A program made the position numbers and the translations under genes. From Aeromonas tecta (GTDB lineage: Bacteria; Pseudomonadota; Gammaproteobacteria; Enterobacterales; Aeromonadaceae): a stretch of 64,000 bases of DNA. Under the pieces are notes generated by a model. It ran no database searches, was not told the origin of the DNA, and worked only from the letters and a program-made list of their open reading frames with translations. The stretch's first letter is position 1. Each line of letters opens with the position of its first letter. Positions 1 to 64,000 of this stretch are shown here, piece after piece. The stretch is from the NCBI RefSeq assembly GCF_000820185.1, contig NZ_CDCA01000020.1, positions 714 to 64,713 of the forward strand. Reading direction: 5' to 3'.

Positions 1-1883
1 ATCAGCTGATCCAGCTCGGTCGTGTCACTGGCTTTCATCCAGGTCATGAGTGCCGCTTCCGTACCTGCCTGAGACACCAGATTGGCTTTCGTCAGCACAT
101 CCAACCGATTTTGAGCATTGTTGATGACATACAGACTTCGATTGCTCTTTGCCGCCAGCATATCCTGTGCACCACCTTCCGCCACCTTGTTGCCATCTCT
201 GGTCGATGACCAGTATGTTTGGGCGCTATCGAGTATGGTCCCATCAAATTTGATGGCAGGTAGGTTGCGACTATCGGCAACATAACCCTTGGGGGAGAAC
301 ATTAGTTTCTTCAGGTTGCCTCGCCACCTCGGGCCATCATCCGGTTCAAACATGGCATAGTAAATATTGTTGAGGCTCCGGGTACGGTCGAAGTTATTGC
401 TGGCAATCGCCGGAGAAACCAAAGAGGTATTTATCCTAAGAATAGCGAGCAAGGAGGATTTTAATGCGTCAGTTAGCGCAGATGAGTCAGTGGCCGGATA
501 ATATACGCCACCACCACGACGAGCCGTCTCGGCCAATAAATTCCCGGCACCGCTGACTGCTTCATCACCAAAACCTACGGTAAAGGTGGTCACTGTCTGG
601 GTGCCAGGAGAGACGGAATTGACATCCTTGTGCTTCATATAACCGGCAAGTGCCGCAAGATAGCTGGTTGACCTATTGCTGCCTGACCCATAGGCAACGG
701 TCGAACCATAAGCAGCCTTTTCATCGGTCGAAAGTGTATTGATCAACCCTTGCACAAACGTGTTTGATGAGGTGTCCTGAGTCGGCTCACCATCTGTGAT
801 ATAGATGACATAACCATTGTTGGAGCAGTTATCATACGGGGCCTGATAGGTGCCAGTCGGACTCTCGGCCGTGGTATCTCTTGGGGAACCTTGCAGGCCA
901 TAGACCACGGCCTTACCCCCGAAGAACTGGTACGCCTCCCTCAGTGTCTCGCAAAGCGGGGTATTGGTACTGGCTGTCAGCGCCTCGACTCGATCCAGCA
1001 GATCCTGCTCCCCGGTCTTGCCGTTGCTCAGCGTTACCTCACTGCCAAGAATATCCCTGACAATGCGCCCTCCATTGTTATCTGTGTCATCATTCCGATT
1101 GAAAATTGCCAAACCAAAGTCGACACCAGGGGTGGATGAAATCAGACCTTTCACCGCATCTTTGGCAATGCGTAGCCTCGACTGCACAGAATAACCTGTT
1201 GGGCCATAGTACCAACGAAGATAATTAGCAGAATATAGAGTTATCGCTGTATTACTTGCATTGACAGAATCTTTCGTAGCCGCAGTATAAAACCATGACC
1301 CTTGGTTATTACTGGTTTTATCGACCGGATACCCGGTGCCCACTGTCCATGTTCCAGTATATGGATTTGCCGAGTTGGCAGCCGTTACGTCCTGTTTACA
1401 ATCAATTAAATTGATATTACTTTCTTGATACCCACTGATGGAATACCAGGCGCCACGACCTCGCCCTGGAGGGGTACCATTATTAATCTCATAACTCCAA
1501 ACTTGGGATTGAAAATAGCCAATATTTGATAGCGGTGTTTTTGAAGTAGCACAAGCATTCAACTTATCGGAGAAGCGTTTGATGCTATCGATGGCTGGGA
1601 CGCTACCGTCGGTGGAAAAATAGATGTATTTCTTACTATTTCCAGAATCAGGGTCCTTACTTAATGCAGGGTAGACGGTTGTCGAATTATAAGCTTCTTT
1701 AATATTAGGCATTGTATCTGCCATACTGCCTGAATTATCAAAGATCAGCAGTACCTTGGGCCTAAAATCCCCAGCTTTGTTGAAGTCATAGATAAAAAGC
1801 TCGGTATCATCGGCTTTTACCATAGTCACAGCCAGCACCATACCGAACCAGCTGAGTGTCATTCCAAATTGACGTAACCACAT
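1..1883 (-). CDS. pilY1: PilY1-type type IV pilus tip protein (3' part outside window)
   Basis: The frame is open without a stop from an ATG at 1883 to the left edge, about 627 residues, so the C-terminus (the usual beta-propeller) is missing. The N-terminus is hydrophobic and signal-peptide-like (residues 1-24). A von Willebrand factor A domain follows, with the metal-site motif DNSGS at residues 49-53 and ITDGEP around residue 364. PilY1 proteins sit at the tip of type IV pili, promote pilus extension and can act as adhesins or surface sensors. It is last in the pilE-V-W-X-Y1 run and starts 12 bp after pilX. An SD-like GGAG lies just upstream. Codon use is AT-richer than in the housekeeping genes. 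The family call is firm; the adhesive specificity is unknown. Confidence 0.88.
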   Translation of the reverse strand, partial: MWLRQFGMTLSWFGMVLAVTMVKADDTELFIYDFNKAGDFRPKVLLIFDNSGSMADTMPNIKEAYNSTTVYPALSKDPDSGNSKKYIYFSTDGSVPAIDSIKRFSDKLNACATSKTPLSNIGYFQSQVWSYEINNGTPPGRGRGAWYSISGYQESNINLIDCKQDVTAANSANPYTGTWTVGTGYPVDKTSNNQGSWFYTAATKDSVNASNTAITLYSANYLRWYYGPTGYSVQSRLRIAKDAVKGLISSTPGVDFGLAIFNRNDDTDNNGGRIVRDILGSEVTLSNGKTGEQDLLDRVEALTASTNTPLCETLREAYQFFGGKAVVYGLQGSPRDTTAESPTGTYQAPYDNCSNNGYVIYITDGEPTQDTSSNTFVQGLINTLSTDEKAAYGSTVAYGSGSNRSTSYLAALAGYMKHKDVNSVSPGTQTVTTFTVGFGDEAVSGAGNLLAETARRGGGVYYPATDSSALTDALKSSLLAILRINTSLVSPAIASNNFDRTRSLNNIYYAMFEPDDGPRWRGNLKKLMFSPKGYVADSRNLPAIKFDGTILDSAQTYWSSTRDGNKVAEGGAQDMLAAKSNRSLYVINNAQNRLDVLTKANLVSQAGTEAALMTWMKASDTTELDQL

Positions 1884-1894
1884 ATCCTTCGCTC

Positions 1895-2326
1895 CTATTT
1901 GGTGAGCAGTGGTTGTTCTACACCCGCAGTCCAATTCAAGGGCCGGGAATATTTTCCATAATTCACATTCGCCTGCAACTCGACATATTTACAAACCGGA
2001 ATAACATTGTTGCTGCTGGCATCGACCTTTCGCTTGCAGATAGTTTCGGTACGGTTCGTGAGCGCTACAGCGGCAGAGGCATTGCTGCTATTGACGCTAA
2101 TTGCCGCGCTGGCCCCCATATTGGCGATCAGTGTCGAGAAGTTATTACTCTGTATGGCTGCTTCTATGATCCCTTCGAGCCGATGTTCTGCCTGCCGAAA
2201 ACTTGCCGCTGAACCCGCCATTTTGAGATCCTGCCCAGACGACTGCATCACCACCACGGCGATAAGCGTCAGTGGTACCAGAATGATCAGGGCCACTATC
2301 AAGGCTACACCACGCTGAGTTCTCAT
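1895..2326 (-). CDS. pilX: Minor pilin PilX
   Basis: A 143-residue prepilin-like protein. It has a short leader MRTQRG, then a hydrophobic helix beginning VALIVALIIL. The residue five after the cleavage site is not the usual glutamate, which is also the case for PilX and GspK proteins placed at the very tip of the fibre. The start codon overlaps the pilW stop (ATGA at 2323-2326), so the two are probably translationally coupled. With PilV, PilW, PilE and PilY1 it should form the priming complex for the type IV pilus in the inner membrane. The N-terminal pattern and gene order make the call safe; the body of the protein is poorly conserved. Confidence 0.85.
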   Translation of the reverse strand: MRTQRGVALIVALIILVPLTLIAVVVMQSSGQDLKMAGSAASFRQAEHRLEGIIEAAIQSNNFSTLIANMGASAAISVNSSNASAAVALTNRTETICKRKVDASSNNVIPVCKYVELQANVNYGKYSRPLNWTAGVEQPLLTK

Positions 2327-3327
2327 GAGCCCCCCCCGGTAATTACAGCCGGATTACGCAGCGATACGCTGGTTTCCAATAACAATCGACGAAAACCGTC
2401 ACCATTGCCCGAAACGGATATATCACCAACCTGATAGATATTGTTGTTGGCATAACGGCTGGATACTTGCAATGAACGTACGAGCACGAAGACTCTGGCA
2501 GCGACGACACGCCCCTCACTCCACTCTTGCTCGGTGACATTATTGGTCGCAACATAACGATCGATGGCGCCATCAGGCACCGAGCTATCGTCAACACCAA
2601 ACAATATGTTTAACCGTTCAATACCTTCCGCCATCGCGCCACCAATCAAGACGGAGCCCGCGTTGGCCGTCAGGTATCGCTTTCTCAGCTCGGGGCTATT
2701 AGTAGTCGCATTGGGGGAAAGATAATAAATGACATGTTGATATTCCCATAGCTGGCGTGCCGGCATGGTCGCTATCGTCGGAATCGTCTCTCCCCCCTTG
2801 AACATCTGGGCTGCCTGGGTTGTCGTGGCAAGGTAGAAGCGGTTTCCAGAAGCGTTTGCATCGGCGAGAGGACGACCCATCAGCCGCTTGATGCTGATGA
2901 CGTCGGTGTTGGCAATGCGCGAAGCGACGGGAATACACGCCAAAGCACTTGCGGCAATCAGCTTGCTGTTATCAATCCGTGTTACCCAAAGCGATCTGTT
3001 TGTCCCCACATTGGGCGGCAAGCTGCCCCTCCCCAGATTGTCCAAGCAATCATCTGATGCAGCGACCGTTGACCCACTACTCAATGTAACCCCCTGCCCC
3101 GTTGCCATGGGAGAGCCGGTGTAATCTCCCCAGAAACCCGCCCATTTCAGATCCTGAGTCAGCATCCGCATCGCAATCCGGCCGTTCTCCTGCAACTCGC
3201 TTTGATCGAAGGTATCCTCTGTGGTGGCACGGGACGCCACGAAGATACTCAGCCCACCACTGACCAGGAACAAGCCAATCACCATGGCTATCAACCACTC
3301 GATAAGGGTGAAACCGCGGGTATTCAT
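2323..3327 (-). CDS. pilW: Minor pilin PilW
   Basis: The protein begins MNTRGFTLIE, a classic class III prepilin signal: cleavage after the glycine, Glu at +5, and a long hydrophobic helix to about residue 30. The frame is open further upstream, but the ATG at 3327 overlaps the pilV stop as ATGA and gives the prepilin leader, so I use it (334 residues). The size and the conserved stretch QENGRIAMRMLTQDLKWAGF fit PilW. It is a minor pilin of the type IV pilus tip complex, processed by the prepilin peptidase PilD. It lies between pilV and pilX with overlapping stop/start codons on both sides, so it belongs to one tightly coupled operon. Confidence 0.9.
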   Translation of the reverse strand: MNTRGFTLIEWLIAMVIGLFLVSGGLSIFVASRATTEDTFDQSELQENGRIAMRMLTQDLKWAGFWGDYTGSPMATGQGVTLSSGSTVAASDDCLDNLGRGSLPPNVGTNRSLWVTRIDNSKLIAASALACIPVASRIANTDVISIKRLMGRPLADANASGNRFYLATTTQAAQMFKGGETIPTIATMPARQLWEYQHVIYYLSPNATTNSPELRKRYLTANAGSVLIGGAMAEGIERLNILFGVDDSSVPDGAIDRYVATNNVTEQEWSEGRVVAARVFVLVRSLQVSSRYANNNIYQVGDISVSGNGDGFRRLLLETSVSLRNPAVITGGGS

Positions 3328-3887
3328 AAGGTGGTCGTCAGTACGAACTGACGCCTCTGTCGATCGGCCGCAGCACTCAATCCGCAACTATTACGAACCG
3401 TAGATACTGCATTGGTGCCATCGGATACGGAGTCGCGGCCACGCCAGAAAATGCCTACCGTCAGGCTGTTGTTTGCACCACGGATCACACAGCCGGTGGG
3501 GGCTTGCAAGGAAGAGACCGCACCGGAAACGGCGGTTCCCAGCAGGGATCGCTGCCAATAGTAGAGATCCATAGCTTGCCTATCGCTGCGACTACAACCC
3601 GACATGGTGCCATCGTTGCTGGCACAACTTGGCCGGGCCAGTATAGAGGAACCGGATATCACAGTGGTCCCCTGTGCTGACCAGCTGTCTTTGTTGATCC
3701 GGGCACGCTCAACCAGATCGTTGGCTAGCCAATTGGCAATAGTGCGCTGGCGCGCTTCATAACTGGAAAACTTGGCCGTCGCCTGCATGGCCACAAGACC
3801 CAGCAGGCCAAAGGAGAGCACCACTGCGGCTATCATCACCTCCAGCAGGCTGAATCCGGTTTGATTAAAGCAGCGATGGGGTTTCAT
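3324..3887 (-). CDS. pilV: Minor pilin PilV
   Basis: 187 residues. The leader ends in QTG, followed by FSLLEVMIAAVVLSFGLLG, with Glu at position +5 of the mature protein, as expected for a type IV minor pilin. PilV is part of the initiation complex with PilW, PilX and PilY1. It lies 3 bp after pilE and overlaps pilW by four bases. No FimU/FimT gene lies between it and ispH, unlike in Pseudomonas, where fimU precedes pilV. The prepilin motif and neighbours support the call strongly. The C-terminal two thirds is variable and carries several cysteines that could form disulfides. Confidence 0.87.
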   Translation of the reverse strand: MKPHRCFNQTGFSLLEVMIAAVVLSFGLLGLVAMQATAKFSSYEARQRTIANWLANDLVERARINKDSWSAQGTTVISGSSILARPSCASNDGTMSGCSRSDRQAMDLYYWQRSLLGTAVSGAVSSLQAPTGCVIRGANNSLTVGIFWRGRDSVSDGTNAVSTVRNSCGLSAAADRQRRQFVLTTTL

Positions 3888-3890
3888 TGG

Positions 3891-4298
3891 TCAGTCCCAA
3901 CAAGTGTTGTTGGTGGTATTGCCAAGCCGGGTGGCACTGCGGGTCCCGTTCTGGTCGATAGAGAAGATGACACAGTCACTATCTGAACCTTGTGCTCCTG
4001 ATGCCGTTGCAAACAGGGTAAATGTATTGCCGGCGGCGGAGATAACCAGATGATAAAGACCGGTATCCGAGTTATCGGATATATTCAGCGCCGAAGAAGT
4101 AGGGGCGTACTGGTTGAAGTCCATAAAATAGGTTTCTTGTCTGTTGGCGGCATCCAGCAGCATTTTTTTGGCTTCAACACGGTGGCTGACCAGCAGGTAA
4201 CGCTGATAGGAGGGGTAGGCAATGGTGCCAAGAATCGCCACAATTGCGACGACTATCATCAATTCGATGAGGGAAAAGCCTCGATAGAACCCAATCAT
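3891..4298 (-). CDS. pilE: PilE-type minor pilin
   Basis: 135 residues. A seven-residue leader ending in Gly is followed by FSLIELMIVVAIVAILGTIA, with Glu at +5, then AYPSYQRYLL, the signature of PilE-like minor pilins. Two C-terminal cysteines probably form the D-loop disulfide (…SDCVIF… and …NNTCWD). It is the first gene of the minor pilin cluster, so its promoter should lie in the 110 bp gap after ispH, where a long inverted repeat is found at 4331-4371. It could instead be annotated as a generic type IV pilin; it is too short and in the wrong context to be the major pilin. Confidence 0.85.
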   Translation of the reverse strand: MIGFYRGFSLIELMIVVAIVAILGTIAYPSYQRYLLVSHRVEAKKMLLDAANRQETYFMDFNQYAPTSSALNISDNSDTGLYHLVISAAGNTFTLFATASGAQGSDSDCVIFSIDQNGTRSATRLGNTTNNTCWD

Positions 4299-4330
4299 GT
4301 CCCATCCTTGGTGACTGGTAGTCCTGACAG

Positions 4331-4371
4331 TCTAATGCCGGATTGGTCGCAACCACAAATCCGGCATTAGA
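4331..4371. repeat. Perfect 14-bp inverted repeat between ispH and pilE
   Basis: Arms 4331-4344 and 4358-4371 are exact reverse complements, with a 13-bp spacer. It lies 37 bp past the ispH stop and 32 bp before the pilE start. No run of T follows on either strand, so it is not a standard intrinsic terminator. It could be an operator, an attenuator-like hairpin in the pil leader, or a processing site between the ispH and pil transcripts. Confidence 0.75.
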
Positions 4372-4408
4372 AACTTCACTCTTTATTCTTAGGCCATCCT
4401 GGCCATAT

Positions 4409-5344
4409 TCAAATAATTCTAAGCTCGGGCGGTACCTCGAACACCACGTTCTCCTCACGGCCCGGGTGTTCGGTCACTATCTTGCCCCCCAACTCACGCA
4501 AGCGGGCAATGACGTTCTGCACCAGCACTTCCGGGGCGGAGGCGCCAGCCGTCACACCGATGCGCTCAACTCCATCCAGCCAGCTTGGTTCGATCATGGA
4601 AGCATCGTCGATAAGATATGCGCGAGCACCCACCTTCTCGGCCAGCTCTCGCAGGCGGTTGGAGTTGGAAGAGTTGCGCGAACCGACCACCAACATGGCA
4701 TCCACCAACCCCGCCATCTCCCGCACCGCATCCTGGCGGTTCTGGGTGGCGTAGCAGATGTCATCCTTGCGCGGCCCCTGGATCTTGGGGAAGTGTTTGC
4801 GCAGGGCGTCGATGACGTCCGAGGTCTCATCCACGCTGAGAGTAGTCTGGGTTACGAAGCAGAGATCATCCGGATTCTTCACCTGCAGCTTGACCACATC
4901 TTGCGGCGTTTCTACCAGATACATGCCACCTTCGCGATTCTCGTACTGCCCCATGGTGCCGATCACCTCGGGGTGACCGGCGTGGCCGATGAGCACCGCC
5001 TCCGATCCCTTGCGGCTGGCACGATGTACTTCCATATGGACCTTGGTGACCAGCGGGCAAGTGGCGTCGAATACCTTGAGGGCACGGGATTTCGCCATCT
5101 CACGCACCACCTTGGCGACACCGTGGGCGGAGAAGATGACGATGCTGTCGTCCGGTACCTCATCCAGCTCCTCGACGAACACGGCACCCGCCTCTTTCAG
5201 CTTGTTCACCACGTAGCGGTTGTGTACCACCTCATGGCGCACATAGATGGGCGCGCCAAACTTCTCCAGCGCGCTCTCGACGATGCTGATGGCACGGTCG
5301 ACACCGGCACAAAAGCCGCGGGGATTTGCCAGCAGAATATCCAT
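4409..5344 (-). CDS. ispH: 4-hydroxy-3-methylbut-2-enyl diphosphate reductase
   Basis: 311 residues, full length for IspH. This iron-sulfur enzyme makes the last step of the MEP isoprenoid pathway, giving IPP and DMAPP from HMBPP. The three cluster ligands are visible as Cys12 (NPRGFCAGV), Cys96 (DATCPLV) and Cys197 (DDICYATQ). It is the last gene of the ribF-ileS-lspA-fkpB-ispH run; its ATG overlaps the fkpB stop by one base (TGATG). The placement next to pilus minor pilin genes is the same as in Pseudomonas. Confidence 0.97.
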
Positions 5345-5796
5345 CAGAGCACCTTATCCTCGTCATCGACTCCCAGGATCTCCACCTCGAAAGTGACGGT
5401 GTGACCGGCAAGGGGATGGTTGAAATCGACCGTGACCGACATGCCCTCCACCGCCCGTATGATGCCGGGCAGCTCGCTACCGTTGGGCTGATCGAACACC
5501 ATGATGGTCCCGACCTTGGGGTCCATATCGGCGCCGAACTTGGCACGATCCAGATGATAAATGTTATCGGGATTGGAGAGACCGAAGGCCTGCTCCGGCG
5601 TCAGCGTGAAGCTCTTGGCCTCACCCTGCTGCAGCCCCAGCAGGCACTGCTCGAAGGTGTCGGTCAGGCTGCCATCCCCCATCCGCAGGCGCGCCGGTTT
5701 GCCGTGCAGCGCAGTGCTGTCGGCGACCGAGCCATCTTCCAGCTTGATGGCAAAATGAAACAGCACGCTGCTGTCAGCGCTGATGGGCTGGCTCAT
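5344..5796 (-). CDS. fkpB: FKBP-type peptidyl-prolyl isomerase, SlpA-like
   Basis: 150 residues. It has the FKBP fold with the inserted IF domain (…[24 protein letters not shown]…) and the [15 protein letters not shown] ending typical of SlpA/FkpB. It has no signal peptide, so it is cytoplasmic. It is presumed to assist prolyl isomerisation and folding; the physiological client is unknown. It overlaps lspA by four bases upstream and ispH by one base downstream, so translation of the block is coupled. The assignment is firm because this gene sits between lspA and ispH in most gammaproteobacteria. Confidence 0.95.
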
Positions 5797-6302
5797 GCTG
5801 TCTCTTCCTTCTTCTTCTCACTGCGAAAACCTTCCAGCACTATCATGGCGGCGCCGATGAAGATGAAGCTGTCGGCCAGGTTGAACGCCGGCCAGTGGGA
5901 GCGCTGCCAGTAGAAGTCGAGGAAATCGACCACATGGCCCAGCACCAACCGATCGAACACGTTGCCGAGCGCCCCACCAATGATCAAGGAGTAGGCGATG
6001 CCGCTCCAGCGCTGGGTGACCGACTGCTTGCGCAGCCAGTGAGCCAGCAGGCCACAGATGGCAAACGCCAGCACCGCGAAGAACCAGCGCTGCCAGCCAC
6101 CTTGGTCGGCCAGAAAGCTGAACGCCGCGCCTTTGTTGTAGACGTGCACCAGATTGAAGAAGGGGGTGATCTCCACCCCCGGGTAGCCAAACGGCAGCAG
6201 CTTGACCACGGCGAGCTTGCTCGCCTGGTCCAGTACGAAGGCCAGCACCGCCAGCCACAGCCAACGCAGGCCGGTTTTTTGAATGTCTCGAGTCATGTTC
6301 AT
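5793..6302 (-). CDS. lspA: Signal peptidase II (lipoprotein signal peptidase)
   Basis: 169 residues with four hydrophobic membrane segments. The two catalytic aspartates are visible: Asp117 in NVFDRLVLG and Asp144 in FNLADSFIF. LspA cleaves the signal peptide of prolipoproteins after Lgt has added diacylglycerol; lgt itself is at 16307-17131 in this window. The start codon overlaps the ileS stop and the stop overlaps fkpB, placing it firmly inside the ribF-ispH operon. The length is normal for the family. Confidence 0.97.
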   Translation of the reverse strand: MNMTRDIQKTGLRWLWLAVLAFVLDQASKLAVVKLLPFGYPGVEITPFFNLVHVYNKGAAFSFLADQGGWQRWFFAVLAFAICGLLAHWLRKQSVTQRWSGIAYSLIIGGALGNVFDRLVLGHVVDFLDFYWQRSHWPAFNLADSFIFIGAAMIVLEGFRSEKKKEETA

Positions 6303-9163
6303 CAGGCAAATTGACGCGTTTCGCCGTCACCCTCAACGTTGGTGACGCAGCGGCCACAGATCTCTTCGTGACCCTCGATGGTGCCCACGTCTTCCACATG
6401 GTGCCAGCAGCGGTCGCACTTGGCGGCGGCAGACTGAGCCACGTTCAGCCAGAGATCGTCACGCTCGGTGGCGACAGCGCCTTCCGGTGCACTGTCAGCG
6501 ACCACAACCTTGGCCTTGGAGGTGAGCAGCACGAAGCGCAGCTCATCGCTCAGGGCATTCAGGCGCGCAGCCAGGCTCGGCTTTGCAAACAGGGTCAGCT
6601 CGGCCTGCAGGGAGCCGCCAATGCGCTTCTCGCCACGGGCCGCTTCCAGCGCCTTGTTCACCTCAGCACGCACGGTCAGGATCTCGGCCCAGAAGGCATC
6701 GCCCATCTGCTCGTCGGCATCCAGCCCGAACAGGCCGTCATACCACTCCTCGGTGAACACGAACTCACCACGCTCACCCGGCAGCAGGGCCCAGATCTCG
6801 TCGGCGGTGAAGCTCATGACTGGCGCCATCCAGCGCACCATGGCCTCGGCGATGTGATACAGGGCGGTCTGGCAGGAGCGACGAGCCAGGCTGTCTGCCT
6901 TGGCGGTGTACTGGCGGTCCTTGATCACATCCAGGTAGAAGGAACCCATCTCGATGGAGCAGAACTGCATCAGCTTCTGGGTCACGCCGTGGAAGTTGTA
7001 CTCATCGAACGCGGTCACGATCTCGGCCTGTACGGCCTTGGCACGACCCACGGCCCAACGATCCACCACCACCATGTCGGCAGGTGCCACCATGTCGGTC
7101 GCCGGATTGAAGCCGTTCAGGTTTGCCAGCAGGAAACGGGCGGTGTTACGGATACGACGATAGGCATCGGCGCTGCGCTTGAGGATCTCGTCGGAGACGG
7201 TCATCTCACCGGTGTAGTCGGTGCTGGCGACCCACAGACGCAGGATGTCGGCACCCAGCTTGTTCATCACGTCCTGGGGACTGACCACGTTGCCGATGGA
7301 TTTGGACATCTTGCGGCCCTGACCATCCACGGTGAAGCCGTGAGTCAGCACCTGGTTGTAGGGAGCCTTGTTCTTCATGGCCACGCCGATCATCAGGGAG
7401 GACATGAACCAGCCGCGGTGCTGATCAGAGCCTTCCAGATACATGTCGGCCGACTTGCCATTGAATTCGGGACGGGCATCCACCACTGAGGAGTGGGTCG
7501 AACCTGAGTCGAACCAGACGTCCAGGGTATCCGGCACCTTGTCGTACAGGTCGGCGTCCGCACCGAGCAGATCGGCCTTGTCCAGATCCCACCAGGCCTG
7601 GATGCCTTTCTGTTCTACCAGCTTGGCGACTTCTTCCATCAGACGCACGGATTCCGGGTGCAGCTGCTGAGTCTCTTTGTGCACGAACAGGGAGATGGGC
7701 ACGCCCCAGGTACGTTGACGGGAGATGCACCAGTCTGGGCGGTTCTCAACCATGGCCTGGATGCGGTTCTTGCCCCATGCCGGTACCCAGCCACTCTGGC
7801 CGTGTTCGGCAATGCCTTGTGTTTCGATGCGATCGATCTCTTCCAGGGCACGCTTGCGCAGACCATTCTGCTCCATGCTGATGAACCACTGTGGGGTGGC
7901 ACGGAAGATGATCGGGGTCTTGTGACGCCAGCAGTGCGGGTAGGAGTGGTTGAACACCTTGTGGTGCAACAGGGCGCCGCGCTCGGTCAACACCTCGACT
8001 ACGGAGGCGTTGGCCTTGAACACGTGCTGACCGGCGAACAGTTCGGTATCCGGCAGATAGACACCGTTGCTACCGACCGGATTGGCCACTTCCAGACCGT
8101 ATTTCTGACCGACCACGAAGTCTTCCTGACCGTGACCAGGGGCGGTGTGGACGATACCGGTACCGGCGTCTAGGGTGACGTGATCACCCAGCACCACGGG
8201 CACATCATAGTGGTAGAAGGGGTGATTGAAGCGCAGCAGATCCAGGGTATGTCCCTTGGCATAACCCAGGTTGTGGTACTTCTCGATACCGGCTCTGTCC
8301 ATCACGTCTTTGACCAGCTCGGCGGCCAGGATCAGGCGCTCGGGGTTATCCCCTTCCACCTGCACCAGGGCGTAATCCAGATCGGCGTGCATGGCGATGG
8401 CACGGTTGGCTGGCAGAGTCCAGGGAGTGGTAGTCCAGATCACGGCAGAGAGCGGGCCACGACCGAAGTGACCTTCCGGGCAGTCAAACTTGGCAGCCAC
8501 TGCCGCCTCGTCGACGACCTTGAAGCGCACGTCGATGGAGGGGGAGTTCTTGTCGTAGTACTCCACCTCGGCCTCGGCCAGGGCGGAGCCACAGTCGGTA
8601 CACCAGTGCACCGGCTTGGAGCCTTTGTGCAGGTGGCCGTTATCGACGATCTTGGCCATGGAGCGAATGATGTTCGCTTCGGTGCCAAAGTCCATGGTCA
8701 GATAAGGCTTGTCCCAGTCACCCAGCACCCCCAGACGGATGAAGTCGGTCTTCTGCGCTTCGATCTGGGTCTTGGCATATTTACGGCACTCGGCGCGAAA
8801 TTCGGCGGCGGAAACCTTCTCGCCCGGCTTGCCGACCATGCCTTCCACCTTCAGTTCGATAGGCAGACCGTGGCAATCCCAGCCCGGTACATAGGGAGAA
8901 TCGAAACCGGAGAGGCCCTTGGACTTGATGATGATGTCTTTGAGGATCTTGTTGACCGAGTGACCGATGTGAATGCTGCCGTTCGCATAGGGGGGGCCGT
9001 CGTGCAGAATGAAAGAAGGCTTGCCCGCTTTGGCGCGGCGAATGGCGCCGTAAAGATCCTGATCGTACCAACGTTTCAGCATGTTGGGTTCGCGTTTGGC
9101 CAGATCGCCACGCATCGGAAACTCGGTTTCCGGCAGATTCAGGGTGTGTTTATAGTCGCTCAT
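6302..9163 (-). CDS. ileS: Isoleucyl-tRNA synthetase
   Basis: 953 residues. This class I aminoacyl-tRNA synthetase charges tRNA-Ile and edits valine. The HIGH motif is at residues 65-68 (GSIHIGHSV) and KMSKS is near residue 615. The large CP1 editing domain lies between them. The C-terminal zinc-binding region has CDRCWHH and CGRCV. It overlaps ribF and lspA by one base at each end, so its expression is tied to lspA, as in E. coli. Full length, with no visible defect. This is the housekeeping type, not the mupirocin-resistant IleS2. Confidence 0.98.
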
Positions 9164-10137
9164 CAGTCCTGGGTTCCCTTCTTTTCTAAAAGAGTGCTGG
9201 GTAAATTGAATGGTGGCAGCCCGAACCAGGCTCGGGCCGCCAGGGCATCTCGTTCGATCTGCTCTTTCAAGGCGGTGAAAGAGGCAAACTTCTGCTCTTC
9301 GCGCAGCTTGTGGCGAAGCAGCACCTTGACCTGCTGACCATATAGATCACCAGAAAAATCAAATAGATGTACTTCCAATCTGGCTTGTGTACCGCTCACC
9401 GTGGGGCGTACCCCCACATTGGCAACGCCGGGGAAGGTCTTGCCGGAACATAACACTTCCACCGCGAACACGCCACCGACCGGGATCACCTGCCGTTTGA
9501 GGGCGAGATTGGCAGTGGGAAAACCTATGGTACGCCCCAGCTTCTCGCCGTGAGCCACCCGGCCGCTGATGGCGTAAGGACGGCCTAGCATCAGCTCCAC
9601 CTCCGCCATCCGGCCGGCCGCCAGTGCCTCACGCACCAGCGTGCTGCTGACCCGCTGGCGGGAAAGCTGGAAGCTCTGGGTGCTGATCACCTCGAAGCCG
9701 AAGCGCCGCCCGGCCTCTTCCAGTAGCTGGAAGTCCCCTTCCCGCCCCTTGCCGAAGCGAAAGTCGTCCCCCACCACCAGGTAATGTACGCCGAGCTTCT
9801 CCACCAGCAGTTGCTCGATGAAGGTGCTGGCCGCCTGCTCGGCGAAGCGGTGGGTGAAACGCACGCAGAGCATGCGATCGATCTGCATGGCCTTGAGGGC
9901 TTCGTACTTCTCCCGCCAACGGCTGAGGCGAGCGGGCGCAGCTGAGCCAGCAAACAGCTCAAGCGGCTGTGGCTCGAACAGCATGATGCAGGCTGGCAGG
10001 CCCAGCTGGGTAGCTTTTTCCTGCAACCGGGCCAGCACCGCATGGTGTCCCTGATGAACCCCATCGAAGTTGCCTATGGTCAATACACAGCCCCGGTGAC
10101 GGGGCTTGATATTGTGAATGCCGCGAATAAGCTCCAT
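9163..10137 (-). CDS. ribF: Bifunctional riboflavin kinase / FAD synthetase
   Basis: 324 residues. The N-terminal FAD synthetase domain has the nucleotidyl-transferase motif [14 protein letters not shown]. The C-terminal flavokinase domain contains [11 protein letters not shown] and the conserved [17 protein letters not shown] stretches. It phosphorylates riboflavin to FMN and adenylates FMN to FAD in the cytoplasm. It is the first gene of the ribF-ileS-lspA-fkpB-ispH operon. Its stop overlaps the ileS start. The promoter must lie in the 146-bp gap to murJ (10138-10283), which also carries a degenerate copy of the murJ 3' end. Confidence 0.96.
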
Positions 10138-10202
10138 CAGTGCCTTGTGCGTTGCTGCCAGGAAATCGGCGGATTATATATCAGGCAGCAGGCAGGGTCA
10201 GC

Positions 10203-10345
10203 CCTCCTGGCCTGATTTCAGGTATCTTGCTCAAATACCGAGAGCCGAACGCTGCCAAATACAATCTGCCACAGCGCAACAGGTTACTCCTGCTGCTGAC
10301 TCGATTTCAGATCTCTTGGCCGAATACCGAGTGCCAGCAGGGTGA
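10203..10345. repeat. Decayed tandem duplicate of the murJ 3' end
   Basis: The segment 10214-10246 matches 10303-10335, inside the murJ 3' end, at about 27 of 33 positions with an offset of 89 bp; weaker similarity continues on both sides. The copy outside the gene contains a stop where MurJ has an arginine codon, so it is a dead remnant. It is one of six tandem duplications of gene ends or gene borders in this window. Confidence 0.6.
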
Positions 10346-11852
10346 CGCCATACACGGCGCCACCGAGACAGAGCAGCATGGTCAGCTCCAGACTGGCCTT
10401 GCCCATGCTCCAGGCTCCCCACTGGGCGAGATCCGGTGACAGGTAGCCAAGCAGCCCCCCCATCAGCAGGGTCGCGACCAGCAGCTTGAGGCAGAACATC
10501 CCGGTATGACGAGATGGCCGGTAAACATTCTGCTGATAGAGCCCCTTGAACAGCAGGGCCGCGTTTAGGGTACCGGAGCAGGCGGTCGACAACGCCAGCC
10601 CCACGTAGCCCAGCGGGAAGATGAAGATGAGGTTGCACACCATGTTGGCAATCATGGACATCACCCCGATCCGCACCGGGGTCTTGGTATCCTGCCGGGC
10701 GTAGTAGCCGGGTGCCAGCACCTTGATCAGCATCAGGGAGAGCAAGCCAGTGGTGGACGCCAGCAGGCTGGCGCTGGACATGCTCACCTCATGCAGACCG
10801 AACTCGCCACGCATGAACAATACCCGCAGGATAGGCTCACGCAGCACGGCAATGCCCACCATGGCGGGCATGCCCAGCAACATCACCATGCGCACCCCCC
10901 AATCCATGGTGCGGGAAAAATCGACCGGCTCCGCATCCACATGCTTCTTGGCAAGGGCCGGCAGGATCACGGTGCTGATGGCGACCGCAAACAGGCCGAG
11001 CGGAAATTCCAAAAGCCTGTCCGAGTAATAGAGGTAGCTGATGGCGCCGGTCGCCAGGAAGGAGGCGAGCATGGTGTTGATCAACAAGTTGATCTGGCTG
11101 ACCGAGACGCCAAACAGCGCCGGGATCATCAGGGTACGGATCTTGACCACCCCAGGGTGATGCCAACCCCACTTGGGCCACACCAGCATGTTGATTTGGC
11201 GCAGGAAGGGATACTGGAACAGGAACTGCACTAGGCCGCCGAGGAAGACACCAATCGCCAGCGCAATCTCGGGCCGCTCCATCAGCGGGGCTATCCACCA
11301 GGCCGCCCCAATCATGGTGAGGTTGAGAAACACCGGCGTGAAGGAAGAGACGGCGAAGCGGCCGAAGGTGTTGAGAATGGCCCCCGCCATGGCGGTAAAG
11401 GTGATGAACCAGAGATAGGGGAAGGTGATTTTGAGCATCAGGCTGGCCAGCTCGAACTTCTCGGCCGCCGGGCCGCCGTGCAACCAGTCCCAGAACCAGC
11501 CCCAGCCAAACAGGGCGGTCAGTACGCCCGAGCCCAGCACCCCGAGCAGGGTCACTATGGTGACGATGCCGCCGAGGGTACCGGCTACGGCGGCCAGCAA
11601 CTCACGGACCTCCTGCTCGTCACCTTTTTTCTTGTACTCCGTCATCACCGGCACGAAGGCCTGGTTGAAGGCACCTTCGGCGAACAGGCGACGCAGGAAG
11701 TTGGGAATGCGGTTGGCGAAGAAGAAGACGTCTGCAGCCACCCCGGCGCCGAGCAGATTGGCGATGACCACATCGCGAACCAGGCCCATCACACGGGACG
11801 CCAGCGTCATTGCGGACACTATCATGCCGGATTTGATCAATTTCTTACTCAA
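10284..11852 (-). CDS. murJ: Lipid II flippase MurJ (MviN)
   Basis: 522 residues and about 14 hydrophobic segments. It starts MSKKLIKSGMIVSAMTLASRV, with the conserved RNFLRRLFAEGAF-type stretch near residue 50. MurJ flips the peptidoglycan precursor lipid II across the inner membrane. The start codon is TTG, preceded by AGAGG at suitable spacing; this start matches the N-terminus of Vibrio MurJ. It diverges from rpsT, the arrangement seen in Pseudomonas and Vibrio. It is followed on the same strand by ribF after 146 bp. Downstream of the stop is a decayed copy of its own 3' end. Confidence 0.96.
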   Translation of the reverse strand: MSKKLIKSGMIVSAMTLASRVMGLVRDVVIANLLGAGVAADVFFFANRIPNFLRRLFAEGAFNQAFVPVMTEYKKKGDEQEVRELLAAVAGTLGGIVTIVTLLGVLGSGVLTALFGWGWFWDWLHGGPAAEKFELASLMLKITFPYLWFITFTAMAGAILNTFGRFAVSSFTPVFLNLTMIGAAWWIAPLMERPEIALAIGVFLGGLVQFLFQYPFLRQINMLVWPKWGWHHPGVVKIRTLMIPALFGVSVSQINLLINTMLASFLATGAISYLYYSDRLLEFPLGLFAVAISTVILPALAKKHVDAEPVDFSRTMDWGVRMVMLLGMPAMVGIAVLREPILRVLFMRGEFGLHEVSMSSASLLASTTGLLSLMLIKVLAPGYYARQDTKTPVRIGVMSMIANMVCNLIFIFPLGYVGLALSTACSGTLNAALLFKGLYQQNVYRPSRHTGMFCLKLLVATLLMGGLLGYLSPDLAQWGAWSMGKASLELTMLLCLGGAVYGVTLLALGIRPRDLKSSQQQE

Positions 11853-11966
11853 GACGAAGCCTCTGGAACTGTCAGAATGGAAAGAATGCTGGTAGAATCG
11901 GCCGACAGTTTAACCGCCTCCCATCAGACACACCACCGGGGGGCGGTGTTTATTTGCACAAATCAT

Positions 11967-11995
11967 TTGACAATCTGTGGTTGAGAAGGCATATT
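11967..11995 (+). promoter_or_regulatory. Sigma-70 promoter of rpsT
   Basis: A perfect -35 box TTGACA at 11967-11972 is followed after 17 bp by CATATT (11990-11995) as the -10 element. It lies about 50 bp upstream of the rpsT start and points at it. Confidence 0.6.
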
Positions 11996-12043
11996 TCCGG
12001 GCCTTTTCAATACACTCGCTAAGACAGTTTTAGGAGTTTTACC

Positions 12044-12307
12044 TTGGCTAATATCAAATCTGCTAAGAAGCGCGCGATTCAGTCAGAGAAACGTCGTCAA
12101 CACAACGCCAGCCGTCGTTCAATGACCCGTACCTATCTGAAGAAAGTAATTGCTGCCATCGCTTCTGGCGACAAAGCTGCTGCCGTTGCTGCTTTCGCTA
12201 CCGCTCAGCCGATCATGGATCGCATGGCTACCAAAGGCCTGATCCACAAGAACAAAGCTGCTCGTCACAAGAGCCGCCTGTCTGCCCAGATCAAAGCTAT
12301 GGCTTAA
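12044..12307 (+). CDS. rpsT: Ribosomal protein S20, UUG start
   Basis: 87 residues, [21 protein letters not shown]…, very basic, the normal length for bS20 of the small ribosomal subunit. The initiation codon is TTG (12044-12046) behind TAGGAG. E. coli rpsT also uses UUG, where it takes part in translational autoregulation by S20, so the rare start is conserved and probably functional. It has its own promoter upstream and an intrinsic terminator at 12331-12357. It diverges from murJ. Confidence 0.98.
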
Positions 12308-12330
12308 TCAGCTTCGGCTGATCAAAGTTA

Positions 12331-12357
12331 AAAAAACCGGCCTCGTGCCGGTTTTTT
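12331..12357. terminator. Bidirectional intrinsic terminator, rpsT / hlyU-like gene
   Basis: A GC-rich stem, ACCGGC pairing with GCCGGT, is flanked by A6 on one side and T6 on the other. It therefore works for rpsT on the plus strand and for the ArsR-type gene ending at 12356 on the minus strand. Confidence 0.9.
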
Positions 12358-12658
12358 ATTTATCTGTACTGCAGTAAAGCTTGTGCAGCAAGCCTATCAT
12401 CTCGCGCACCTCATGGCTGCGCAGCGAGTAATGGACCGTCTGGGCTTCCTTTCGCGTCGCTACCAGCTCATCTCGTCGAAGCACCGCCAGGTGTTGTGAC
12501 AGGGCCGACTGGCTCAGACCGAGCCGCTCGTTGAGCTCCCCCACCGACAGCTCCCGCTCCAGCAACTGACACAGAATGAACAGACGCCGCTCATTGGCCA
12601 ACGCCTTGAGCAGGGTCACCGCACGCCCGGCATTCGCCGCCATCTCTTCCAGCTGCAT
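12356..12658 (-). CDS. hlyU: HlyU-like ArsR/SmtB family transcriptional regulator
   Basis: 100 residues with a winged helix-turn-helix of the ArsR/SmtB type (LANERRLFILCQLLERELSVGEL, then SQSALSQHLAVLRR). Recalled similarity to Vibrio HlyU is high along the whole length, including KEAQTVHYSLRS and the ending LLHKLYC. HlyU relieves H-NS silencing of haemolysin/toxin genes in Vibrio and is redox-sensitive rather than metal-binding. One cysteine near residue 30 and one near 96 match the HlyU pair. Target genes in this organism cannot be told from the window. It stands alone, between rpsT and nhaR. Confidence 0.8.
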   Translation of the reverse strand: MQLEEMAANAGRAVTLLKALANERRLFILCQLLERELSVGELNERLGLSQSALSQHLAVLRRDELVATRKEAQTVHYSLRSHEVREMIGLLHKLYCSTDK

Positions 12659-12707
12659 CTCAGACCCTCTCTCGCTAAAGCGGCATCATATCCCCAGTCC
12701 CTGCGAT

Positions 12708-13640
12708 TTAAAACGACAGGGTCGCCGGCTGGATAGAGGCAAAATTCTCCTGACCGGCGAACAGGAAGGAGAAGTCACTCTCGCAGACCCGTTTCACAGC
12801 AGGATGTTGGATCATTCGTTCGGCGAAGATGACGTAATACTCCTCCATCAGATCCTGGGTCTCTCCCAGCAGCATCACCTCCTCCCCCTCCAGGATCTCT
12901 TCCCGGTAGATGGTCGGCGCCATGAAGATGCCCTGATTGAAGAAGCCAAACGCCTTCATCAATGCGGCGTCATCGAACTCCCCCAGGATGCTGGGAGAGA
13001 TGCCCTGCTGCTCGAACCACTGCGTCAACTGGCGTCCCATGGCGGTACGACGGCCCGGAATGAGCAACTTGCGCTCCTCCAGACAGGCCGGAAAGGCCTT
13101 CTCCGGCAGCGGTGCCTTGCAGAAAAAGCTGACGCCACAGCCGCCGAGCCGCTTGGAGAGCAGGCCCGCATGCTGGCTGGAGTCTACCGGACAATCGGAG
13201 AGGATCATGTCGAGCTTGTGCTCGCTCAGCTGCTCAAGCAGCAATTCGTGGGTCGATTCGAAGCAGCGCAGGTGAATGGAGCCATCGTTGGGGATGACCG
13301 ACAACAGCACCCGGCTGGCGAGGCGTTTGGAGAGCGCATCGGCGATGCCGACGTCGAACAGGATCTGGCTATCCTTGCGATAGTTGACGATATCCAGCAT
13401 CTCGTAGGAGAGGCTGAACATCTTGTCGGCATAGCGAAACACCAGTTGGCCGAGTTCGGTCGCCTCGAGGGAACGTCCCTTGCGGATCAGCAACTTGCCA
13501 CCGAGGCGCTGCTCCAGCAGCTTGATCTGGCCGGTGACCGTTTGGGGGGTAAGAAAAAGGGCCTCCGCCGCCTGGGTGACGGAGCCCTTCTTCTGGGTCA
13601 TCCAAAAGTAATAAAGATGATTGTAATTAAGGTGTGACAT
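12708..13640 (-). CDS. nhaR: LysR-type activator of the Na+/H+ antiporter gene
   Basis: 310 residues from the ATG at 13640 ([13 protein letters not shown]), which matches the NhaR N-terminus; the frame is open further upstream but that part does not fit. The N-terminal HTH has [20 protein letters not shown]. The effector domain carries the conserved [29 protein letters not shown]. NhaR responds to Na+ and activates nhaA. It is the third gene of the nhaA-(secreted protein)-nhaR operon and overlaps the middle gene by 14 bases. Confidence 0.93.
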
Positions 13641-14031
13641 CCGACGAGGTCCCCGCGGCTGGCGGGCTCCGGTAGCAGCTGAGTTCAACCGCCAGAATGT
13701 CATACATGTCGCTGATCGAGTCAACCTTGTTTGCGGCGAACTGCTTTTGCAACACCCGTTTCAGGCTGGCCGGATCGGGCATCCGCTCCCCGCAATAGCG
13801 CTTGTTGGACTTCTTGACCCGCTCCCCGGCCCGGCTGCTCAGGGCCCGTTCGGTGAAGGTCTCGCCGAACTGGGCCTTGGTCTGTTTGTCCCCCAGCATG
13901 AGGGCACTGTCAACCACCCCGTTCAGATAGGCGGAGCAGCCGGCCGAGGCCGCATCCTGCTGGCACTCTGCCAGACTATTTGCCCACAGCGCCGGGCTCG
14001 CCAGCACTAGCAACCATCCCCGTTTTTTCAT
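13627..14031 (-). CDS. Small secreted protein with a Rap1a/Tai-like cysteine pattern
   Basis: 134 residues. [19 protein letters not shown] is a cleavable signal peptide, so the product is probably periplasmic. The mature part has four cysteines in the arrangement C..C[12 protein letters not shown] … YC … [13 protein letters not shown] … ILAVELSC. This resembles the Rap1a/Tai immunity protein fold, where two disulfides tie a small helical bundle. I do not recognise a named orthologue. It sits between nhaA and nhaR with four-base and 14-base overlaps, so it is translated with them. A role in Na+/pH homeostasis or a former immunity function are both possible; neither is shown. Confidence 0.6.
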
Positions 14032-15233
14032 AACCCCTCCGTGCTTTGATCCGCCTCCCGGTTGGGCAGCGACAACCGCAAGGCGAGATAGCCGACCACG
14101 GCCGCCAGCGAGGATCCCACCAGGATCCCGAGACGGGAGTAACTACCGTAGTCCAATCCGCCATGCTCGAACGCCAGCGATGCGATAAACATCGACATAG
14201 TGAAGCCAATGCCACACAAAATGCTGACGGCAAAGATTTGCTTGAAATTAACCCCGCCCGGTAGCTGGGCGATCCCCAGCTTCACCGCCAGCCAGCTGAT
14301 GGTGAACACCCCAAGCGGCTTGCCGATGAACAGCCCCAGCATGATGCCAAGGGGCACCGGGCTCAGCAGGGACGAGAGCCCTATGCCATCGAGAGAGACC
14401 CCGGCGTTGGCAAAGGCAAACAGCGGCAGGATCAAGTAGGCGCACCAGGGATGCAGCACATGTTCCAGATGCTTGAGCGGTGAGGCATAGCGCTTGCCGT
14501 TGAGCGGGATCATGAAGCCCACCACCACCCCGGCCAGGGTCGCATGAACGCCAGATTTCAGCACCGCCACCCAGAGCACCAGCCCGACCAGCATATAGAG
14601 GCCGATCCTGTCTTCGCCACGGCGGTTCATCCACAGCAGGGTCAGGGTCGCCAGGATACCGACCGCCAGCGCCGTCAGCGACAGCTGCTGGGTGTAGAAC
14701 AGGGCGATGATGATAATGACCCCGAGATCGTCCATGATGGCCAGCGCCAGCAGAAACACCTTGAGGCTGACCGGCACCCGCTTGCCCAGCAGCGCCATCA
14801 CCCCGAGGGCGAAGGCGATGTCGGTCGCGGCCGGAATGGCCCAGCCAGCGCGGGCGATTTCATCGTCGTAGTTGAAGAAGGCGTAGATCAGCGCCGGGGC
14901 CAGCATGCCGCCCACCGCGGCGATGGCCGGGAAGGTCGCCTGCACCCGGGTCGAGAGCGCCCCCTCCAGCATCTCGCGTTTGACCTCAAGCCCGACCAGC
15001 AGGAAGAAGATCGCCATCAGGCCATCGTTGATCCAGAGCAGCAGCGGCTTGTTGATGTCGAGGGCAGAGATGCGCACTTGTACCGGGGTATCCAGGAATG
15101 CCTGATACCCGCCAGCCAGTGTGGTGTTGGCCATGATCATTGCCAGAATGGCGGCCATGATCAGAATTATTCCGGAGGCGGCCTCCAGCTTCAGAAACTT
15201 TTTAATGACGTCGCTCATGGTCAAGTTACCCAT
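14028..15233 (-). CDS. nhaA: Na+/H+ antiporter NhaA
   Basis: 401 residues from 15233; an internal ATG at 15218 ([12 protein letters not shown]) is an alternative start, and neither has a strong SD. Twelve membrane segments. The paired aspartates of the ion site are in [11 protein letters not shown]. The conserved [19 protein letters not shown] and KPLGVF stretches are present. NhaA exchanges external protons for internal Na+ or Li+ and protects against salt at alkaline pH. It leads an operon with a small secreted protein and nhaR; in E. coli nhaA is followed directly by nhaR. Confidence 0.95.
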
Positions 15234-15414
15234 AAAATTGCTTTGATTTGAGTCTATCGCTCACTACAACCAATGAAAAATCGTTTCTTACTGCCATTAA
15301 CAACGGAAAAACCGAAGGCAAAATCAACACGCTCTGCTATAAGCAGGCTGCTAGCGTCCCAAAACGGGCGATTTTCCCATTCATAAAAACGAATAAAATC
15401 GTCGCTTGATGCAT

Positions 15415-15438
15415 AAAAAAGGCGCCCGCAGGCGCCTT
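15415..15438 (-). terminator. Intrinsic terminator after thyA
   Basis: The stem AAGGCGCC/GGCGCCTT has a four-base loop. On the minus strand it runs into T6. It lies about 75 bp past the thyA stop and ends the rppH-ptsP-lgt-thyA transcript. Confidence 0.85.
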
Positions 15439-15512
15439 GTCATCCGATGATATCGGGTCATGCTTCAATGCCGACATGAGCGTCGTCGTGCCGCATCTCG
15501 CTCAATGTTGTC

Positions 15513-16307
15513 TCAGATCGCGACCGGCGCCTTGATAGCCGGGTGCGGATCGTAGCCCTGGATCTCGAAGTCCTCGAAGCGGTAGTCGAAGATGGACTCC
15601 GGCTTGCGCTTGATCACCAACTGCGGCAAGGGCCGTGGCTCGCGGCTGAGTTGCAGCGCCGTCTGCTCCATGTGGTTGGAATAGAGGTGCACATCGCCAC
15701 CGGTCCAGACGAAATCCCCCACCGCCAGATTGCACTGCTGGGCCATCATATGGGTCAGCAGGGCATAGCTCGCGATGTTGAACGGCAGGCCGAGGAAGAC
15801 GTCACAGCTGCGCTGGTAGAGCTGGCAGGAGAGCTTGCCGTCCGCCACGTAGAACTGGAAGAAGGCGTGGCAGGGTGCCAGCGCCATCTTGTCCAGCTCG
15901 CCCACGTTCCAGGCAGAGACGATGATGCGACGCGAGTCCGGATTGTGCTTGATATCGTCCACTGCCCGCTGGATCTGGTCGATGACGGTGCCATCGGCCG
16001 CCGGCCAGGAGCGCCACTGGGCGCCGTAGACCGGGCCCAGATCGCCGTGCTCATCGGCCCACTCATCCCAGATGCTGACGCCGTGCTCCTTCAGATAGGC
16101 GGTGTTGGTGTCGCCATTGAGGAACCAGAGCAGCTCGTGAATGATGGAGCGCAGGTGACACTTCTTGGTGGTGACCAGCGGAAAACCCTCGGCCAGATTG
16201 AAGCGCATCTGGTGACCGAACAGCGAGACAGTCCCGGTGCCGGTACGATCGGATTTGACCGTCCCCTCATCCAGGATCTTCTGCATAAGGTCGAGGTAGG
16301 CCTTCAT
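15513..16307 (-). CDS. thyA: Thymidylate synthase
   Basis: 264 residues, the same length as E. coli ThyA. The catalytic cysteine is Cys146 in [11 protein letters not shown]; the dUMP-binding arginines are in [11 protein letters not shown]. It methylates dUMP to dTMP with 5,10-methylenetetrahydrofolate, giving dihydrofolate. It overlaps the lgt stop by one base, the same lgt-thyA coupling as in E. coli. It ends the operon. Confidence 0.98.
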
Positions 16308-17131
16308 TACTTGGCCTCCTTCACGGCATTACCAAACAGCTGCGGCCGCTTGTAGGCAACCCAGATCATGATGGCGCCGATGATGATCATCGGGGTGGAG
16401 AGGATCTGGCCCATGCTGATCTCCTGGAAGTAGAGACCGAGCTGGCTGTCCGGCTGGCGCACGAACTCCACCAGGAAGCGGAACAGGCCGTAGAACAGCA
16501 GGAACATGCCGGAGATGGCGCCCCGTGGCGGGTTCTTGCGCCAGAACAGGTTGAGGATGATGAACAGCACTACCCCTTCCAGGGCGAACTGATAGAGCTG
16601 GGAGGGATGGCGCGGCTCCGGGCCCGCTTCCGGGAAGATGATGGCCCAGGGCACGTCGGTGACCCGGCCCCACAGCTCGCCGTTCATGAAGTTACCGATA
16701 CGGCCGACCCCCAGCCCGAACGGGATGAGCGGTGCCACGAAGTCAGCCACGGTGAAGAAGTGACGCTTGGTCTTGTGGGCAAACCAGCACATGGCTGTGA
16801 TGACCCCGATCAGGCCACCGTGGAACGACATGCCGCCGGTCCAGATCTTGAACAGATAGAGAGGGTCTGCCAGGAAGAGATCGAAGTTGTAGAACAGCAC
16901 GTAGCCAATCCGGCCACCCAGGATCACCCCGAGGAAGCCGTAAAACAGCAGATCCGATACCTCTTCACGGGTCCAGCCACTGTTTGGCGCATCGGCGCGA
17001 CGGCCCGCAAGCCACATGGCAAAAGCGAAACCAAACAGGTACATGAGACCATACCAGCGTACCGATAGTGGTCCCAAACTGAATGCTACGGGATCAATCT
17101 GCGAGAAAACCCAATATCCATCGTGCTGCAT
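16307..17131 (-). CDS. lgt: Prolipoprotein diacylglyceryl transferase
   Basis: 274 residues from the ATG at 17131 ([14 protein letters not shown]), chosen because AGAGG lies upstream and the N-terminus aligns with E. coli Lgt; a longer open frame exists. Seven membrane segments. The signature [14 protein letters not shown] is present, as is SFHGGLIG with the essential histidine. Lgt transfers diacylglycerol from phosphatidylglycerol to the lipobox cysteine in the inner membrane, before LspA acts. It follows ptsP by 77 bp and overlaps thyA by one base. Confidence 0.97.
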
Positions 17132-17208
17132 CGTGCGGCCTCTGTCATAAGAAAAGCCGCATTTTCCGATCATTCGTCAGCAGGGACAAGGCATGATTAT
17201 CAATCAGC

Positions 17209-19479
17209 CTATTTCGTCTTGTGGCCGGCCCGCAGCAAACCACCCAGGCCATGCTCTTCCAGATAACGGGCAAACAGGCCGCGCAGCACATGGGGATTGT
17301 CGTGTTTGAGGCCATCAGCCATCAATGCGGTCAGCTCGCCGAGGTTGGATTGGCGCAGCACGTACTTGATGCGGGAGATGTTGTGGGTATTCATGCTGAA
17401 ACGGCGATAACCCATGGCCAGCAGCAGCAGTACCCCCACCGGATCCCCGGCCAGCTCGCCACAGACCGAGACCGGCTTCTGGTAGTGATGAGAGGCATCG
17501 ACCAGCAGTTGCAGGGCGCGGATCACCGCCGGATGGAAGGCGTCATAGATGCTGGCGACCCGGGCGTTGTTGCGATCCACCGCCAGCAGATACTGGGTCA
17601 GATCGTTGCTGCCCACCGACCAGAAGTCGATGAGTGGCGCCATCTCCGGCAGGATATAGAGGGCGGAAGGGACTTCGATCATCACCCCGAGGCTGGGGTA
17701 GCGGATCAGCGCATCGCGACTGGCCGCCTCCTCCGACACTTCTCGCCAGGCCTGATCCAGCAGCCGGCGCGAAGCTTTAATCTCACCAACGCTGCTGATC
17801 ATCGGCAGCATGATCGCCAGGTTGTCCAGGCCTTCGCTGGCACGCAGCATGGCCTTGAGTTGCACCAAAAACAGCTCGGGGTGATCCAGCGTAAGCCGGA
17901 TCCCCCGCCAACCAAGGAAAGGATTTTCCTCTACGATGGGGAAGTAAGGCAGTTGTTTATCTCCCCCCACGTCCAGGGTACGCATGCACACCGGCCTGTC
18001 CCGGTAGGTTTCCAGGATGCCGCGATAGCGGGCGGTCTGCTCCCATTCCGACGGGAAGCTCTCTTGCAGCATGAAGGGGATCTCGGTGCGATAGAGCCCC
18101 ACCCCATCCGCCAGATGATTGAGAGAAATCTCGGTATCGGCGCTGAGGCCCGCGTTGAGCAACAAGGAAACCTTGGTACCGTCGGCCGTCTCGGACGGCT
18201 GATGATCCACGGTGCGCACCAGGGTATCGAGCGCCCGCTCCTCATTGAGCAGTTGCCGGTACTCGGTCAGGATCACCTGATTGGGTTCGATGAAGAGATC
18301 GCCGCTGTAGCCATCGACCACCAGGGTGCGACCGCCTATGTCGCCAAGGGGCAGATCCACCCCCATGATGGCCGCGACCCCCATGGCACGAGCCAGGATG
18401 GCGGCGTGGGAGTTGGTACCTCCCTTGAGCGACACCACGCCGCTCAAGAACTCGCGCGGGATCTCGGCAAGGATGGTGGCAGTCACCTCGTCGGCCACCA
18501 GGACCACCGGCTCGCCGATGGTGAGCTGCTCAGGCTCATCCTGCACCAGCCGACTGATGAGGCGCTGGGCAATGTCTTTTACATCGGTGGAACGCTCGCG
18601 CAGGTAGGGATCCTTCATCCCCTTGAACTGCTCTATCAGCCGATCGCTGATCAGCTTGACCGCAGAAATTGCGGTCCAGTGTTCCTTGCTGACCTTGTTG
18701 CGGATCGGCTTGATGTAACCGGGATCATCGAGCAGATGCAGGTAGATGTCGAAGATGGCGACCGAATCCTGGCTGTAGCTCTCGCGAAAGCGCAGCGCCA
18801 GGCTCTCCAGATCGTGGCGCACCTCCTCCACCGCAAGTTCGAGGCGCGCCAACTGCTTGGCATGCTCTTCGTCTTTACGGGGGGTGATGGTATTGAGTGC
18901 CTTGCGCGGGCGCCACACCCAGGCCTTGGCGATGGCGATACCGCTGGCACCGGCGATGCCGCGCAGCGGCTTGCTCCAGTCGGTCTTTTGCAACCAGCCC
19001 TTGGCTTGGGCCTGGGCGATGCGCCCCGCCAGCTGGGCCGCCAGCGTGACCATGAAGGACTCTTCCCCCTCATCGAACAGCCGGCTCTCTCGCTGCTGTA
19101 CGACCAGCACGCCCACCACCTGACGCTGGTGCATGATGGGGGCGCCCAGAAAGGAGCGAAACGCCTCTTCGGCGACATCTGGTAAGAACTTGAAACTGGG
19201 GTGGGAGGGGGCATCGGCCAGGTTGATCAGCTCTTCCCGCTGACCGACCAGACCGACTATGCCCTGCTCGAACGGCAGTGTGGCCTTGCCCACCGCCGAT
19301 TCGGCCAGACCATCGGTCGCCGCCAAGCGATAGCGGCGCATCTCGGGCTCGGCGACATAAACGGAGCAGCAGTTCACCGTCATGGCGAGCCGGGTCTGGC
19401 TCACCAATGCCTGCAAGGCCTGCTCGAGGGTATTGGCCTCGGCCATGCTTTCGACGATTCGTCTGAGTTCCGTCAGCAA
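17209..19479 (-). CDS. ptsP: Phosphoenolpyruvate phosphotransferase of the nitrogen PTS, EI-Ntr
   Basis: 756 residues. An N-terminal GAF domain (residues about 1-160) senses small molecules; glutamine and 2-oxoglutarate are the known ligands in enterics. The phosphohistidine domain follows, with GGTNSHAAILARAMG, then the PEP-binding TIM barrel with RTLDVGGDKQLPY and SVGSNDLTQYLLAVDRNN. It starts the PtsP-NPr-EIIA-Ntr phosphorelay. The start is TTG at 19479 behind AAGGAG, and gives MLTELRRIVE, aligning with E. coli PtsP. It lies 13 bp after rppH, as in E. coli. Confidence 0.96.
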   Translation of the reverse strand: MLTELRRIVESMAEANTLEQALQALVSQTRLAMTVNCCSVYVAEPEMRRYRLAATDGLAESAVGKATLPFEQGIVGLVGQREELINLADAPSHPSFKFLPDVAEEAFRSFLGAPIMHQRQVVGVLVVQQRESRLFDEGEESFMVTLAAQLAGRIAQAQAKGWLQKTDWSKPLRGIAGASGIAIAKAWVWRPRKALNTITPRKDEEHAKQLARLELAVEEVRHDLESLALRFRESYSQDSVAIFDIYLHLLDDPGYIKPIRNKVSKEHWTAISAVKLISDRLIEQFKGMKDPYLRERSTDVKDIAQRLISRLVQDEPEQLTIGEPVVLVADEVTATILAEIPREFLSGVVSLKGGTNSHAAILARAMGVAAIMGVDLPLGDIGGRTLVVDGYSGDLFIEPNQVILTEYRQLLNEERALDTLVRTVDHQPSETADGTKVSLLLNAGLSADTEISLNHLADGVGLYRTEIPFMLQESFPSEWEQTARYRGILETYRDRPVCMRTLDVGGDKQLPYFPIVEENPFLGWRGIRLTLDHPELFLVQLKAMLRASEGLDNLAIMLPMISSVGEIKASRRLLDQAWREVSEEAASRDALIRYPSLGVMIEVPSALYILPEMAPLIDFWSVGSNDLTQYLLAVDRNNARVASIYDAFHPAVIRALQLLVDASHHYQKPVSVCGELAGDPVGVLLLLAMGYRRFSMNTHNISRIKYVLRQSNLGELTALMADGLKHDNPHVLRGLFARYLEEHGLGGLLRAGHKTK

Positions 19480-19492
19480 CTAGCTGTGCTCC

Positions 19493-20020
19493 TTAACGAG
19501 AGCGGTTGCGCCGCCCATCCTTTCGATTAACCTGCACCACCGGTACCGGCATGGCCAGCGGGGCAAACTCCTTCATCACCCGACGGTAGACTTCCCGTTT
19601 GAAGGAGACGACCTGACGAACCGGGTACCAGAAGCTGACCCAACGCCAATCATCAAACTCCGGGTGACCATGACAACCGAACTGGATCCTGGACTCTTTG
19701 CCCGGATCGAGCTGTAACAAAAACCATTTTTGCTTTTGGCCAATACAGACCGGTGAACTGTCCCAGCGAACGAGTCGTTTGGGTAAGCGGTACTTCAGCC
19801 AGTTGCGGCTGGTCGCCAAGATGGTCACATCCTCGGGCTTGAGGCCTATCTCCTCGTACAGCTCACGATACATGGCCTGTTCCGGCGACTCACCATCATC
19901 AACCCCCCCCTGCGGAAACTGCCAGGAGTGCTGCCCATAGCGCTTAGCCCACAATACTTGTCCGTCACGGTTACAGATCACGATGCCGACATTGGGACGA
20001 AATCCGTCACCATCAATCAC
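19493..20020 (-). CDS. rppH: RNA pyrophosphohydrolase
   Basis: 175 residues. The Nudix box spans residues 38-60 ([23 protein letters not shown] region with REL.EE). RppH removes pyrophosphate from 5'-triphosphate or diphosphate mRNA ends and so starts RNase E-dependent decay. The start is GTG at 20020, giving [12 protein letters not shown], which matches the family N-terminus. The C-terminus is basic, as in E. coli. It leads rppH-ptsP-lgt-thyA; its promoter is in the 734-bp region shared with mutH. Confidence 0.96.
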
Positions 20021-20754
20021 GTGATCACCTTATAAAGGCTGAATCTATAAAGAGATTGTTCCACATTCACCCCGTGGCAGCAAACAAGGACTGCAATCTC
20101 CCATTCATGAATAACTTGGCATTTCAAGCCAAGTTATAAACAAATCCCAGATCCACGCCTTGCAAGTTGCCCACCCAGACTGTGCATAAGCCTGTGATCA
20201 AGCTGGTATATACAGTAGTTTCATACCAGAACATCAAATCAGCCAATATCATACCTGATTCATGAAAAAACAAAATATTCATTTAAATACATATAGTTAA
20301 TATTTTAATGCTGGATCAAGATCCATGTCTTTTGGCCCAAAGGATCCTGGCTGTCAATTGTGAACAAGTTCCACTGCTCAAAGATCCACCAAGGCTAGTT
20401 TATCCACAAGGATGGCGCATTATCTGCACCGATATGGCCGGAAAAATCGGGGCATTCTCACATTTATTTCTATTCCCAGGCCTGTCATGACCACTTTATG
20501 CCAGTTATCCAAGATTTCTGTGGATAACTATGTGCAACAGCTAGGCCAAACCCTTGGACAACTCGTTTCAACCTGGATCCTTCTCTTCCAAGAACTGGAA
20601 AAAATAGTCAAATTCCTTTAAAATCATTGCTATAGCTTATAATGATTCATCCTTGCCCCACTGTGCACAACCGGGCGAGGATCGGTTATAAAAACAGCGA
20701 TCCTCAATAAGGATCACACTGACCAGACTCATCCCCCGTTAACAGGAGCCCTCC
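20021..20754. other. AT-rich gene-free region with DnaA boxes and clustered GATC sites (DARS2-like)
   Basis: No credible gene. Three perfect DnaA boxes (TTATNCACA): 20181-20189 on the minus strand, 20400-20408 on the plus strand, 20519-20527 on the minus strand. Two boxes with one mismatch lie at 20359-20367 and 20662-20670, and a half-good TTATCCAAG at 20505-20513 faces the third perfect box in inverted orientation. Eleven GATC sites lie in 734 bp, about four times the random expectation. In E. coli the DnaA-reactivating sequence DARS2 lies beside mutH, so this may be its counterpart. It also holds the rppH and mutH promoters; TATAAT at 20638-20643 is a likely mutH -10 box. Confidence 0.55.
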
Positions 20755-21429
20755 ATGCCCGCCAATCCCCAGTCAGAGCAGGAATTGCTGACTCGCGCCT
20801 ATGCCATGGCGGGCCTCACCCTGGCCCAGCTCGCCGCCACCGCCGGGATCCCGGTACCGCGGGATCTGCGGCGGGACAAGGGCTGGACCGGTCAGTTGAT
20901 CGAATGGCAGCTCGGCGCCAGTGCGGGCAGCAGGCCGGAGCAGGACTTTCCGGATCTCGGCATCGAGCTCAAGACGATCCCGGTCGATCCTCAAGGCAAA
21001 CCGCTGGAAACAACCTTCGTCTGTGTCGCTCCTCTCATCGGGGTCAGTGGTCTGCGCTGGGAGGAATCCAATGTGCGCAACAAGCTGTCGCGGGTGCTCT
21101 GGATCCCGGTGGAGGGCCATCGTGAGATCCCCATTGGCGAGCGCCGGGTCGGCATGCCCCTGCTGTGGAGCCCGAGTGAAGAAGAGGATCGCCTGCTGCG
21201 CCAGGATTGGGAGGAGCTGATGGACATGATAGTGCTGGGGGAAGTTGAGCAGATCAGCGCCCGCCACGGCCAGGTCATGCAACTCAGGCCCAAAGCCGCC
21301 AACAGCAAGGCGCTGACCCGTGCCATCGGCCGCAATGGTCAGCCGATCCAGACCCTGCCACGGGGCTTCTACCTCAAGATCCCGTTCACCCACCAACTGC
21401 TGCAACGCCACTTCGCCCTGCCCGTTTGA
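20755..21429 (+). CDS. mutH: DNA mismatch repair endonuclease MutH
   Basis: 224 residues, close to the E. coli length. The catalytic triad of the type II-like fold is visible as Asp64, Glu71 and Lys73 in [14 protein letters not shown]. The conserved [22 protein letters not shown] and [11 protein letters not shown] stretches are present. MutH, activated by MutS-MutL, nicks the unmethylated strand at hemimethylated GATC, so its presence implies Dam methylation in this organism. It is transcribed away from rppH, across a region rich in GATC sites. It is probably a single-gene unit followed by a separate small gene. Confidence 0.97.
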
Positions 21430-21512
21430 TCTTTGCTATCAACATCTTTGTCATAAAGTGATATAAAAATAACCAGACACACTTTCTTCGCAGTCAGTGA
21501 CAAGGAGGCTTC

Positions 21513-21842
21513 ATGCCGATAAACAAGCAGTTTCTCAAGTCGCGTCCCGAGGTCAAGGTGACCTTCGCAGTGGAAAAGGAGGCCGCGGGCGAGGCCGAAC
21601 AGGTCTTGCTGCTGGGGGAGTTCAGCCAGTGGCAACCCATTGAACTCAAACGAATGAAGAGTGGAGAGTTCAGGGCAACGCTCAATCTGCCCACCGATGG
21701 CCCCAGCCATTTCGAGTACTGTTATCAGCTGGTACAGCCGGGAGGAGAGACCCATTACGACAATGACTGGGCGGCCGATGACTATGTGCCCGGCCCGTTC
21801 GGACGAGACAACTCCGTGGTGCGAGTCAGTCAGCCCGCCTGA
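21513..21842 (+). CDS. Small isoamylase early-set (CBM48-like) domain protein
   Basis: 109 residues, no signal peptide, essentially one domain. VKVTFAVEKEAAGEAEQVLLLGEFSQWQPIEL, then FRATLNLPTDGPSHFEYCYQL and the aromatic/Asp-rich loop WAADDYVPGPFGRDNSVV are the marks of the AMPK/isoamylase N-terminal carbohydrate-binding module that binds glycogen-like glucans. Stand-alone versions occur in Vibrio and relatives without a known role. It has a GGAG-type SD and lies 83 bp after mutH. A bidirectional terminator follows. A function in glycogen metabolism is inference only. Confidence 0.8.
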   Translation: MPINKQFLKSRPEVKVTFAVEKEAAGEAEQVLLLGEFSQWQPIELKRMKSGEFRATLNLPTDGPSHFEYCYQLVQPGGETHYDNDWAADDYVPGPFGRDNSVVRVSQPA

Positions 21843-21862
21843 GCTGCGGATGACGGAAACAA

Positions 21863-21889
21863 AAAAGGCTCGCCATTGGCGAGCCTTTT
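21863..21889. terminator. Bidirectional terminator between CBM48-like gene and rplS
   Basis: The stem AAAGGCTCGCC/GGCGAGCCTTT has a three-base loop, with A-run and T-run flanks. It can stop the plus-strand gene and the convergent rpsP-rimM-trmD-rplS operon. Confidence 0.9.
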
Positions 21890-21927
21890 CACTACCTGTC
21901 GATTTCTCGACACTAATTCGAATCGAA

Positions 21928-22275
21928 TTAGTTGAGCTTCTCTTTGATACGAGCAGCTTTGCCGGACAGGTTGCGCAGGTAGTACAGTTTGGCGCGGCGA
22001 ACATCACCACGACGCTTCAGTTCTACACTGTGGATCAGCGGAGAGTGAGTCTGGAATACACGCTCAACACCTTCGCCGTTGGAGATCTTGCGAACGGTGA
22101 AAGCAGAGTGCAGACCGCGGTTACGCTTGGCAATGACGATGCCTTCGAAAGCCTGCAGACGCTCTTTACCACCTTCTTTAACACGAACTTGAACACGTAC
22201 GGTGTCGCCCTGGGCAAATGCCGGGATGTCGGTACGCAGTTGCTCTTGTTCAAGCTGCTGAATAATCTTGCTCAT
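21928..22275 (-). CDS. rplS: Ribosomal protein L19
   Basis: 115 residues, [20 protein letters not shown]… with [22 protein letters not shown], typical of bL19 at the subunit interface. It is the last gene of rpsP-rimM-trmD-rplS and lies 36 bp after trmD. The length and order are the same as in E. coli. The terminator at 21863-21889 lies downstream. Confidence 0.98.
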
Positions 22276-22311
22276 TGTCTTTCCTTACCTAGGATAAACT
22301 GAAAACTCTAC

Positions 22312-23058
22312 TTAGACGCTGTCACGCACTTCGCGGACATACTCGGCAAGAAGTGATTCTTGCTCGTCAGTCAGAGCTAGGTTGTTAATAAGTTCCGGCC
22401 TTCTCTGCCAGGTTCGTCCGAGCGATTGCTTGAGCCGCCAGCGTCGAATCACTTCGTGATTGCCGCTTGTCAGCGCCTCCGGCACCGCCAATCCATCCAA
22501 CAACTCCGGCCGAGTGTAGTGGGGATGATCCAGCAGGCCATCCGTAAAGGAGTCCTGCTCGGCACTGGCCTGATCACCCAAGACCCCTGGGACCAGACGC
22601 GAAACCGCATCGATCAGGGTCATGGCAGGCAACTCACCACCACTTAACACGTAATCACCAATAGACCACTCTTCGTCGACTTCGGTTTGGATCACGCGTT
22701 CGTCGACACCTTCGTATCGACCGGCGACCAGAATCAGTTTCTGATTTGTCGCCAACTCGGTTACGCCCGCTTGAGTCAGCTTGCGCCCCTGAGGAGAGAG
22801 ATAGATGACTTTCGCCCCGTCTCCCGCCGCTTGCTTGGCCGCATGAATTGCATCACGCAGCGGCTGCACCATCATCAACATTCCAGGACCACCACCATAA
22901 GGACGATCATCGACCGTACGGTGCTTGTCGTGGGTAAAGTCCCGAGGGTTCCAGCACTCAATCTGCAGCAGGCCACTCTTGACGGCCCGACCCGTTACCC
23001 CGTGCTCGGTAATGGCTCGGAACATTTCCGGGAAGAGGCTAATGACCCCAATCCACAT
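22312..23058 (-). CDS. trmD: tRNA (guanine-37-N1)-methyltransferase
   Basis: 248 residues. It has the SPOUT trefoil-knot methyltransferase fold, with [26 protein letters not shown] and the SAM site stretch [17 protein letters not shown]. It methylates G37 next to the anticodon using S-adenosylmethionine and so prevents +1 frameshifting. It sits between rimM and rplS in the ribosome-maturation operon; expression in E. coli is much lower than that of the flanking ribosomal genes. It ends in the normal [15 protein letters not shown] region. No oddities. Confidence 0.98.
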
Positions 23059-23092
23059 AAGAAACCTCCGGCACCCGTGTTAGCGCGGGAAA

Positions 23093-23614
23093 CTAGAAAC
23101 CAGGATCCCAATCAACTTCGATTGTTCGAGCAGTCAGATCAATATTCTTGATCACCTGCTCTTCCAGGAACGGAATCAACCGCTCCTTCGCACCAAAGGC
23201 ATCTTTTACATTGGCCTCAACCACCAACACATCGTTGGAGCCGGTTTCCATCAATTCGGTTACCTTGCCCAGGTCGTATCCCTTGGTGGTCTTGACGGAG
23301 CAACCAATCAGGTCACGCCAGTAGAACTCACCTTCAGGCAACGCAGGCAACAGATTAGCTGGTACGCCAATCTCGACATTGGTCAATGCCAGGGCATCCT
23401 CGCGCACATCGATACCATCGAGTTTGCAGATCAGACCCTTGTTGTGACGCTTCCAGGCCGAAACCTGAATCTCACGCCACTCCCCGTTCTGATGAATCAT
23501 CCAGGGGGTGTAATCGAAAATCGCTTCGGCAACATCGGTGAAGGAGTTCACTTTAAGCCAGCCCTTGATCCCGTAAACGGTGCCCAGGGTGCCCAGAACT
23601 ATAGGTTTTTCCAC
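23093..23614 (-). CDS. rimM: 16S rRNA processing protein RimM
   Basis: 173 residues. The N-terminal RimM domain begins [22 protein letters not shown]; a C-terminal PRC barrel contains [12 protein letters not shown] and the ending [10 protein letters not shown]. RimM binds S19 and helps maturation of the 30S head. It is the second gene of the rpsP operon, 24 bp after rpsP and 34 bp before trmD. Confidence 0.97.
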
Positions 23615-23638
23615 CTTAACTCCCTACCGTTTGACTGA

Positions 23639-23887
23639 TTAAGCAGCTTTAGCAGCGTCTTTGATCAGCTTGGCAACGCGGTCAGAAACAGCGGCACCAG
23701 TAGCAACCCAATGCTCGATACGAGCCAGGTCCAGCTTCAGCTTTTCAGCGTTGCCGGTAGCAACCGGGTTGAAGAAACCAACGCGCTCGATGAAACGACC
23801 ATCACGGGCGCAACGGCTGTCGGAAACTACTACCTGGTAAAACGGACGCTTTTTCGCGCCACCACGTTGTAAACGAATGGTTACCAT
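23639..23887 (-). CDS. rpsP: Ribosomal protein S16
   Basis: 82 residues, [25 protein letters not shown]…, standard bS16. It is the first gene of rpsP-rimM-trmD-rplS. The ATG is preceded by an SD-like GAGGA. A strong promoter is visible upstream at 23958-23985. The gene is separated from ffh by a terminator; in E. coli ffh also precedes this operon. Confidence 0.98.
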
Positions 23888-23957
23888 ATCGTCCTCATAA
23901 ACATCTAATGAACAAGGCCTGCAAATACGCAGACCCTAGCTTAAAATAAGCCGCGTA

Positions 23958-23985
23958 ATTCTACTTGGATTCGTAATAATTGCAA
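23958..23985 (-). promoter_or_regulatory. Sigma-70 promoter of the rpsP operon
   Basis: Read on the minus strand, TTGCAA (23980-23985) and TAGAAT (23958-23963) are spaced by 16 bp. They are followed by a GC-rich discriminator, as is usual for growth-rate and stringently controlled ribosomal promoters. It lies about 70 bp upstream of the rpsP start. Confidence 0.6.
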
Positions 23986-24020
23986 CCAAGCCAGTTATTT
24001 TTTGCGCAGGGAGTGGCATG

Positions 24021-24046
24021 AAAAAGGCCCACCAAGGGTGAGCCTT
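24021..24046 (-). terminator. Intrinsic terminator after ffh
   Basis: The stem AAAGGC…CACC / GGTG…GCCTTT has one mismatch, followed on the minus strand by a T5 run. It lies 22 bp past the ffh stop and separates ffh from the rpsP operon. Confidence 0.85.
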
Positions 24047-24067
24047 TCGGTCTGACAAGCAGGAACA

Positions 24068-25447
24068 TCAGAACGGGCCGCGGCCACCGCCACCGAATCC
24101 GGGCGGCAGCATGTTCTTCATCTGCCCCATCATCTTGCGCATGCCGCCCTTGCCGGACATCTTCTTCATCATGCGCTGCATCTCGGTGAACTGCTTGAGC
24201 AGCTTGTTCACGTCCTGTACCTGCATGCCGGAGCCCGCGGCGATGCGGCGCTTGCGAGAGCCCTTGATGAGATCGGGATGAGCACGCTCCTTGGGCGTCA
24301 TGGAGCTGATGATGGCCTCCATCCGCACGGTGAGCTTGTCATCCATCTGATCCTTCACGTTATCCGGCAGACCGGACATGCCAGGCAACTTGTCGAGCAT
24401 GCCCATCATGCCGCCCATGTTGCGCATCTGGGCCAGCTGCTCGCGGAAATCTTCCAGGTCGAAGCCCTTGCCACTCTTGACCTTGTCGGCCAGCTTGGCG
24501 GCTTTTTCCTTGTCGACGGTGCGTTCCACTTCCTCGATGAGGGAGAGCACGTCGCCCATGCCGAGGATGCGGGAGGCGAGCCGGTCCGGGTGGAAGGGTT
24601 CGAGCGCATCGCTCTTCTCACCCATACCGATGAACTTGACCGGTTTGCCGGTGATGTGGCGTACCGACAGCGCGGCACCACCACGGGCATCACCGTCCGC
24701 CTTGGTGAGGATGACACCGGTGAGCGGCAACGCCTCGTTGAAGGCCTTGGCGGTGTTGGCTGCATCCTGACCGGTCATGGCATCCACCACGAACAGGGTC
24801 TCGACCGGTTTGATGGTGGCGTGCAGATCCTGGATCTCCGCCATCATCTCGCTATCAACGTGCAGACGACCGGCGGTATCGACGATCACCACGTCATAGA
24901 ACTTCTTGCGGGCCTGATCGATGGCGGCGGTAGCGATCGCCACCGGCTTCTGGGTCACATCACTCGGGAAGAACTCGACCCCGATGTCACTGGCCAGGGT
25001 CTCCAGCTGCTTAATCGCCGCGGGACGGTAAACGTCCGCACTGACCACCAGCACCTTCTTCTTGTGGCGCTCTTTGAGCAACTTGGCCAGTTTGGCCACG
25101 GTCGTGGTCTTACCGGCACCCTGCAGACCCGCCATCAGGATGATGGCCGGTGGCTGGGCGGCCAGGTTGAGCTGCTCGTTGGCCTCGCCCATGACCGAGA
25201 CCAGCTCGCCATGCACGATCTTGATGAAGGCTTGGCCCGGGCTCAGCGACTTGGCCACTTCCTGGCCGACCGCCCGTTCCTTGACTCGCGCCACGAAGTC
25301 ACGCACGACCGGCAGGGCGACGTCCGCCTCGAGCAGCGCCATGCGTACTTCACGCAAGGTATCCTTGATGTTCTCTTCGGTCAGCCGGCCACGGCCACTG
25401 ACATTGCGCAGGGTGCGCGAGAGTCGTTCAGTCAAATTCTCAAACAT
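24068..25447 (-). CDS. ffh: Signal recognition particle GTPase Ffh
   Basis: 459 residues from the ATG at 25447 (MFENLTERLSRTLR), which matches the family; nine upstream codons of the open frame are ignored. The N domain is at 1-90. The G domain has GLQGAGKTTT, DVYRPAAI, VDTAGR and TKADGDARGG. The methionine-rich M domain near the end (GGMMGMLDKLPGM, FTEMQRMMKKM) binds 4.5S RNA and signal sequences. With 4.5S RNA and FtsY it brings inner-membrane proteins to SecYEG. It is a single gene between the duplicated intergenic segment and a terminator. Confidence 0.98.
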   Translation of the reverse strand: MFENLTERLSRTLRNVSGRGRLTEENIKDTLREVRMALLEADVALPVVRDFVARVKERAVGQEVAKSLSPGQAFIKIVHGELVSVMGEANEQLNLAAQPPAIILMAGLQGAGKTTTVAKLAKLLKERHKKKVLVVSADVYRPAAIKQLETLASDIGVEFFPSDVTQKPVAIATAAIDQARKKFYDVVIVDTAGRLHVDSEMMAEIQDLHATIKPVETLFVVDAMTGQDAANTAKAFNEALPLTGVILTKADGDARGGAALSVRHITGKPVKFIGMGEKSDALEPFHPDRLASRILGMGDVLSLIEEVERTVDKEKAAKLADKVKSGKGFDLEDFREQLAQMRNMGGMMGMLDKLPGMSGLPDNVKDQMDDKLTVRMEAIISSMTPKERAHPDLIKGSRKRRIAAGSGMQVQDVNKLLKQFTEMQRMMKKMSGKGGMRKMMGQMKNMLPPGFGGGGRGPF

Positions 25448-25476
25448 GACGCATTCCGGTTCTTGGCGTAACAAAT

Positions 25477-25628
25477 GGGGGGCATTATACCCCAGTCAGT
25501 ACCATGAGGACGATGATTCGCCGCACGTAGCGGCCACCAGCCATCACGCTGAGCGGGTCTAATAGAGTGGGAGCATCATACCTCAGTCAACGCCAGAGGA
25601 CGATTATTCACCGCACGCGGTGGTCACC
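25477..25628. repeat. Imperfect tandem duplication in the ffh-ypjD intergenic region
   Basis: Segment 25482-25539 recurs at 25573-25628 with an offset of 91 bp and about 79 percent identity, plus one single-base gap. The copies cover the region between the divergent ffh and ypjD starts, so both the promoter area of ffh and its copy may be active. No gene is affected. This is one of six such local duplications in the window. Confidence 0.65.
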
Positions 25629-25735
25629 TGCTACTTATATATGGGCAGTTAGCTCCTGGCACAACTGGCGAGCATATCTTGTGCAAGGTATACTGCCCCT
25701 CTTATCCATAAAGCTTGTTTAACAACGACCTGGTT

Positions 25736-26527
25736 ATGATCGTGATCTCTGTTCTGGCCCTGGCGTTTTACCTGCTGGCCATCATCGCCTCGCTGCATCT
25801 GCTGCTCAGTGCCAAGCCCGTCGGGCAGGTGTCGCTGTTCGCCTGCGTCGGTCTGGCCCTGACTGCCCACGGTATCGCGGTGGGAAGCGAAGTGCTGGCC
25901 ACTCACTCCGGCCAGAATCTCAGCATGCTGAACGTCGCCTCTCTGGTCAGCCTCATCATCAGCTGCTTCATGACTTGCGTGACCCGCCGTTTCAACGGCT
26001 GGATCCTGCTGCCCGTGGTCTACAGCTTCTCCGCGTTGCTGCTGGCGGCAAGCGCCCTCATTCCCGGCCGTTACATCACTCACCTGGAAGCCCATCCCCA
26101 GCTGTTGCTGCACATCGGGCTGGCTCTGATGGCGTATTCGGTGCTGATGATCGCCTGCCTGTTTGCGCTTCAGCTTGCCTACCTTGACCGGAAGCTGAAA
26201 TCCAGAAAAATCAGTAACCTGCCTGCCATGCCACCGCTGATGACGGTAGAAAAACGGCTGTTCCAGCTCATCTCGGCCGGTCTGTTCCTGCTGACGCTTT
26301 CCATCGCCTCCGGCCTGTTCTTCCTGGAAGACATGTTCGCCCAGGGCAAGTCCCACAAGGCGATCCTCTCGATCCTGGCTTGGTGCGTCTATGTGCTGCT
26401 GCTGTGGGGTCATCACACCCGCGGCTGGCGCGGGCGCAAGGTCATTACCCTGAGCCTCATCGGCAGCTTCATTCTGACACTGGCCTATTTTGGCAGTCGC
26501 TTCGTCAAGGAAGTCTTGCTGAGCTAA
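25736..26527 (+). CDS. ypjD: YpjD/CcsA-family inner membrane protein
   Basis: 263 residues from the ATG at 25736 (MIVISVLALAFYLLA); a TTG seven codons earlier is possible but has no SD and adds a polar stretch. About eight membrane segments, with the cytochrome c assembly (CcsA/CcmC-like) family pattern. That includes a conserved His in PQLLLHIGLALMAY and WGHHTRGWRGRKV near the end. YpjD is not needed for known cytochrome c maturation and its role is undetermined. It is divergent from ffh and 40 bp before corB, the ffh-ypjD-corB order of E. coli. Confidence 0.9.
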   Translation: MIVISVLALAFYLLAIIASLHLLLSAKPVGQVSLFACVGLALTAHGIAVGSEVLATHSGQNLSMLNVASLVSLIISCFMTCVTRRFNGWILLPVVYSFSALLLAASALIPGRYITHLEAHPQLLLHIGLALMAYSVLMIACLFALQLAYLDRKLKSRKISNLPAMPPLMTVEKRLFQLISAGLFLLTLSIASGLFFLEDMFAQGKSHKAILSILAWCVYVLLLWGHHTRGWRGRKVITLSLIGSFILTLAYFGSRFVKEVLLS

Positions 26528-26567
26528 ACGCTCACCCCTCTGCCACCTATCCAACAGGAGCCCCTTC

Positions 26568-27848
26568 TTGGACAGTATCTCAACGAGCACATTACTGATT
26601 GTTCTCGTTATCTTGATCGTCTTGTCTGCTTTCTTCTCGAGTTCCGAAACCGGTCTGATGTCCCTCAACCGCTACAAGTTGCGACATCTGGCCCAGACCA
26701 GGCACAAGGCCGCCCGCCGGGTAGAAAAACTGCTGGCGCGGCCGGATCGCCTGCTTGGTCTCATCCTCATCGGCAACAACCTGGTCAACATCCTGGCCTC
26801 CGCCATCGCCACCATCGTCTGCATCCGGCTGTTCGGGGACCTCGGCGTCGCCATCGCCACCGTCGGCCTGACCCTGGTGGTGCTGGTGTTTGGCGAAGTC
26901 ACTCCCAAGACGTTGGCCGCCATGTTCCCCGAGAAGATTGCCTATCCGGCCTCCTGGGTACTCAAGGGGCTGATGGTGCCCCTCGCCCCCTTCGTCTGGC
27001 TCATCAATGGCATCACCAACCTGCTGCTCAAGTTGATGCGACTGGATCACCGCAAGGATGACTCCCTCAACACCGAGGAGCTGCGCACCATAGTCAACGA
27101 GGCGGGCAGCCTAATCCCCCAGCGCCATCAGGAGATGCTGATCAGTATCCTGGATCTGGACAAGATGACGGTGGAGAACATCATGGTGCCGCGCAGCGAG
27201 ATCTATGCCATCGACATCAACGATGACTGGAAGACCATACTGCGTCAGCTGGCGCACTGCGCTCACACCAAGATCCTGCTCTATCGCGACAATATCGACG
27301 ATGTTGTCGGATTTTTACACGCGCGTGATGCGCTCAGGCTGGTCGCCAAGGATCAGTTCAGCAAGTCCAGCCTGCTGCGGGAGGTCGATCCCATCTACTT
27401 CATTCCCGAGGGGACACCACTCAACGTGCAACTGGCCAAGTTCCAGCGCAACAAGGAGCGGATCGGGCTGATTGTCGATGAATATGGCGATATTCAGGGG
27501 TTGATCACCCTGGACGACATCCTGGAGGAGATAGTCGGCGACTTCACCACCTCCATGACACCGGCGCCGAGCGACGAGATCCATCCCCAGCCGGACGGCT
27601 CTTTCCTGGTGGAAGGCTCGGCCAGCATCCGAGAGCTGAACAAGGAGATGAACTGGCATCTGCCCATCGACGGTCCCCGCACCCTCAACGGGCTGATCCT
27701 GGAGTATCTGGAGGAGATCCCCCAACCCAACATCAGCGTCAGGCTGGCGGGCTATCCCATCGAAATTCTCGACGTAGAGAACAACATGGTGAAGATGGCG
27801 CGGATCATGCCGCATCTATACCGTAACGAGTCAGGTTACGAGGATTGA
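26568..27848 (+). CDS. corB: CorB/YfjD-type CNNM-CBS transporter (HlyC/CorC family)
   Basis: 426 residues. The N-terminal CNNM membrane domain has SSSETGLMSLNRYKLRHLA and LIGNNLVNILASAIATI. Two CBS domains (about 200-330) follow, with MVPRSEIYAIDIND and IVDEYGDIQGLITLDDILEEIVGD. The C-terminal CorC_HlyC domain comes last. CorB proteins are linked to Mg2+ efflux and to CorA function. The start is TTG at 26568 with AGGAG eight bases upstream; the next in-frame ATG would delete the first helix, so TTG is the likely start. It is cotranscribed with ypjD and ends in a terminator. Confidence 0.93.
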   Translation: MDSISTSTLLIVLVILIVLSAFFSSSETGLMSLNRYKLRHLAQTRHKAARRVEKLLARPDRLLGLILIGNNLVNILASAIATIVCIRLFGDLGVAIATVGLTLVVLVFGEVTPKTLAAMFPEKIAYPASWVLKGLMVPLAPFVWLINGITNLLLKLMRLDHRKDDSLNTEELRTIVNEAGSLIPQRHQEMLISILDLDKMTVENIMVPRSEIYAIDINDDWKTILRQLAHCAHTKILLYRDNIDDVVGFLHARDALRLVAKDQFSKSSLLREVDPIYFIPEGTPLNVQLAKFQRNKERIGLIVDEYGDIQGLITLDDILEEIVGDFTTSMTPAPSDEIHPQPDGSFLVEGSASIRELNKEMNWHLPIDGPRTLNGLILEYLEEIPQPNISVRLAGYPIEILDVENNMVKMARIMPHLYRNESGYED

Positions 27849-27876
27849 AAAAAGGCTGCCGATGGCAGCCTTTTTC
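27847..27876. terminator. Bidirectional terminator between corB and nsrR
   Basis: The stem AAAGGCTGCC/GGCAGCCTTT has a three-base loop, with T-rich flanks in both directions. It sits between the convergent corB and nsrR. Confidence 0.9.
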
Positions 27877-27879
27877 GTC

Positions 27880-28356
27880 TTATTCGGTTTGCTCGTTTTC
27901 CTCATCCGGCTCCAGCACCAGGGTTGGAATCAACTCCCCGAATACCTTCTGCAACTCGTCGCGATTGGCGAGCAAGTCTTGCAAGGTATAGCTGTCCATC
28001 ACCGCCAGGAAGGCATTCATCGCCTCTTTCAAGGCACTCTTCAGCAGGCAGACCGAGACGATATGACAGACGGGAGAGTTGCAATCGATCCCGTCCAGAT
28101 TGCCTTCCAGTGCCCGGATCACCTGACCGATGTTGACGGACTCCGGGGCCCAGGCCATGCGGATCCCGCCATTCTTGCCGCGCTGGGACTGCAGATAGCC
28201 CAGCTTCACCAGCTGATTCACCACTTTCACCATGTGATTGCGGGACACGTCGTACAGGGCGGACACCTTGGCCACGCTCGACAATTCGCCCTCCGGCAAG
28301 GTGGCCAGATAGAGCAGGGCTCTCAATCCAAAATCGGTATAACTCGTGAGTCTCAT
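27880..28356 (-). CDS. nsrR: Nitric-oxide-sensing Rrf2 repressor NsrR
   Basis: 158 residues, an Rrf2-family winged helix (MRLTSYTDFGLRALLYLA; SRNHMVKVVNQLVKLGYLQSQRGKNGG). The three cluster cysteines are Cys92, Cys97 and Cys103 in the spacing C-x4-C-x5-C that marks NsrR, as distinct from IscR. The iron-sulfur cluster reacts with NO, which releases DNA. It is divergent from hmp, its classical target, and the 109-bp gap holds a palindrome of the right kind at 28413-28439. The acidic C-terminal tail is a little longer than in E. coli. Confidence 0.92.
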   Translation of the reverse strand: MRLTSYTDFGLRALLYLATLPEGELSSVAKVSALYDVSRNHMVKVVNQLVKLGYLQSQRGKNGGIRMAWAPESVNIGQVIRALEGNLDGIDCNSPVCHIVSVCLLKSALKEAMNAFLAVMDSYTLQDLLANRDELQKVFGELIPTLVLEPDEENEQTE

Positions 28357-28412
28357 AGTGCCTATGGCGCATAGCGCAAAATTGATTGTTGATTCAGATC
28401 AATTAAACATCT

Positions 28413-28439
28413 AGGATGCAACTTATTAAGTAACATTTT
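28413..28439. promoter_or_regulatory. Candidate NsrR operator between nsrR and hmp
   Basis: A 27-bp imperfect palindrome is centred on 28426. Its inner arms ACTTA and TAAGT are perfect, and the outer ATG/CAT are also symmetric; 9 of 13 base pairs match. The left arm AGGATGCAACTT resembles the NsrR half-site AAGATGCYTTT. It lies 27 bp upstream of the hmp ATG. Confidence 0.6.
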
Positions 28440-28465
28440 AAATGCTCAATTAGTAAGGACCTCTT

Positions 28466-29659
28466 ATGTTAGATCAAGCCACCATCGCCGTCATCAAAAG
28501 TACCATCCCTTTGCTCGAATCGGCGGGGCCTGCCCTCACCCAACACTTCTATCAGCGCATGTTCAGCCACAATCCCGAGCTGAAAGATATTTTCAACCTG
28601 GCGCACCAGCGCAGCGGTGGCCAACCGCTGGCCCTGTTCAATGCCGTCGCGGCTTACGCCAAGAATATCGACAACCTGGGTGCCCTCGGTGGCGCGGTAG
28701 AGCGTATCGCCCACAAGCACACCGGCTTCATGATCCAACCGGAACAATATCACATTGTAGGTAGTCATCTCTTGGCCACGCTCAAAGAATTGGGTGGTAG
28801 CGCGGTGACCGACGAGGTGCTGGACGCCTGGGGCAAGGCATATGGCGTGCTGGCCAACATCTTCATCGGCCGCGAGAGCGAGATCTATCAGGAGAGAGCG
28901 ACCCAGGATGGTGGCTGGCAAGGCCCCCGTGCCTTCATCATCAAGCAGAAGCAGGTGGAGAGCGAGCTCATCACCTCCTTCGTGCTAGCGCCGGTCGACG
29001 GCAAGCCGGTGCTGCGCTTCACACCGGGCCAGTACCTCAGCATCCAACTTCGCCACCCGACGCTGGAGTATCAGGAGATCCGCCAGTACTCCCTCTCCGA
29101 TGCCCCCAATGGCCGTGACTACCGCATCAGCGTCAAACGCGAGGCCGATGGTCAGGTCTCCAACCTGCTGCACGACCATCTGCAAGTCGGTGACGAGGTG
29201 GAGCTGATGCCGCCGACCGGCGACTTCGTGCTGCGAGCCGAGGCTGGCACCCCGGTGGTGCTGCTCTCCGCCGGGGTAGGTCTCACCCCCATGTTGAGCA
29301 TGCTCAACCAGTTGCTTGCCAACGGCCATGAGGCCGACATCCGCTGGTTGCACGCCTGCGAGCACGGCGCCCTGCACGCCTTCAAGCAGGAGATCCAGGC
29401 CAAGAGCCAGCAGCACCCCAGACTGCAGAGCCGGATCTGGTATCGCACGCCAGGGGAGCAAGATGTAAAAGGACGAGACTATGACTTTGCCGGCACTCTG
29501 AACCTTGAACAGGTCACCGACCTTATCCCGGCCGATGCCCACTACTATTTCTGTGGCCCGGTTGGCTTCATGAAGGCAGTGAAAGACCAGCTGACCAGCC
29601 TGGGTGTACCTGCCGACAGGCTGCATTACGAGGTGTTCGGCCCCCATCAGGATCTCTGA
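28466..29659 (+). CDS. hmp: Flavohaemoglobin, nitric oxide dioxygenase
   Basis: 397 residues. The N-terminal globin domain (1-140) has the proximal haem ligand His85 (IAHKHTGF). An FAD domain follows with RQYSLSDAPNG, then an NAD domain with GVGLTPMLSMLNQL and YYFCGPVGFM. It oxidises NO to nitrate using O2 and NAD(P)H in the cytoplasm. An AAGGA site lies upstream of the ATG. It is divergent from nsrR and very likely repressed by it through the operator at 28413-28439. It ends in a long perfect hairpin. Confidence 0.97.
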   Translation: MLDQATIAVIKSTIPLLESAGPALTQHFYQRMFSHNPELKDIFNLAHQRSGGQPLALFNAVAAYAKNIDNLGALGGAVERIAHKHTGFMIQPEQYHIVGSHLLATLKELGGSAVTDEVLDAWGKAYGVLANIFIGRESEIYQERATQDGGWQGPRAFIIKQKQVESELITSFVLAPVDGKPVLRFTPGQYLSIQLRHPTLEYQEIRQYSLSDAPNGRDYRISVKREADGQVSNLLHDHLQVGDEVELMPPTGDFVLRAEAGTPVVLLSAGVGLTPMLSMLNQLLANGHEADIRWLHACEHGALHAFKQEIQAKSQQHPRLQSRIWYRTPGEQDVKGRDYDFAGTLNLEQVTDLIPADAHYYFCGPVGFMKAVKDQLTSLGVPADRLHYEVFGPHQDL

Positions 29660-29680
29660 TACAGGCCAGGCAACCTCTGC

Positions 29681-29719
29681 ATACAACAAGGCCCACGCAC
29701 AGCGTGGGCCTTGTTGTAT
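29681..29719. terminator. 18-bp perfect stem terminator between hmp and motX
   Basis: Arms 29681-29698 and 29702-29719 are exact reverse complements with a three-base loop. The core is GGCCCACGC. It lies between the convergent hmp and motX, so it can serve both. The T-rich flank is TTGTTGTAT rather than a pure T run. Confidence 0.8.
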
Positions 29720-29729
29720 CAGAACGGGC

Positions 29730-30665
29730 TTAGTGCATGGCCTTGGCCCGGGCGATGGCATTGGCGGGCATCCGATTGCCGAGCCGGCTAAGCAGACTGG
29801 CGGCCTTCTGGTGAGTGGCCTTGTCACCGATGACAGCGCCGTGCAGCCAGTGGTAAGCCTCCTCGTAGTCGAGCGGACTGCCCATGCCCTGCAGCAGCAT
29901 CTCGACCCATTCGATCTGTGCCCGCTGGAAGCCAAGGCTGGCAGCTTCGCGCATCAGGGTCTCGGCCCGCGCCAGATCTTTTTGCACCAGTATCCCTTTC
30001 CAGTAATAGCGCCCCAGCTGCTCAAGTGCAGGGGCCAACCCCTGATTGGCCGCCTCCCACATATATTGCACCCCGATCTGGGCATCCGGCTTGATGCAGA
30101 CGCCCCAGGCCAGCATGTCCCCCCACAGGAACTGATAAGCAGGGATCTTCATCACAGAGGCGCGCGCCTCGATGTCTTGCGTCAGCTGGCATCTGTCCTG
30201 CTTCACCCGGGTGAGATGGCGCCCCTGCTCTATCCAGTTGAGCAGCTCGTCCTGTCGATAAAGCGGCACCGCCTGCAGATTAGCACCGGTCAGGGGCGCT
30301 GGCGTTGCCGCCTTGGGCAACGGCACCGCAGCGGGTGCGGTGGGCAGTGGCGCCGCCGGTACGATAGTTGGCGACGCCGCTGGTACGGGAACAGGAGCCA
30401 CGGGTAGCGGCGAGGTGGCAACGGTGGAGGCAATCGATGGGGCAGCGGCTGGCACAGTTGCCAGAGGCGCCGTCGCAGACAATGCAGCAGGTTCGCTAGA
30501 GGATGCCGTGGTGACGGCAACGGCGGCTGCAGCCGCAGACGCCGGGCTGGCAGTAGTCGGCGCTGGTGGCGGCTGGGTTGGCGAGGCGGACGACACCGGC
30601 TCAGCCCCCTGCAAGGGAAGGCTGCATAAACAGATAAGGCCGACGAGGGTACTGGGTTTCATCAT
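29730..30665 (-). CDS. motX: Sodium-driven flagellar motor protein MotX with a Pro/Ala-rich insertion
   Basis: 311 residues from the ATG at 30665 (MMKPSTLVGLICLC), six bases after AGGAG. A signal peptide is followed by about 100 residues almost entirely Ala, Pro, Val, Ser and Thr. The MotX body comes next: CQLTQDIEARASVMKIPAYQFLWGDMLAWGVC, then Sel1-type repeats (ALEQLGRYYWKGILVQKD, GSPLDYEEAYHWLHGAV). MotX forms the periplasmic T ring with MotY around the polar flagellar basal body and anchors the PomA/PomB stator. Vibrio MotX is about 210 residues, so the low-complexity stretch accounts for the extra length. No other flagellar gene is near. Confidence 0.9.
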   Translation of the reverse strand: MMKPSTLVGLICLCSLPLQGAEPVSSASPTQPPPAPTTASPASAAAAAVAVTTASSSEPAALSATAPLATVPAAAPSIASTVATSPLPVAPVPVPAASPTIVPAAPLPTAPAAVPLPKAATPAPLTGANLQAVPLYRQDELLNWIEQGRHLTRVKQDRCQLTQDIEARASVMKIPAYQFLWGDMLAWGVCIKPDAQIGVQYMWEAANQGLAPALEQLGRYYWKGILVQKDLARAETLMREAASLGFQRAQIEWVEMLLQGMGSPLDYEEAYHWLHGAVIGDKATHQKAASLLSRLGNRMPANAIARAKAMH

Positions 30666-30753
30666 AGAGATCTCCTGCTGCCCTCGGTTATCGGCCGCAG
30701 ATCCCATCTCCTTAGCCCCCCGATTGGCCCACCTACTGGATCGCCAAAATGAC

Positions 30754-30775
30754 AAAGGGGAGCCGAAGCTCCCCT
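30754..30775 (-). terminator. Intrinsic terminator after mdh
   Basis: The stem AGGGGAGC/GCTCCCCT has a CGAA-type tetraloop. On the minus strand it is followed by TTTGTCATTTT. It lies 18 bp past the mdh stop. Confidence 0.8.
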
Positions 30776-30792
30776 CATGAACAGTCTTCGAC

Positions 30793-31728
30793 TTATTTGA
30801 CGAAGTCGATGCCCAGCTGGATGTCAGCCTTCAGGGTGGCCAGCATGCTGTTCATCGCCTCTTGTTCGAAGGCGCTCAGCTTGCCGTAGTCCAGCACGGT
30901 TTCGACGCCGTTCTTGCCCAGCAGGATGGGCTGCGCGAAGAAGGTAGCGTGCTCGCCGTTGCCTTCGACATAGGCGCATTCGATGACGTTGGCTTCACCC
31001 TGCAGACCCTTGATCAGGGACAGACCGAAGCGGCACGCCGCCTGACCCATGGACAGGGTGGCAGAACCGCCACCGGCCTTGGCTTCCACCACTTCGGTAC
31101 CGGCATTCTGGATGCGCTTGGTCATGGCGGCTGCCTCTTCGGCAGTGAAGTTGGCGCCTTCGATCTGGGACAGCAGCGGCAGAATGGTCACGCCACTATG
31201 GCCGCCGATCACGTTGACACGGATCTTGTCGATGTTCAGACCCTTGGCCTCGGCCACGAAGGTCTCGCCACGGATGACGTCCAGGGTGGTGACACCGAAC
31301 AGGCGACGCTTGTCATAGACACCGGCCTTCTTCAACACTTCGGCAGCGATGGCGACCGTGGTGTTGACCGGGTTGGTGATGATGCCGATCAGTGCCTTCG
31401 GGCAAGTCGCGGCACATTTTTCCACCAGATTCTTGACGATACCGGCGTTGATATTGAACAGGTCGGAACGGTCCATGCCGGGCTTGCGCGCCACACCGGC
31501 AGAGATCAGCACGACATCGGCGCCGACCAGAGCCGGGCTCGGATCTTCACCGCAGAAACCTTTTACTTTCACGTCAGTCGGGATGTGGCTCAGATCGGCT
31601 GCCACACCGGGAGTGACCGGGGCAATGTCATACAGGCTCAATTCGGAACCAGCTGGCAGGCGATTTTTCAACAGCAGAGCGAGGGCTTGGCCAATGCCAC
31701 CAGCGGCACCCAGAACGGCAACTTTCAT
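30793..31728 (-). CDS. mdh: Malate dehydrogenase
   Basis: 311 residues from the ATG at 31728 ([20 protein letters not shown]), which follows GGAG; six upstream codons of open frame are ignored. The NAD-binding glycine motif is at 7-13. The substrate arginines are in [15 protein letters not shown], and the catalytic His in [14 protein letters not shown]. It converts malate and NAD+ to oxaloacetate in the TCA cycle. In E. coli mdh lies directly beside argR; here the art operon has been placed between them. Confidence 0.98.
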
Positions 31729-31921
31729 GATCAACTCCATGTTCAAGCGTAGGTTTAAGGTTGTTTCTTGTTGGGAAGAAGGCTGTTTCTTATTGTGCGC
31801 CTCACCTTAAAGGATCCCCTGATAAAAAACAATCTGATAACAGTTGTAATCACAGGTTCTGTGAGCCAGGGAACAAGCGGTGACGAAAAGAGAGAGGAAT
31901 CTGCGATAAATGGGACGGAAA

Positions 31922-31938
31922 GCACAGATTTTCTGTGC
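31922..31938. terminator. Short hairpin after artM
   Basis: The stem GCACAGA/TCTGTGC has a three-base loop, 34 bp past the artM stop and upstream of mdh. On the minus strand it is followed by CTTTCC only, so termination may be weak and some read-through from art into mdh is possible. Confidence 0.4.
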
Positions 31939-31971
31939 CTTCCCTTCCATTAAGGGGTAAATACGACTGCT

Positions 31972-32634
31972 TTAGGCCTGGAATGCCAGCGCTCTGCGCT
32001 CGCACCAACGGAAACCAATTGTTAACAATCCATTCATGGTCAGATAGAGGGCTCCGGCCACGGTGAACACCGCCAAGGTGTCATAAGTCTGGGCATTGAG
32101 ACGCTGGGCCAGCCCCATGATGTCCATGATGGTGATGGTGCTGGCCAGCGAGCTGCCCTTGAGCACCAGGATCACCTCATTGGAGTAGGCGGGCACCAGC
32201 CGGCGAGCGGCATGGCGAGCCTTCATCCACAGGGTTTGTCCGGCCGAGAAGCCGAGTGCCCGGCAAGCCTCCACCTCACCGGCGGGGATGGTATCGAGCG
32301 CCCCCTTGAACAGCCGGGTGGAATAGGCGGCGGTGTTGAAACCCAGCGCCAGCACGGCGCAGAACCAAGGCTGCTTGAGCAGCGGCCACAGCGGCCCGGA
32401 CTTGAGCCATTCAAACTGGCCAGGCCCGTAGTAGATGAGGAAGATCTGGATCAGCAGCGGCGTGCCGGTGAAGATCAGCACCCATAGCTGTACCAGCTGA
32501 GTCGCCACCGGAATACGGCGCTCCAGCACCCAGGTCATGCCGACCGCCAGCAACACGCCGAGCAGCAGGCTGAAGAAGGTCAACTGCAAAGTGATCGCCA
32601 GACCACCCAGCAGGGTCATGAGATAGTCCTGCAT
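31972..32634 (-). CDS. artM: Arginine ABC transporter permease ArtM
   Basis: 220 residues from the ATG at 32634 (MQDYLMTLLGGLAITLQLTF), six bases after GGAGG. The permease domain of the polar amino acid type has five membrane segments and the ATPase-contact loop EVEACRALGFSAGQTLWMKARHAARRLVPAYSNEVILVLKGSSL. It forms the channel with ArtQ; ArtI delivers arginine and ArtP supplies energy. The sequence just upstream contains a second, decayed copy of the artQ end/artM start. Confidence 0.94.
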   Translation of the reverse strand: MQDYLMTLLGGLAITLQLTFFSLLLGVLLAVGMTWVLERRIPVATQLVQLWVLIFTGTPLLIQIFLIYYGPGQFEWLKSGPLWPLLKQPWFCAVLALGFNTAAYSTRLFKGALDTIPAGEVEACRALGFSAGQTLWMKARHAARRLVPAYSNEVILVLKGSSLASTITIMDIMGLAQRLNAQTYDTLAVFTVAGALYLTMNGLLTIGFRWCERRALAFQA

Positions 32635-32818
32635 GGTTAGCCTCCGTAACGACGGGTATAACAGGATGCCGGCTTGAACCCGCATTCACTCAGCTGACTG
32701 AAAACGGTCGGTTCCTGGGTGATCACTAATCCCCCCAGCAGGGTCATGAGATAGTCCTGCATGGTCAGCCTCCGTAGCGACGGGTATAGCGGGCAGCCTG
32801 CTTGAGCCCGAACTCGCT
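32591..32818. repeat. 128-bp tandem duplication of the artQ/artM junction
   Basis: Sequence 32591-32690 recurs at 32719-32818 with a 128-bp offset. From 32608 onward 32 bases are identical, including the SD and ATG of artM; identity then falls to about 75-80 percent. The copy nearer artQ contains the true artQ end. The copy nearer artM contains a mutated artQ end followed by the true artM start. Confidence 0.85.
32637..32762 (-). pseudogene. 41-codon chimeric remnant: artM start fused to artQ end
   Basis: ATG at 32762 behind GGAGG encodes MQDYLMTLLGGL (the ArtM N-terminus), continues through unrelated sequence and ends CYTRRYGG like ArtQ. The stop is two bases before the real artM ATG. It was created by the tandem duplication. 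Because it keeps a good SD and ends right at artM, it may be translated and could couple artQ to artM translation. It could equally be an inert scar. Confidence 0.6.
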
Positions 32819-33415
32819 CACCAGACTGATCGCCAGATAGATGAGGGCCGCGGCGGCATACCAGGTGAAGGGTTCATAGGTGCTGGCCGAGGCCATCTGC
32901 GCCTGACGCATCATCTCGTTCACCCCGATGAGGGAGACCAGCGCCGTGTCTTTGAGCAGCACCAGCCACTGGTTGCCGAGCCCCGGCAGGGCATGACGCC
33001 AGGCCTGAGGCAGCACGATGCGAAAGAAGATGTGCGCCTTGCCCAACCCCAGCGCCAGCGCCGCCAGCCGTTGCCCGGCAGGCACCGCATTGAGCGCCGC
33101 ACGCAGGGTCTGGGTGGCATAGCTGGCAAACAGCAGGGAGAGCGCCAGCACGCCGCAGGCGAAGGGGCTGAACTCCACATACTCGCCAGTGATGAGGAAC
33201 AGCACCTGGGTCGAGCCGAAGTAGATGAACAGTACCACCAGCAGCTCGGGCAGGCCCCGGATCAGCGTGGTCAGGGTGGCCACCGGCCACACCAACCAGC
33301 TACGTTTGCTGAGCTCGGCGGCGCTGAACGCCAGCGCCAACACCATGCCCCCGACCAGTGATGCCAAGGCCAGCCCCAGGGTCATCCAGGCTGCATCCAA
33401 CAACAGGCTCAACAT
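32765..33415 (-). CDS. artQ: Arginine ABC transporter permease ArtQ
   Basis: 216 residues with five membrane segments. It has the ATPase-contact loop AGQRLAALALGLGKAHIFFRIVLPQAWRHALPGLGNQWLVLLKDTAL, characteristic of polar amino acid permeases. It starts 3 bp after the artI stop, so it is cotranscribed with artP and artI. Its end is duplicated downstream. The partner is ArtM; the solute is arginine, as judged by the operon and the ARG boxes. Confidence 0.93.
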   Translation of the reverse strand: MLSLLLDAAWMTLGLALASLVGGMVLALAFSAAELSKRSWLVWPVATLTTLIRGLPELLVVLFIYFGSTQVLFLITGEYVEFSPFACGVLALSLLFASYATQTLRAALNAVPAGQRLAALALGLGKAHIFFRIVLPQAWRHALPGLGNQWLVLLKDTALVSLIGVNEMMRQAQMASASTYEPFTWYAAAALIYLAISLVSEFGLKQAARYTRRYGG

Positions 33416-33418
33416 GGC

Positions 33419-34156
33419 TTACTGCGCGAAGTATTTGTCGAAGACTTTCTGATAGGTGCCGTTGGCCTTGATCTCGGCCAGCCCCTTGTTCAGCTGAGTC
33501 AGCAGCTCCTGATTGTCCTTGGCCACCGCGATACCAAAACCGGTACCGAAGTACTTGGCGTCGGTGACCGGGGTACCGATGACACCATAATCCTTGTGCT
33601 GCTTGAGCCACTCGGCGGCGACGGCGGTATCGGCAAAGACGCCATCGGTACGGCCATTCATCATGTCGAGGAAGGCGCTCTGGTAGCTGGCGTAGGGCAC
33701 GGTCAACAGACCTTTGCTGATCCAGTTATCTACCAGGTAGGACTGGTGAGAGCTGCCGTTTTGCACGCCGACAGTCTTGTCGACCAAGTCTTCCGGCCCC
33801 TTGAAGGCACCCTTCTTGGTCACGAACACCGCGGAGTTCACATAATAGATGTCGGAGAAATCGACCTGGGCGGCCCGCTCCGGGGTCACGTCCATGGCGG
33901 CGATGGCAGCATCGTAGCGACGGAACTTGAGGCTGGGGATCAGGCTGTCAAAGGCCTGGTTGTGGAAGCTGCACTCCAGCTTGACCTGGGCGCAGATGGC
34001 GCGGGCCAGATCGATGTCGAAACCCTGGAACTCGTTCTTGTCGTCCAGGTATTCGAACGGTGCATAAGTAGCCTCGGTGGCGAACTTGATCTCTTTGGCC
34101 ATTACCGAGGTGCTCAACAGGCCCATGGCCGCAACCAACAACAGACTCTTTTTCAT
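33419..34156 (-). CDS. artI: Periplasmic arginine-binding protein
   Basis: 245 residues. The signal peptide MKKSLLLVAAMGLLSTSVMA is followed by KEIKFATEATYAPFEYLDDKNEFQGFDIDLA, the start of SBP_bac_3 amino-acid-binding proteins. The conserved IPSLKFRRYDAAIAAMDVTPERAAQVDFSD stretch is present, and the size fits ArtI/ArtJ. It captures L-arginine in the periplasm for ArtQM-P. One binding protein gene is present, versus artI and artJ in E. coli, so specificity between the two forms is not decided here. Confidence 0.92.
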   Translation of the reverse strand: MKKSLLLVAAMGLLSTSVMAKEIKFATEATYAPFEYLDDKNEFQGFDIDLARAICAQVKLECSFHNQAFDSLIPSLKFRRYDAAIAAMDVTPERAAQVDFSDIYYVNSAVFVTKKGAFKGPEDLVDKTVGVQNGSSHQSYLVDNWISKGLLTVPYASYQSAFLDMMNGRTDGVFADTAVAAEWLKQHKDYGVIGTPVTDAKYFGTGFGIAVAKDNQELLTQLNKGLAEIKANGTYQKVFDKYFAQ

Positions 34157-34180
34157 GACAGCTTCCTTATCGATTCAATA

Positions 34181-34921
34181 TCAATGCATCAAGAATTCGG
34201 CAAACCGGCTGGTTTGCGGGGCCTGGAAGATAGCGGCGCTACCGGATTCGATGATCCGCCCCTTCTCCAGATAAATCACCTGACTGGCAACCTTGCGGGC
34301 AAATTCCACCTCGTGGGTGACCACCACCTGGGTGATGCCGGTCTGGCTGAGGGTACGGATGATCTCCGCCACCTCCTTGGTTATTTCAGGATCGAGCGCC
34401 GCTGTGGGTTCGTCAAACAGCAGCACTTGCGGATCCATCATCAGGGTGCGAGCGATGGCCACCCGTTGCTGTTGACCGCCGGACAGACGAGCCGGCCAGG
34501 CGTCCCGTTTGTCGGCCAGCTGCAGCTGGGTCAGCAGGTAGAGGCCCTTCTCGATGGCCGCGTCCTTGCTCATACCGAGCACCTTGACGGGCGCCTCGAT
34601 GAGGTTCTCCATCACGGTCAGATGCGGCCAGAGATTGTACTGCTGGAACACCATGCCTACCTTGCGACGCAGCGCCTGTGCCTGACGGCTGAATTCCGCT
34701 GGGGACAGGGTGGACGGGAAAGAAAATTCACTGTCGCCGATGCGCAGTACACCGGTATCCGGAGTGTCCAGCAGGTTCATCATGCGCAGCAGCGAACTCT
34801 TGCCCGCACCGCTTGGGCCCAGTAATACCAAGGTCTCGCCGGGTGCGGTCTTGAAGCTGACCTGCTGTAGTACCGGCACCTTGTGCCAGGACTTTTCGAT
34901 ACCGATTAATTCAATACCCAT
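34181..34921 (-). CDS. artP: Arginine ABC transporter ATP-binding protein
   Basis: 246 residues from the ATG at 34921 (MGIELIGIEKSWHK); a TTG three codons upstream overlaps an ARG box and is less likely. Walker A is GPSGAGKSS near residue 36, the signature LSGGQQQRVAIARTLMM, and Walker B LLFDEPTAALDPE. It powers arginine uptake. It is the first gene of artPIQM, facing argR across a 200-bp gap with ARG boxes, so ArgR-arginine repression is expected. Confidence 0.94.
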   Translation of the reverse strand: MGIELIGIEKSWHKVPVLQQVSFKTAPGETLVLLGPSGAGKSSLLRMMNLLDTPDTGVLRIGDSEFSFPSTLSPAEFSRQAQALRRKVGMVFQQYNLWPHLTVMENLIEAPVKVLGMSKDAAIEKGLYLLTQLQLADKRDAWPARLSGGQQQRVAIARTLMMDPQVLLFDEPTAALDPEITKEVAEIIRTLSQTGITQVVVTHEVEFARKVASQVIYLEKGRIIESGSAAIFQAPQTSRFAEFLMH

Positions 34922-34929
34922 ACAACCCA

Positions 34930-35010
34930 ATTGAATAAGTTTTCAAAATTTCGTCCTGATTTTAGCTGCAAGGTGGGTGGATGCAAGCTAAATTTGAATC
35001 GATATGCAGA
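34930..35010. promoter_or_regulatory. ARG boxes between artP and argR
   Basis: Two 18-bp sites resemble the ArgR consensus TNTGAATWWWWATTCANW: 34930-34947 (core TGAATAAGTTTTCA) and 34993-35010 (core TGAATCGATATGCA). A further half-site TATGAAT lies at 35041-35047. ArgR hexamers normally bind paired boxes, here 63 bp apart. The sites can serve both artPIQM repression and argR autoregulation. Confidence 0.6.
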
Positions 35011-35121
35011 ACAAGCGCCGCTTCCTTGCCAAAATAGGCATATGAATGCAAAATAGCAGCGCTGTTCGTATCTGCCGCCTGAGCGTGACAGGCGGTCACA
35101 CCCCTCATTCGTGAGTCCAAG

Positions 35122-35592
35122 ATGAAACATAACGACAAGCAAGAAAAACTGGCCAAGGCCTTTAAAGCCCTGCTGAAAGAGGAGCGTTTTGGCTCCCAGG
35201 CAGAGATAGTCACCGCCTTGCAAGAGATGGGCTTCGAGAACATCAACCAATCCAAGGTCTCGCGCATGCTGAGCCGCTTCGGCGCCGTTCGCACCCGCAA
35301 TGCCAAGATGGAGATGGTTTACTGCCTGCCGGTGGAGCTGGGTGTCCCCACCACCTCCAGCCCGCTCAAGAACCTGGTACTGGATGTCGACCACAACGGC
35401 GCCCTGGTGGTGATCCACACCAGCCCTGGCGCGGCCCAGCTAATCGCCCGCCTGCTCGACTCCCTCGGCAAGGCCGAAGGGATCCTCGGTACCATCGCCG
35501 GTGATGACACCATCTTCATCACCCCGACCAGCGATACCGACATCGAAGAGCTCTACCTCTCGGCGCTCGAGCTGTTCGAACAGACCCCTTAA
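35122..35592 (+). CDS. argR: Arginine repressor
   Basis: 156 residues, the E. coli length. The N-terminal winged helix has [39 protein letters not shown]. The C-terminal oligomerisation/arginine-binding domain has [34 protein letters not shown], with the GDD arginine site. It represses arginine biosynthesis and transport and is an accessory factor in plasmid dimer resolution in enterics. It is divergent from artP, with candidate ARG boxes in between. Confidence 0.97.
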
Positions 35593-35627
35593 TCAGGTGG
35601 CGGCCCGATGGGCGCCATAAACTGAAC

Positions 35628-35656
35628 GAAAAATCCCGGCCTAGGCCGGGGTTTTT
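35628..35656 (+). terminator. Intrinsic terminator after argR
   Basis: The palindrome CCCGGCCTAGGCCGGG is preceded by an A run and followed by T5. It lies about 40 bp past the argR stop. Confidence 0.9.
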
Positions 35657-35788
35657 GTTATCTGTGCGGCCTGCTTGCCGCCTGTCTTGCACAAGGGCTT
35701 TGCTGCCCGGCGCTATAAATGAGCCGACAGGGTCGAGGCCCGCCACAGACCGCCCATTTCGGCTCATTTTTTCAGCGCATTCGTGCTG

Positions 35789-36694
35789 TTATTTCCCCTG
35801 TGACAGCAGGAAATCTTGCGAGGGTGCGAAGAGAGCTACCCCCGTCACTGCCTTGGTGAAGCGCAGCAGATGATCGAAATGGCTGCCCTCCCCCTTATAC
35901 ATGCTGGCCAGCATGGCGTTGAAGTGCTGCGGGGTGCGGCAGCAGGAGATGAAATAGAGCCCCTGCTCGCGCATGGTGCCCCAGGGCATGCTCTGGCGCA
36001 GGATCTCCATGGACTCGCCCTTCGGAGTCTTGAGGTTGACCCGCTTGATGTGGGAGGTGAGCGGCTTGTTGGCAGACTCATACTCGATGTTGTCGACCTT
36101 GGTACGACCTATGATGTCTTCCTGCTCCTTCAGCGCCAGCTTCTCCCATTCGTGCAGGGCATGCACCCAGCGCTGCACATGGATGTAAGAGCCGCCGGCA
36201 AACTCGCCGCCCTCCAGCAGTGCCACTTCGGCACGGTGCTCGCCCTGCGGGTTCTCGGTGCCATCGACGAAACCGGTCAGATCCCGGCAATCCTGATTGC
36301 GGAAGCCGTTGACCTCTTCGGCAAGCGTGACCAGACCCGCCAGCAGCGCCATGACGCGGTGACCGGCGTGATGCAGCACATCCACCCGGTCGGCGCGCAG
36401 TTGCACGAACAAGTCGAACGGAGTGTTCGGTGCCTCTTGACCATTGGCGGACTGCGCCATAAAGCCACGGAACTGGGGTGGCCGAGCGGCCGGATAGATG
36501 GCATCCCAGCCTTCGGCGCCCACGGCGACCAGGCCAGTGAAAGCGGCGTCGGGGAAATCGGCACTCACCGCGTCCCACAGGACGGGCAACTTGGCCAGAC
36601 GGGCGGCCAGCTCGGCGCCGTCACCGGTGCGATTGAACATCAGATAGAGGGCATGCAGATTCGGCTCTGCACAGATCCCGGCTTGGGCTTTCAT
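35789..36694 (-). CDS. yfeX: DyP-type haem peroxidase, YfeX-like
   Basis: 301 residues from the ATG at 36694 (MKAQAGICAEPNLHALYLM), behind GGAGAG. The DyP signature GFVDGTENP is at about 141-149, with the distal Asp. The proximal haem ligand fits His215 in PLTSHIKRV, the same number as E. coli YfeX. Cytoplasmic, no Tat signal. YfeX oxidises porphyrinogens; release of iron from haem has been claimed and disputed. It lies 57 bp downstream of fbpABC on the same strand, so it could be part of an iron-regulated unit. Confidence 0.9.
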   Translation of the reverse strand: MKAQAGICAEPNLHALYLMFNRTGDGAELAARLAKLPVLWDAVSADFPDAAFTGLVAVGAEGWDAIYPAARPPQFRGFMAQSANGQEAPNTPFDLFVQLRADRVDVLHHAGHRVMALLAGLVTLAEEVNGFRNQDCRDLTGFVDGTENPQGEHRAEVALLEGGEFAGGSYIHVQRWVHALHEWEKLALKEQEDIIGRTKVDNIEYESANKPLTSHIKRVNLKTPKGESMEILRQSMPWGTMREQGLYFISCCRTPQHFNAMLASMYKGEGSHFDHLLRFTKAVTGVALFAPSQDFLLSQGK

Positions 36695-36750
36695 TTCTCT
36701 CTCCAAAGACATGGGCTATGGGCGTGGCGCGATTATAAACCGGAATGAGG

Positions 36751-37809
36751 TCAATTCCTTGATTTCACATCGCTATCGGGCAGGAGATCGAACAGCACCA
36801 GCACATGGGGGGGCACCTCGACCCGCGCCCGCGCTCCGACGAGCGGCTCCCCTATGCTGGCTTCCAGCCGTTGGCCCGCGCATTCCACCAGCACCCGGCA
36901 GTGGTGACCGAGGAACTGTTGCTCTTGTACCCGCAGCGCACCGTCCGCGGCCGCCGTCAGCACCAGCTGTTGGGGCCTGAGCATCAGTTGCAGCCGCTCA
37001 CCCACGGTGCGGCCATGGGGCTCGTGGCCACAGACCAGCCCCAGCGCGGTCTGCACGCAGTGACTGTCCACCACCTCGACGGCCAGATAGTTCACACCGC
37101 CGAGAAACTCCGCCACGAAGCGGTTCTGTGGGCGGCGATAGAGCTGCTCCGGCTGACCCACCTGCTCGATGTGACCGGCCCGAAACAGCGCCAGCCGGTC
37201 GGCGAAGGCGAACGCCTCCTCCTTGCTGTGGCTAACGAAGATGGCGCCTATCCCCTGCTGCTTGAGCAGGGCGCGGATCTCGAGGATCAGCTTCATCCGT
37301 ACCTGGGTATCGATGTTGGAGAAGGGTTCGTCCAGCAACATCAGCCGTGGCTTGCACACCAGGGCGCGGGCGATGGCGACCCGCTGCTGCTGACCACCGG
37401 ACAGCTGATGGGGGTAGCGATCCCCCAACCCTTGCAAGTTGACCAGCGCCAATGCCTCCTCCACCTGCTGCCGACGTGCGCTGCGACTCTGCTTGACCAG
37501 GCCGAAGCCGACGTTGTCGGCCACCGTCAGATGGGGGAACAGGGCGTAATCCTGGAAGATCATGCCGATGTTGCGCGCCTCGGGTGGCACGCTGTGACCC
37601 GGCTCATCCAACAGGCTGTCACCCAGCAGGATGCGGCCTTCGGCCAGCGGCAACAGGCCGGCGATGGCCTTGAGCAGCGTGGTCTTGCCACAACCGCTGG
37701 CCCCCAGCAAACAGACGATCTCGTTGTCAGCGACCGACAAGGACAGCTGCTCCAGCACGTTTTGACCGTTATAACGGCAGCTGACCTTCTCTACTTGCAA
37801 GCAAGACAC
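36751..37809 (-). CDS. fbpC: Iron(III) ABC transporter ATP-binding protein
   Basis: 352 residues. Walker A GASGCGKTTLL near residue 34, signature LSGGQQQRVAIARALV, Walker B LMLLDEPFSNID. The C-terminal TOBE-like region (240-350) is of the FbpC/PotA family. It energises Fe3+ uptake with FbpA and FbpB. It is third in the fbpABC order, 72 bp after fbpB. The relation to FbpC rather than thiamine or putrescine ATPases is deduced from its neighbours. Confidence 0.9.
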   Translation of the reverse strand: MSCLQVEKVSCRYNGQNVLEQLSLSVADNEIVCLLGASGCGKTTLLKAIAGLLPLAEGRILLGDSLLDEPGHSVPPEARNIGMIFQDYALFPHLTVADNVGFGLVKQSRSARRQQVEEALALVNLQGLGDRYPHQLSGGQQQRVAIARALVCKPRLMLLDEPFSNIDTQVRMKLILEIRALLKQQGIGAIFVSHSKEEAFAFADRLALFRAGHIEQVGQPEQLYRRPQNRFVAEFLGGVNYLAVEVVDSHCVQTALGLVCGHEPHGRTVGERLQLMLRPQQLVLTAAADGALRVQEQQFLGHHCRVLVECAGQRLEASIGEPLVGARARVEVPPHVLVLFDLLPDSDVKSRN

Positions 37810-37881
37810 GGCTCAGTTCCTCTCATGTTGTTATGTCACTCCGGCCAAGACGCGACGGCGACCGGGTATTGCAAGGGGGCG

Positions 37882-39507
37882 TCAGTGGCCCGAGCTATCC
37901 AGGCTGCGATTGACCCAGATCAGCGGCAACAATCCCACCAGCACGATGACGATGGCGCCGAGCGCTCCCCGCTCCAGCATCTCGTCCGAGACGAACTGAT
38001 AGACATGGGTCGCCAGGGTATCGAAATTGAACGGCCGCAGCAGCAGGGCGGCGGGCAGCTCCTTCATGGATTCGATGAACACCAGCATGGCGCCGGCGAA
38101 CAGGCCGCGCCGCACCAGCGGCAGATGGACCCGCCGCAGCATGCCGCCCGCCCCCTGCCCGAGGGAGCGGGCTGCCATGTCGAGGCTGGGGGAGATTTTG
38201 CCCATGCTGCTCTCCACCGAGCCGATGGCGATGGCCACGAAGCGCACCAGATAGCCAAACACGATGGCGGTGAGGGTGCCGGTCAACAGCAGACCGGGCC
38301 CCTGCCCCCCAAGCCACTGCGCCAAATCATTGATACCAAAATCGAGCGCCGTCAGCGGCACCAGCACCCCGATGGCCAGCACTGTGCCCGGCATGGCATA
38401 ACCCATGGCGGCGATGCGCAGCGGCAACAGGCTGCGGGTGCCCCCATCGAGACGGCGGAAGAAGCCGAGCAGCAGGGCGATGCCCATGGCCAGCAGGGCG
38501 GTCAGCGTCGAGATAAGCAGGCTATTGCCGGCAAAACGCACAAACTCCGGCGTCCAGGAGAGTTCGAAGTAGCGTACCCCGTAATCGAGCAGGATGACGA
38601 AGGGCAGCACAAAACCCGCGATGACCAATCCCCAGCACCAGAGGCCGGCCAACAGGCGGGGGACTCCCCTGAGCGGATAGCGCAGCGGCGGCTCATGGCC
38701 CATGGATTTTTGGAACACCTGCTGGCGCTGACGGGAGCGGCGTTCGAAGGCGATCAGCAGCACCACCGCCAGCAGCATCAGGCAGGAGAGCCGGGCGGCG
38801 GTGGCCAGGCTGCCATAACCGAGCCAGGTGTCGTAGATGGCCGTCGTCAGCGTGTTGACGGCGAAGAAGTGAACGGTGGCAAAGTCAGCCAGTGTCTCCA
38901 TCGCCACCAGGGAAACCGCCACCATGATGGCCGGGCGGGCCAGCGGCAGGCTGAGGCGGCGAAAACTCTGCCAGGGAGTGCAGCCGAGCAACCGGCTGGA
39001 GTGAATGAGGCTGACCGACTGCTCAAGGAAGGAGGCGCGCGTCAGCAGATAGACATAGGGGAACAGCACCAGCGCCAGCACCCAGGCGGCCCCGCCGAGG
39101 GAACGAATGGCCGGGAACCAGTAATCGGCAGGCGTCTGCCAGTCAAACAGGACGCGCAGCCCCGCTTGCAGCGGGCCCGAGTAGTCGAGCAAGTCGGTAT
39201 AGACGTAGGCGACGATGTAGGAGGGCATGGCCATGGGCAGCATCAGCGCCCACTGCAGGGCACGGCGGCCCGGCACCTGACACATGGCCACCAGCCAGGC
39301 GGTGGGCACCCCAAACAGCAGGCTGAGCCCGACCACTCCCAACACCAGACTCAGGGTATTGGCGATGTAGTCAAAGAGTACCGTATCGGCGAGGTGGGAA
39401 AACAGCGCCCCATCCGCCGACAAGGCAGAGAAGACGAGGGCGAGTACGGGTAAACCCAGCAGCAGGGCCAAGGCCCAGCTGCTGGCAATCCAACCAGAAT
39501 TTTTCAT
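37882..39507 (-). CDS. fbpB: Iron(III) ABC transporter permease (fused double permease)
   Basis: 541 residues, about 12 membrane segments, with two permease modules in one chain as usual for FbpB. Two EAA-type loops are visible: SSRLLGCTPWQSFRRLSLPLARPA and AARSLGQGAGGMLRRVHLPLVRRG. It transports Fe3+ released by FbpA across the inner membrane. It starts 39 bp after the fbpA stop. Confidence 0.92.
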   Translation of the reverse strand: MKNSGWIASSWALALLLGLPVLALVFSALSADGALFSHLADTVLFDYIANTLSLVLGVVGLSLLFGVPTAWLVAMCQVPGRRALQWALMLPMAMPSYIVAYVYTDLLDYSGPLQAGLRVLFDWQTPADYWFPAIRSLGGAAWVLALVLFPYVYLLTRASFLEQSVSLIHSSRLLGCTPWQSFRRLSLPLARPAIMVAVSLVAMETLADFATVHFFAVNTLTTAIYDTWLGYGSLATAARLSCLMLLAVVLLIAFERRSRQRQQVFQKSMGHEPPLRYPLRGVPRLLAGLWCWGLVIAGFVLPFVILLDYGVRYFELSWTPEFVRFAGNSLLISTLTALLAMGIALLLGFFRRLDGGTRSLLPLRIAAMGYAMPGTVLAIGVLVPLTALDFGINDLAQWLGGQGPGLLLTGTLTAIVFGYLVRFVAIAIGSVESSMGKISPSLDMAARSLGQGAGGMLRRVHLPLVRRGLFAGAMLVFIESMKELPAALLLRPFNFDTLATHVYQFVSDEMLERGALGAIVIVLVGLLPLIWVNRSLDSSGH

Positions 39508-39546
39508 GAGGCCACAGTGTTTGATGGGGCCCTTGGCCCCATCTGA

Positions 39547-40557
39547 TTACAAATCGAACTTCACTTCATCCAACAGCTGCAAGGCGTCCTTGCGGTGCTT
39601 GGCATAATCGCTGACCGGCAGGGCGTCAGACTTGAAGCTGCCCCAGGATTTGACCATGGCGGAAGGCTCGACCCCGGCCTTGACTGGATACTCGGCATTC
39701 ACGTCCGCATACATGTGCTGGGCGGTGTCGCCGGCGAGGAACTCCATCAGCTTCTGGGCCTCAACCTTGTTCTTGGCATACTTGGTCATGGCCACGCCGC
39801 TCACGTTGACGTGGGCACCGCGATCGGCCTGATTCGGGAAGTTGATGTAGACCGCATCGGCCCAGGATTTTTGCGCCGGATCCTTCAACATGGCGCCCAG
39901 GTAGTAGCTGTTGCCGAGCGACACGTCACAGATGCCGTCCTTGATCGCCTTGACCTGATCCCGATCGTTGCCCTGGGGCTTGCGCGCCAGGTTGGCCTTG
40001 ACCCCTTCCAGCCAGGTCTTGGTGCTGGCCATGCCGTCATGGGCGATCATGGAGGAGACCAACGCCACGTTGTACTCGTGCTTGCCGCTACGAGTACAGA
40101 TTTTCCCTTTGAATTCAGGCTTGACCAGATCTTCATAGCGGATGGTGTCGAGCTTGCCGAGACGATCCTTGCTGGAATAGATGGCGCGCACCCGGGTGGT
40201 CAGGGCGAACCAGTTGTTGTCCGGGTCACGGTAGATGGAGGGGATGTTCTCCTGCAACGTCTTGCTATCCACCGGCTGCACCAGGCCCTTGTCCACCAGA
40301 TCGGTCAGACGGCTGATGTCGACGGTCAGCATCAGGTCGGCCGGGGAGAGTTTGCCTTCCCGCTCCAGGCGCTCGTTCAGTCCCTCTTTGGCGAACACCA
40401 CGTTGACCTTGATACCGGATTCTTTCTCGAACTGCTGGATGATGGGCTTGATCAGCTCATCCTGCCGATTGGAGTAGACATTCACTTCCCCGGCGGCAAA
40501 GGCCGACTGGGCGGCCAGAGTCGAGAACGCCAGTGCCAGCATCTTCATTTTCATCAT
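39547..40557 (-). CDS. fbpA: Periplasmic iron(III)-binding protein
   Basis: 336 residues from one of two consecutive ATGs at 40557/40554; AAGGA lies four or seven bases upstream, and the longer open frame is ignored. The signal peptide MMKMKMLALAFSTLAAQSAFA is followed by GEVNVYSNRQDELIKPII. The iron-binding tyrosine pair is in DVSLGNSYYLGAM, as in FbpA/IdiA/FutA. It binds free or citrate-bound Fe3+ in the periplasm. It leads the fbpABC operon. A weak Fur-like stretch at 40582-40600 (about 11 of 19 consensus bases) lies just upstream; iron control is expected but not proven. Confidence 0.93.
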   Translation of the reverse strand: MMKMKMLALAFSTLAAQSAFAAGEVNVYSNRQDELIKPIIQQFEKESGIKVNVVFAKEGLNERLEREGKLSPADLMLTVDISRLTDLVDKGLVQPVDSKTLQENIPSIYRDPDNNWFALTTRVRAIYSSKDRLGKLDTIRYEDLVKPEFKGKICTRSGKHEYNVALVSSMIAHDGMASTKTWLEGVKANLARKPQGNDRDQVKAIKDGICDVSLGNSYYLGAMLKDPAQKSWADAVYINFPNQADRGAHVNVSGVAMTKYAKNKVEAQKLMEFLAGDTAQHMYADVNAEYPVKAGVEPSAMVKSWGSFKSDALPVSDYAKHRKDALQLLDEVKFDL

Positions 40558-40678
40558 CCATTCCTTGAGTTGCGTATCGAGTGATAACAATTTACGTTTG
40601 CATTCTGCATGAGACACAACGGGCGGATCAAGACGGTTTACAGAGGTAGGATCACAGATTTAACCATTGACTAAACAG

Positions 40679-40708
40679 AAAGGCCGGATGGCGCGCCATC
40701 CAGCCTTC
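40679..40708 (-). terminator. Hairpin terminator after glnK
   Basis: The stem AAGGC-GGATGGC / GCCATCC-GCCTT has one bulge pair and a two-base loop. On the minus strand it is followed by TTTCTGTTT. It lies about 97 bp after the glnK stop and separates glnK from fbpA. Confidence 0.65.
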
Positions 40709-40804
40709 TGATGATAATTCACTTATTTTTCATGACGGTCTGACAGGGTGCGACGCCGATACTCATACAGCCCCATCGCTGTGGTGACAGGGGCGTTGGC
40801 GGGA

Positions 40805-41143
40805 TCACAGAGCCTCGTCGTCGCTCTCGCCGGTGCGGATCCGGACAGCCTGCAACAGGTCATAGACGAAAATTTTGCCATCGCCAATCTTGCCGGTGTA
40901 GGCCGCCTTGCAGATAGCCTCGATCACCCCTTCCACGTTGTCGTCAGCGGTGGCAATTTCCAGCTTTACCTTGGGCAGGAAGTCGACCTGGTACTCGGCT
41001 CCCCGGTATAATTCGGTGTGTCCCTTCTGGCGGCCAAAGCCCTTGACCTCGGACACGGTCAAGCCTTCTACCCCCAGGTTGGCGATGGCCTCGCGCACGT
41101 CGTCCAACTTGAAGGGTTTGATAATCGCGGTAATCAGCTTCAT
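40805..41143 (-). CDS. glnK: Nitrogen regulatory protein P-II, GlnK type
   Basis: 112 residues, full length. The T-loop contains the uridylylation site Tyr51 (YRGAEYQVDF); the ends are KAAYTGKIGDGKIFV and RIRTGESDDEAL. It reads more like GlnK than GlnB. P-II proteins sense 2-oxoglutarate and ATP/ADP and control AmtB, GlnE and NtrB. amtB, the usual partner, is not next to it; the next gene downstream is fbpA. A sigma-54 type promoter is visible upstream, which supports nitrogen control. Confidence 0.92.
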   Translation of the reverse strand: MKLITAIIKPFKLDDVREAIANLGVEGLTVSEVKGFGRQKGHTELYRGAEYQVDFLPKVKLEIATADDNVEGVIEAICKAAYTGKIGDGKIFVYDLLQAVRIRTGESDDEAL

Positions 41144-41181
41144 CTGGTTGCTCCCAATCCATGGTATGTCATGGAAGGGTC

Positions 41182-41197
41182 ATCAATTCTTGTGCCA
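41182..41197 (-). promoter_or_regulatory. Sigma-54 promoter of glnK
   Basis: On the minus strand TGGCAC, five bases, then TTGAT: the -24 element is perfect, while the -12 element has GA in place of GC. The predicted transcription start is about 28 bases before the glnK ATG. Confidence 0.55.
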
Positions 41198-41293
41198 AGT
41201 ATTTTTATTGTTTATTTTCATAAAGATAAGCTTTAACCCTTGGGCCATTAGGGCCTGGGATCACCAAGGAAGCGCATCTCGCCCCATAATGAG

Positions 41294-41327
41294 GCACCAA
41301 GCTGCACCAGACTCCCTTGATGCACCA
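41294..41327. promoter_or_regulatory. Possible NtrC sites upstream of glnK
   Basis: Three GCACCA elements lie at 41294, 41304 and 41322, two of them as TGCACCA. TGCACCA is one half of the NtrC palindrome TGCACCA-N-TGGTGCA. They lie 100-140 bp upstream of the sigma-54 promoter, a normal enhancer distance. All are direct, not inverted, which weakens the case. Confidence 0.35.
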
Positions 41328-41344
41328 AATGAGAGCATCACCCC

Positions 41345-41761
41345 ATGTTAGTCATCTCCAACAACGTGATCATCCCCTGGCATGAGCTGCAATTTCAGAC
41401 CATGCGCGCCCAGGGTGCCGGCGGTCAGCACGTCAACAAGACCGACTCCGCCGTCTGGTTGCGCTTCGATTATCGCGACTCCCCCAGCCTGCCGGATCTC
41501 TACAAGGAGGGGCTGGAGAAGCTGAGTGACAGCCGGGTACACGACGGTTTCATCCAGATCAGGGTCGAGACCCACCGCAGTCAGGACATGAACCGCAAGG
41601 AGGCCATGAGCCGGCTGACCGAGCTCCTGAAGAAGGCCGCCTGGCGCCCCAAGGCGCGCCATGCCACCAAGCCGACCCGCAGCTCCCAGCGCAAGCGGGT
41701 CGACGCCAAGAAGCGCAAGGGGGAGATAAAATCCACCCGCGGCAAACCCGGGCTGGAGTGA
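41345..41761 (+). CDS. arfB: Alternative ribosome-rescue factor ArfB
   Basis: 138 residues. The GGQ motif at 26-28 (RAQGAGGQHVNKTDSAVWLRF) is that of class I release factors without a codon-reading domain. The C-terminal tail is strongly basic (KPTRSSQRKRVDAKKRKGE) and enters the empty mRNA channel. It hydrolyses peptidyl-tRNA on stalled ribosomes. It is divergent from glnK. ogt follows after 35 bp and is probably cotranscribed. Confidence 0.94.
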   Translation: MLVISNNVIIPWHELQFQTMRAQGAGGQHVNKTDSAVWLRFDYRDSPSLPDLYKEGLEKLSDSRVHDGFIQIRVETHRSQDMNRKEAMSRLTELLKKAAWRPKARHATKPTRSSQRKRVDAKKRKGEIKSTRGKPGLE

Positions 41762-41796
41762 TATCCGGCCCCCTTACCTCTCAGGAACCCGCAACG

Positions 41797-42288
41797 ATGA
41801 GATACAGCTTTTGCCACAGCGCCCTGGGCCCTCTGCTCGTCGCCATCGACCAGAATGGCCTGCGTCACGTGGAGTTTATACAGGGGGAGCGCCCCATCCA
41901 GCCCGCACCCGAGTGGCAGCGGGATGATGTGGCACTTGCCCCTTTCATCGAACAATTCGAGGCCTACTTCGCCGGTCGGTTGCAACACTTCGATCTACCG
42001 CTGGCCGCCCGAGGCACGCCATTTCAGCAGGCGGTCTGGCAGGCGCTGTGCGAGATTCCCTACGGCGAGACCCTCAGCTATCTCGACATCGCTCAGGCCA
42101 TCGGCAATCCCAAAGCGATGCGCGCCGTGGGCGCCGCCAACGGCCAGAATCCCCTGAGCATCATAGTGCCCTGCCATCGCGTCATCGGCCGCAACGGCAA
42201 CCTGACCGGCTATGGTGGCGGCCTGCCGATCAAGCGGTGGTTGCTCGCCCTTGAGCAAGACAGTCGTGGCTTCATTCTGACTCCCTGA
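41797..42288 (+). CDS. ogt: Methylated-DNA--protein-cysteine methyltransferase
   Basis: 163 residues from the ATG at 41797, behind AGGAA; an in-frame GTG at 41758 overlaps arfB and is less likely. The active site PCHRVIGRNGNLTGYGGG has acceptor Cys126. GTPFQQAVWQAL and the HTH arginine finger (PKAMRAVGAANGQNP) are present. It removes O6-methylguanine and O4-methylthymine by suicide transfer. The last 17 codons are repeated downstream in 2.2 tandem copies. Confidence 0.93.
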   Translation: MRYSFCHSALGPLLVAIDQNGLRHVEFIQGERPIQPAPEWQRDDVALAPFIEQFEAYFAGRLQHFDLPLAARGTPFQQAVWQALCEIPYGETLSYLDIAQAIGNPKAMRAVGAANGQNPLSIIVPCHRVIGRNGNLTGYGGGLPIKRWLLALEQDSRGFILTP

Positions 42289-42412
42289 CAGCAGAAAGCC
42301 TCCCCTTCACAACCATTGGCTGCTTGCCCTGGAGCAAGACAGCCGTGGTTTCATTTTGACTCCCTGACAGCCGAAGACCTCCCCTTCAGGACCACTGGCT
42401 GCTCGCCCTGGA
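42238..42412 (+). repeat. 79-bp tandem repeat of the ogt 3' end (2.2 copies)
   Basis: Unit starts are at 42238, 42317 and 42396 (partial). Copies 1 and 2 are about 85 percent identical. Both encode the same 16-residue ogt C-terminus plus stop: every difference inside that coding part is synonymous. Copy 3 keeps WLLAL and then diverges into an open frame of about 23 more codons. Confidence 0.9.
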
Positions 42413-42544
42413 CCCGCGTGAACGGGCTCCTCATTTGCGCCTTAAATTCAACCAACACAAAAATAAAACACTGATTATTTAAATAAAAGCAGTATCAACA
42501 CGATGCCACATAAGCCACCGGCAGCGTTTGGCAAAATGAACACA

Positions 42545-42697
42545 ATATGAAGCATCGCCTCAGAAGGGCTTCAGATAGTGACAGGCATGATAGCGTCATA
42601 CTTGGATGGCACGGCTCATCCCTCCTCCAAGTAGCACCCATGTGACGCTTCCAATCTGTCTTTTTTCCCCGCGCCTCCCCAGAGGCGCTTTTTTTTG
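42545..42697 (+). ncRNA. Candidate small regulatory RNA with three hairpins
   Basis: Within the 477-bp gap between ogt and nupC, the plus strand forms successive perfect stems. TGAAGC/GCTTCA is at 42548-42573. A nested pair AGCGTCA (42592) / TGACGCT (42643) encloses ACTTGGA (42600) / TCCAAGT (42626). The intrinsic terminator GCGCCTC/GAGGCGC plus T8 is at 42671-42696. The apical loop shows CUCAUCCCUCC, a typical anti-Shine-Dalgarno seed. No open frame fits. The 5' end and promoter are not determined. The rest of the gap (42413-42544) is AT-rich with no recognisable gene. I do not recognise the RNA as a known family. Confidence 0.5.
42671..42696 (+). terminator. Strong plus-strand terminator, orphan with respect to genes
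   Basis: The stem GCGCCTC/GAGGCGC, with four loop bases, is followed by T8. It lies 383 bp past the nearest plus-strand gene (ogt), which is why an independent transcript is proposed. Confidence 0.85.
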
Positions 42698-42713
42698 CCT
42701 GTCATCCAGCCAC

Positions 42714-42736
42714 AAAAAAGCCCGCCGAAGCGGGCT
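42714..42736 (-). terminator. Intrinsic terminator after nupC
   Basis: The stem AGCCCGC/GCGGGCT has a four-base loop; on the minus strand it is followed by T6. It lies 30 bp past the nupC stop and back to back with the plus-strand terminator. Confidence 0.88.
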
Positions 42737-42765
42737 CTGACCGGAAGGTGCTTATTTCGGGTCAA

Positions 42766-43962
42766 TCAGAGGGCGAGGAACAGGCCTGCCAGGGAGGCAC
42801 TCATCAGGTTCGCCAGCACACCCGCCAGGATGGCGCGCATGCCGTAACGGGCGATGAAGGCCTTGCGCTCCGGCACCATGGAACCCAGACCGCCGATCAG
42901 GATCGCCATGGAGGAGATGTTGGCGAAGCCGCACAGGGCGAAAGTGACGATGGCCTTGCTCGAGGCATCCAGGGTCTGATCCTGCACCAGGGCAATGAAG
43001 GCGACGAATTCGTTGATGACGATCTTGGTGCCGATCAGCGCGCCAGCCGCCTGAGCCTGATCCCAGGGCACACCGATGAGCCAGGAAACGGGGGCAAACA
43101 GCCAGCCCAGAATGATCTGGAAGCTCAGGTCCAGCCCCACCAGATCGCCGGTCCAGCCGAGCAGACCGTTAAGCAGAGCGATGACACCGACGAAGGCCAG
43201 CAGGGTGGCACCCACGGCCACGGCGATGTTCAGACCGGCCATGGCACCGTCGGCCGCCGCCTCGATGACGTTGGTCGAGCGCGGCATCTCCACATCCTGG
43301 TGATGATCCACCTCATCGGCACTGGGCGGTACCAGGATCTTGGCCATGGCCAGACCGGCGGGGGCCGACATGAAGGCCGCCGCAATCAGGTACTTCAGCT
43401 CGACACCGATGCTGGCATAACCCACCAGGGTGCCGCCAGCCACCGAGGCCAGGCCGCAGCTCATCACCGCGAAGAACTGGGAATCGGACATCTTGGAGAG
43501 GTAAGGCTTGACCACCAGCGGCGCCTCCACCATGCCGACGAAGATGTTGGCGGTGGCGGAGAGGCTCTCGGCGCGGCCGGTGCCCAGCAGTTTTTGCAGA
43601 CCGCCGCCGAGCAGGGCAATCACCTTGGGCATCAGGCCGATGTGGTAGAGGATGGCGATGAGGGCGGAGAAGAAGATGATCACCGGCAGCACGTTGAAGG
43701 CGAAGATGAAGCCCAGCTTGAACTTGGCCAGATCGCCAAACAGGAAGGCAATCCCCTCCTGACCGTAGCCAATCACGCTGCTGACGCTCTCGCTGACGCC
43801 GTTCAGCACATGCTGACCGGCAGGCAACCAGAGCACCAGACCGGCAAAGAGCACTTGCAGGCAGAGGGCCAGGCCCACTGTTCGCAACGGAATACGACGA
43901 CGATTATCAGAGCAAAGTACGGCCAGCGCCAGAATACTCAGGATGCCGAGCAGGGCGATCAT
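42766..43962 (-). CDS. nupC: Concentrative nucleoside transporter, NupC family
   Basis: 398 residues from the ATG at 43962 (MIALLGILSILALAVLC); the open frame extends 35 codons upstream, but that part is polar and does not fit the 400-residue family. About ten membrane segments. The conserved GFIFAFNVLPVIIFFSALIAILYHIGLM, GMVEAPLVVKPYL and KIVINEFVAF motifs bind nucleoside and the coupling ion. It takes up nucleosides with H+ or Na+. It is a single-gene unit with its own terminator. Substrate range (pyrimidine versus broad) is not decided. Confidence 0.9.
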   Translation of the reverse strand: MIALLGILSILALAVLCSDNRRRIPLRTVGLALCLQVLFAGLVLWLPAGQHVLNGVSESVSSVIGYGQEGIAFLFGDLAKFKLGFIFAFNVLPVIIFFSALIAILYHIGLMPKVIALLGGGLQKLLGTGRAESLSATANIFVGMVEAPLVVKPYLSKMSDSQFFAVMSCGLASVAGGTLVGYASIGVELKYLIAAAFMSAPAGLAMAKILVPPSADEVDHHQDVEMPRSTNVIEAAADGAMAGLNIAVAVGATLLAFVGVIALLNGLLGWTGDLVGLDLSFQIILGWLFAPVSWLIGVPWDQAQAAGALIGTKIVINEFVAFIALVQDQTLDASSKAIVTFALCGFANISSMAILIGGLGSMVPERKAFIARYGMRAILAGVLANLMSASLAGLFLAL

Positions 43963-44144
43963 AGGGGTTCCATCTAATGGGATAAAAGATGGGCGCGGAT
44001 TCTGCGCTCCCTCCCCCGTCACTGCAAGCCCACTTGGTTGCAGACCTGTTAGCAAAAACGTTTGCACGATACCGGTTGCGGCAAGCTGCTGATTTGGCTC
44101 AATTTTGGTATCAGGCGAAAGTCAGCGTTTTTATATGGAAACGA

Positions 44145-45101
44145 TTATTCTTCCCTGCCGGACAATCTGCCCCCAAGCCAGGGCGCGAGCCGCTGCTCCC
44201 AGTAGGGCTCGGGGCCGAAACCTTCCTTGAGAAAATCGATGAACAACCGGATCTTGGGATCCAGGTGCTCGCGCCTGGCGTAGACGGCGTGCACCGCCAT
44301 CTTCTGGTTCGGTCGCCACTGGGGCAGCAGGGGAATGAGCTGGCCGGACTGCAACTCCTTGTCCAGCAGGTAGGTGGCCACATAGGCGATGCCGAGCCCG
44401 GCCAGGGCCGCGTCCCGCACCGCCTCCGCCAGATCCACCCGGTAGTTGCCCGCCACCTGCACCGTCTGGCGCTCCTTGCCTTGGCGAAACGACCACTCGT
44501 GATAGCGCCGCTCCCGGCTCTGGTAGGTGATGCAGTTGTGCTGGGCCAGATCCTTGGGCTGCAGCGGGGTGCCGTGGCTCAGCAAGTAATCCGGCGAGGC
44601 CACCAGCACGAAGCCGATGTCCGCCAGGCGCTGCCCCACCAGGGCTTCCGGCTTGTCTTCATAGGTGGTGATCCAGAGATCCAGCCCCTCATCCACCAGG
44701 TTGGTGCGGCGATCGAACAGGGAGACTTCCAGCTCCAGCTCGGGGTAGCGATCCTGAAACGCCTTGAGCCGCGGGATCACGTGCAACCGGCCGAAGGATT
44801 GACCGACCCCCAGATGCAGCACGCCGCTCACCTTGCCCCGGCGCTCCGCCACCATGGAATCCGCCTCCAGCGCCACCGCGACCAGGGCGCGGCAGTGGCG
44901 GGCATACTCCTGCCCCAGTTCTGTCAGGGAGAAGCGACGGGTGGTGCGCTGCACCAGTTGAGCGCCGAGTTCGGCTTCAAGCAGGGCCAGCTGTTTGCTG
45001 ATGTGGGATTTGGAGACGCCTAGCCGGCGCGCGGCCGCCGAGATGCCCTGTTCACGGACCAGGGCATCGAAGATCACCATTTGGGGCAGACGTTGCAGCA
45101 C
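44145..45101 (-). CDS. LysR-family transcriptional regulator
   Basis: 318 residues from a GTG at 45101; an ATG at 45080 would shorten it by seven residues. The N-terminal winged HTH (REQGISAAARRLGVSKSHISKQLALLEAELGAQLVQRTTR) is followed by a periplasmic-binding-like effector domain (RHVIPRLKAFQDRYPELELEVSL). It resembles the group of DsdC/AaeR-type single-copy regulators of small aromatic or quinone stress genes, but I cannot name it. The divergent side is short: the peroxidase gene upstream is on the same strand, so its target is not evident. Confidence 0.85.
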   Translation of the reverse strand: MLQRLPQMVIFDALVREQGISAAARRLGVSKSHISKQLALLEAELGAQLVQRTTRRFSLTELGQEYARHCRALVAVALEADSMVAERRGKVSGVLHLGVGQSFGRLHVIPRLKAFQDRYPELELEVSLFDRRTNLVDEGLDLWITTYEDKPEALVGQRLADIGFVLVASPDYLLSHGTPLQPKDLAQHNCITYQSRERRYHEWSFRQGKERQTVQVAGNYRVDLAEAVRDAALAGLGIAYVATYLLDKELQSGQLIPLLPQWRPNQKMAVHAVYARREHLDPKIRLFIDFLKEGFGPEPYWEQRLAPWLGGRLSGREE

Positions 45102-45156
45102 AGGATGTCCAGATAGAGAAGGAGGCCGCCATTATTCCAGAGCGGCCCGGCGAGGC

Positions 45157-45693
45157 CTAGCGCCCGAGCGCCTGTTTCATCTCACCCAGCAAGGGATCCT
45201 CTCCCGGCTCCTGGTTGGCGCCATAACTCGCGATCAACTTGCCATCGCGGCCAATCAGATACTTGTGGAAGTTCCAGCCGGGGGCATCGCCACCGGCGGC
45301 GGCCGCCAGTCCCTGGTAAATCGGGCTGGCATCCGCGCCGCGCACGGCAATGCGGTTGAACATGGGGAAGGTCACGCCGTAGTCACGGCGGCAGACAGAG
45401 GCGGTCTTGCCCTCATCACCGGACTCTTGCCAGAAGTCGTTTGAGGGGAAACCCAGCACGATCAGGCCCTTATCCTTGTAGCTCTGGTAGAGCCGCTCCA
45501 GATCCGCGAACTGGCCGCGATAGCCGCAATAGGAGGCGGTATTGACCACCAGCACCACTTTTCCCTCGGTCAGCTGGCAGAGGTTGTGGCGCTGAGTGCT
45601 GTTGAGTTCGCGCTGTTCCACGTTGAAATAGTCGGGGCAGACAGCGGAAACTGCGCCTGCACCGAGTAATAACAGCAGTATCATCCATTTCAT
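45157..45693 (-). CDS. Secreted glutathione-peroxidase-family protein
   Basis: 178 residues. The signal peptide MKWMILLLLLGAGAVSA predicts a periplasmic product. The thioredoxin-like fold has the peroxidatic Cys56 in VVNTASYCGYRGQFADLERLY, GFPSNDFWQESGDEG and the ending WNFHKYLIGRDGKL. BtuE/Gpx proteins reduce hydroperoxides, generally with thioredoxin as donor. Additional cysteines (near residues 19, 39 and 100) could form disulfides in the periplasm. It lies 55 bp upstream of the LysR gene on the same strand. Confidence 0.85.
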   Translation of the reverse strand: MKWMILLLLLGAGAVSAVCPDYFNVEQRELNSTQRHNLCQLTEGKVVLVVNTASYCGYRGQFADLERLYQSYKDKGLIVLGFPSNDFWQESGDEGKTASVCRRDYGVTFPMFNRIAVRGADASPIYQGLAAAAGGDAPGWNFHKYLIGRDGKLIASYGANQEPGEDPLLGEMKQALGR

Positions 45694-45758
45694 TGCACGG
45701 CTCCTTGCGGGTAGATAAGGGTCATACGGGCGAGTCGCGACTTTGGTTCAGCCCGGGA

Positions 45759-46322
45759 TCAATGCAGCGGTATGCCGGTGAGCCAGCCATGGCCCCAGAA
45801 AATGAGCAGGGCCGTGGCGGCCAGACCCGCCCCCACGCTGATCCCCGTCCCCTGCCAGCTCGCGGCCGGGCGCGGTTTCCTCTGCCAGTCTCGCACCGAA
45901 ATCCAGACGATGCTGACCAGCGCCCAGAGCCCTATGCCGCCAAACAGCACCAGGGAGCGCGCCTCGCTGTTGACCGTCAGATGGGCGCCGGCCCACAGCA
46001 GGGTGCCGATGAGTTGGGGATGCACCAGGTAGCGTCGAAAGTGGTTCGCCCCCTGACCGGCGCAGAGCAGGATCAGCGCGACGGGCATGGTTCCCATCAC
46101 CAGGGCGTGGCCCCAGGTGGGCAAGAAATAGAGCGGCAGGGGGCTGGCACTGCGCCAGCCGGCGATGATGCAGGCGATGGCGACAAACACCAGCAGCGAG
46201 AACAGCCCCTTGTAACGATGCTCCCCCAGGCGATCCCGCACCCGGGCACGGTGAGGGGCGGCGAAACAGGGATAGAGGTGGATCAGGGTAAATAGCACTA
46301 CCCCCAGGGTCAGCAAGATCAT
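45759..46322 (-). CDS. NnrU-family membrane protein
   Basis: 187 residues with about five or six membrane segments. HLYPCFAAPHRARVRDRLGEHRYKGLFSLLVFVAI and NHFRRYLVHPQLIGTLLWAGAHLTVN are the family marks, with conserved histidines that may bind haem or metal. NnrU was named for a role in nitrate/nitrite reduction control in Rhodobacter; homology to the isoprenylcysteine methyltransferase-like group is also noted. No denitrification genes are nearby. It lies 65 bp upstream of the peroxidase gene on the same strand. Confidence 0.8.
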   Translation of the reverse strand: MILLTLGVVLFTLIHLYPCFAAPHRARVRDRLGEHRYKGLFSLLVFVAIACIIAGWRSASPLPLYFLPTWGHALVMGTMPVALILLCAGQGANHFRRYLVHPQLIGTLLWAGAHLTVNSEARSLVLFGGIGLWALVSIVWISVRDWQRKPRPAASWQGTGISVGAGLAATALLIFWGHGWLTGIPLH

Positions 46323-46409
46323 GGGTTGTTCCTCGTACTATGGGGGATCACTATGCCGCAAAGCACTCGGTCAGAATACAAAAACCACATAAAAGACAGC
46401 GGGATAATG

Positions 46410-46432
46410 AAAAAAGCCGATCGGGGATCGGC
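46410..46432 (-). terminator. Intrinsic terminator after glxK
   Basis: The stem GCCGATC/GATCGGC has a three-base loop; on the minus strand it is followed by T5. It lies about 90 bp past the glxK stop. Confidence 0.8.
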
Positions 46433-46523
46433 AAGGTGCGTCAGAGCGTTTGCTGCCAGGCAGCCAACCACATCCGCTACACGGGACGGGAGATGGCCGG
46501 CGCTTCGCACCGGCCAGAAGGGA

Positions 46524-47657
46524 TTACTTGCGCAGCATATAGAGGGCGGCCACGTTGCGGGCCGTGAGTTGCAGGTTGGTGGTGGCCGTCGCCAGCGCCT
46601 CCGGCAGGGACATGGCGCGGTTGACCACGGCAAACACCGCGTCCAGACCGTGCTCGTGCACCACCCCGTAGTCGTCGGTGAGGCAACCCGAGATGCCGAT
46701 CACCGGCTTGCCAAACTGCTTGGCACAGCGGGCCACCCCTATGGGGGTCTTGCCGTGTATGGTCTGGCTGTCGATGCGCCCCTCGCCGGTGATGACGAGA
46801 TCCGCATCCGCCACCGCCTCGGCCAGCTTCAGCGCCTCTATGACGATCTGGATACCGGGCTTGAGCTCGGCACCGAGCAGGCCGACCAGGGCCGCGCCCA
46901 TGCCACCGGCGGCGCCGGCGCCGGCAATGTCCTTCACCTGGCGACCCAGGGTTTGCTCGATGCAGCCAGCGTAGTGGGCCAGGTTGGCATCCAGCTGGGC
47001 CACCATCGCCGGGGTCGCCCCCTTCTGTGGACCGAACACGGCGGAGGCACCCTTGGGGCCGCACAGCGGGTTGTCCACGTCACAGGCCACCTCGATGTGG
47101 AGCCCGGCCAGGCGGGGATCCAGCCCGCTCAGATCGATGCTGGCCAGATCCGCAAGGCCACCGCCTCCCAGTGCGATGGGGGTGCCATCACTCTTGAGCA
47201 GCTTGCCGCCAAGGGCCTGGATCATGCCGGCACCGCCGTCGTTGGTGGCACTGCCGCCGATGCCGAGGATGAGGTGTTTCACCCCCATCTCCAGCGCCGC
47301 CAGGATCAGCTCGCCGGTACCGACGGTGGAGGTGAGCAGCGGGTTGCGCAACTCGGGCTCCACCAGGTGCAGGCCGGAGGCGGCCGCCATCTCGATGATG
47401 GCACGATCCCCATCCCCCAGCAGACCGACGAAGCCCTGCACCTTGTTGCCGAGCGGGGCGGTGACCTCCACCGGCAGGATGCGCCCGCCGGTGGCGTCGA
47501 TCAGGGACTGTACCGTGCCCTCGCCACCATCGGCCATGGGCAGCTTGACGTAGGTGGCGTCGGGCAACACCTGCTTGAAACCGGCCTCGATGGCATCGGC
47601 CACCGCCATGGCGCTCAGGCTCTCCTTGAATGAATCCGGTGCGATAACAATTTTCAT
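46524..47657 (-). CDS. glxK: Glycerate kinase (GlxK/GarK family)
   Basis: 377 residues. It begins [16 protein letters not shown], the glycerate kinase signature, with [32 protein letters not shown] and [13 protein letters not shown]. It phosphorylates D-glycerate to 2-phosphoglycerate. It is 9 bp after the GntP-like permease, so the two form an uptake and phosphorylation pair. It could be named garK; the choice is not resolved by sequence here. Confidence 0.9.
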
Positions 47658-47666
47658 ATCAGTTCC

Positions 47667-48929
47667 TTAGGCGAGACCGAACACGCCAAACATCAGGGTG
47701 GAGACGGCAGCTATGGTCAGACCGACGGCAGTTTCGTAAGGGATGAGCTTGAGACGTTCGCTCACGCCCATGTGGACGCTGCCACCGGTGGCATGGAAGA
47801 AGGAGCCATGGGGCATGTGGTCGAATACGGTGGCACCGGCGTGGATCATGGCGGCGCCTGCGAGGCTGGTGATGCCGAGCTCTATCAGAGTAGAGCTGAA
47901 CACGTTGGATGCCACTACGGTACCGGCCGTGGTCGAGGCGGTCGCCAGGGACATCAGCGCACCGGAGATGGGGGCCAGCAGGTAAGAAGGCAGGCCGGAG
48001 GCGGTCAGGCCGCTGATCAGCACATCCTTGAGACCGGAGTTGGCGATGATGCCCGCCAGGGTACCGGTCCCCAGCAGCATGATGGCGACCGGCGCCATGC
48101 GGGCCAGACCCGAGACCGCAAACTGGTTCACCTTGCTGAACTTGCCCATCATCAGGGCGCCGACCAGGCCGCCGAGGGGCAGGGCGATGAGCGGATCCAC
48201 GACTATGCCGGCGATGGGGCGCAGGGCCAGCAGCAATATGGCGACCAGGGGGGCACTGATGGCGGCCAGGAAGCCAGGCAAGGCGGCACCGTCAAAGCTC
48301 ACCACCTCGTCGGCCGCGACCTTGCTGCCTTTGTTGTTCAGACGCTTGGCCAGCCAGTAGGCCATCACCAGCCCGAACAGACCCGGGATGATTCCGGCCG
48401 CCATCACCGAGGTGAGCGGCAGGTGGAAGGCATCGGATGCGGCGATGGCGTTCGGGTTCGGGGACATGACGTTGCCCGCCTTGCCGCCGCCGATCATCGC
48501 CAGCAGTATGGCCGCCTTGGAGAGATCGGCGCGGCGCGCAATGGCCAGCGCAATGGGGGCAACCGTGATGACGGCCACGTCCACGAAGACGCCGACCGCG
48601 GTCAAGATCAGGGTGGCCAGCGCCAGTGCCAGCAGGGCGCGGGTCTCACCGAGTTTCTTGACTATGGTCTCGGCGATGGTGGTGGCCGCGCCCGATTCGA
48701 TCAGCACGCCCGCCAGCACACCGGCTGCCAGGATCCGCATCACGGCGGTGGTGATCCCCTGGGCGCCACCGATCATCAGGGCGACGGTCTGGGTCAGATC
48801 GGCGCCACCAATCAGGCCACCGGCCAGGGCACCGACGATCATGCCGTAAGCGGGCGGCACCTTCTTCAGGATGAGGAAGATGGCGATGGAGAGCGCGGCG
48901 AGAGCGCCGAGCGCGGATACTGGGATCAT
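47667..48929 (-). CDS. GntP-family permease, probably for glycerate
   Basis: 420 residues from the ATG at 48929 (MIPVSALGALAALSIAIFLILKKVP); 34 upstream codons of open frame do not fit. Twelve or so membrane segments with GGGKAGNVMSPNPNAIAASDAF and ATASTTAGTVVASNVF, features of GntP/DsdX transporters. Gluconate is the textbook substrate, but the link with glycerate kinase and CdaR makes D-glycerate or a sugar acid more likely. It is first in the permease-glxK operon and follows cdaR by 119 bp. Confidence 0.85.
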   Translation of the reverse strand: MIPVSALGALAALSIAIFLILKKVPPAYGMIVGALAGGLIGGADLTQTVALMIGGAQGITTAVMRILAAGVLAGVLIESGAATTIAETIVKKLGETRALLALALATLILTAVGVFVDVAVITVAPIALAIARRADLSKAAILLAMIGGGKAGNVMSPNPNAIAASDAFHLPLTSVMAAGIIPGLFGLVMAYWLAKRLNNKGSKVAADEVVSFDGAALPGFLAAISAPLVAILLLALRPIAGIVVDPLIALPLGGLVGALMMGKFSKVNQFAVSGLARMAPVAIMLLGTGTLAGIIANSGLKDVLISGLTASGLPSYLLAPISGALMSLATASTTAGTVVASNVFSSTLIELGITSLAGAAMIHAGATVFDHMPHGSFFHATGGSVHMGVSERLKLIPYETAVGLTIAAVSTLMFGVFGLA

Positions 48930-49048
48930 GGCGGACACCTGGAGTGGGAATGAGTGGTCGCCATTATGGTGATCCCCGTTTGGAATGCTTTGGCTTGAAT
49001 GCCAAAACAAACCTTTCCAAAACCTGAACATTTGTTCATATGAACAAA

Positions 49049-50164
49049 TCAGCTGTCGAGATTGAGCCCGAGATAGAGCAGAAATTTGTCATCTAACTTA
49101 TTGAAACTTAACCCTGTTATCTGCTCTATCCGGGTCAGTCGATAGCGCAGGGTATTGGGATGGATGAACAGCGCATCGGCACAGGGATGCAGATCACAGT
49201 CCTGCAAGAAATATTGGCGCAGTGTCTTTTGCAGTGTGCCCTTTGCATCCTCCTGCGCCAGCTTGAGCAGGGGCGCACGCAGCTGATCCGCCTGCCAGGA
49301 GTCCGCCAGACTGCCAAGCAGCACCGGCAGCCGATAATCCTCGAAGAAGTAGACCTGTTTGCGCGGCGCCTGGCGCATACCACGGCGCAGGGTATCGCGA
49401 GCCGTCTGGTAGGAGCGGGCCAGCCCGCCGATGCCGGCGAAGTAATCACCCACCCCGATGCGTACCTTAAAGTGAGGAATACGGGTCAGCAACTGCTTGA
49501 TGCGGCTGCGCTCCTGCGCCGATTGCCAGACGCCGTCGCTGAGCTGGGCCGGCTTGAGCACCACTATCTCGTCAAGCCCGTTGATCGCCACCAGGTTGTC
49601 CCGCTCCGGGTACTCCAGCAGGTGCACCAGCTCCCGCAGCCGGGCGGGATCCGCCTCTTCCAGCGCCAGCACCGCCACCACCCGGGGCTGGGCAAGATCC
49701 AGGTCGAGGAAGCGGGCCACCTGCTGCAGCTGATCGACCCGCTCTTCACCACGGATGAGCTGCAGCACCAGCTCCTCCTTATGGCGCTTGTCCCACTGCA
49801 ACTGTTCAGTCAGCGCCGCCTGCTCCAGGATGAGCTCGGCGGTCATGCGCACCAGCTCGGCGTAAGCACGAACTTCGTCAGGATCCCCCGAAATGCCGAT
49901 GACCCCGAGCAGCTCCCCCTGATAGGCGATGGGCAGGTTGATGCCGGGCCTTACCCCCTTGAGCTGCTGGGCGGTGGCCTCGCTTATCTCTACCACCCGG
50001 TTCTCGGTCAGGGCCAGCACCGCCCCCTCATGGCGCTGGTGCAGCCGCTCCGGATTACCGGAGGCGATGATAAGGCCATGCTCATCCATCACGTTGACCG
50101 AGAACGACAATATCTTCATCGCCCGGCTGACTATCTGATGAGCGAGCGCGTCATTTAGCTGCAT
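49049..50164 (-). CDS. cdaR: Sugar-diacid/glycerate regulator CdaR
   Basis: 371 residues from the ATG at 50164, behind GGAG. The N-terminal sugar-diacid recognition domain begins MQLNDALAHQIVSRAMKILSFSVNVMDEHGLI. The C-terminal PucR-type HTH has NTLRYRLTRIEQITGLSFNKLDD. CdaR activates galactarate, glucarate and glycerate genes in E. coli. Its position upstream of a permease-glycerate kinase pair indicates local activation by glycerate. The first 28 codons exist a second time just upstream with their own SD. Confidence 0.9.
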   Translation of the reverse strand: MQLNDALAHQIVSRAMKILSFSVNVMDEHGLIIASGNPERLHQRHEGAVLALTENRVVEISEATAQQLKGVRPGINLPIAYQGELLGVIGISGDPDEVRAYAELVRMTAELILEQAALTEQLQWDKRHKEELVLQLIRGEERVDQLQQVARFLDLDLAQPRVVAVLALEEADPARLRELVHLLEYPERDNLVAINGLDEIVVLKPAQLSDGVWQSAQERSRIKQLLTRIPHFKVRIGVGDYFAGIGGLARSYQTARDTLRRGMRQAPRKQVYFFEDYRLPVLLGSLADSWQADQLRAPLLKLAQEDAKGTLQKTLRQYFLQDCDLHPCADALFIHPNTLRYRLTRIEQITGLSFNKLDDKFLLYLGLNLDS

Positions 50165-50303
50165 GAAGACTCCAAATCCCAGGCCGGAAATGATCGGAGG
50201 CAATGATGAGACGATGTGGCTCGTCCATGACGTTGACCGAGAACGACAATATCTTCATCGCCCGGCTGACTATCTGATGAGCGAGCGCGTCATTTAGCTG
50301 CAT
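50081..50303. repeat. 84-bp near-identical tandem duplication of the cdaR 5' end
   Basis: 50081-50164 and 50220-50303 agree at 82 of 84 positions (offset 139 bp). Weaker similarity continues into the cdaR codons beyond 50081. Each copy carries an ATG preceded by GGAG. It is the youngest looking of the duplications in this window. The remainder of the 315-bp gap to yacL (50304-50479) shows no gene. Confidence 0.95.
50151..50303 (-). pseudogene. 50-codon truncated duplicate of the CdaR N-terminus
   Basis: ATG at 50303, with GGAG upstream, encodes the same first 28 residues as CdaR (two silent or flanking differences), then a short divergent tail that stops at 50151, overlapping the true cdaR start. 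If made, the peptide would be an isolated fragment of the sensor domain. Translational coupling to cdaR is possible because stop and start overlap in different frames. Confidence 0.65.
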
Positions 50304-50479
50304 GGATTCTCCGGACAAAAACTGGGGTTGCGCGGCAAAGATGCCACATCATCAAGACAAGCGAGAGGGGGATCGCTAGAATAGGCCACTTTACCCCAGG
50401 TGTGCCCGCCATGGATCACGGATTTGGCGCAAGCCAGCTCCCCTGGTGATGGCCCCGCCCTTTCGATATGGACTCCGTT

Positions 50480-50854
50480 ATGGACTATGAATTTCGCCGC
50501 GACCCATTCGGTGGCTATCGCGCCCGGTTCTCCATGGGCCATGAAGCCATCGGCCAGTGGCTGATCGACGAGGTGGGTAAGGATGAAGAGACGCTCGATG
50601 AGCTGTTCTCCATCATCGACCAGCTGTCCAACCGTACCCGGACCGAATACCGCCGGCTTGGCGGTGACTATTCGCTGCTGCTCACCCATGAAGAGGCGGA
50701 GGTCAAGGCCAACGTCCTCAATATCGAGCAGGATGAGGATCTCGACGATCTCGCCTACTACGATGATGAGCAGCTGGCCATGTGCGGGCTGGAAGATTTT
50801 GCCCAGGTGCTCGGCTCCTGGCGCGCCTTTATCCGCAATGAGGATATGGGCTGA
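50480..50854 (+). CDS. yacL: YacL (UPF0231) family protein
   Basis: 124 residues from the ATG at 50480 (MDYEFRRDPFGGYRARFSMGHEAIGQWL), preferred over 50468 because it matches the family start. Acidic, with conserved YYDDEQLAMCGLEDFAQVLGSWRAF near the end. Cytoplasmic, of unknown function; conserved in Enterobacteria, Vibrio and Aeromonas. It lies 52 bp before the next unknown gene on the same strand. Confidence 0.88.
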   Translation: MDYEFRRDPFGGYRARFSMGHEAIGQWLIDEVGKDEETLDELFSIIDQLSNRTRTEYRRLGGDYSLLLTHEEAEVKANVLNIEQDEDLDDLAYYDDEQLAMCGLEDFAQVLGSWRAFIRNEDMG

Positions 50855-50906
50855 TCACCCTCTGTATCGCGGGCAGCATGCCCGCAGCAAACCAACAGGA
50901 TTGACT

Positions 50907-51203
50907 ATGTCTATTTACGATTTTGATGACGAACTGCCGGAAGACGACGAACAGGAATCCAGCAAGAAAGCCGCCGTGCCTGCCAAGAAGAAAGGCAAGC
51001 AGGTGATGAACACTCAGGTCAACCTGAGCCCGCGCGATGCCAGCCGCCTGAACGGCATGCACGTGGAAGCCATCACCACCCTGGACGACGTCAGCCTGCC
51101 GAAGAACGTGATCTTCAAGGCCGGCCTGATCGCCCTTGGCGAGCTGGAAGCCACCAAGCGTGCCGATATCATCGCCCGCGTGATCGCCGAATCCGGTCGT
51201 TAA
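50907..51203 (+). CDS. Unknown 98-residue protein with acidic N-terminus and basic linker
   Basis: ATG at 50907 behind AGGA gives MSIYDFDDELPEDDEQESSKKAAVPAK…. A very acidic start (1-18) is followed by a lysine-rich linker (21-33), then a helical C-terminal part LSPRDASRLNGMHVEAITTLDDVSLPKNVIFKAGLIALGELEATKRADII. The C-terminal part looks like a small ribbon-helix-helix or dimerisation module, which is a guess. The frame is open for 108 codons further upstream, but that overlaps yacL in another frame. Probably cotranscribed with yacL; a terminator follows. Confidence 0.7.
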   Translation: MSIYDFDDELPEDDEQESSKKAAVPAKKKGKQVMNTQVNLSPRDASRLNGMHVEAITTLDDVSLPKNVIFKAGLIALGELEATKRADIIARVIAESGR

Positions 51204-51280
51204 TAGCGCCTTCGGCCAAGCGTATGACGATGCCGCGAGATCGCAGGATCTGGCCGCCAGTCAACGCCACCGCCTATCGT

Positions 51281-51309
51281 CAAAACCGGAGCCTCTGCTC
51301 CGGTTTTTT
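51281..51309 (+). terminator. Intrinsic terminator after the yacL pair
   Basis: The stem AACCGGAGC/GCTCCGGTT has a four-base loop and ends in T6. Confidence 0.9.
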
Positions 51310-51436
51310 ATTGCCCAATCCGCGCCGGTAGCCTGGCCAGAAAAGCGATGTCAGGGATCCGACCAGTCTATTGAGACTTGTGTCATAGTGGGATGGATCG
51401 TTAAGGTGCGTCCCTTCGAACGCACAAGGAGACTCA

Positions 51437-52267
51437 ATGTTACCACTACCCGATGCCCTGATCTGGGGCGCGCTGGCGCTGGCCGTGCTGCTCTGTCTGG
51501 CCCGCCAACGCACACCCGGCCTGCTCCTGCTCGGACTAGCCCTGCTGGCTGCCCTCTGGCTCGAGCGGATCAGTTCCTCGGCCTTGCTGATCAGCCTCGC
51601 CGGCCTGTTGCTGGCATGGCGAACGCCCAGCCTGCCCACGCCCTGGCGCGGGGCGGCTCTCGGTCTGGTGCTGCTGTGGGCCATCGCCCTGACCCTGCAC
51701 CTGGTGCCGGGCTTTGACAATCCCAAGGTACTGGATCAGGTACTTGCCGGCCCCGCCAGCGTGCCCTTCAATCTCTACCTCAATCTGGACAAGCCGCTGC
51801 TCTTCTTCGGCCTGCTGCTGGCCTGGCCCGCCTTGCTTGGTGAGGGGGGACCAATACGCTGGCGACCGCTGGCCTTGCTGACCCTGCCGCTCGCCGCACT
51901 GTTGCTGGTTGCCTGGCAGCTCGGAGCCCTCAGGCCGGAGCTGGGGCTGCCCCACTGGTGGTGGCTGTTTGCCCTCAACAACCTGCTGTTCACCTGTGTG
52001 GCGGAAGAGGCGCTGTTCCGGGGTTTTATCCAGCAAGCCATCGTCAAGCGCAGCCAGGTTTGGCTGGGCATCCTGGCAGCCAGCCTGCTGTTCGGGGCAG
52101 CGCATCTGGCCGGTGGCCCGCTGCTGGTGCTGTTTGCCACCCTGGCGGGAGCCTGCTACGGGTTGGCCTTCCAGTTGAGCGGGCGACTCAGCGTCGCCAT
52201 CCTGCTGCATTTCTTGTTCAATTTCGCCCACCTGGCCTTCTTCACCTACCCGCTGGCCAGCCGCTGA
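51437..52267 (+). CDS. CPBP-family (CAAX/Abi-type) intramembrane metalloprotease
   Basis: 276 residues, about eight membrane segments. The catalytic motifs are all present: Glu190-Glu191 and Arg195 (AEEALFRG), His223 (FGAAH) and His258/Asn262 (HFLFN). The family includes eukaryotic Rce1, bacteriocin immunity and MroQ-like peptide-processing proteases; in gammaproteobacteria the substrates are mostly unknown. AAGGAG lies just upstream of the ATG. It is a single gene between two terminators. Leucine-rich and high in GC. Confidence 0.88.
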   Translation: MLPLPDALIWGALALAVLLCLARQRTPGLLLLGLALLAALWLERISSSALLISLAGLLLAWRTPSLPTPWRGAALGLVLLWAIALTLHLVPGFDNPKVLDQVLAGPASVPFNLYLNLDKPLLFFGLLLAWPALLGEGGPIRWRPLALLTLPLAALLLVAWQLGALRPELGLPHWWWLFALNNLLFTCVAEEALFRGFIQQAIVKRSQVWLGILAASLLFGAAHLAGGPLLVLFATLAGACYGLAFQLSGRLSVAILLHFLFNFAHLAFFTYPLASR

Positions 52268-52300
52268 TCGCCGGCTTGCCCGAGCCCGCGTATTGCGAAT

Positions 52301-52337
52301 AAAAAAAGCCCCGAACCGGCCGGTTCGGGGCTTTTTG
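52301..52337. terminator. Bidirectional palindromic terminator
   Basis: A perfect palindrome centred between 52319 and 52320, arms AGCCCCGAACCGG and its complement, with an A7 run on one side and T5 on the other. It serves the CPBP gene and the convergent DUF4426 gene. Confidence 0.93.
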
Positions 52338-52352
52338 TCGAGGGGCTACGAC

Positions 52353-52772
52353 TTAGTCGACGTAGAAGGTCTGCTGGAAGGTCAGCGTCTGCTGCTGCCC
52401 TTCTCCCATGATCTTCAGGGTGAACTGGTAGGTGTCCTCGTTGCGATAGGGCAGCACCGCCAGGTAGTAGATGGAGTCACCCTCCTTCACCTCCTGGAAA
52501 CTCAGGGTACGGATGGTGCCGGTCAGGTTCTTGGCCTCCCCGCTGATACCCACCGCCTGGGCTACCCCTTTCTTGTTCTGCACCGCGATGTTGATGATGC
52601 CGTTGTAACGGCTGCGCTCCAGCCCATAGGCCTTGGCCACCTCGGGCGTCAGGAAGCTGGAGTTGAAGGCGCTGTAATGCACCTGCCAGGGACCCAGCTC
52701 CTTCATCTGTTCGGCCCGCAATGGCAGCGTCATCAACAGTGCCAACAGGCAGCTAATCCAGGCTGTTCTCAT
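52353..52772 (-). CDS. Periplasmic DUF4426 protein
   Basis: 139 residues from the ATG at 52772 (MRTAWISCLLALLMTLPLRA, a signal peptide). The mature domain has LGPWQVHYSAFNSSFLTPEVAKAYGLERSRYNGIINIAVQNK, typical of DUF4426 proteins, which occur in Vibrio, Shewanella and Aeromonas next to yggU/yggT. Beta-rich, function unknown. It is last in the yggS-proC-yggT-yggU run, 19 bp after yggU. Confidence 0.82.
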   Translation of the reverse strand: MRTAWISCLLALLMTLPLRAEQMKELGPWQVHYSAFNSSFLTPEVAKAYGLERSRYNGIINIAVQNKKGVAQAVGISGEAKNLTGTIRTLSFQEVKEGDSIYYLAVLPYRNEDTYQFTLKIMGEGQQQTLTFQQTFYVD

Positions 52773-52791
52773 GATGTCATCCTTTTCATGT

Positions 52792-53085
52792 TTACGTCTC
52801 CAGCAGGGCACTGACCTCGGTGGGGATCTGCCTTGGCGCCTCGATGGCAACCGTCTTGTGTCGCCCCAGCTCCCCCCGCACTATGCGGACCTGCCCCTTG
52901 GCCACCTTGAACTGCTTGGCCAGGTACTTGATCAGGTGACCATTGGCCTGACCATCCACCGGCGGCGCCGTGATGGCCACTTTCAACTCGTCACCGTGCA
53001 GTCCGACGATCTGATCCCGGCTCGCCTTGGGCTGGATCATCAGATGCAGTATCAGCCCGTCCCCTTCTCGCAGGACGGCTGGCAT
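52792..53085 (-). CDS. yggU: YggU (DUF167/UPF0235) protein
   Basis: 97 residues from the ATG at 53085, which overlaps the yggT stop as TGATG; a GTG five codons upstream is less likely. [45 protein letters not shown] is the family core. Cytoplasmic, function unknown. The yggS-yggT-yggU order is the same as in E. coli, with proC inserted. Confidence 0.92.
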
Positions 53086-53636
53086 CAGATCATCCACCAC
53101 AGCTGGCCGAACAGATCCCCTAACAGATAGTTTATGGCCTGCAGGGCGATAAAGGCGACCAGCACCGAGAGATCCAGCCCACCCAGCGCCGGCAGGATGC
53201 GGCGGATCGGTGCCAGGAAGGGCTCGGTCAGCTGGTGCATCACGTATTCGATGGGATTGCGACCCTGACTAACCCAGCTCAGGATGGCGCGGATCAGCAG
53301 CACCCAGAAGACCATGGAGCCCGCTTTCTTCAGCACGGTGAGGAAGGCAAACAGGCTGAGGGTGAGCCAGTCGGTTACCAGTACGTTCATGCTCTTGAGC
53401 AGAGCCAGCTTGGCACAGGCGATGATCAGCGCCAGCAGCACTGAGGCCATGTCCAGCCCGCCGAAACCGGGGATGATGCGACGCAGCGGGATCACCAACG
53501 GGTTGGTCAGCTTGACCACCATCTGGCTCATGGGGTTGTAGAAGTCGGCACGGGCCCACTGCAGCCAGACGCGCAGCAACACCACCATGAGGTAGAGATC
53601 GAAAATGGTATTAATCAGAAAGTAAGCCGTGTTCAT
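53085..53636 (-). CDS. yggT: YggT-family inner membrane protein
   Basis: 183 residues with two tandem YGGT domains, each a pair of membrane helices: [27 protein letters not shown]…[18 protein letters not shown] and [44 protein letters not shown]. Related proteins help osmotic or K+ homeostasis and thylakoid or division organisation; the exact role is open. It lies 25 bp after proC. Confidence 0.92.
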
Positions 53637-53661
53637 CCGGGCTCCTTGTTAAAAAGCGTGG

Positions 53662-54486
53662 TTAGAAAAGGGTTTCCATCTCGGCGGCCCGAGTGACGGC
53701 CGCCTGCATGGCGCGAGCAGTCAGCGGCATCAGCCCCTGCTCCTGGAATGTCTTGACGGCCTCGGCCGTGGTGCCGCCTTTGCTGGTCACCTGCTCGCGC
53801 AGGCTCTGCAAGGAGAGCTGCGGATTCTGCTCCACCATGGCGGCGGCGCCAAGCGCGGTCTGCTGCACCAGCAGGCGGGCCTGCTCGGGGGAGAAGCCCA
53901 TGGCCTCAGCCTCTTCGGCAATGGCCTGCATAAACAGGAAGAAGTAAGCCGGAGCACTGCCCGCCGCGGCGATGACACCGTTGATGCCAGACTCCTGCGC
54001 CGTCCAGAGCGTCTTACCCACGGACTGCATCATCTGCTCGGCAAAATCGCGATCCTCCTGGCTGATCCCCGTCGGCGCATAGAGGCCGGTCATGCCCAAT
54101 CCCAGCAAGGACGGGGTGTTGGGCATGGTGCGAATGATCCGGCCATGGCCCCCGGCCATCTCCTGCAGCCGCTCGACCTTGATACCGGCGGCGATGGAGA
54201 TGAGCAATTTGCCATCCAGCGAGCCCAGCTCGGCCACCAGTGCCGCCAGCATACCCGCCATCAGTTGCGGCTTGACCGCCAGCACAACAACCTCGGCCGC
54301 GCGAGCCGCCTCGGCATTGTCCTGGGTGATACGGATGCCAAACTGGCTAGCCAGTTCATCCAGCTTGGGGCGACTCGGGTTGGCGGCCAGAATGCGATCG
54401 GCGGGATAGCCCGCCTGGATGAGGCCGGCAATGATACTGCGGCTCATGTTGCCCGCCCCGATAAAGGCGAGGATCTTATGCTGCAT
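53662..54486 (-). CDS. proC: Pyrroline-5-carboxylate reductase
   Basis: 274 residues. The N-terminal Rossmann motif is FIGAGNMSRSIIAGL. The C-terminal dimer domain has SAPAYFFLFMQAIAEEAEAMGFSPEQARLLVQQTALGAA and TSKGGTTAEAVKTFQEQGL. It makes L-proline from P5C with NAD(P)H. A duplicate of its first 16 or so codons lies just upstream, between yggS and proC. The yggS-proC link is common because both relate to PLP/proline metabolism. Confidence 0.96.
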   Translation of the reverse strand: MQHKILAFIGAGNMSRSIIAGLIQAGYPADRILAANPSRPKLDELASQFGIRITQDNAEAARAAEVVVLAVKPQLMAGMLAALVAELGSLDGKLLISIAAGIKVERLQEMAGGHGRIIRTMPNTPSLLGLGMTGLYAPTGISQEDRDFAEQMMQSVGKTLWTAQESGINGVIAAAGSAPAYFFLFMQAIAEEAEAMGFSPEQARLLVQQTALGAAAMVEQNPQLSLQSLREQVTSKGGTTAEAVKTFQEQGLMPLTARAMQAAVTRAAEMETLF

Positions 54487-54574
54487 CTTGCACTCCTGCT
54501 GATGAAATAACTGCGGAGCCCTGTGTGCCCGTCCCGACGAAGGCGAGGATCTTATGCTGCATCAAAGGCTCCTG
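54451..54574. repeat. 76-bp tandem duplication of the proC 5' end
   Basis: 54451-54498 recurs at 54527-54574 with an offset of 76 bp. The central 26 bases, covering the start codon and the first codons, are almost identical; the flanks differ. Confidence 0.85.
54476..54562 (-). pseudogene. 28-codon truncated duplicate of the ProC N-terminus
   Basis: ATG at 54562, behind AGGAG-like GGAGCC, encodes MQHKILAFVGTGTQGSAVIS and a short tail, ending at 54476 inside the proC start. It resembles ProC MQHKILAFIGAGNMSRSIIA with substitutions, so it is a decayed copy. The offset is not a multiple of three, so it cannot be a simple N-terminal extension. Confidence 0.6.
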
Positions 54575-54642
54575 AATTGATGACGAACGCGGCGACCGGG
54601 CGGCGAGTCTGCCGCTCTGGCGCTGCATTCACGGTTGTTCGT

Positions 54643-55344
54643 TTATGAATAGTCGCGAGCGCCGAAGATGGCGGTGCCGACCCGCACCATGGTGCTGCCA
54701 TGGGCGATCGCCGGCTCGAGATCCTCGGTCATGCCCATGGAGAGGGTATCGACGCTCGGGTATTGTCGCGCAAGTTCGGTGAACAGAGTCTGCATGCGCC
54801 GCATCTGGGCGGCCAGCACTGCTTCGTCGCTGGTGTGCTCGGGAATGGCCATCAAGCCGCGCAGTACCAGTCGATCACAATTGGCAACCAGAGCCGCCAG
54901 TCGGAAAATCTCTTGCTCCGACGTACCGGATTTACTGCTCTCTCCGCTAATATTGATTTGCAGACAGACATTTAGCGCAGGCAGCTCAGCTGGACGTTGA
55001 TCGTTGAGGCGCTCGATCAACTTGTCACGATCGACACTTTGTACCCAGTCGAATCGCATCGCCACCAGCCTGGATTTATTGGATTGCAGTGGGCCGATAA
55101 AGTGCCACTCTATGTCTGCATAGCCGGCCTGAGCGCGCAGGGTATCGATCTTGTGCGCGGCCTCCTGGGCGTAGGACTCGCCGAAGCGGCGCTGACCCGC
55201 CGCATAGGCGGCCTGGATGTCGGCGAGCGGCTTGGTTTTGCTGACGGCGAGCAGCTGGATCTGATCGGCGCTACGGTCAACCCGCTGGGCAGCCTGTACA
55301 ATACGTTCCTTTACCTGAAGCAGGTGCTGGGCAATCTGGTTCAT
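54643..55344 (-). CDS. yggS: PLP homeostasis protein YggS
   Basis: 233 residues. The PLP lysine is Lys36 in LLAVSKTKPLADI. The alanine-racemase-like TIM barrel has FGESYAQEAAHK, WHFIGPLQSNK and LSMGMTEDLEPAIAHGSTMVRVGTAIFG. It controls pyridoxal phosphate and amino/keto acid balance; no enzyme activity is established. It is first in the yggS-proC-yggT-yggU-DUF4426 run and divergent from pilT, as in Pseudomonas and Vibrio. Confidence 0.96.
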   Translation of the reverse strand: MNQIAQHLLQVKERIVQAAQRVDRSADQIQLLAVSKTKPLADIQAAYAAGQRRFGESYAQEAAHKIDTLRAQAGYADIEWHFIGPLQSNKSRLVAMRFDWVQSVDRDKLIERLNDQRPAELPALNVCLQINISGESSKSGTSEQEIFRLAALVANCDRLVLRGLMAIPEHTSDEAVLAAQMRRMQTLFTELARQYPSVDTLSMGMTEDLEPAIAHGSTMVRVGTAIFGARDYS

Positions 55345-55383
55345 ATTTAGTTCGTGATCTTGTGATGGGAGAATAACAAATCT

Positions 55384-56418
55384 ATGGATATCACAGAGTT
55401 ATTGGCTTTCAGTGTAAAGCATAAGGCTTCGGATCTACACCTCTCGGCAGGGGTTCCCCCGATGATCAGGGTTGATGGGGAGGTTCGCAAGATCAATTTG
55501 CCCGCCCTGGAACACCGGGAAGTGCATGCCCTCATCTACGACATCATGAACGACCACCAGCGCAAGGAGCTGGAGGAAAATTTCGAGGTCGACTTCTCCT
55601 TCGAGGTGCCCAACATGGCGCGCTTTCGGGTCAACGCCTTCCAGCAGGCGCGCGGTTCGGGCGCCGTGTTTCGCACCATCCCGAGTACCGTCATGAGCCT
55701 CGACGATCTGGGGGCGCCGGAGATGTTTCGCAAGATAGCCGAATTCCCGCGCGGTCTGGTGCTGGTCACGGGGCCGACCGGCTCGGGCAAGTCCACCACC
55801 CTGGCGGCCATGGTCGACTACATCAACGACAACTTCCATCACCACATCCTCACCATCGAGGATCCCATCGAATTCGTGCACGAAAACAAGCGTTGTCTGG
55901 TCAACCAGCGCGAGGTGCATCGCGATACCAAGAGCTTCACCAACGCCCTGCGCTCGGCACTGCGGGAAGATCCGGACATCATTCTGGTCGGCGAGATGCG
56001 CGATCTGGAGACCATCCGCCTCGCCCTGACCGCGGCCGAGACCGGTCATCTGGTATTTGGCACCCTGCACACCTCGTCGGCGGCCAAGACCATAGACCGG
56101 ATCATCGACGTCTTCCCCGGTTCGGAAAAAGACATGGTGCGCTCCATGCTGTCCGAGTCCCTGCGGGCGGTCATCTCCCAGACCCTGCTCAAGCGGATCG
56201 GCGGCGGCCGGGTGGCGGCCCACGAGATCATGCTGGGTATCCCTGCGGTGCGAAACCTCATCCGGGAAGACAAGGTCGCCCAGCTCTACTCCGTCATCCA
56301 GACCGGGATGACCCACGGTATGCAAACCATGGATCAGAGCCTCAAGCAGCTGGTCAATCGCGGGATTGTCGCGGCCCTCGATGCCAAGGCCAAGGCCTCT
56401 GACCCCAACAGCATTTAG
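55384..56418 (+). CDS. pilT: Type IV pilus retraction ATPase PilT
   Basis: 344 residues. Walker A GPTGSGKSTT begins at about 130; the Asp box and Walker B follow (LREDPDIILVGEMRD), with TGHLVFGTLHT and the PilT-specific AIRNLIRE-like motif AVRNLIRED. A cytoplasmic hexameric motor at the inner membrane that depolymerises the pilus for twitching. It is divergent from yggS and 26 bp before pilU. It works with the minor pilins at the left end of this window. Confidence 0.97.
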   Translation: MDITELLAFSVKHKASDLHLSAGVPPMIRVDGEVRKINLPALEHREVHALIYDIMNDHQRKELEENFEVDFSFEVPNMARFRVNAFQQARGSGAVFRTIPSTVMSLDDLGAPEMFRKIAEFPRGLVLVTGPTGSGKSTTLAAMVDYINDNFHHHILTIEDPIEFVHENKRCLVNQREVHRDTKSFTNALRSALREDPDIILVGEMRDLETIRLALTAAETGHLVFGTLHTSSAAKTIDRIIDVFPGSEKDMVRSMLSESLRAVISQTLLKRIGGGRVAAHEIMLGIPAVRNLIREDKVAQLYSVIQTGMTHGMQTMDQSLKQLVNRGIVAALDAKAKASDPNSI

Positions 56419-56444
56419 CACGACCTCAAACCCAAGGAGACGCT

Positions 56445-57554
56445 ATGAACATGGATGTTCTGCTCGCTGCACTGGTTGAACAAAAGGGCTCGGATCTGTT
56501 TATCACGGTCGATGCCCCGCCCACCCTCAAGGTCAATGGCCGTCTGGTGCCGCTGGCGGCGGCCCCCCTCGACCAGCAGGCGGCCCTCGCCCTGGTCAGG
56601 GAGAGCCTGGATACCGAGCACTTCGAGCGCTACCTGCGCACCCGGGAGGCCAACTACGCCATCCATCGTGAGGCGCTTGGACGTTTTCGGGTCAGCGCCT
56701 TCTGGCAGCAGGATCGGCCGGGCATGGTGCTGCGCCGCATCGAGACCCACATCCCCGGCTTCGACGAACTGGTGCTGCCCCGGGTGCTGCAAGATGTCGC
56801 CATGGCCAAACGCGGGCTGGTGCTGTTTGTCGGTGCCACCGGCGCCGGCAAGTCCACCACCCAGGCGGCCATGATTGGCTACCGCAACCAGCACGGTGAC
56901 GGCCATATCCTGACGGTGGAAGATCCGGTGGAGTTCGTGCACAGCCACGGTCGCTGCCTAGTGACCCAGCGGGAGGTGGGGATCGACACCGAATCCTTCG
57001 ATGTGGCGCTCAAGAACTCCATGCGCCAGGCGCCGGATGTGATCCTCATCGGCGAGATCCGAAGCCAGGAGACAATGGAGCTCGCCATCCAGTTCGCCGA
57101 GACCGGCCATCTCTGCCTCGCCACCCTGCACGCCAACAATGCCAACCAGGCGCTGGATCGCATCCTCCACCTGGTACCCCAGGAGAAACACCGCCAGTTC
57201 CTGTTCGATCTCTCCTTCAACCTGCGGGCCATAGTCGCGCAGCAACTACTGCCCGGCCTGACCGGTCAGCGCCGGATCGCCGCCTTCGAGATCCTGCTCA
57301 ACACCCCGCTCATCACCGACATCATCCGCAAGGGAGAGGTGCATAGGCTCAAGGAGGTGATGACCAAATCCAGCGAACTCGGCATGCAGACCTTCGATCA
57401 GGCGTTGTTCGCCCTGTTCTGCGCCGGCCAAATTGGCTACAGTGAGGCCCTTGCCCACGCGGACTCCGCCAACGACCTGAGATTGCTGATCAAGCTGTCT
57501 GGTCGTGAGCAGTTGGGCGCAGGTTCACTGGACAACGTCACCCTGGACGAATGA
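56445..57554 (+). CDS. pilU: Accessory retraction ATPase PilU
   Basis: 369 residues, a PilT paralogue. Walker A GATGAGKSTTQAAM, Walker B region RQAPDVILIGEIR, TGHLCLATLHANNANQALDRI and a C-terminal extension that PilT lacks. PilU assists PilT-dependent retraction under load and cannot replace it. It follows pilT on the same transcript. The SD AAGGAG lies upstream. Confidence 0.96.
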   Translation: MNMDVLLAALVEQKGSDLFITVDAPPTLKVNGRLVPLAAAPLDQQAALALVRESLDTEHFERYLRTREANYAIHREALGRFRVSAFWQQDRPGMVLRRIETHIPGFDELVLPRVLQDVAMAKRGLVLFVGATGAGKSTTQAAMIGYRNQHGDGHILTVEDPVEFVHSHGRCLVTQREVGIDTESFDVALKNSMRQAPDVILIGEIRSQETMELAIQFAETGHLCLATLHANNANQALDRILHLVPQEKHRQFLFDLSFNLRAIVAQQLLPGLTGQRRIAAFEILLNTPLITDIIRKGEVHRLKEVMTKSSELGMQTFDQALFALFCAGQIGYSEALAHADSANDLRLLIKLSGREQLGAGSLDNVTLDE

Positions 57555-57587
57555 GGGGGCGTGCGTCGCCGCAAGTAAAGGATAGAT

Positions 57588-58361
57588 ATGCTGATTGTGG
57601 TTTCCCCGGCCAAGACGCTGGATTACGAGTCGCCGCTGGTGACTTCCCGTTTCACTCGGCCCGAGTTGCTGGATCACTCCGCCCGGCTGATCACCCGGGC
57701 CCGTCAACTGACGCCGGCCCAGATCGCCAGCCTGATGAAGATCAGCGACAAGCTGGCGGGCCTGAACGCAGCCCGCTTCGCCCAGTGGCAGCCGGATTTC
57801 AACCCGACCAATGCCCGTCAGGCGCTGCTGGCGTTCAAGGGCGACGTCTACACGGGCCTCGCCGTTGAAGATTTCAGCGAGGAAGACCTCGACTTCGCTC
57901 AGGCACACCTGCGCATGTTGTCCGGCCTCTACGGGGTGCTGCGCCCGCTGGATCTGATGATGCCCTACCGCCTCGAGATGGGGATCCGCCTCGATAACGA
58001 GCGCGGCAAGGATCTCTATCAGTTCTGGGGCGACACCATCACAGAGCACCTGAACAAGGCGCTGGTCGCCCAGGGGAACGATGTGCTGGTCAATCTCGCC
58101 TCCGACGAATACTTCAAGTCGGTGCGCCCCAAGGCACTGAAGGGGAGGATTGTGACCCCGGTGTTCAAGGACGAGAAGAACGGCCAGTTCAAGATCATCA
58201 GCTTCTACGCCAAGAAAGCCCGCGGCATGATGGCTCGCCACATCATCAAACACCGGCTGACCGAGGTGGACCAGCTGACCGGTTTCGATGCCGGCGGCTA
58301 CTGTTTCGTGCCAGAAGAGTCTGATGATCGCACCCTGATGTTCAAGCGTGCTGAAAATTAA
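57588..58361 (+). CDS. yaaA: Peroxide stress protein YaaA
   Basis: 257 residues, [28 protein letters not shown]…, with [21 protein letters not shown] and [22 protein letters not shown], all typical of the YaaA/DUF328 family. In E. coli it lowers free intracellular iron during H2O2 stress and is OxyR-controlled; it has a DNA-binding fold with a helix-hairpin-helix. It is 33 bp after pilU on the same strand and could share that transcript. A terminator follows at 58437-58464. Confidence 0.95.
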
Positions 58362-58436
58362 TTACAAAAAGAGGGAACCAACGGCCGGATCCTCGGGTCT
58401 GAACCTATGAATCCTCTGTTGTAAGCACTTTTTATT

Positions 58437-58464
58437 AGCCGACGTTTATGCGTCGGCTTTTTTC
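58437..58464 (+). terminator. Intrinsic terminator after yaaA
   Basis: The stem AGCCGACG/CGTCGGCT, six-base loop, is followed by T6. It lies about 75 bp past the stop. Confidence 0.88.
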
Positions 58465-58504
58465 TGTCTGCGATACCGCTCGGCCTCCCTTTTGCAGGCT
58501 GCAG

Positions 58505-58534
58505 AAAACAAAACGGCCATCCGAGGATGGCCGT
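58505..58534 (-). terminator. Intrinsic terminator after srmB
   Basis: The stem AACGGCCATCC/GGATGGCCGTT has a two-base loop; on the minus strand it is followed by TTGTTTTC. It starts 14 bp past the srmB stop. Confidence 0.85.
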
Positions 58535-58547
58535 TGCTGTGCAGGTA

Positions 58548-59771
58548 TTACTTCTTTTTCTTCTTGGCAGACTTCTTCTTGCCATCCTTCGGCTTTTTCT
58601 TCTTCACCGGCACCCGCGCCTCTTTATGGGTGGGGCGCAGCTCGTCGATCACCCGGCGCTTGAGGCGCTCCTCGGTGTAGCGCTCGATCTTCGAGACCAT
58701 GGCCATGTCGTGGGCTTCGACCAGGCTGATGGCGCAACCCCGGTTGCCGGCACGGCCGGTACGGCCGATGCGGTGCACATAGACGTCGGTGCCGTAGGGC
58801 ATGTCGTAGTTGATGACATGGCTGACGTTCGGCAGATCGATGCCACGGGCGGCCACGTCGGTGGCGATGAGGAAGGGCACTTCACCGGCGTGGAACTTGC
58901 GGATCGACTCGATGCGCTTGCTCTGCTCCATCTCGCCCCGGATCCAGGCGCAGGGAATGCCTGCCGCCTGCAGCTGGCCGGAGAGCTCCGCCAGTCGCTC
59001 ACGGGTCTTGACGAAGACGATGGCCTTCTGGGTTTCCGGATCTTTCAGGATGTGGATCAGCAGCGCCAGCTTGTGAGCGGCATTGTCGGCCAGGTGCACC
59101 CACTGGGTGATAGGACGGCGCTCGCTGCGCGGCGGCTCGGCGTGCAGTTCGACCGGATCCTTGAGGATCTCGTTGGCGAACTTCTCGAGCCCCGCCCCTT
59201 CCAGGGTGGCGGAGAACAGCATGGTGTGCTTGCGGTAGCGCGCCTCGGCCACGATGCGATTCACGTCCTTGACGAAGCCCATGTCCAGCATGCGGTCGGC
59301 TTCATCCAGCACCAACACTTCGATGTCGTGGCTCTCGAACTCTTCTTTCTCGATGTATTCCAGCAGCCGACCCGGGGTCGCCACCACGATGTCGGTGGTC
59401 TTGGTCAGCGCCGGCAGTTGCTCTTCGTGGCTGACGCCACCGATGATGGTCTCGATGCTGAGATGGGTATGCACCGCCAGCGCCTTGGCGTGGGCACTGA
59501 CTTGCAGCGCCAGCTCGCGGGTCGGGGTCAGGATCAGCATGCGGCACGGGCCCGGCTTGCGGCGCGGGAAGTCCAGCAAGTGTTGCATGGCGGGCAGCAG
59601 GAAGGCCGCCGTCTTGCCGGTGCCGGTCGGCGCGGACGCCAGAATATCGCGGCCATCCAGGGCTGGCTCCAGCACCATCTGCTGGATGGTTGTGGGGCGG
59701 GTGAAACCCATCTCGGCCAGGGCCCGGTTGAGGGCTGGATTCAGGTCGAAATCATCAAAGGACTGGCTCAT
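58548..59771 (-). CDS. srmB: DEAD-box RNA helicase SrmB
   Basis: 407 residues. The helicase motifs are in order: GFTRPTTIQ (Q), SAPTGTGKTAAF (I), TPTRELALQ (Ia), DEAD in LVLDEADRMLDMG (II), SATLEG (III), TDVAARGIDLP (V), HRIGRTGRAG (VI). The C-terminus ends in a long lysine tail (KKKKPKDGKKKSAKKKKK). SrmB helps 50S subunit assembly. The E. coli similarity (AALDGRDILASAPTGTGKTA…LLDFPR) and the divergent yfiC neighbour favour SrmB over RhlE. Confidence 0.93.
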   Translation of the reverse strand: MSQSFDDFDLNPALNRALAEMGFTRPTTIQQMVLEPALDGRDILASAPTGTGKTAAFLLPAMQHLLDFPRRKPGPCRMLILTPTRELALQVSAHAKALAVHTHLSIETIIGGVSHEEQLPALTKTTDIVVATPGRLLEYIEKEEFESHDIEVLVLDEADRMLDMGFVKDVNRIVAEARYRKHTMLFSATLEGAGLEKFANEILKDPVELHAEPPRSERRPITQWVHLADNAAHKLALLIHILKDPETQKAIVFVKTRERLAELSGQLQAAGIPCAWIRGEMEQSKRIESIRKFHAGEVPFLIATDVAARGIDLPNVSHVINYDMPYGTDVYVHRIGRTGRAGNRGCAISLVEAHDMAMVSKIERYTEERLKRRVIDELRPTHKEARVPVKKKKPKDGKKKSAKKKKK

Positions 59772-59899
59772 GGCAATACTCGGTCATTTAGGAAACCGCA
59801 GATTATAGGCGATTATGCCGCCGCCTCCTATGGCGACTGTGGCTTAGTCGCTATAATCGCCGACCATTTTAGGTGTCGCGGGCAGATGACGGGGGTCAG

Positions 59900-60610
59900 A
59901 TGGGACGAAACAGCGGGTTTAGTTTCAAACAATTTCACATCGAGCACGATCGCTGCGCCATGAAGGTCGGCACCGACGGCATCCTGCTGGGTGCCTGGGC
60001 CCCCATTGCCGAGGCCCGTCGGGTGCTGGACATCGGTACCGGCAGCGGGCTCATCGCCCTGATGCTGGCCCAGCGCAGCACAATCGACTGCCACATCGAC
60101 GGGGTAGAGCTGGATAAGGATGCCGCCGCCCAGGCTCGCGAGAATGTGACTGCCTCCCCCTGGGCCAATCGGGTCAACATCATCAAGTGCGCGATCCAGG
60201 ACTATCAGGCCGCGCCTTACGATCTCATCGTCGCCAACCCGCCCTACTTCGTGGCAGGCCAGTCATTCAGCGATCCGGCAAGGGCCCTCGCCCGTCACAC
60301 CGGCGGCCTGGATCCCCACGCCCTGCTGAGCGCCTGTCAGCGCCTGCTGGCCCCAGACGGCCAGGTCGCCCTGGTGGTGCCCACCCCCATGGCCGACGAC
60401 ATCTTATGTATTTCATCGAATTATGATCTGTTTGAGAGTTGTTATACAGCTGTTATCACCAGAGCAGGAAAAGCGGCAAATCGCGTTTTATTGCTGCTTG
60501 GCAGAGGATTAAACAGGTGTGAGCGGGGTGAGATCCTGATCCATTCTGCTGTCGGAGGCTATTCCGACAGATATATCCAACTCACCCACCCCTTCTATTT
60601 GAAGATGTAA
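59900..60610 (+). CDS. yfiC: tRNA1(Val) (adenine-37-N6)-methyltransferase
   Basis: 236 residues from the ATG at 59900, behind GGGGG; a GTG nine codons upstream is an alternative. KQFHIEHDRCAMKVGTDGILLGAWAP and the SAM motif LDIGTGSGLIALMLAQR are typical; the catalytic NPPY is in IVANPPYFV. It methylates A37 of tRNA1-Val (TrmN6). It is divergent from srmB, as in E. coli. From about 60400 to the stop, base composition switches to AT-rich with AGA, AGG, TTA and GGA codons, unlike the first two thirds, although the protein end remains family-like. Confidence 0.92.
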   Translation: MGRNSGFSFKQFHIEHDRCAMKVGTDGILLGAWAPIAEARRVLDIGTGSGLIALMLAQRSTIDCHIDGVELDKDAAAQARENVTASPWANRVNIIKCAIQDYQAAPYDLIVANPPYFVAGQSFSDPARALARHTGGLDPHALLSACQRLLAPDGQVALVVPTPMADDILCISSNYDLFESCYTAVITRAGKAANRVLLLLGRGLNRCERGEILIHSAVGGYSDRYIQLTHPFYLKM

Positions 60611-60695
60611 ATTTTGTCTTGAACTATTTTTTCACATCATTATGCTGACTGTTAAACGAGCACCCGCTCAAGATCAGCTCAAACCACTGGTCGCG

Positions 60696-60728
60696 ATGAA
60701 AAAAGCAGCGGGGCTCCTTTTTTTTACC
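60696..60728 (+). terminator. Intrinsic terminator or attenuator between yfiC and brnQ
   Basis: An A6G run pairs with C T7 around an inner AGC/GCT pair and a GGG loop, with one C-C mismatch. A T8 run follows on the plus strand. It can end yfiC. Its position about 75 bp before the brnQ start also fits a leader terminator. Confidence 0.55.
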
Positions 60729-60801
60729 CGCAGACAGTACTGGTCGATGACCAATAAAAAACTATAACAAGCAATTGTTTACAAGACAGACGAGGTTGAA
60801 C

Positions 60802-62109
60802 TTGACGAAATCACTCACATTATCAGACGTGCTCGGATTGGGCTTTATGACCTTCGCCTTCTACCTGGGCGCAGGCAACATCATCTTCCCCCCGCTCGCC
60901 GGCTATATGGCGGGTGAACACCTCTCCCTGGCCATGCTGGGCTTCCTGGTCACCGCCGTGGGCCTGCCGCTCATCACCATCCTCGCCGTCGCTAAGGCGG
61001 GCAACGGTTGGGCCGGCATGACCAAGCTGCTGCCTACCGGTGTCGCCACCGCTCTGGCAGTCGCCATCTACATCATCATTGGCCCGGCCTTCGCCGCGCC
61101 CCGTACCGGCCTCGTGGCCTACGAGATGGGCCTCAAGCCCTTCATCGGCGACATGGGTCAGACCGGGCTGGCACTCTATACCGTGCTGTTCTTCGGTGTG
61201 GCCGTGCTGGTCTCCATGAACCAGGGCAAGCTGATGGATGCCATCGGCAAATACCTGACCCCGGTGCTGATGCTGCTGTTGCTGACCCTGGCCATCGGTG
61301 TCTTCATCGCGCCTCAGGGCACCATGCCCGCCGCCACCGGTGATTACCAGAGTGGTCCCTTCGTGAAGGGCATCCTGGAAGGCTACAACACCATGGATAC
61401 CCTGGCGTCGCTGATGTTTGGCGCCCTGATCGTCGATCTGCTGCGCCAGAAGGGCATCCACGACTATCAGAGCCAGTTCAAGTATCTGGCCATCGCCGGC
61501 GTCATCTCCGCCATCGGTCTGTCCGTGGTCTATGTCTCCCTGTTCCAGCTCGGTAACACCGCCGCCGGGGTGGCGAGCGATGTCAGCAATGGTGGCGCCA
61601 TCGTCAACGCCTACGTGCTGAGCCTGTTCGGCCAACCGGGTCAGTTCATCCTGGCCGCCATCATCACCCTGGCCTGCTTTACCACCGCCGTGGGTCTGAT
61701 CTCCGCCTGTTCCGACTTCTTCCACAACCTGACCGGCATGGCTTACAAGAAGCTGGCCGTGCTGCTGGGAACTATCTGCGCCGTGGTCGCCAACGTGGGC
61801 CTGAGCCAGCTCATCAGCCTCTCCATCCCGGTGCTGGTTGCCATCTACCCGGTCGCCGTGGCGCTGGTGCTGGTCACCTTCCTGAAGGGCTACTTCGGTC
61901 GTCCACGCCTGGTGTTCCGCTCCGTGCTGTTGGTGGCCTTCCTGTTCGGCTGTCTGGACGGTCTGGGCGCCGCCGGCATGAAGATGGATGCGTTCGCCTT
62001 CCTGCCGCTGTTTGACAAGGGCCTTGCCTGGTTGCTGCCGACCCTGCTGGCCTGCGGCCTCGGCATACTGGTGCGCAGTGGTGACAAGCTAGCTGTCGAA
62101 GCCGCCTGA
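60802..62109 (+). CDS. brnQ: Branched-chain amino acid:cation symporter BrnQ
   Basis: 435 residues from a TTG at 60802 (MTKSLTLSDVLGLGFMTFAFYLGAGNIIFPP), six bases after GAGG; the frame is open nine codons further but lacks an SD. Twelve membrane segments. The NIIFPPLAGYMAG and PRTGLVAYEMG motifs are those of the BrnQ/LIVCS family. It takes up Leu, Ile and Val with Na+ or H+. It is a single-gene unit with a strong terminator. Confidence 0.95.
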   Translation: MTKSLTLSDVLGLGFMTFAFYLGAGNIIFPPLAGYMAGEHLSLAMLGFLVTAVGLPLITILAVAKAGNGWAGMTKLLPTGVATALAVAIYIIIGPAFAAPRTGLVAYEMGLKPFIGDMGQTGLALYTVLFFGVAVLVSMNQGKLMDAIGKYLTPVLMLLLLTLAIGVFIAPQGTMPAATGDYQSGPFVKGILEGYNTMDTLASLMFGALIVDLLRQKGIHDYQSQFKYLAIAGVISAIGLSVVYVSLFQLGNTAAGVASDVSNGGAIVNAYVLSLFGQPGQFILAAIITLACFTTAVGLISACSDFFHNLTGMAYKKLAVLLGTICAVVANVGLSQLISLSIPVLVAIYPVAVALVLVTFLKGYFGRPRLVFRSVLLVAFLFGCLDGLGAAGMKMDAFAFLPLFDKGLAWLLPTLLACGLGILVRSGDKLAVEAA

Positions 62110-62124
62110 TACCCCGACATCGAG

Positions 62125-62162
62125 ATAAAAAAAGAGGCCAGCATCTGCTGGCCTCTTTTTTT
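62125..62162. terminator. Bidirectional terminator between brnQ and the small membrane protein gene
   Basis: The stem AAGAGGCCAGC/GCTGGCCTCTT has a four-base loop, with A7 and T7 flanks. Confidence 0.93.
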
Positions 62163-62196
62163 GTGTGAATCGTCCTACTGAAAAGGACGGCTTGCG

Positions 62197-62424
62197 CTAG
62201 AGCACGGAGACCGGCTTAGGTTTGCCAGCCAGGCCATACCAGTGGAACTCGGTCTGGCCGGCATGCCAGCTGAGGGTGGCCCAGGGCTGTTTGGCCTGCC
62301 AGCGCGGGAAGTTTATCTGCACGCTGTTGGCCTCGTACTTGTAGATAGAAGTACTGAGCTGGATATCAGACAGGATAAGCAGCAAGACACTACCGATGAC
62401 ACTCCATTTCAGCAATTTCCACAT
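62197..62424 (-). CDS. Small inner-membrane protein of unknown function
   Basis: 75 residues, MWKLLKWSVIGSVLLLILSDIQLSTSIYKYE…, one N-terminal membrane anchor followed by about 50 periplasmic residues rich in Trp and Tyr (PRWQAKQPWATLSWHAGQTEFHWYGLAG). I do not recognise it. It starts 5 bp after the CheX-like stop, so it is in the zur-cheX run. An anchored periplasmic domain that binds the envelope is one possibility. Confidence 0.65.
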   Translation of the reverse strand: MWKLLKWSVIGSVLLLILSDIQLSTSIYKYEANSVQINFPRWQAKQPWATLSWHAGQTEFHWYGLAGKPKPVSVL

Positions 62425-62429
62425 GGCGG

Positions 62430-62894
62430 TTACTCGAAGCAGATTTCGATGGTGGCACGGCCGTAGTCAGAATCGAACGGCATCATGATCTTGGTGCCAT
62501 CGGCTCTGTGGGTGATGGTGTGGTTGGGGCCCGAGACGATGATGGGGGTCGCCATGTCAAACTCGTAGCCCTTCTCCCCCAGCATGCGCTTGGCGCCACC
62601 GGTCACCATGTTGGTGATCTCGCCCACCATGTCGGTCACTTCCTCATTGAGGGTGGTCGGCGCCTCCCCCAGCATGCGGCGCATGATCTCCAGCGCCAAC
62701 CCCTTCTCGAAGCTGATGGAGAGCGAACCACGGGTCTGCGGCCCGACCATGCCGATGAGACCGGAGACATCTCCCCTTGCGAGTTCATCCACCTTGCGTT
62801 TGGGGGCGCCCGGCTTGAGCTCCAGCTGGGCCATGGTGGAGAGCACATTGAGCAGCGAGAGCAGGAACGGGTTTACAAAATCAGCCTTCATCAT
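62430..62894 (-). CDS. cheX: CheX-like chemotaxis phosphatase-fold protein
   Basis: 154 residues. It matches the CheX/CheC-type fold: VNPFLLSLLNVLSTMAQLELKPGAPKRK, then GSLSISFEKGLALEIMRRMLGE, and the active-site-like helix NEEVTDMVGEITNMVTGGAKRML with Glu and Asn (E-x2-N), as needed for CheY-P dephosphorylation. Cytoplasmic. In Shewanella and Vibrio relatives such proteins act on CheY-like or c-di-GMP response regulators. The gene overlaps zur by 14 bases. The symbol denotes family only. Confidence 0.8.
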   Translation of the reverse strand: MMKADFVNPFLLSLLNVLSTMAQLELKPGAPKRKVDELARGDVSGLIGMVGPQTRGSLSISFEKGLALEIMRRMLGEAPTTLNEEVTDMVGEITNMVTGGAKRMLGEKGYEFDMATPIIVSGPNHTITHRADGTKIMMPFDSDYGRATIEICFE

Positions 62895-63339
62895 GACTTC
62901 CTACGGTGGACGAACAGCGCGCACATTGACCGTGCGCCTCTATGGTCTTGTTGGTAATAGTAAAGCCATGCTGGTGTGCCTGCTCGGAAAAGGCGCTGTC
63001 GATGGCCGGATCGTGCAGCTCCACCACGTCTTTGCAGCGATCGCAGATCAGCAGCTGCATCGGGTGGGCATGGTCGAAGTGGCAGCAGAAGATGAAGGCG
63101 TTGAGGGACTCGACCTTGTGGGCAAAGCCCTGCTCGAGCAGGAAATCGAGGGCCCGATAGACGGTCGGCGGCTTGGCATGGGCCTCGGTCTGCTGCAATT
63201 GGGCCAGCAAATCGTAGGCACTGATGGCGTTGCCATGGGCGGCAAGCAGCCGGAAAACCTGGCGGCGGGTGGGGGTGAAACGGATCCCGCGCTGTTCGCA
63301 GAGGCGTTCCGCCCGTAGTAAGAGTTGGTCTTGATTCAT
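62881..63339 (-). CDS. zur: Zinc uptake regulator Zur (Fur family)
   Basis: 152 residues from the ATG at 63339; a GTG two codons upstream is possible. The winged helix has RFTPTRRQVFRLLAAHGNAISAYDLLAQLQQ and PPTVYRALDFLLEQGFAHKVESLNAFIFCCHF, typical of Zur rather than Fur. The structural zinc cysteines are in ICDRCKDV and CARCSS. It represses zinc import genes when zinc is sufficient. It leads zur-cheX-(small membrane protein). I saw no clear Zur palindrome in the gap upstream. Confidence 0.93.
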   Translation of the reverse strand: MNQDQLLLRAERLCEQRGIRFTPTRRQVFRLLAAHGNAISAYDLLAQLQQTEAHAKPPTVYRALDFLLEQGFAHKVESLNAFIFCCHFDHAHPMQLLICDRCKDVVELHDPAIDSAFSEQAHQHGFTITNKTIEAHGQCARCSSTVGSHDEG

Positions 63340-63714
63340 GATCACGCAGCTACCCTGTCAATTAGCCGGATACTATCACAGGGCCTTGCCCACGCGGCGA
63401 CAAAATTCATTTTCCCGGCCTGCCTCACAGAGTCGTGAACGAGCATGTATTGCGCGCTCGCGCGCCACCACCACATCTGTTTCTGATCACATATCTCGCC
63501 CCGCAAGCCATGACTTAGGGGAGAGCGGAGCCGGTGGCTTATCTCCATACCGCAACGGGAACCACTCCTGCTCGCATCTCTTCCCAGCCATACCGGGCTA
63601 CATGTTCAATTTATTCCTTCGCGTAACAAAAGATGCAACTTCAACGCCATTCAACCCCCATCCAGGCCGACTTACACTGCACTCAATGTAATAGTCATTG
63701 GAAGGATAGTTAAG
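63340..63714. other. Intergenic region between zur and the SDR gene, no gene seen
   Basis: 375 bp holding the divergent promoters. The only structure noted is a GCGCGC-TC-GCGCGC inverted repeat at 63452-63465. No convincing Zur box, ORF or terminator was seen. Confidence 0.6.
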
Positions 63715-64000
63715 ATGAAGAGCAAGACTGTGATCGTGACTGGCGCCTCGAGCGGTATCGGCTTTGCCATTGCGAAGGCCTACCTGGCCCGGGGTTACAA
63801 CGTGGTGGCCAATGCCCGTACCGAGCAAGATCTGGCCCAGCCCGCCGAGCGCCTCGGCGTACCGGATAACCTGCTGCTGGTGGCCGGCGACATCGCCAGA
63901 CCCGAGACGGCAACCGCCCTGTTCGTTCGGGCGCAGCAGCACTTCGGCCGGGTGGATGTGCTGGTGAACAATGCGGGGGTCTTCATCTCCAAGCCCATCG
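63715..64000 (+). CDS. Short-chain dehydrogenase/reductase (cut by window edge)
   Basis: ATG at 63715 behind GAAGGA; 95 codons are visible and the frame runs off the right edge. TGASSGIGFAIAKAYLARGYNVVANAR is the NAD(P) motif TGxxxGIG, and VDVLVNNAGVFISKP is the NNAG element of classical SDRs. The Arg in NAR after the second strand suggests NADPH preference. The substrate-binding and YxxxK part is missing, so no substrate can be proposed. It is divergent from zur. Confidence 0.9.
   Translation, partial: MKSKTVIVTGASSGIGFAIAKAYLARGYNVVANARTEQDLAQPAERLGVPDNLLLVAGDIARPETATALFVRAQQHFGRVDVLVNNAGVFISKPI

Follow-up and report, generated by a model that had tools for sequence, protein, structure and literature searches.

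The cores of DARS1 and DARS2 of E. coli are described in PMC5742627 as three DnaA boxes (I to III), of which box I is opposed to boxes II and III with equal spacing in both elements, and conserved DARS spacing is reported in the texts of PMC5742627 and PMC4245941. DARS2 of E. coli (455 bp) lies in the rppH-mutH gap, upstream of mutH (PMC11317965), and its IBS1 and IBS2 sites are 3 bp apart, between the core and FBS2-3 (PMC4245941). Since homologues from Vibrio and Shewanella have already been published, with Vibrio cholerae, Shewanella denitrificans, and several enterobacteria among those listed in PMC8682772, a DARS2 in Aeromonas would be an expected addition to a known kind. No paper linking DARS2 and DnaA, or the term 'DnaA-reactivating', with Aeromonas was found in the literature searched, and the sequence-only reading of this DNA had likewise known of no description of a positional counterpart in Aeromonas. 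According to published descriptions, datA also contains DnaA boxes and an IHF site, and oriC contains DnaA boxes, IHF and Fis sites, and GATC; however, datA stimulates the hydrolysis of ATP and has a different location in E. coli, and dnaA in the present genome is on another contig (C24).

The window, the whole stretch of DNA analysed here (64,000 nucleotides from Aeromonas tecta), carries rppH and mutH on the two sides of the gap in question (Table 1). MutH, RppH, and PtsP were the NCBIfam names obtained for the three genes tested, and the gene order in E. coli K-12 is thyA-lgt-ptsP-rppH-(gap)-mutH. The length of the gap was 720-735 bp among 38 Aeromonas gaps (37 genomes, one of which, G035, contributed two copies), when gene starts were obtained by extrapolation from protein alignments, versus 684 bp in E. 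coli. The gap had been described as AT-rich and gene-free, and both properties were confirmed: the G+C content was 42%, versus 59% in the whole window, and the three short open reading frames tested were dropped, being open in merely 9, 9, and 11 of the 38 Aeromonas gaps. An RNA in the gap was also dropped as a candidate, because Rfam gave no match within it.

Table 1. Coordinates of the features discussed (positions of the window unless a locus is named; box scores are matches to eight informative bases).
Feature	Position	Strand	Sequence or score	Basis
rppH (RNA pyrophosphohydrolase), left flank	19493-20020	-		NF001934, 314 bits
rppH-mutH gap, very probable Aeromonas DARS2 locus	20021-20754	.		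Synteny and array conservation
One-mismatch DnaA box	20134-20142	+	TTATAAACA	Aligned with identical E. coli sequence
Left array, box I	20167-20175	+	TTGCCCACC, 5/8	Aligned to E. coli L001 4136-4144
Left array, box II	20181-20189	-	TTATGCACA, 8/8	Perfect box; E. coli alignment
Left array, box III	20193-20201	-	TTGATCACA, 6/8	E. coli alignment
IHF-like site, in place of E. coli IBS1	20271-20283	-	1 mismatch to WATCAANNNNTTR, 2 to TAANNNNTTGATW	
Close GATC pair	20314-20323	.	GATCAAGATC	Each site in 33/38 Aeromonas gaps
One-mismatch DnaA box	20359-20367	-	TTGTTCACA inside TTGTGAACAAG	TTGTGAACAAG in 37/38 Aeromonas gaps
Segment aligned to E. coli FBS2-3 region	20380-20399	+	AAAGATCcACCA...	AAAGATC in 36/38 Aeromonas gaps
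Box V counterpart	20400-20408	+	TTATCCACA	In 38/38 Aeromonas gaps
Perfect Fis consensus adjoining box V	20415-20429	+		Consensus match, 0 mismatches
Right array, box I-like	20505-20513	+	TTATCCAAG, 6/8	Array scan
Right array, box II	20519-20527	-	TTATCCACA, 8/8	Perfect box
Right array, box III	20531-20539	-	TGTTGCACA, 7/8	One-mismatch box
Possible mutH promoter	20596-20624	+	TGGAAA-17-TAAAAT	Weak: 2 found in region, shuffle mean 2.0
mutH, right flank	20755-21429	+		NF003458, 379 bits
DARS1-like array, offsets 14 and 12	L262 1501-1535 (G000:C50:55328 on)		TTACCCACA/TGTGGATAA/TGTTCATGA; 7, 8, 6 of 8	

Three perfect DnaA boxes (TTWTNCACA) were present in the gap, as previously claimed: box II of each array and the box V counterpart. 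Shuffled gaps contained 0.09 perfect boxes on average, and none of 2000 dinucleotide shuffles reached three. The total of four in the 64-kb window was ordinary (10 of 100 shuffles reached four); what was unusual was their clustering, with three of the four in this gap. Five boxes with exactly one mismatch were found instead of the two reported (20057-20065 and 20662-20670, in addition to those at 20134, 20359, and 20531 in Table 1), giving eight boxes with at most one mismatch against a shuffle mean of 1.9 (P 0.001). The box TTATAAACA was retained in 37 of the 38 Aeromonas gaps and precedes left box II by 47 bp (46 bp in E. coli). Eleven GATC sites were also counted (shuffle mean, 3.1; none of 2000 shuffles reached 11). 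This number agreed with the earlier claim, but the density was less special than had been stated, because at least 11 were likewise present in 30 of 633 segments of 734 bp obtained by sliding along the 64 kb. Seven sites (20023, 20314, 20320, 20343, 20383, 20680, and 20699) were each found in 30-38 of the 38 Aeromonas gaps; the less-shared ones were at 20150 (one gap), 20196 and 20712 (13 gaps each), and 20576 (23 gaps). A role of SeqA or Dam at the gap is possible, in view of the recurrence of seven of the eleven sites and of a SeqA encoded in the genome.

The left array (20167/20181/20193) had offsets of 14 and 12, matching E. coli DARS1, boxes I, II, and III of which are at 2108, 2122, and 2134 of locus L040, and DARS2. 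The E. coli rppH-mutH gap itself contains two arrays with DARS offsets, at 4136/4150/4162 and 4452/4466/4478 of locus L001. We took the rppH-side array as the published core, an assignment of our own from the text of PMC4245941, because the pair of sites that fits IBS1-2 is located at L001 4229-4241 and 4245-4257. The right array had been a candidate for the DARS2 core, as the one most like E. coli and DARS1, and was dropped once IBS1-2 had been placed at L001 4229-4257. The existence of the close inverted pair at 20505-20527, which the sequence-only reading had likened to boxes I and II, was confirmed, with two mismatches in its left member (TTATCCAAG). However, this pair is part of the second array, and the E. 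coli core corresponds to 20167-20201 instead. In this left array, box I is opposed to boxes II and III, although it is weak: TTGCCCACC (5/8) versus TTATTCACC (7/8) in E. coli. Among 113 left arrays of the order, box I retained CAC (88-98%) and ended in a non-A base in 81%.

The IHF-like site is located between the core and box V, as in E. coli, and a second IHF site was three mismatches off. The Fis consensus was not retained exactly at the place of E. coli FBS2-3, and the matches adjoin box V: 20393-20407 with one mismatch, and the perfect one in Table 1. Box V, at this Fis region, had the full consensus, and a distance of 119 bp separated it from right box II, further downstream, both here and in E. 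coli. In the 77 cases with a perfect box V upstream of the right array, this distance was 119 bp in 51 and 116-120 bp in 72.

When the gap was compared with E. coli genomes by plain blastn, no homology was detected (the best of the matches listed had 45 bases and an E of 3, the chance level), and the homology was visible by anchored alignment only. In the parts listed, this alignment paired the core and TTATAAACA with E. coli, as well as the segment of Fis/box V and the array on the mutH side. Together with the position between rppH and mutH, this supports the earlier proposal of a DARS2-like element beside mutH. Among the parts listed of a cross-family alignment of 23 gaps, the islands were the core, TTATAAACA, AAAGATC..CCA, box V, and the right array. 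In comparison with E. coli DARS2, the position, the three-box geometry of the core (I on the plus strand, II at +14 and III at +26 on the minus strand), the upstream TTATAAACA, a candidate IHF-like site between the core and box V, AAAGATC..CCA before box V, box V, and, 119 bp beyond it, the second array were all shared. On the other hand, left box I was weaker and the right array stronger in Aeromonas (array scores for left and right of 19 and 21, versus 21 and 19 in E. coli, out of 24 informative bases over the three boxes), the core and second array were 338 bp apart (316 bp in E. coli), and the Fis consensus was placed elsewhere. The position, the three-box array, the IHF-like site, the Fis/box V-like segment, and the second array suggest that the rppH-mutH gap is very probably the DARS2 of Aeromonas, with a function modeled on that in E. 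coli. By this analogy, ADP-DnaA would occupy boxes I and II in a head-to-head arrangement, and the Fis located near box V would be carried to the core through bending of the DNA by IHF. ADP would then leave, and the apo-DnaA would be charged with ATP in advance of the next initiation. The site would subsequently be switched off through displacement of Fis by the ATP-DnaA around box V. A main DnaA-recharging site would thereby be placed in a genus without such a description in the literature searched.

Two arrays scoring at least 19 were obtained in none of 2000 dinucleotide shuffles of either this gap or the E. coli gap, and at least one such array was obtained at frequencies of 0.001 and 0.0005 in the two gaps. 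A blastn search with 20380-20560 gave a match in 36 of the 37 Aeromonas genomes, and the missing one (G028) was recovered through MutH; in five diverged genomes, the match was reduced to the right array (from 20502 or 20503 to 20560). Both arrays scored at least 18 in all 38 Aeromonas gaps (left, 18-20; right, 18-21), so that non-conservation of the boxes in close relatives, which had been named as grounds for refuting the proposal, was not observed. The right array outscored the left in 35 gaps and tied with it in two. The individual motifs were similarly retained: right I-II in 37, right I-II-III in 37, left I-II in 38, and left II-III in 37 gaps. Among 700 windows of 35 bp (29 representatives), the right array ranked 17th (mean conservation, 0.954) as the top DnaA cluster, the Fis/box V segment 69th (0.892), and the left core 73rd (0.890), whereas the IHF-like segment was at the median (0.739, rank 357). 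The comparison across Aeromonas that had been recommended as a check bore out the arrays in all 38 gaps.

More distant relatives were sampled at the family (60 of 61 genomes with MutH, giving 30 loci and 20 regions), order (188 of 197 genomes with MutH, giving 30 loci and 40 regions), and class (30 of 76 matches) levels, and the best 80 of at least 542 relatives were retained in the scan of named loci. Synteny with rppH was found in 219 of 258 loci located through MutH, in which some genomes were fetched twice. In 132 gaps of the order, made non-redundant by 8-mer sharing and not phylogenetically independent (including 20 from Aeromonas and 27 from named enterobacteria), the left array was present in 113, the right in 90, and both in 87, with arrays assigned by position and our own score thresholds; 13 of the gaps were shorter than 300 bp. 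Both arrays were found in all 20 Aeromonas gaps and all 11 of the Aeromonadaceae group g273. The left and right arrays were found in 27 and 24, respectively, of the 27 gaps of named enterobacteria, in 13 and two of 13 gaps of Photobacterium, in seven and two (score 17) of seven gaps of Vibrio, Aliivibrio, and Enterovibrio, and in six and none of six gaps of family f202. The distance between the two arrays was 316 bp in 26 of the 87 gaps and 338 bp in 17, with the remainder ranging from 301 to 355 bp; since, by hand reckoning, these distances share no phase, helical phasing is not claimed. Both arrays were absent from the Aeromonadaceae group g275 (0/5; gaps of 164-201 bp) and family f2 (0/8; 103-354 bp), in which rppH and mutH are still adjacent across a short gap (L189-L197, and L226-L228, L255, L257, and L259, respectively); these are probable natural losses of DARS2. 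The gaps of the singletons f189, f195, and f198 contained no array, and no array scoring at least 19 was found within the 1 kb or less upstream of mutH in 27 class-level loci without rppH synteny, one of which (L042) belongs to the same order.

The right array (20505/20519/20531) had the DARS core geometry, with box I opposed to boxes II and III at +14 and +26, and its sequence (TTATCCAAGATTTCTGTGGATAACTATGTGCAACA) resembled that of E. coli DARS1 (TTATCCACTATTCCTGTGGATAACCATGTGTATTA), which differs in its place. Box I is near the DnaA consensus in E. coli DARS1 and DARS2 (7/8), whereas right box I scored 6/8; because of this and the mostly absent CACA half among 90 right arrays, we filed the right array as core-like, not as a core. 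In E. coli, a segment of 101 bp that includes the right array was found in 5374 of 5426 genomes, with at least 95% identity at each best place. Table 1 of PMC11317965 gives two DnaA ChIP-seq peaks at DARS2 with coverages of 78 and 199, and a third, the highest, of 213. For the former two, the double box listed (L001 4149-4171) is the left box II-III pair; for the third, it is the right box II-III pair (L001 4465-4486). Since the published core is the rppH-side array, the right array falls in the 'right half' of E. coli DARS2, after loss of which a plasmid-borne DARS2 stays active (PMC4245941); a conserved second array is thus located in the half that work in E. coli found dispensable. The literature on DARS3 and the DARS2 right half, taken as text without figures or supplements (PMC4245941, PMC4585315, PMC10380432, and PMC12371093), gave no description of a second DARS2 core, and the right array appears to be an under-described, new part of the locus.

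The right array may also, or instead, be a site for another dimeric protein, which would recognize the inverted repeat TTATCC-N11-GGATAA, the most conserved part of the array. In the 90 right arrays, TTATCC of box I was conserved at 97-100%, its fifth base was C in 97% even though this position is free in both the DnaA consensus and the array score, and the CACA half was not retained; since arrays were picked by score, the conservation of boxes is partly built in, a bias that does not extend to the fifth base, the lack of CACA, or the offset test described below. However, box II retained the full 9-mer, including the TGTG outside the repeat, and box III retained GTG (90-98%), both of which are partly effects of selection by score, and the array in E. 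coli lies under a DnaA ChIP-seq peak (PMC11317965). We consider this explanation improbable. A titration cluster, in which the boxes serve only as a store of bound DnaA, with no exchange of nucleotide, appears slightly less probable still. Several strong boxes are present, and the highest coverage of the three E. coli peaks is that of the right array; however, titration requires boxes, not a fixed orientation or spacing. When 170 perfect minus-strand boxes were examined, TTATCC was found exactly 14 bp upstream of 83, and no other offset from 9 to 40 was found more than once, while TGTG was 12 bp downstream of 86 (the runner-up, +10, had 11). The constant distance from box V to right box II also argues against simple storage. 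The view that the gap is a DnaA-regulated promoter region of mutH or rppH with the arrays as operators, for which the conserved rppH leader and the possible mutH promoter with its conserved 3' half may be cited, is very unlikely, because rppH and mutH stay adjacent in the array-less g275 and f2 and so can do without the arrays, and the right array ends approximately 57 bp upstream of the candidate -35.

Returning to the gap as a DARS2, the second array (20505-20539) most likely acts as a strong site for DnaA loading, kept at a defined distance from box V, and aids DnaA assembly or reactivation; a function is likely because the spacing from box V is so constant. The mean scores of the right and left arrays were 20.6 and 18.9 in Aeromonas, versus 19.0 and 20.8 in enterobacteria, and the working core may differ between the two. 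It is possible, and we propose only tentatively, that DARS2 is two-headed across the order, consisting of the known core and a distinct second DnaA-binding module (TTATCC-N8-TGTGGATAA-N3-TGTG) approximately 119 bp from box V. This module would predate the separation of Aeromonas and E. coli, have degenerated or disappeared in most of the Vibrio-group gaps sampled, and perhaps have become the main reactivating core in Aeromonas, in which it usually outscores the left array.

Among the trans-acting factors of E. coli DARS2, DnaA, Fis, and the alpha subunit of IHF are encoded in the genome, with Fis, IHF alpha, and SeqA each above its profile cut-off. Over 453 aligned residues, DnaA was 86% identical to its E. 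coli counterpart, and all 18 residues checked, including R227, D269, R285, and L290, were kept; among the residues chosen, R227, D269, R285, L290, and R334 were taken from papers. A search of the genome for TTATCC-N8-TGTGNATAA, with one mismatch allowed, found the right array without any mismatch and two further places, a hairpin and C50:55328. The hairpin (TTATCCCC), a partial pattern match at C26:117373 apparently directly after a stop codon, was set aside. The array on C50 precedes tRNA-Asn and uvrB, much as DARS1 precedes uvrB in E. coli (bioD-uvrB gap), so that the Aeromonas counterpart of DARS1, with its three-box core upstream of uvrB, would be an array separate from the rppH-mutH locus; its upstream neighbour is an aspartate:alanine antiporter-like gene. 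UvrB on L262 (345 residues, 567 bits) was below the full-length cut-off, and uvrB was checked in this genome only. Boxes I and II of this array were unchanged in all 36 aligned Aeromonas loci, with the 37th (G013), a 51-bp edge match, left out. In seven Aeromonas genomes with long chromosome contigs, the distance from dnaA, taken as the origin, was 0.12-0.15 of the contig for DARS2 and 0.43-0.47, near the terminus, for the DARS1-like array, and the corresponding values in E. coli were 0.197 and 0.338. The presence of this DARS1-like partner suggests a complete DARS system in Aeromonas.

Several other properties of the gap were observed. The rppH leader (20021-20089) was the best-conserved stretch of the entire gap within Aeromonas, and its windows outranked all others, the arrays included, among the 29 representatives. 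In the present genome, it is directly followed by an inverted repeat (AACTTGGC...GCCAAGTT). Near mutH, two GATC sites are located within the inverted repeat GGATCG...CGATCC (20679-20702), and each was found in 30 of the 38 Aeromonas gaps. The genome G035 contains two diverged rppH-DARS2-mutH copies on contig C1, at 562 kb (L024) and 506 kb (L038), approximately 56 kb apart, with 127 mismatches in 3181 ungapped positions.
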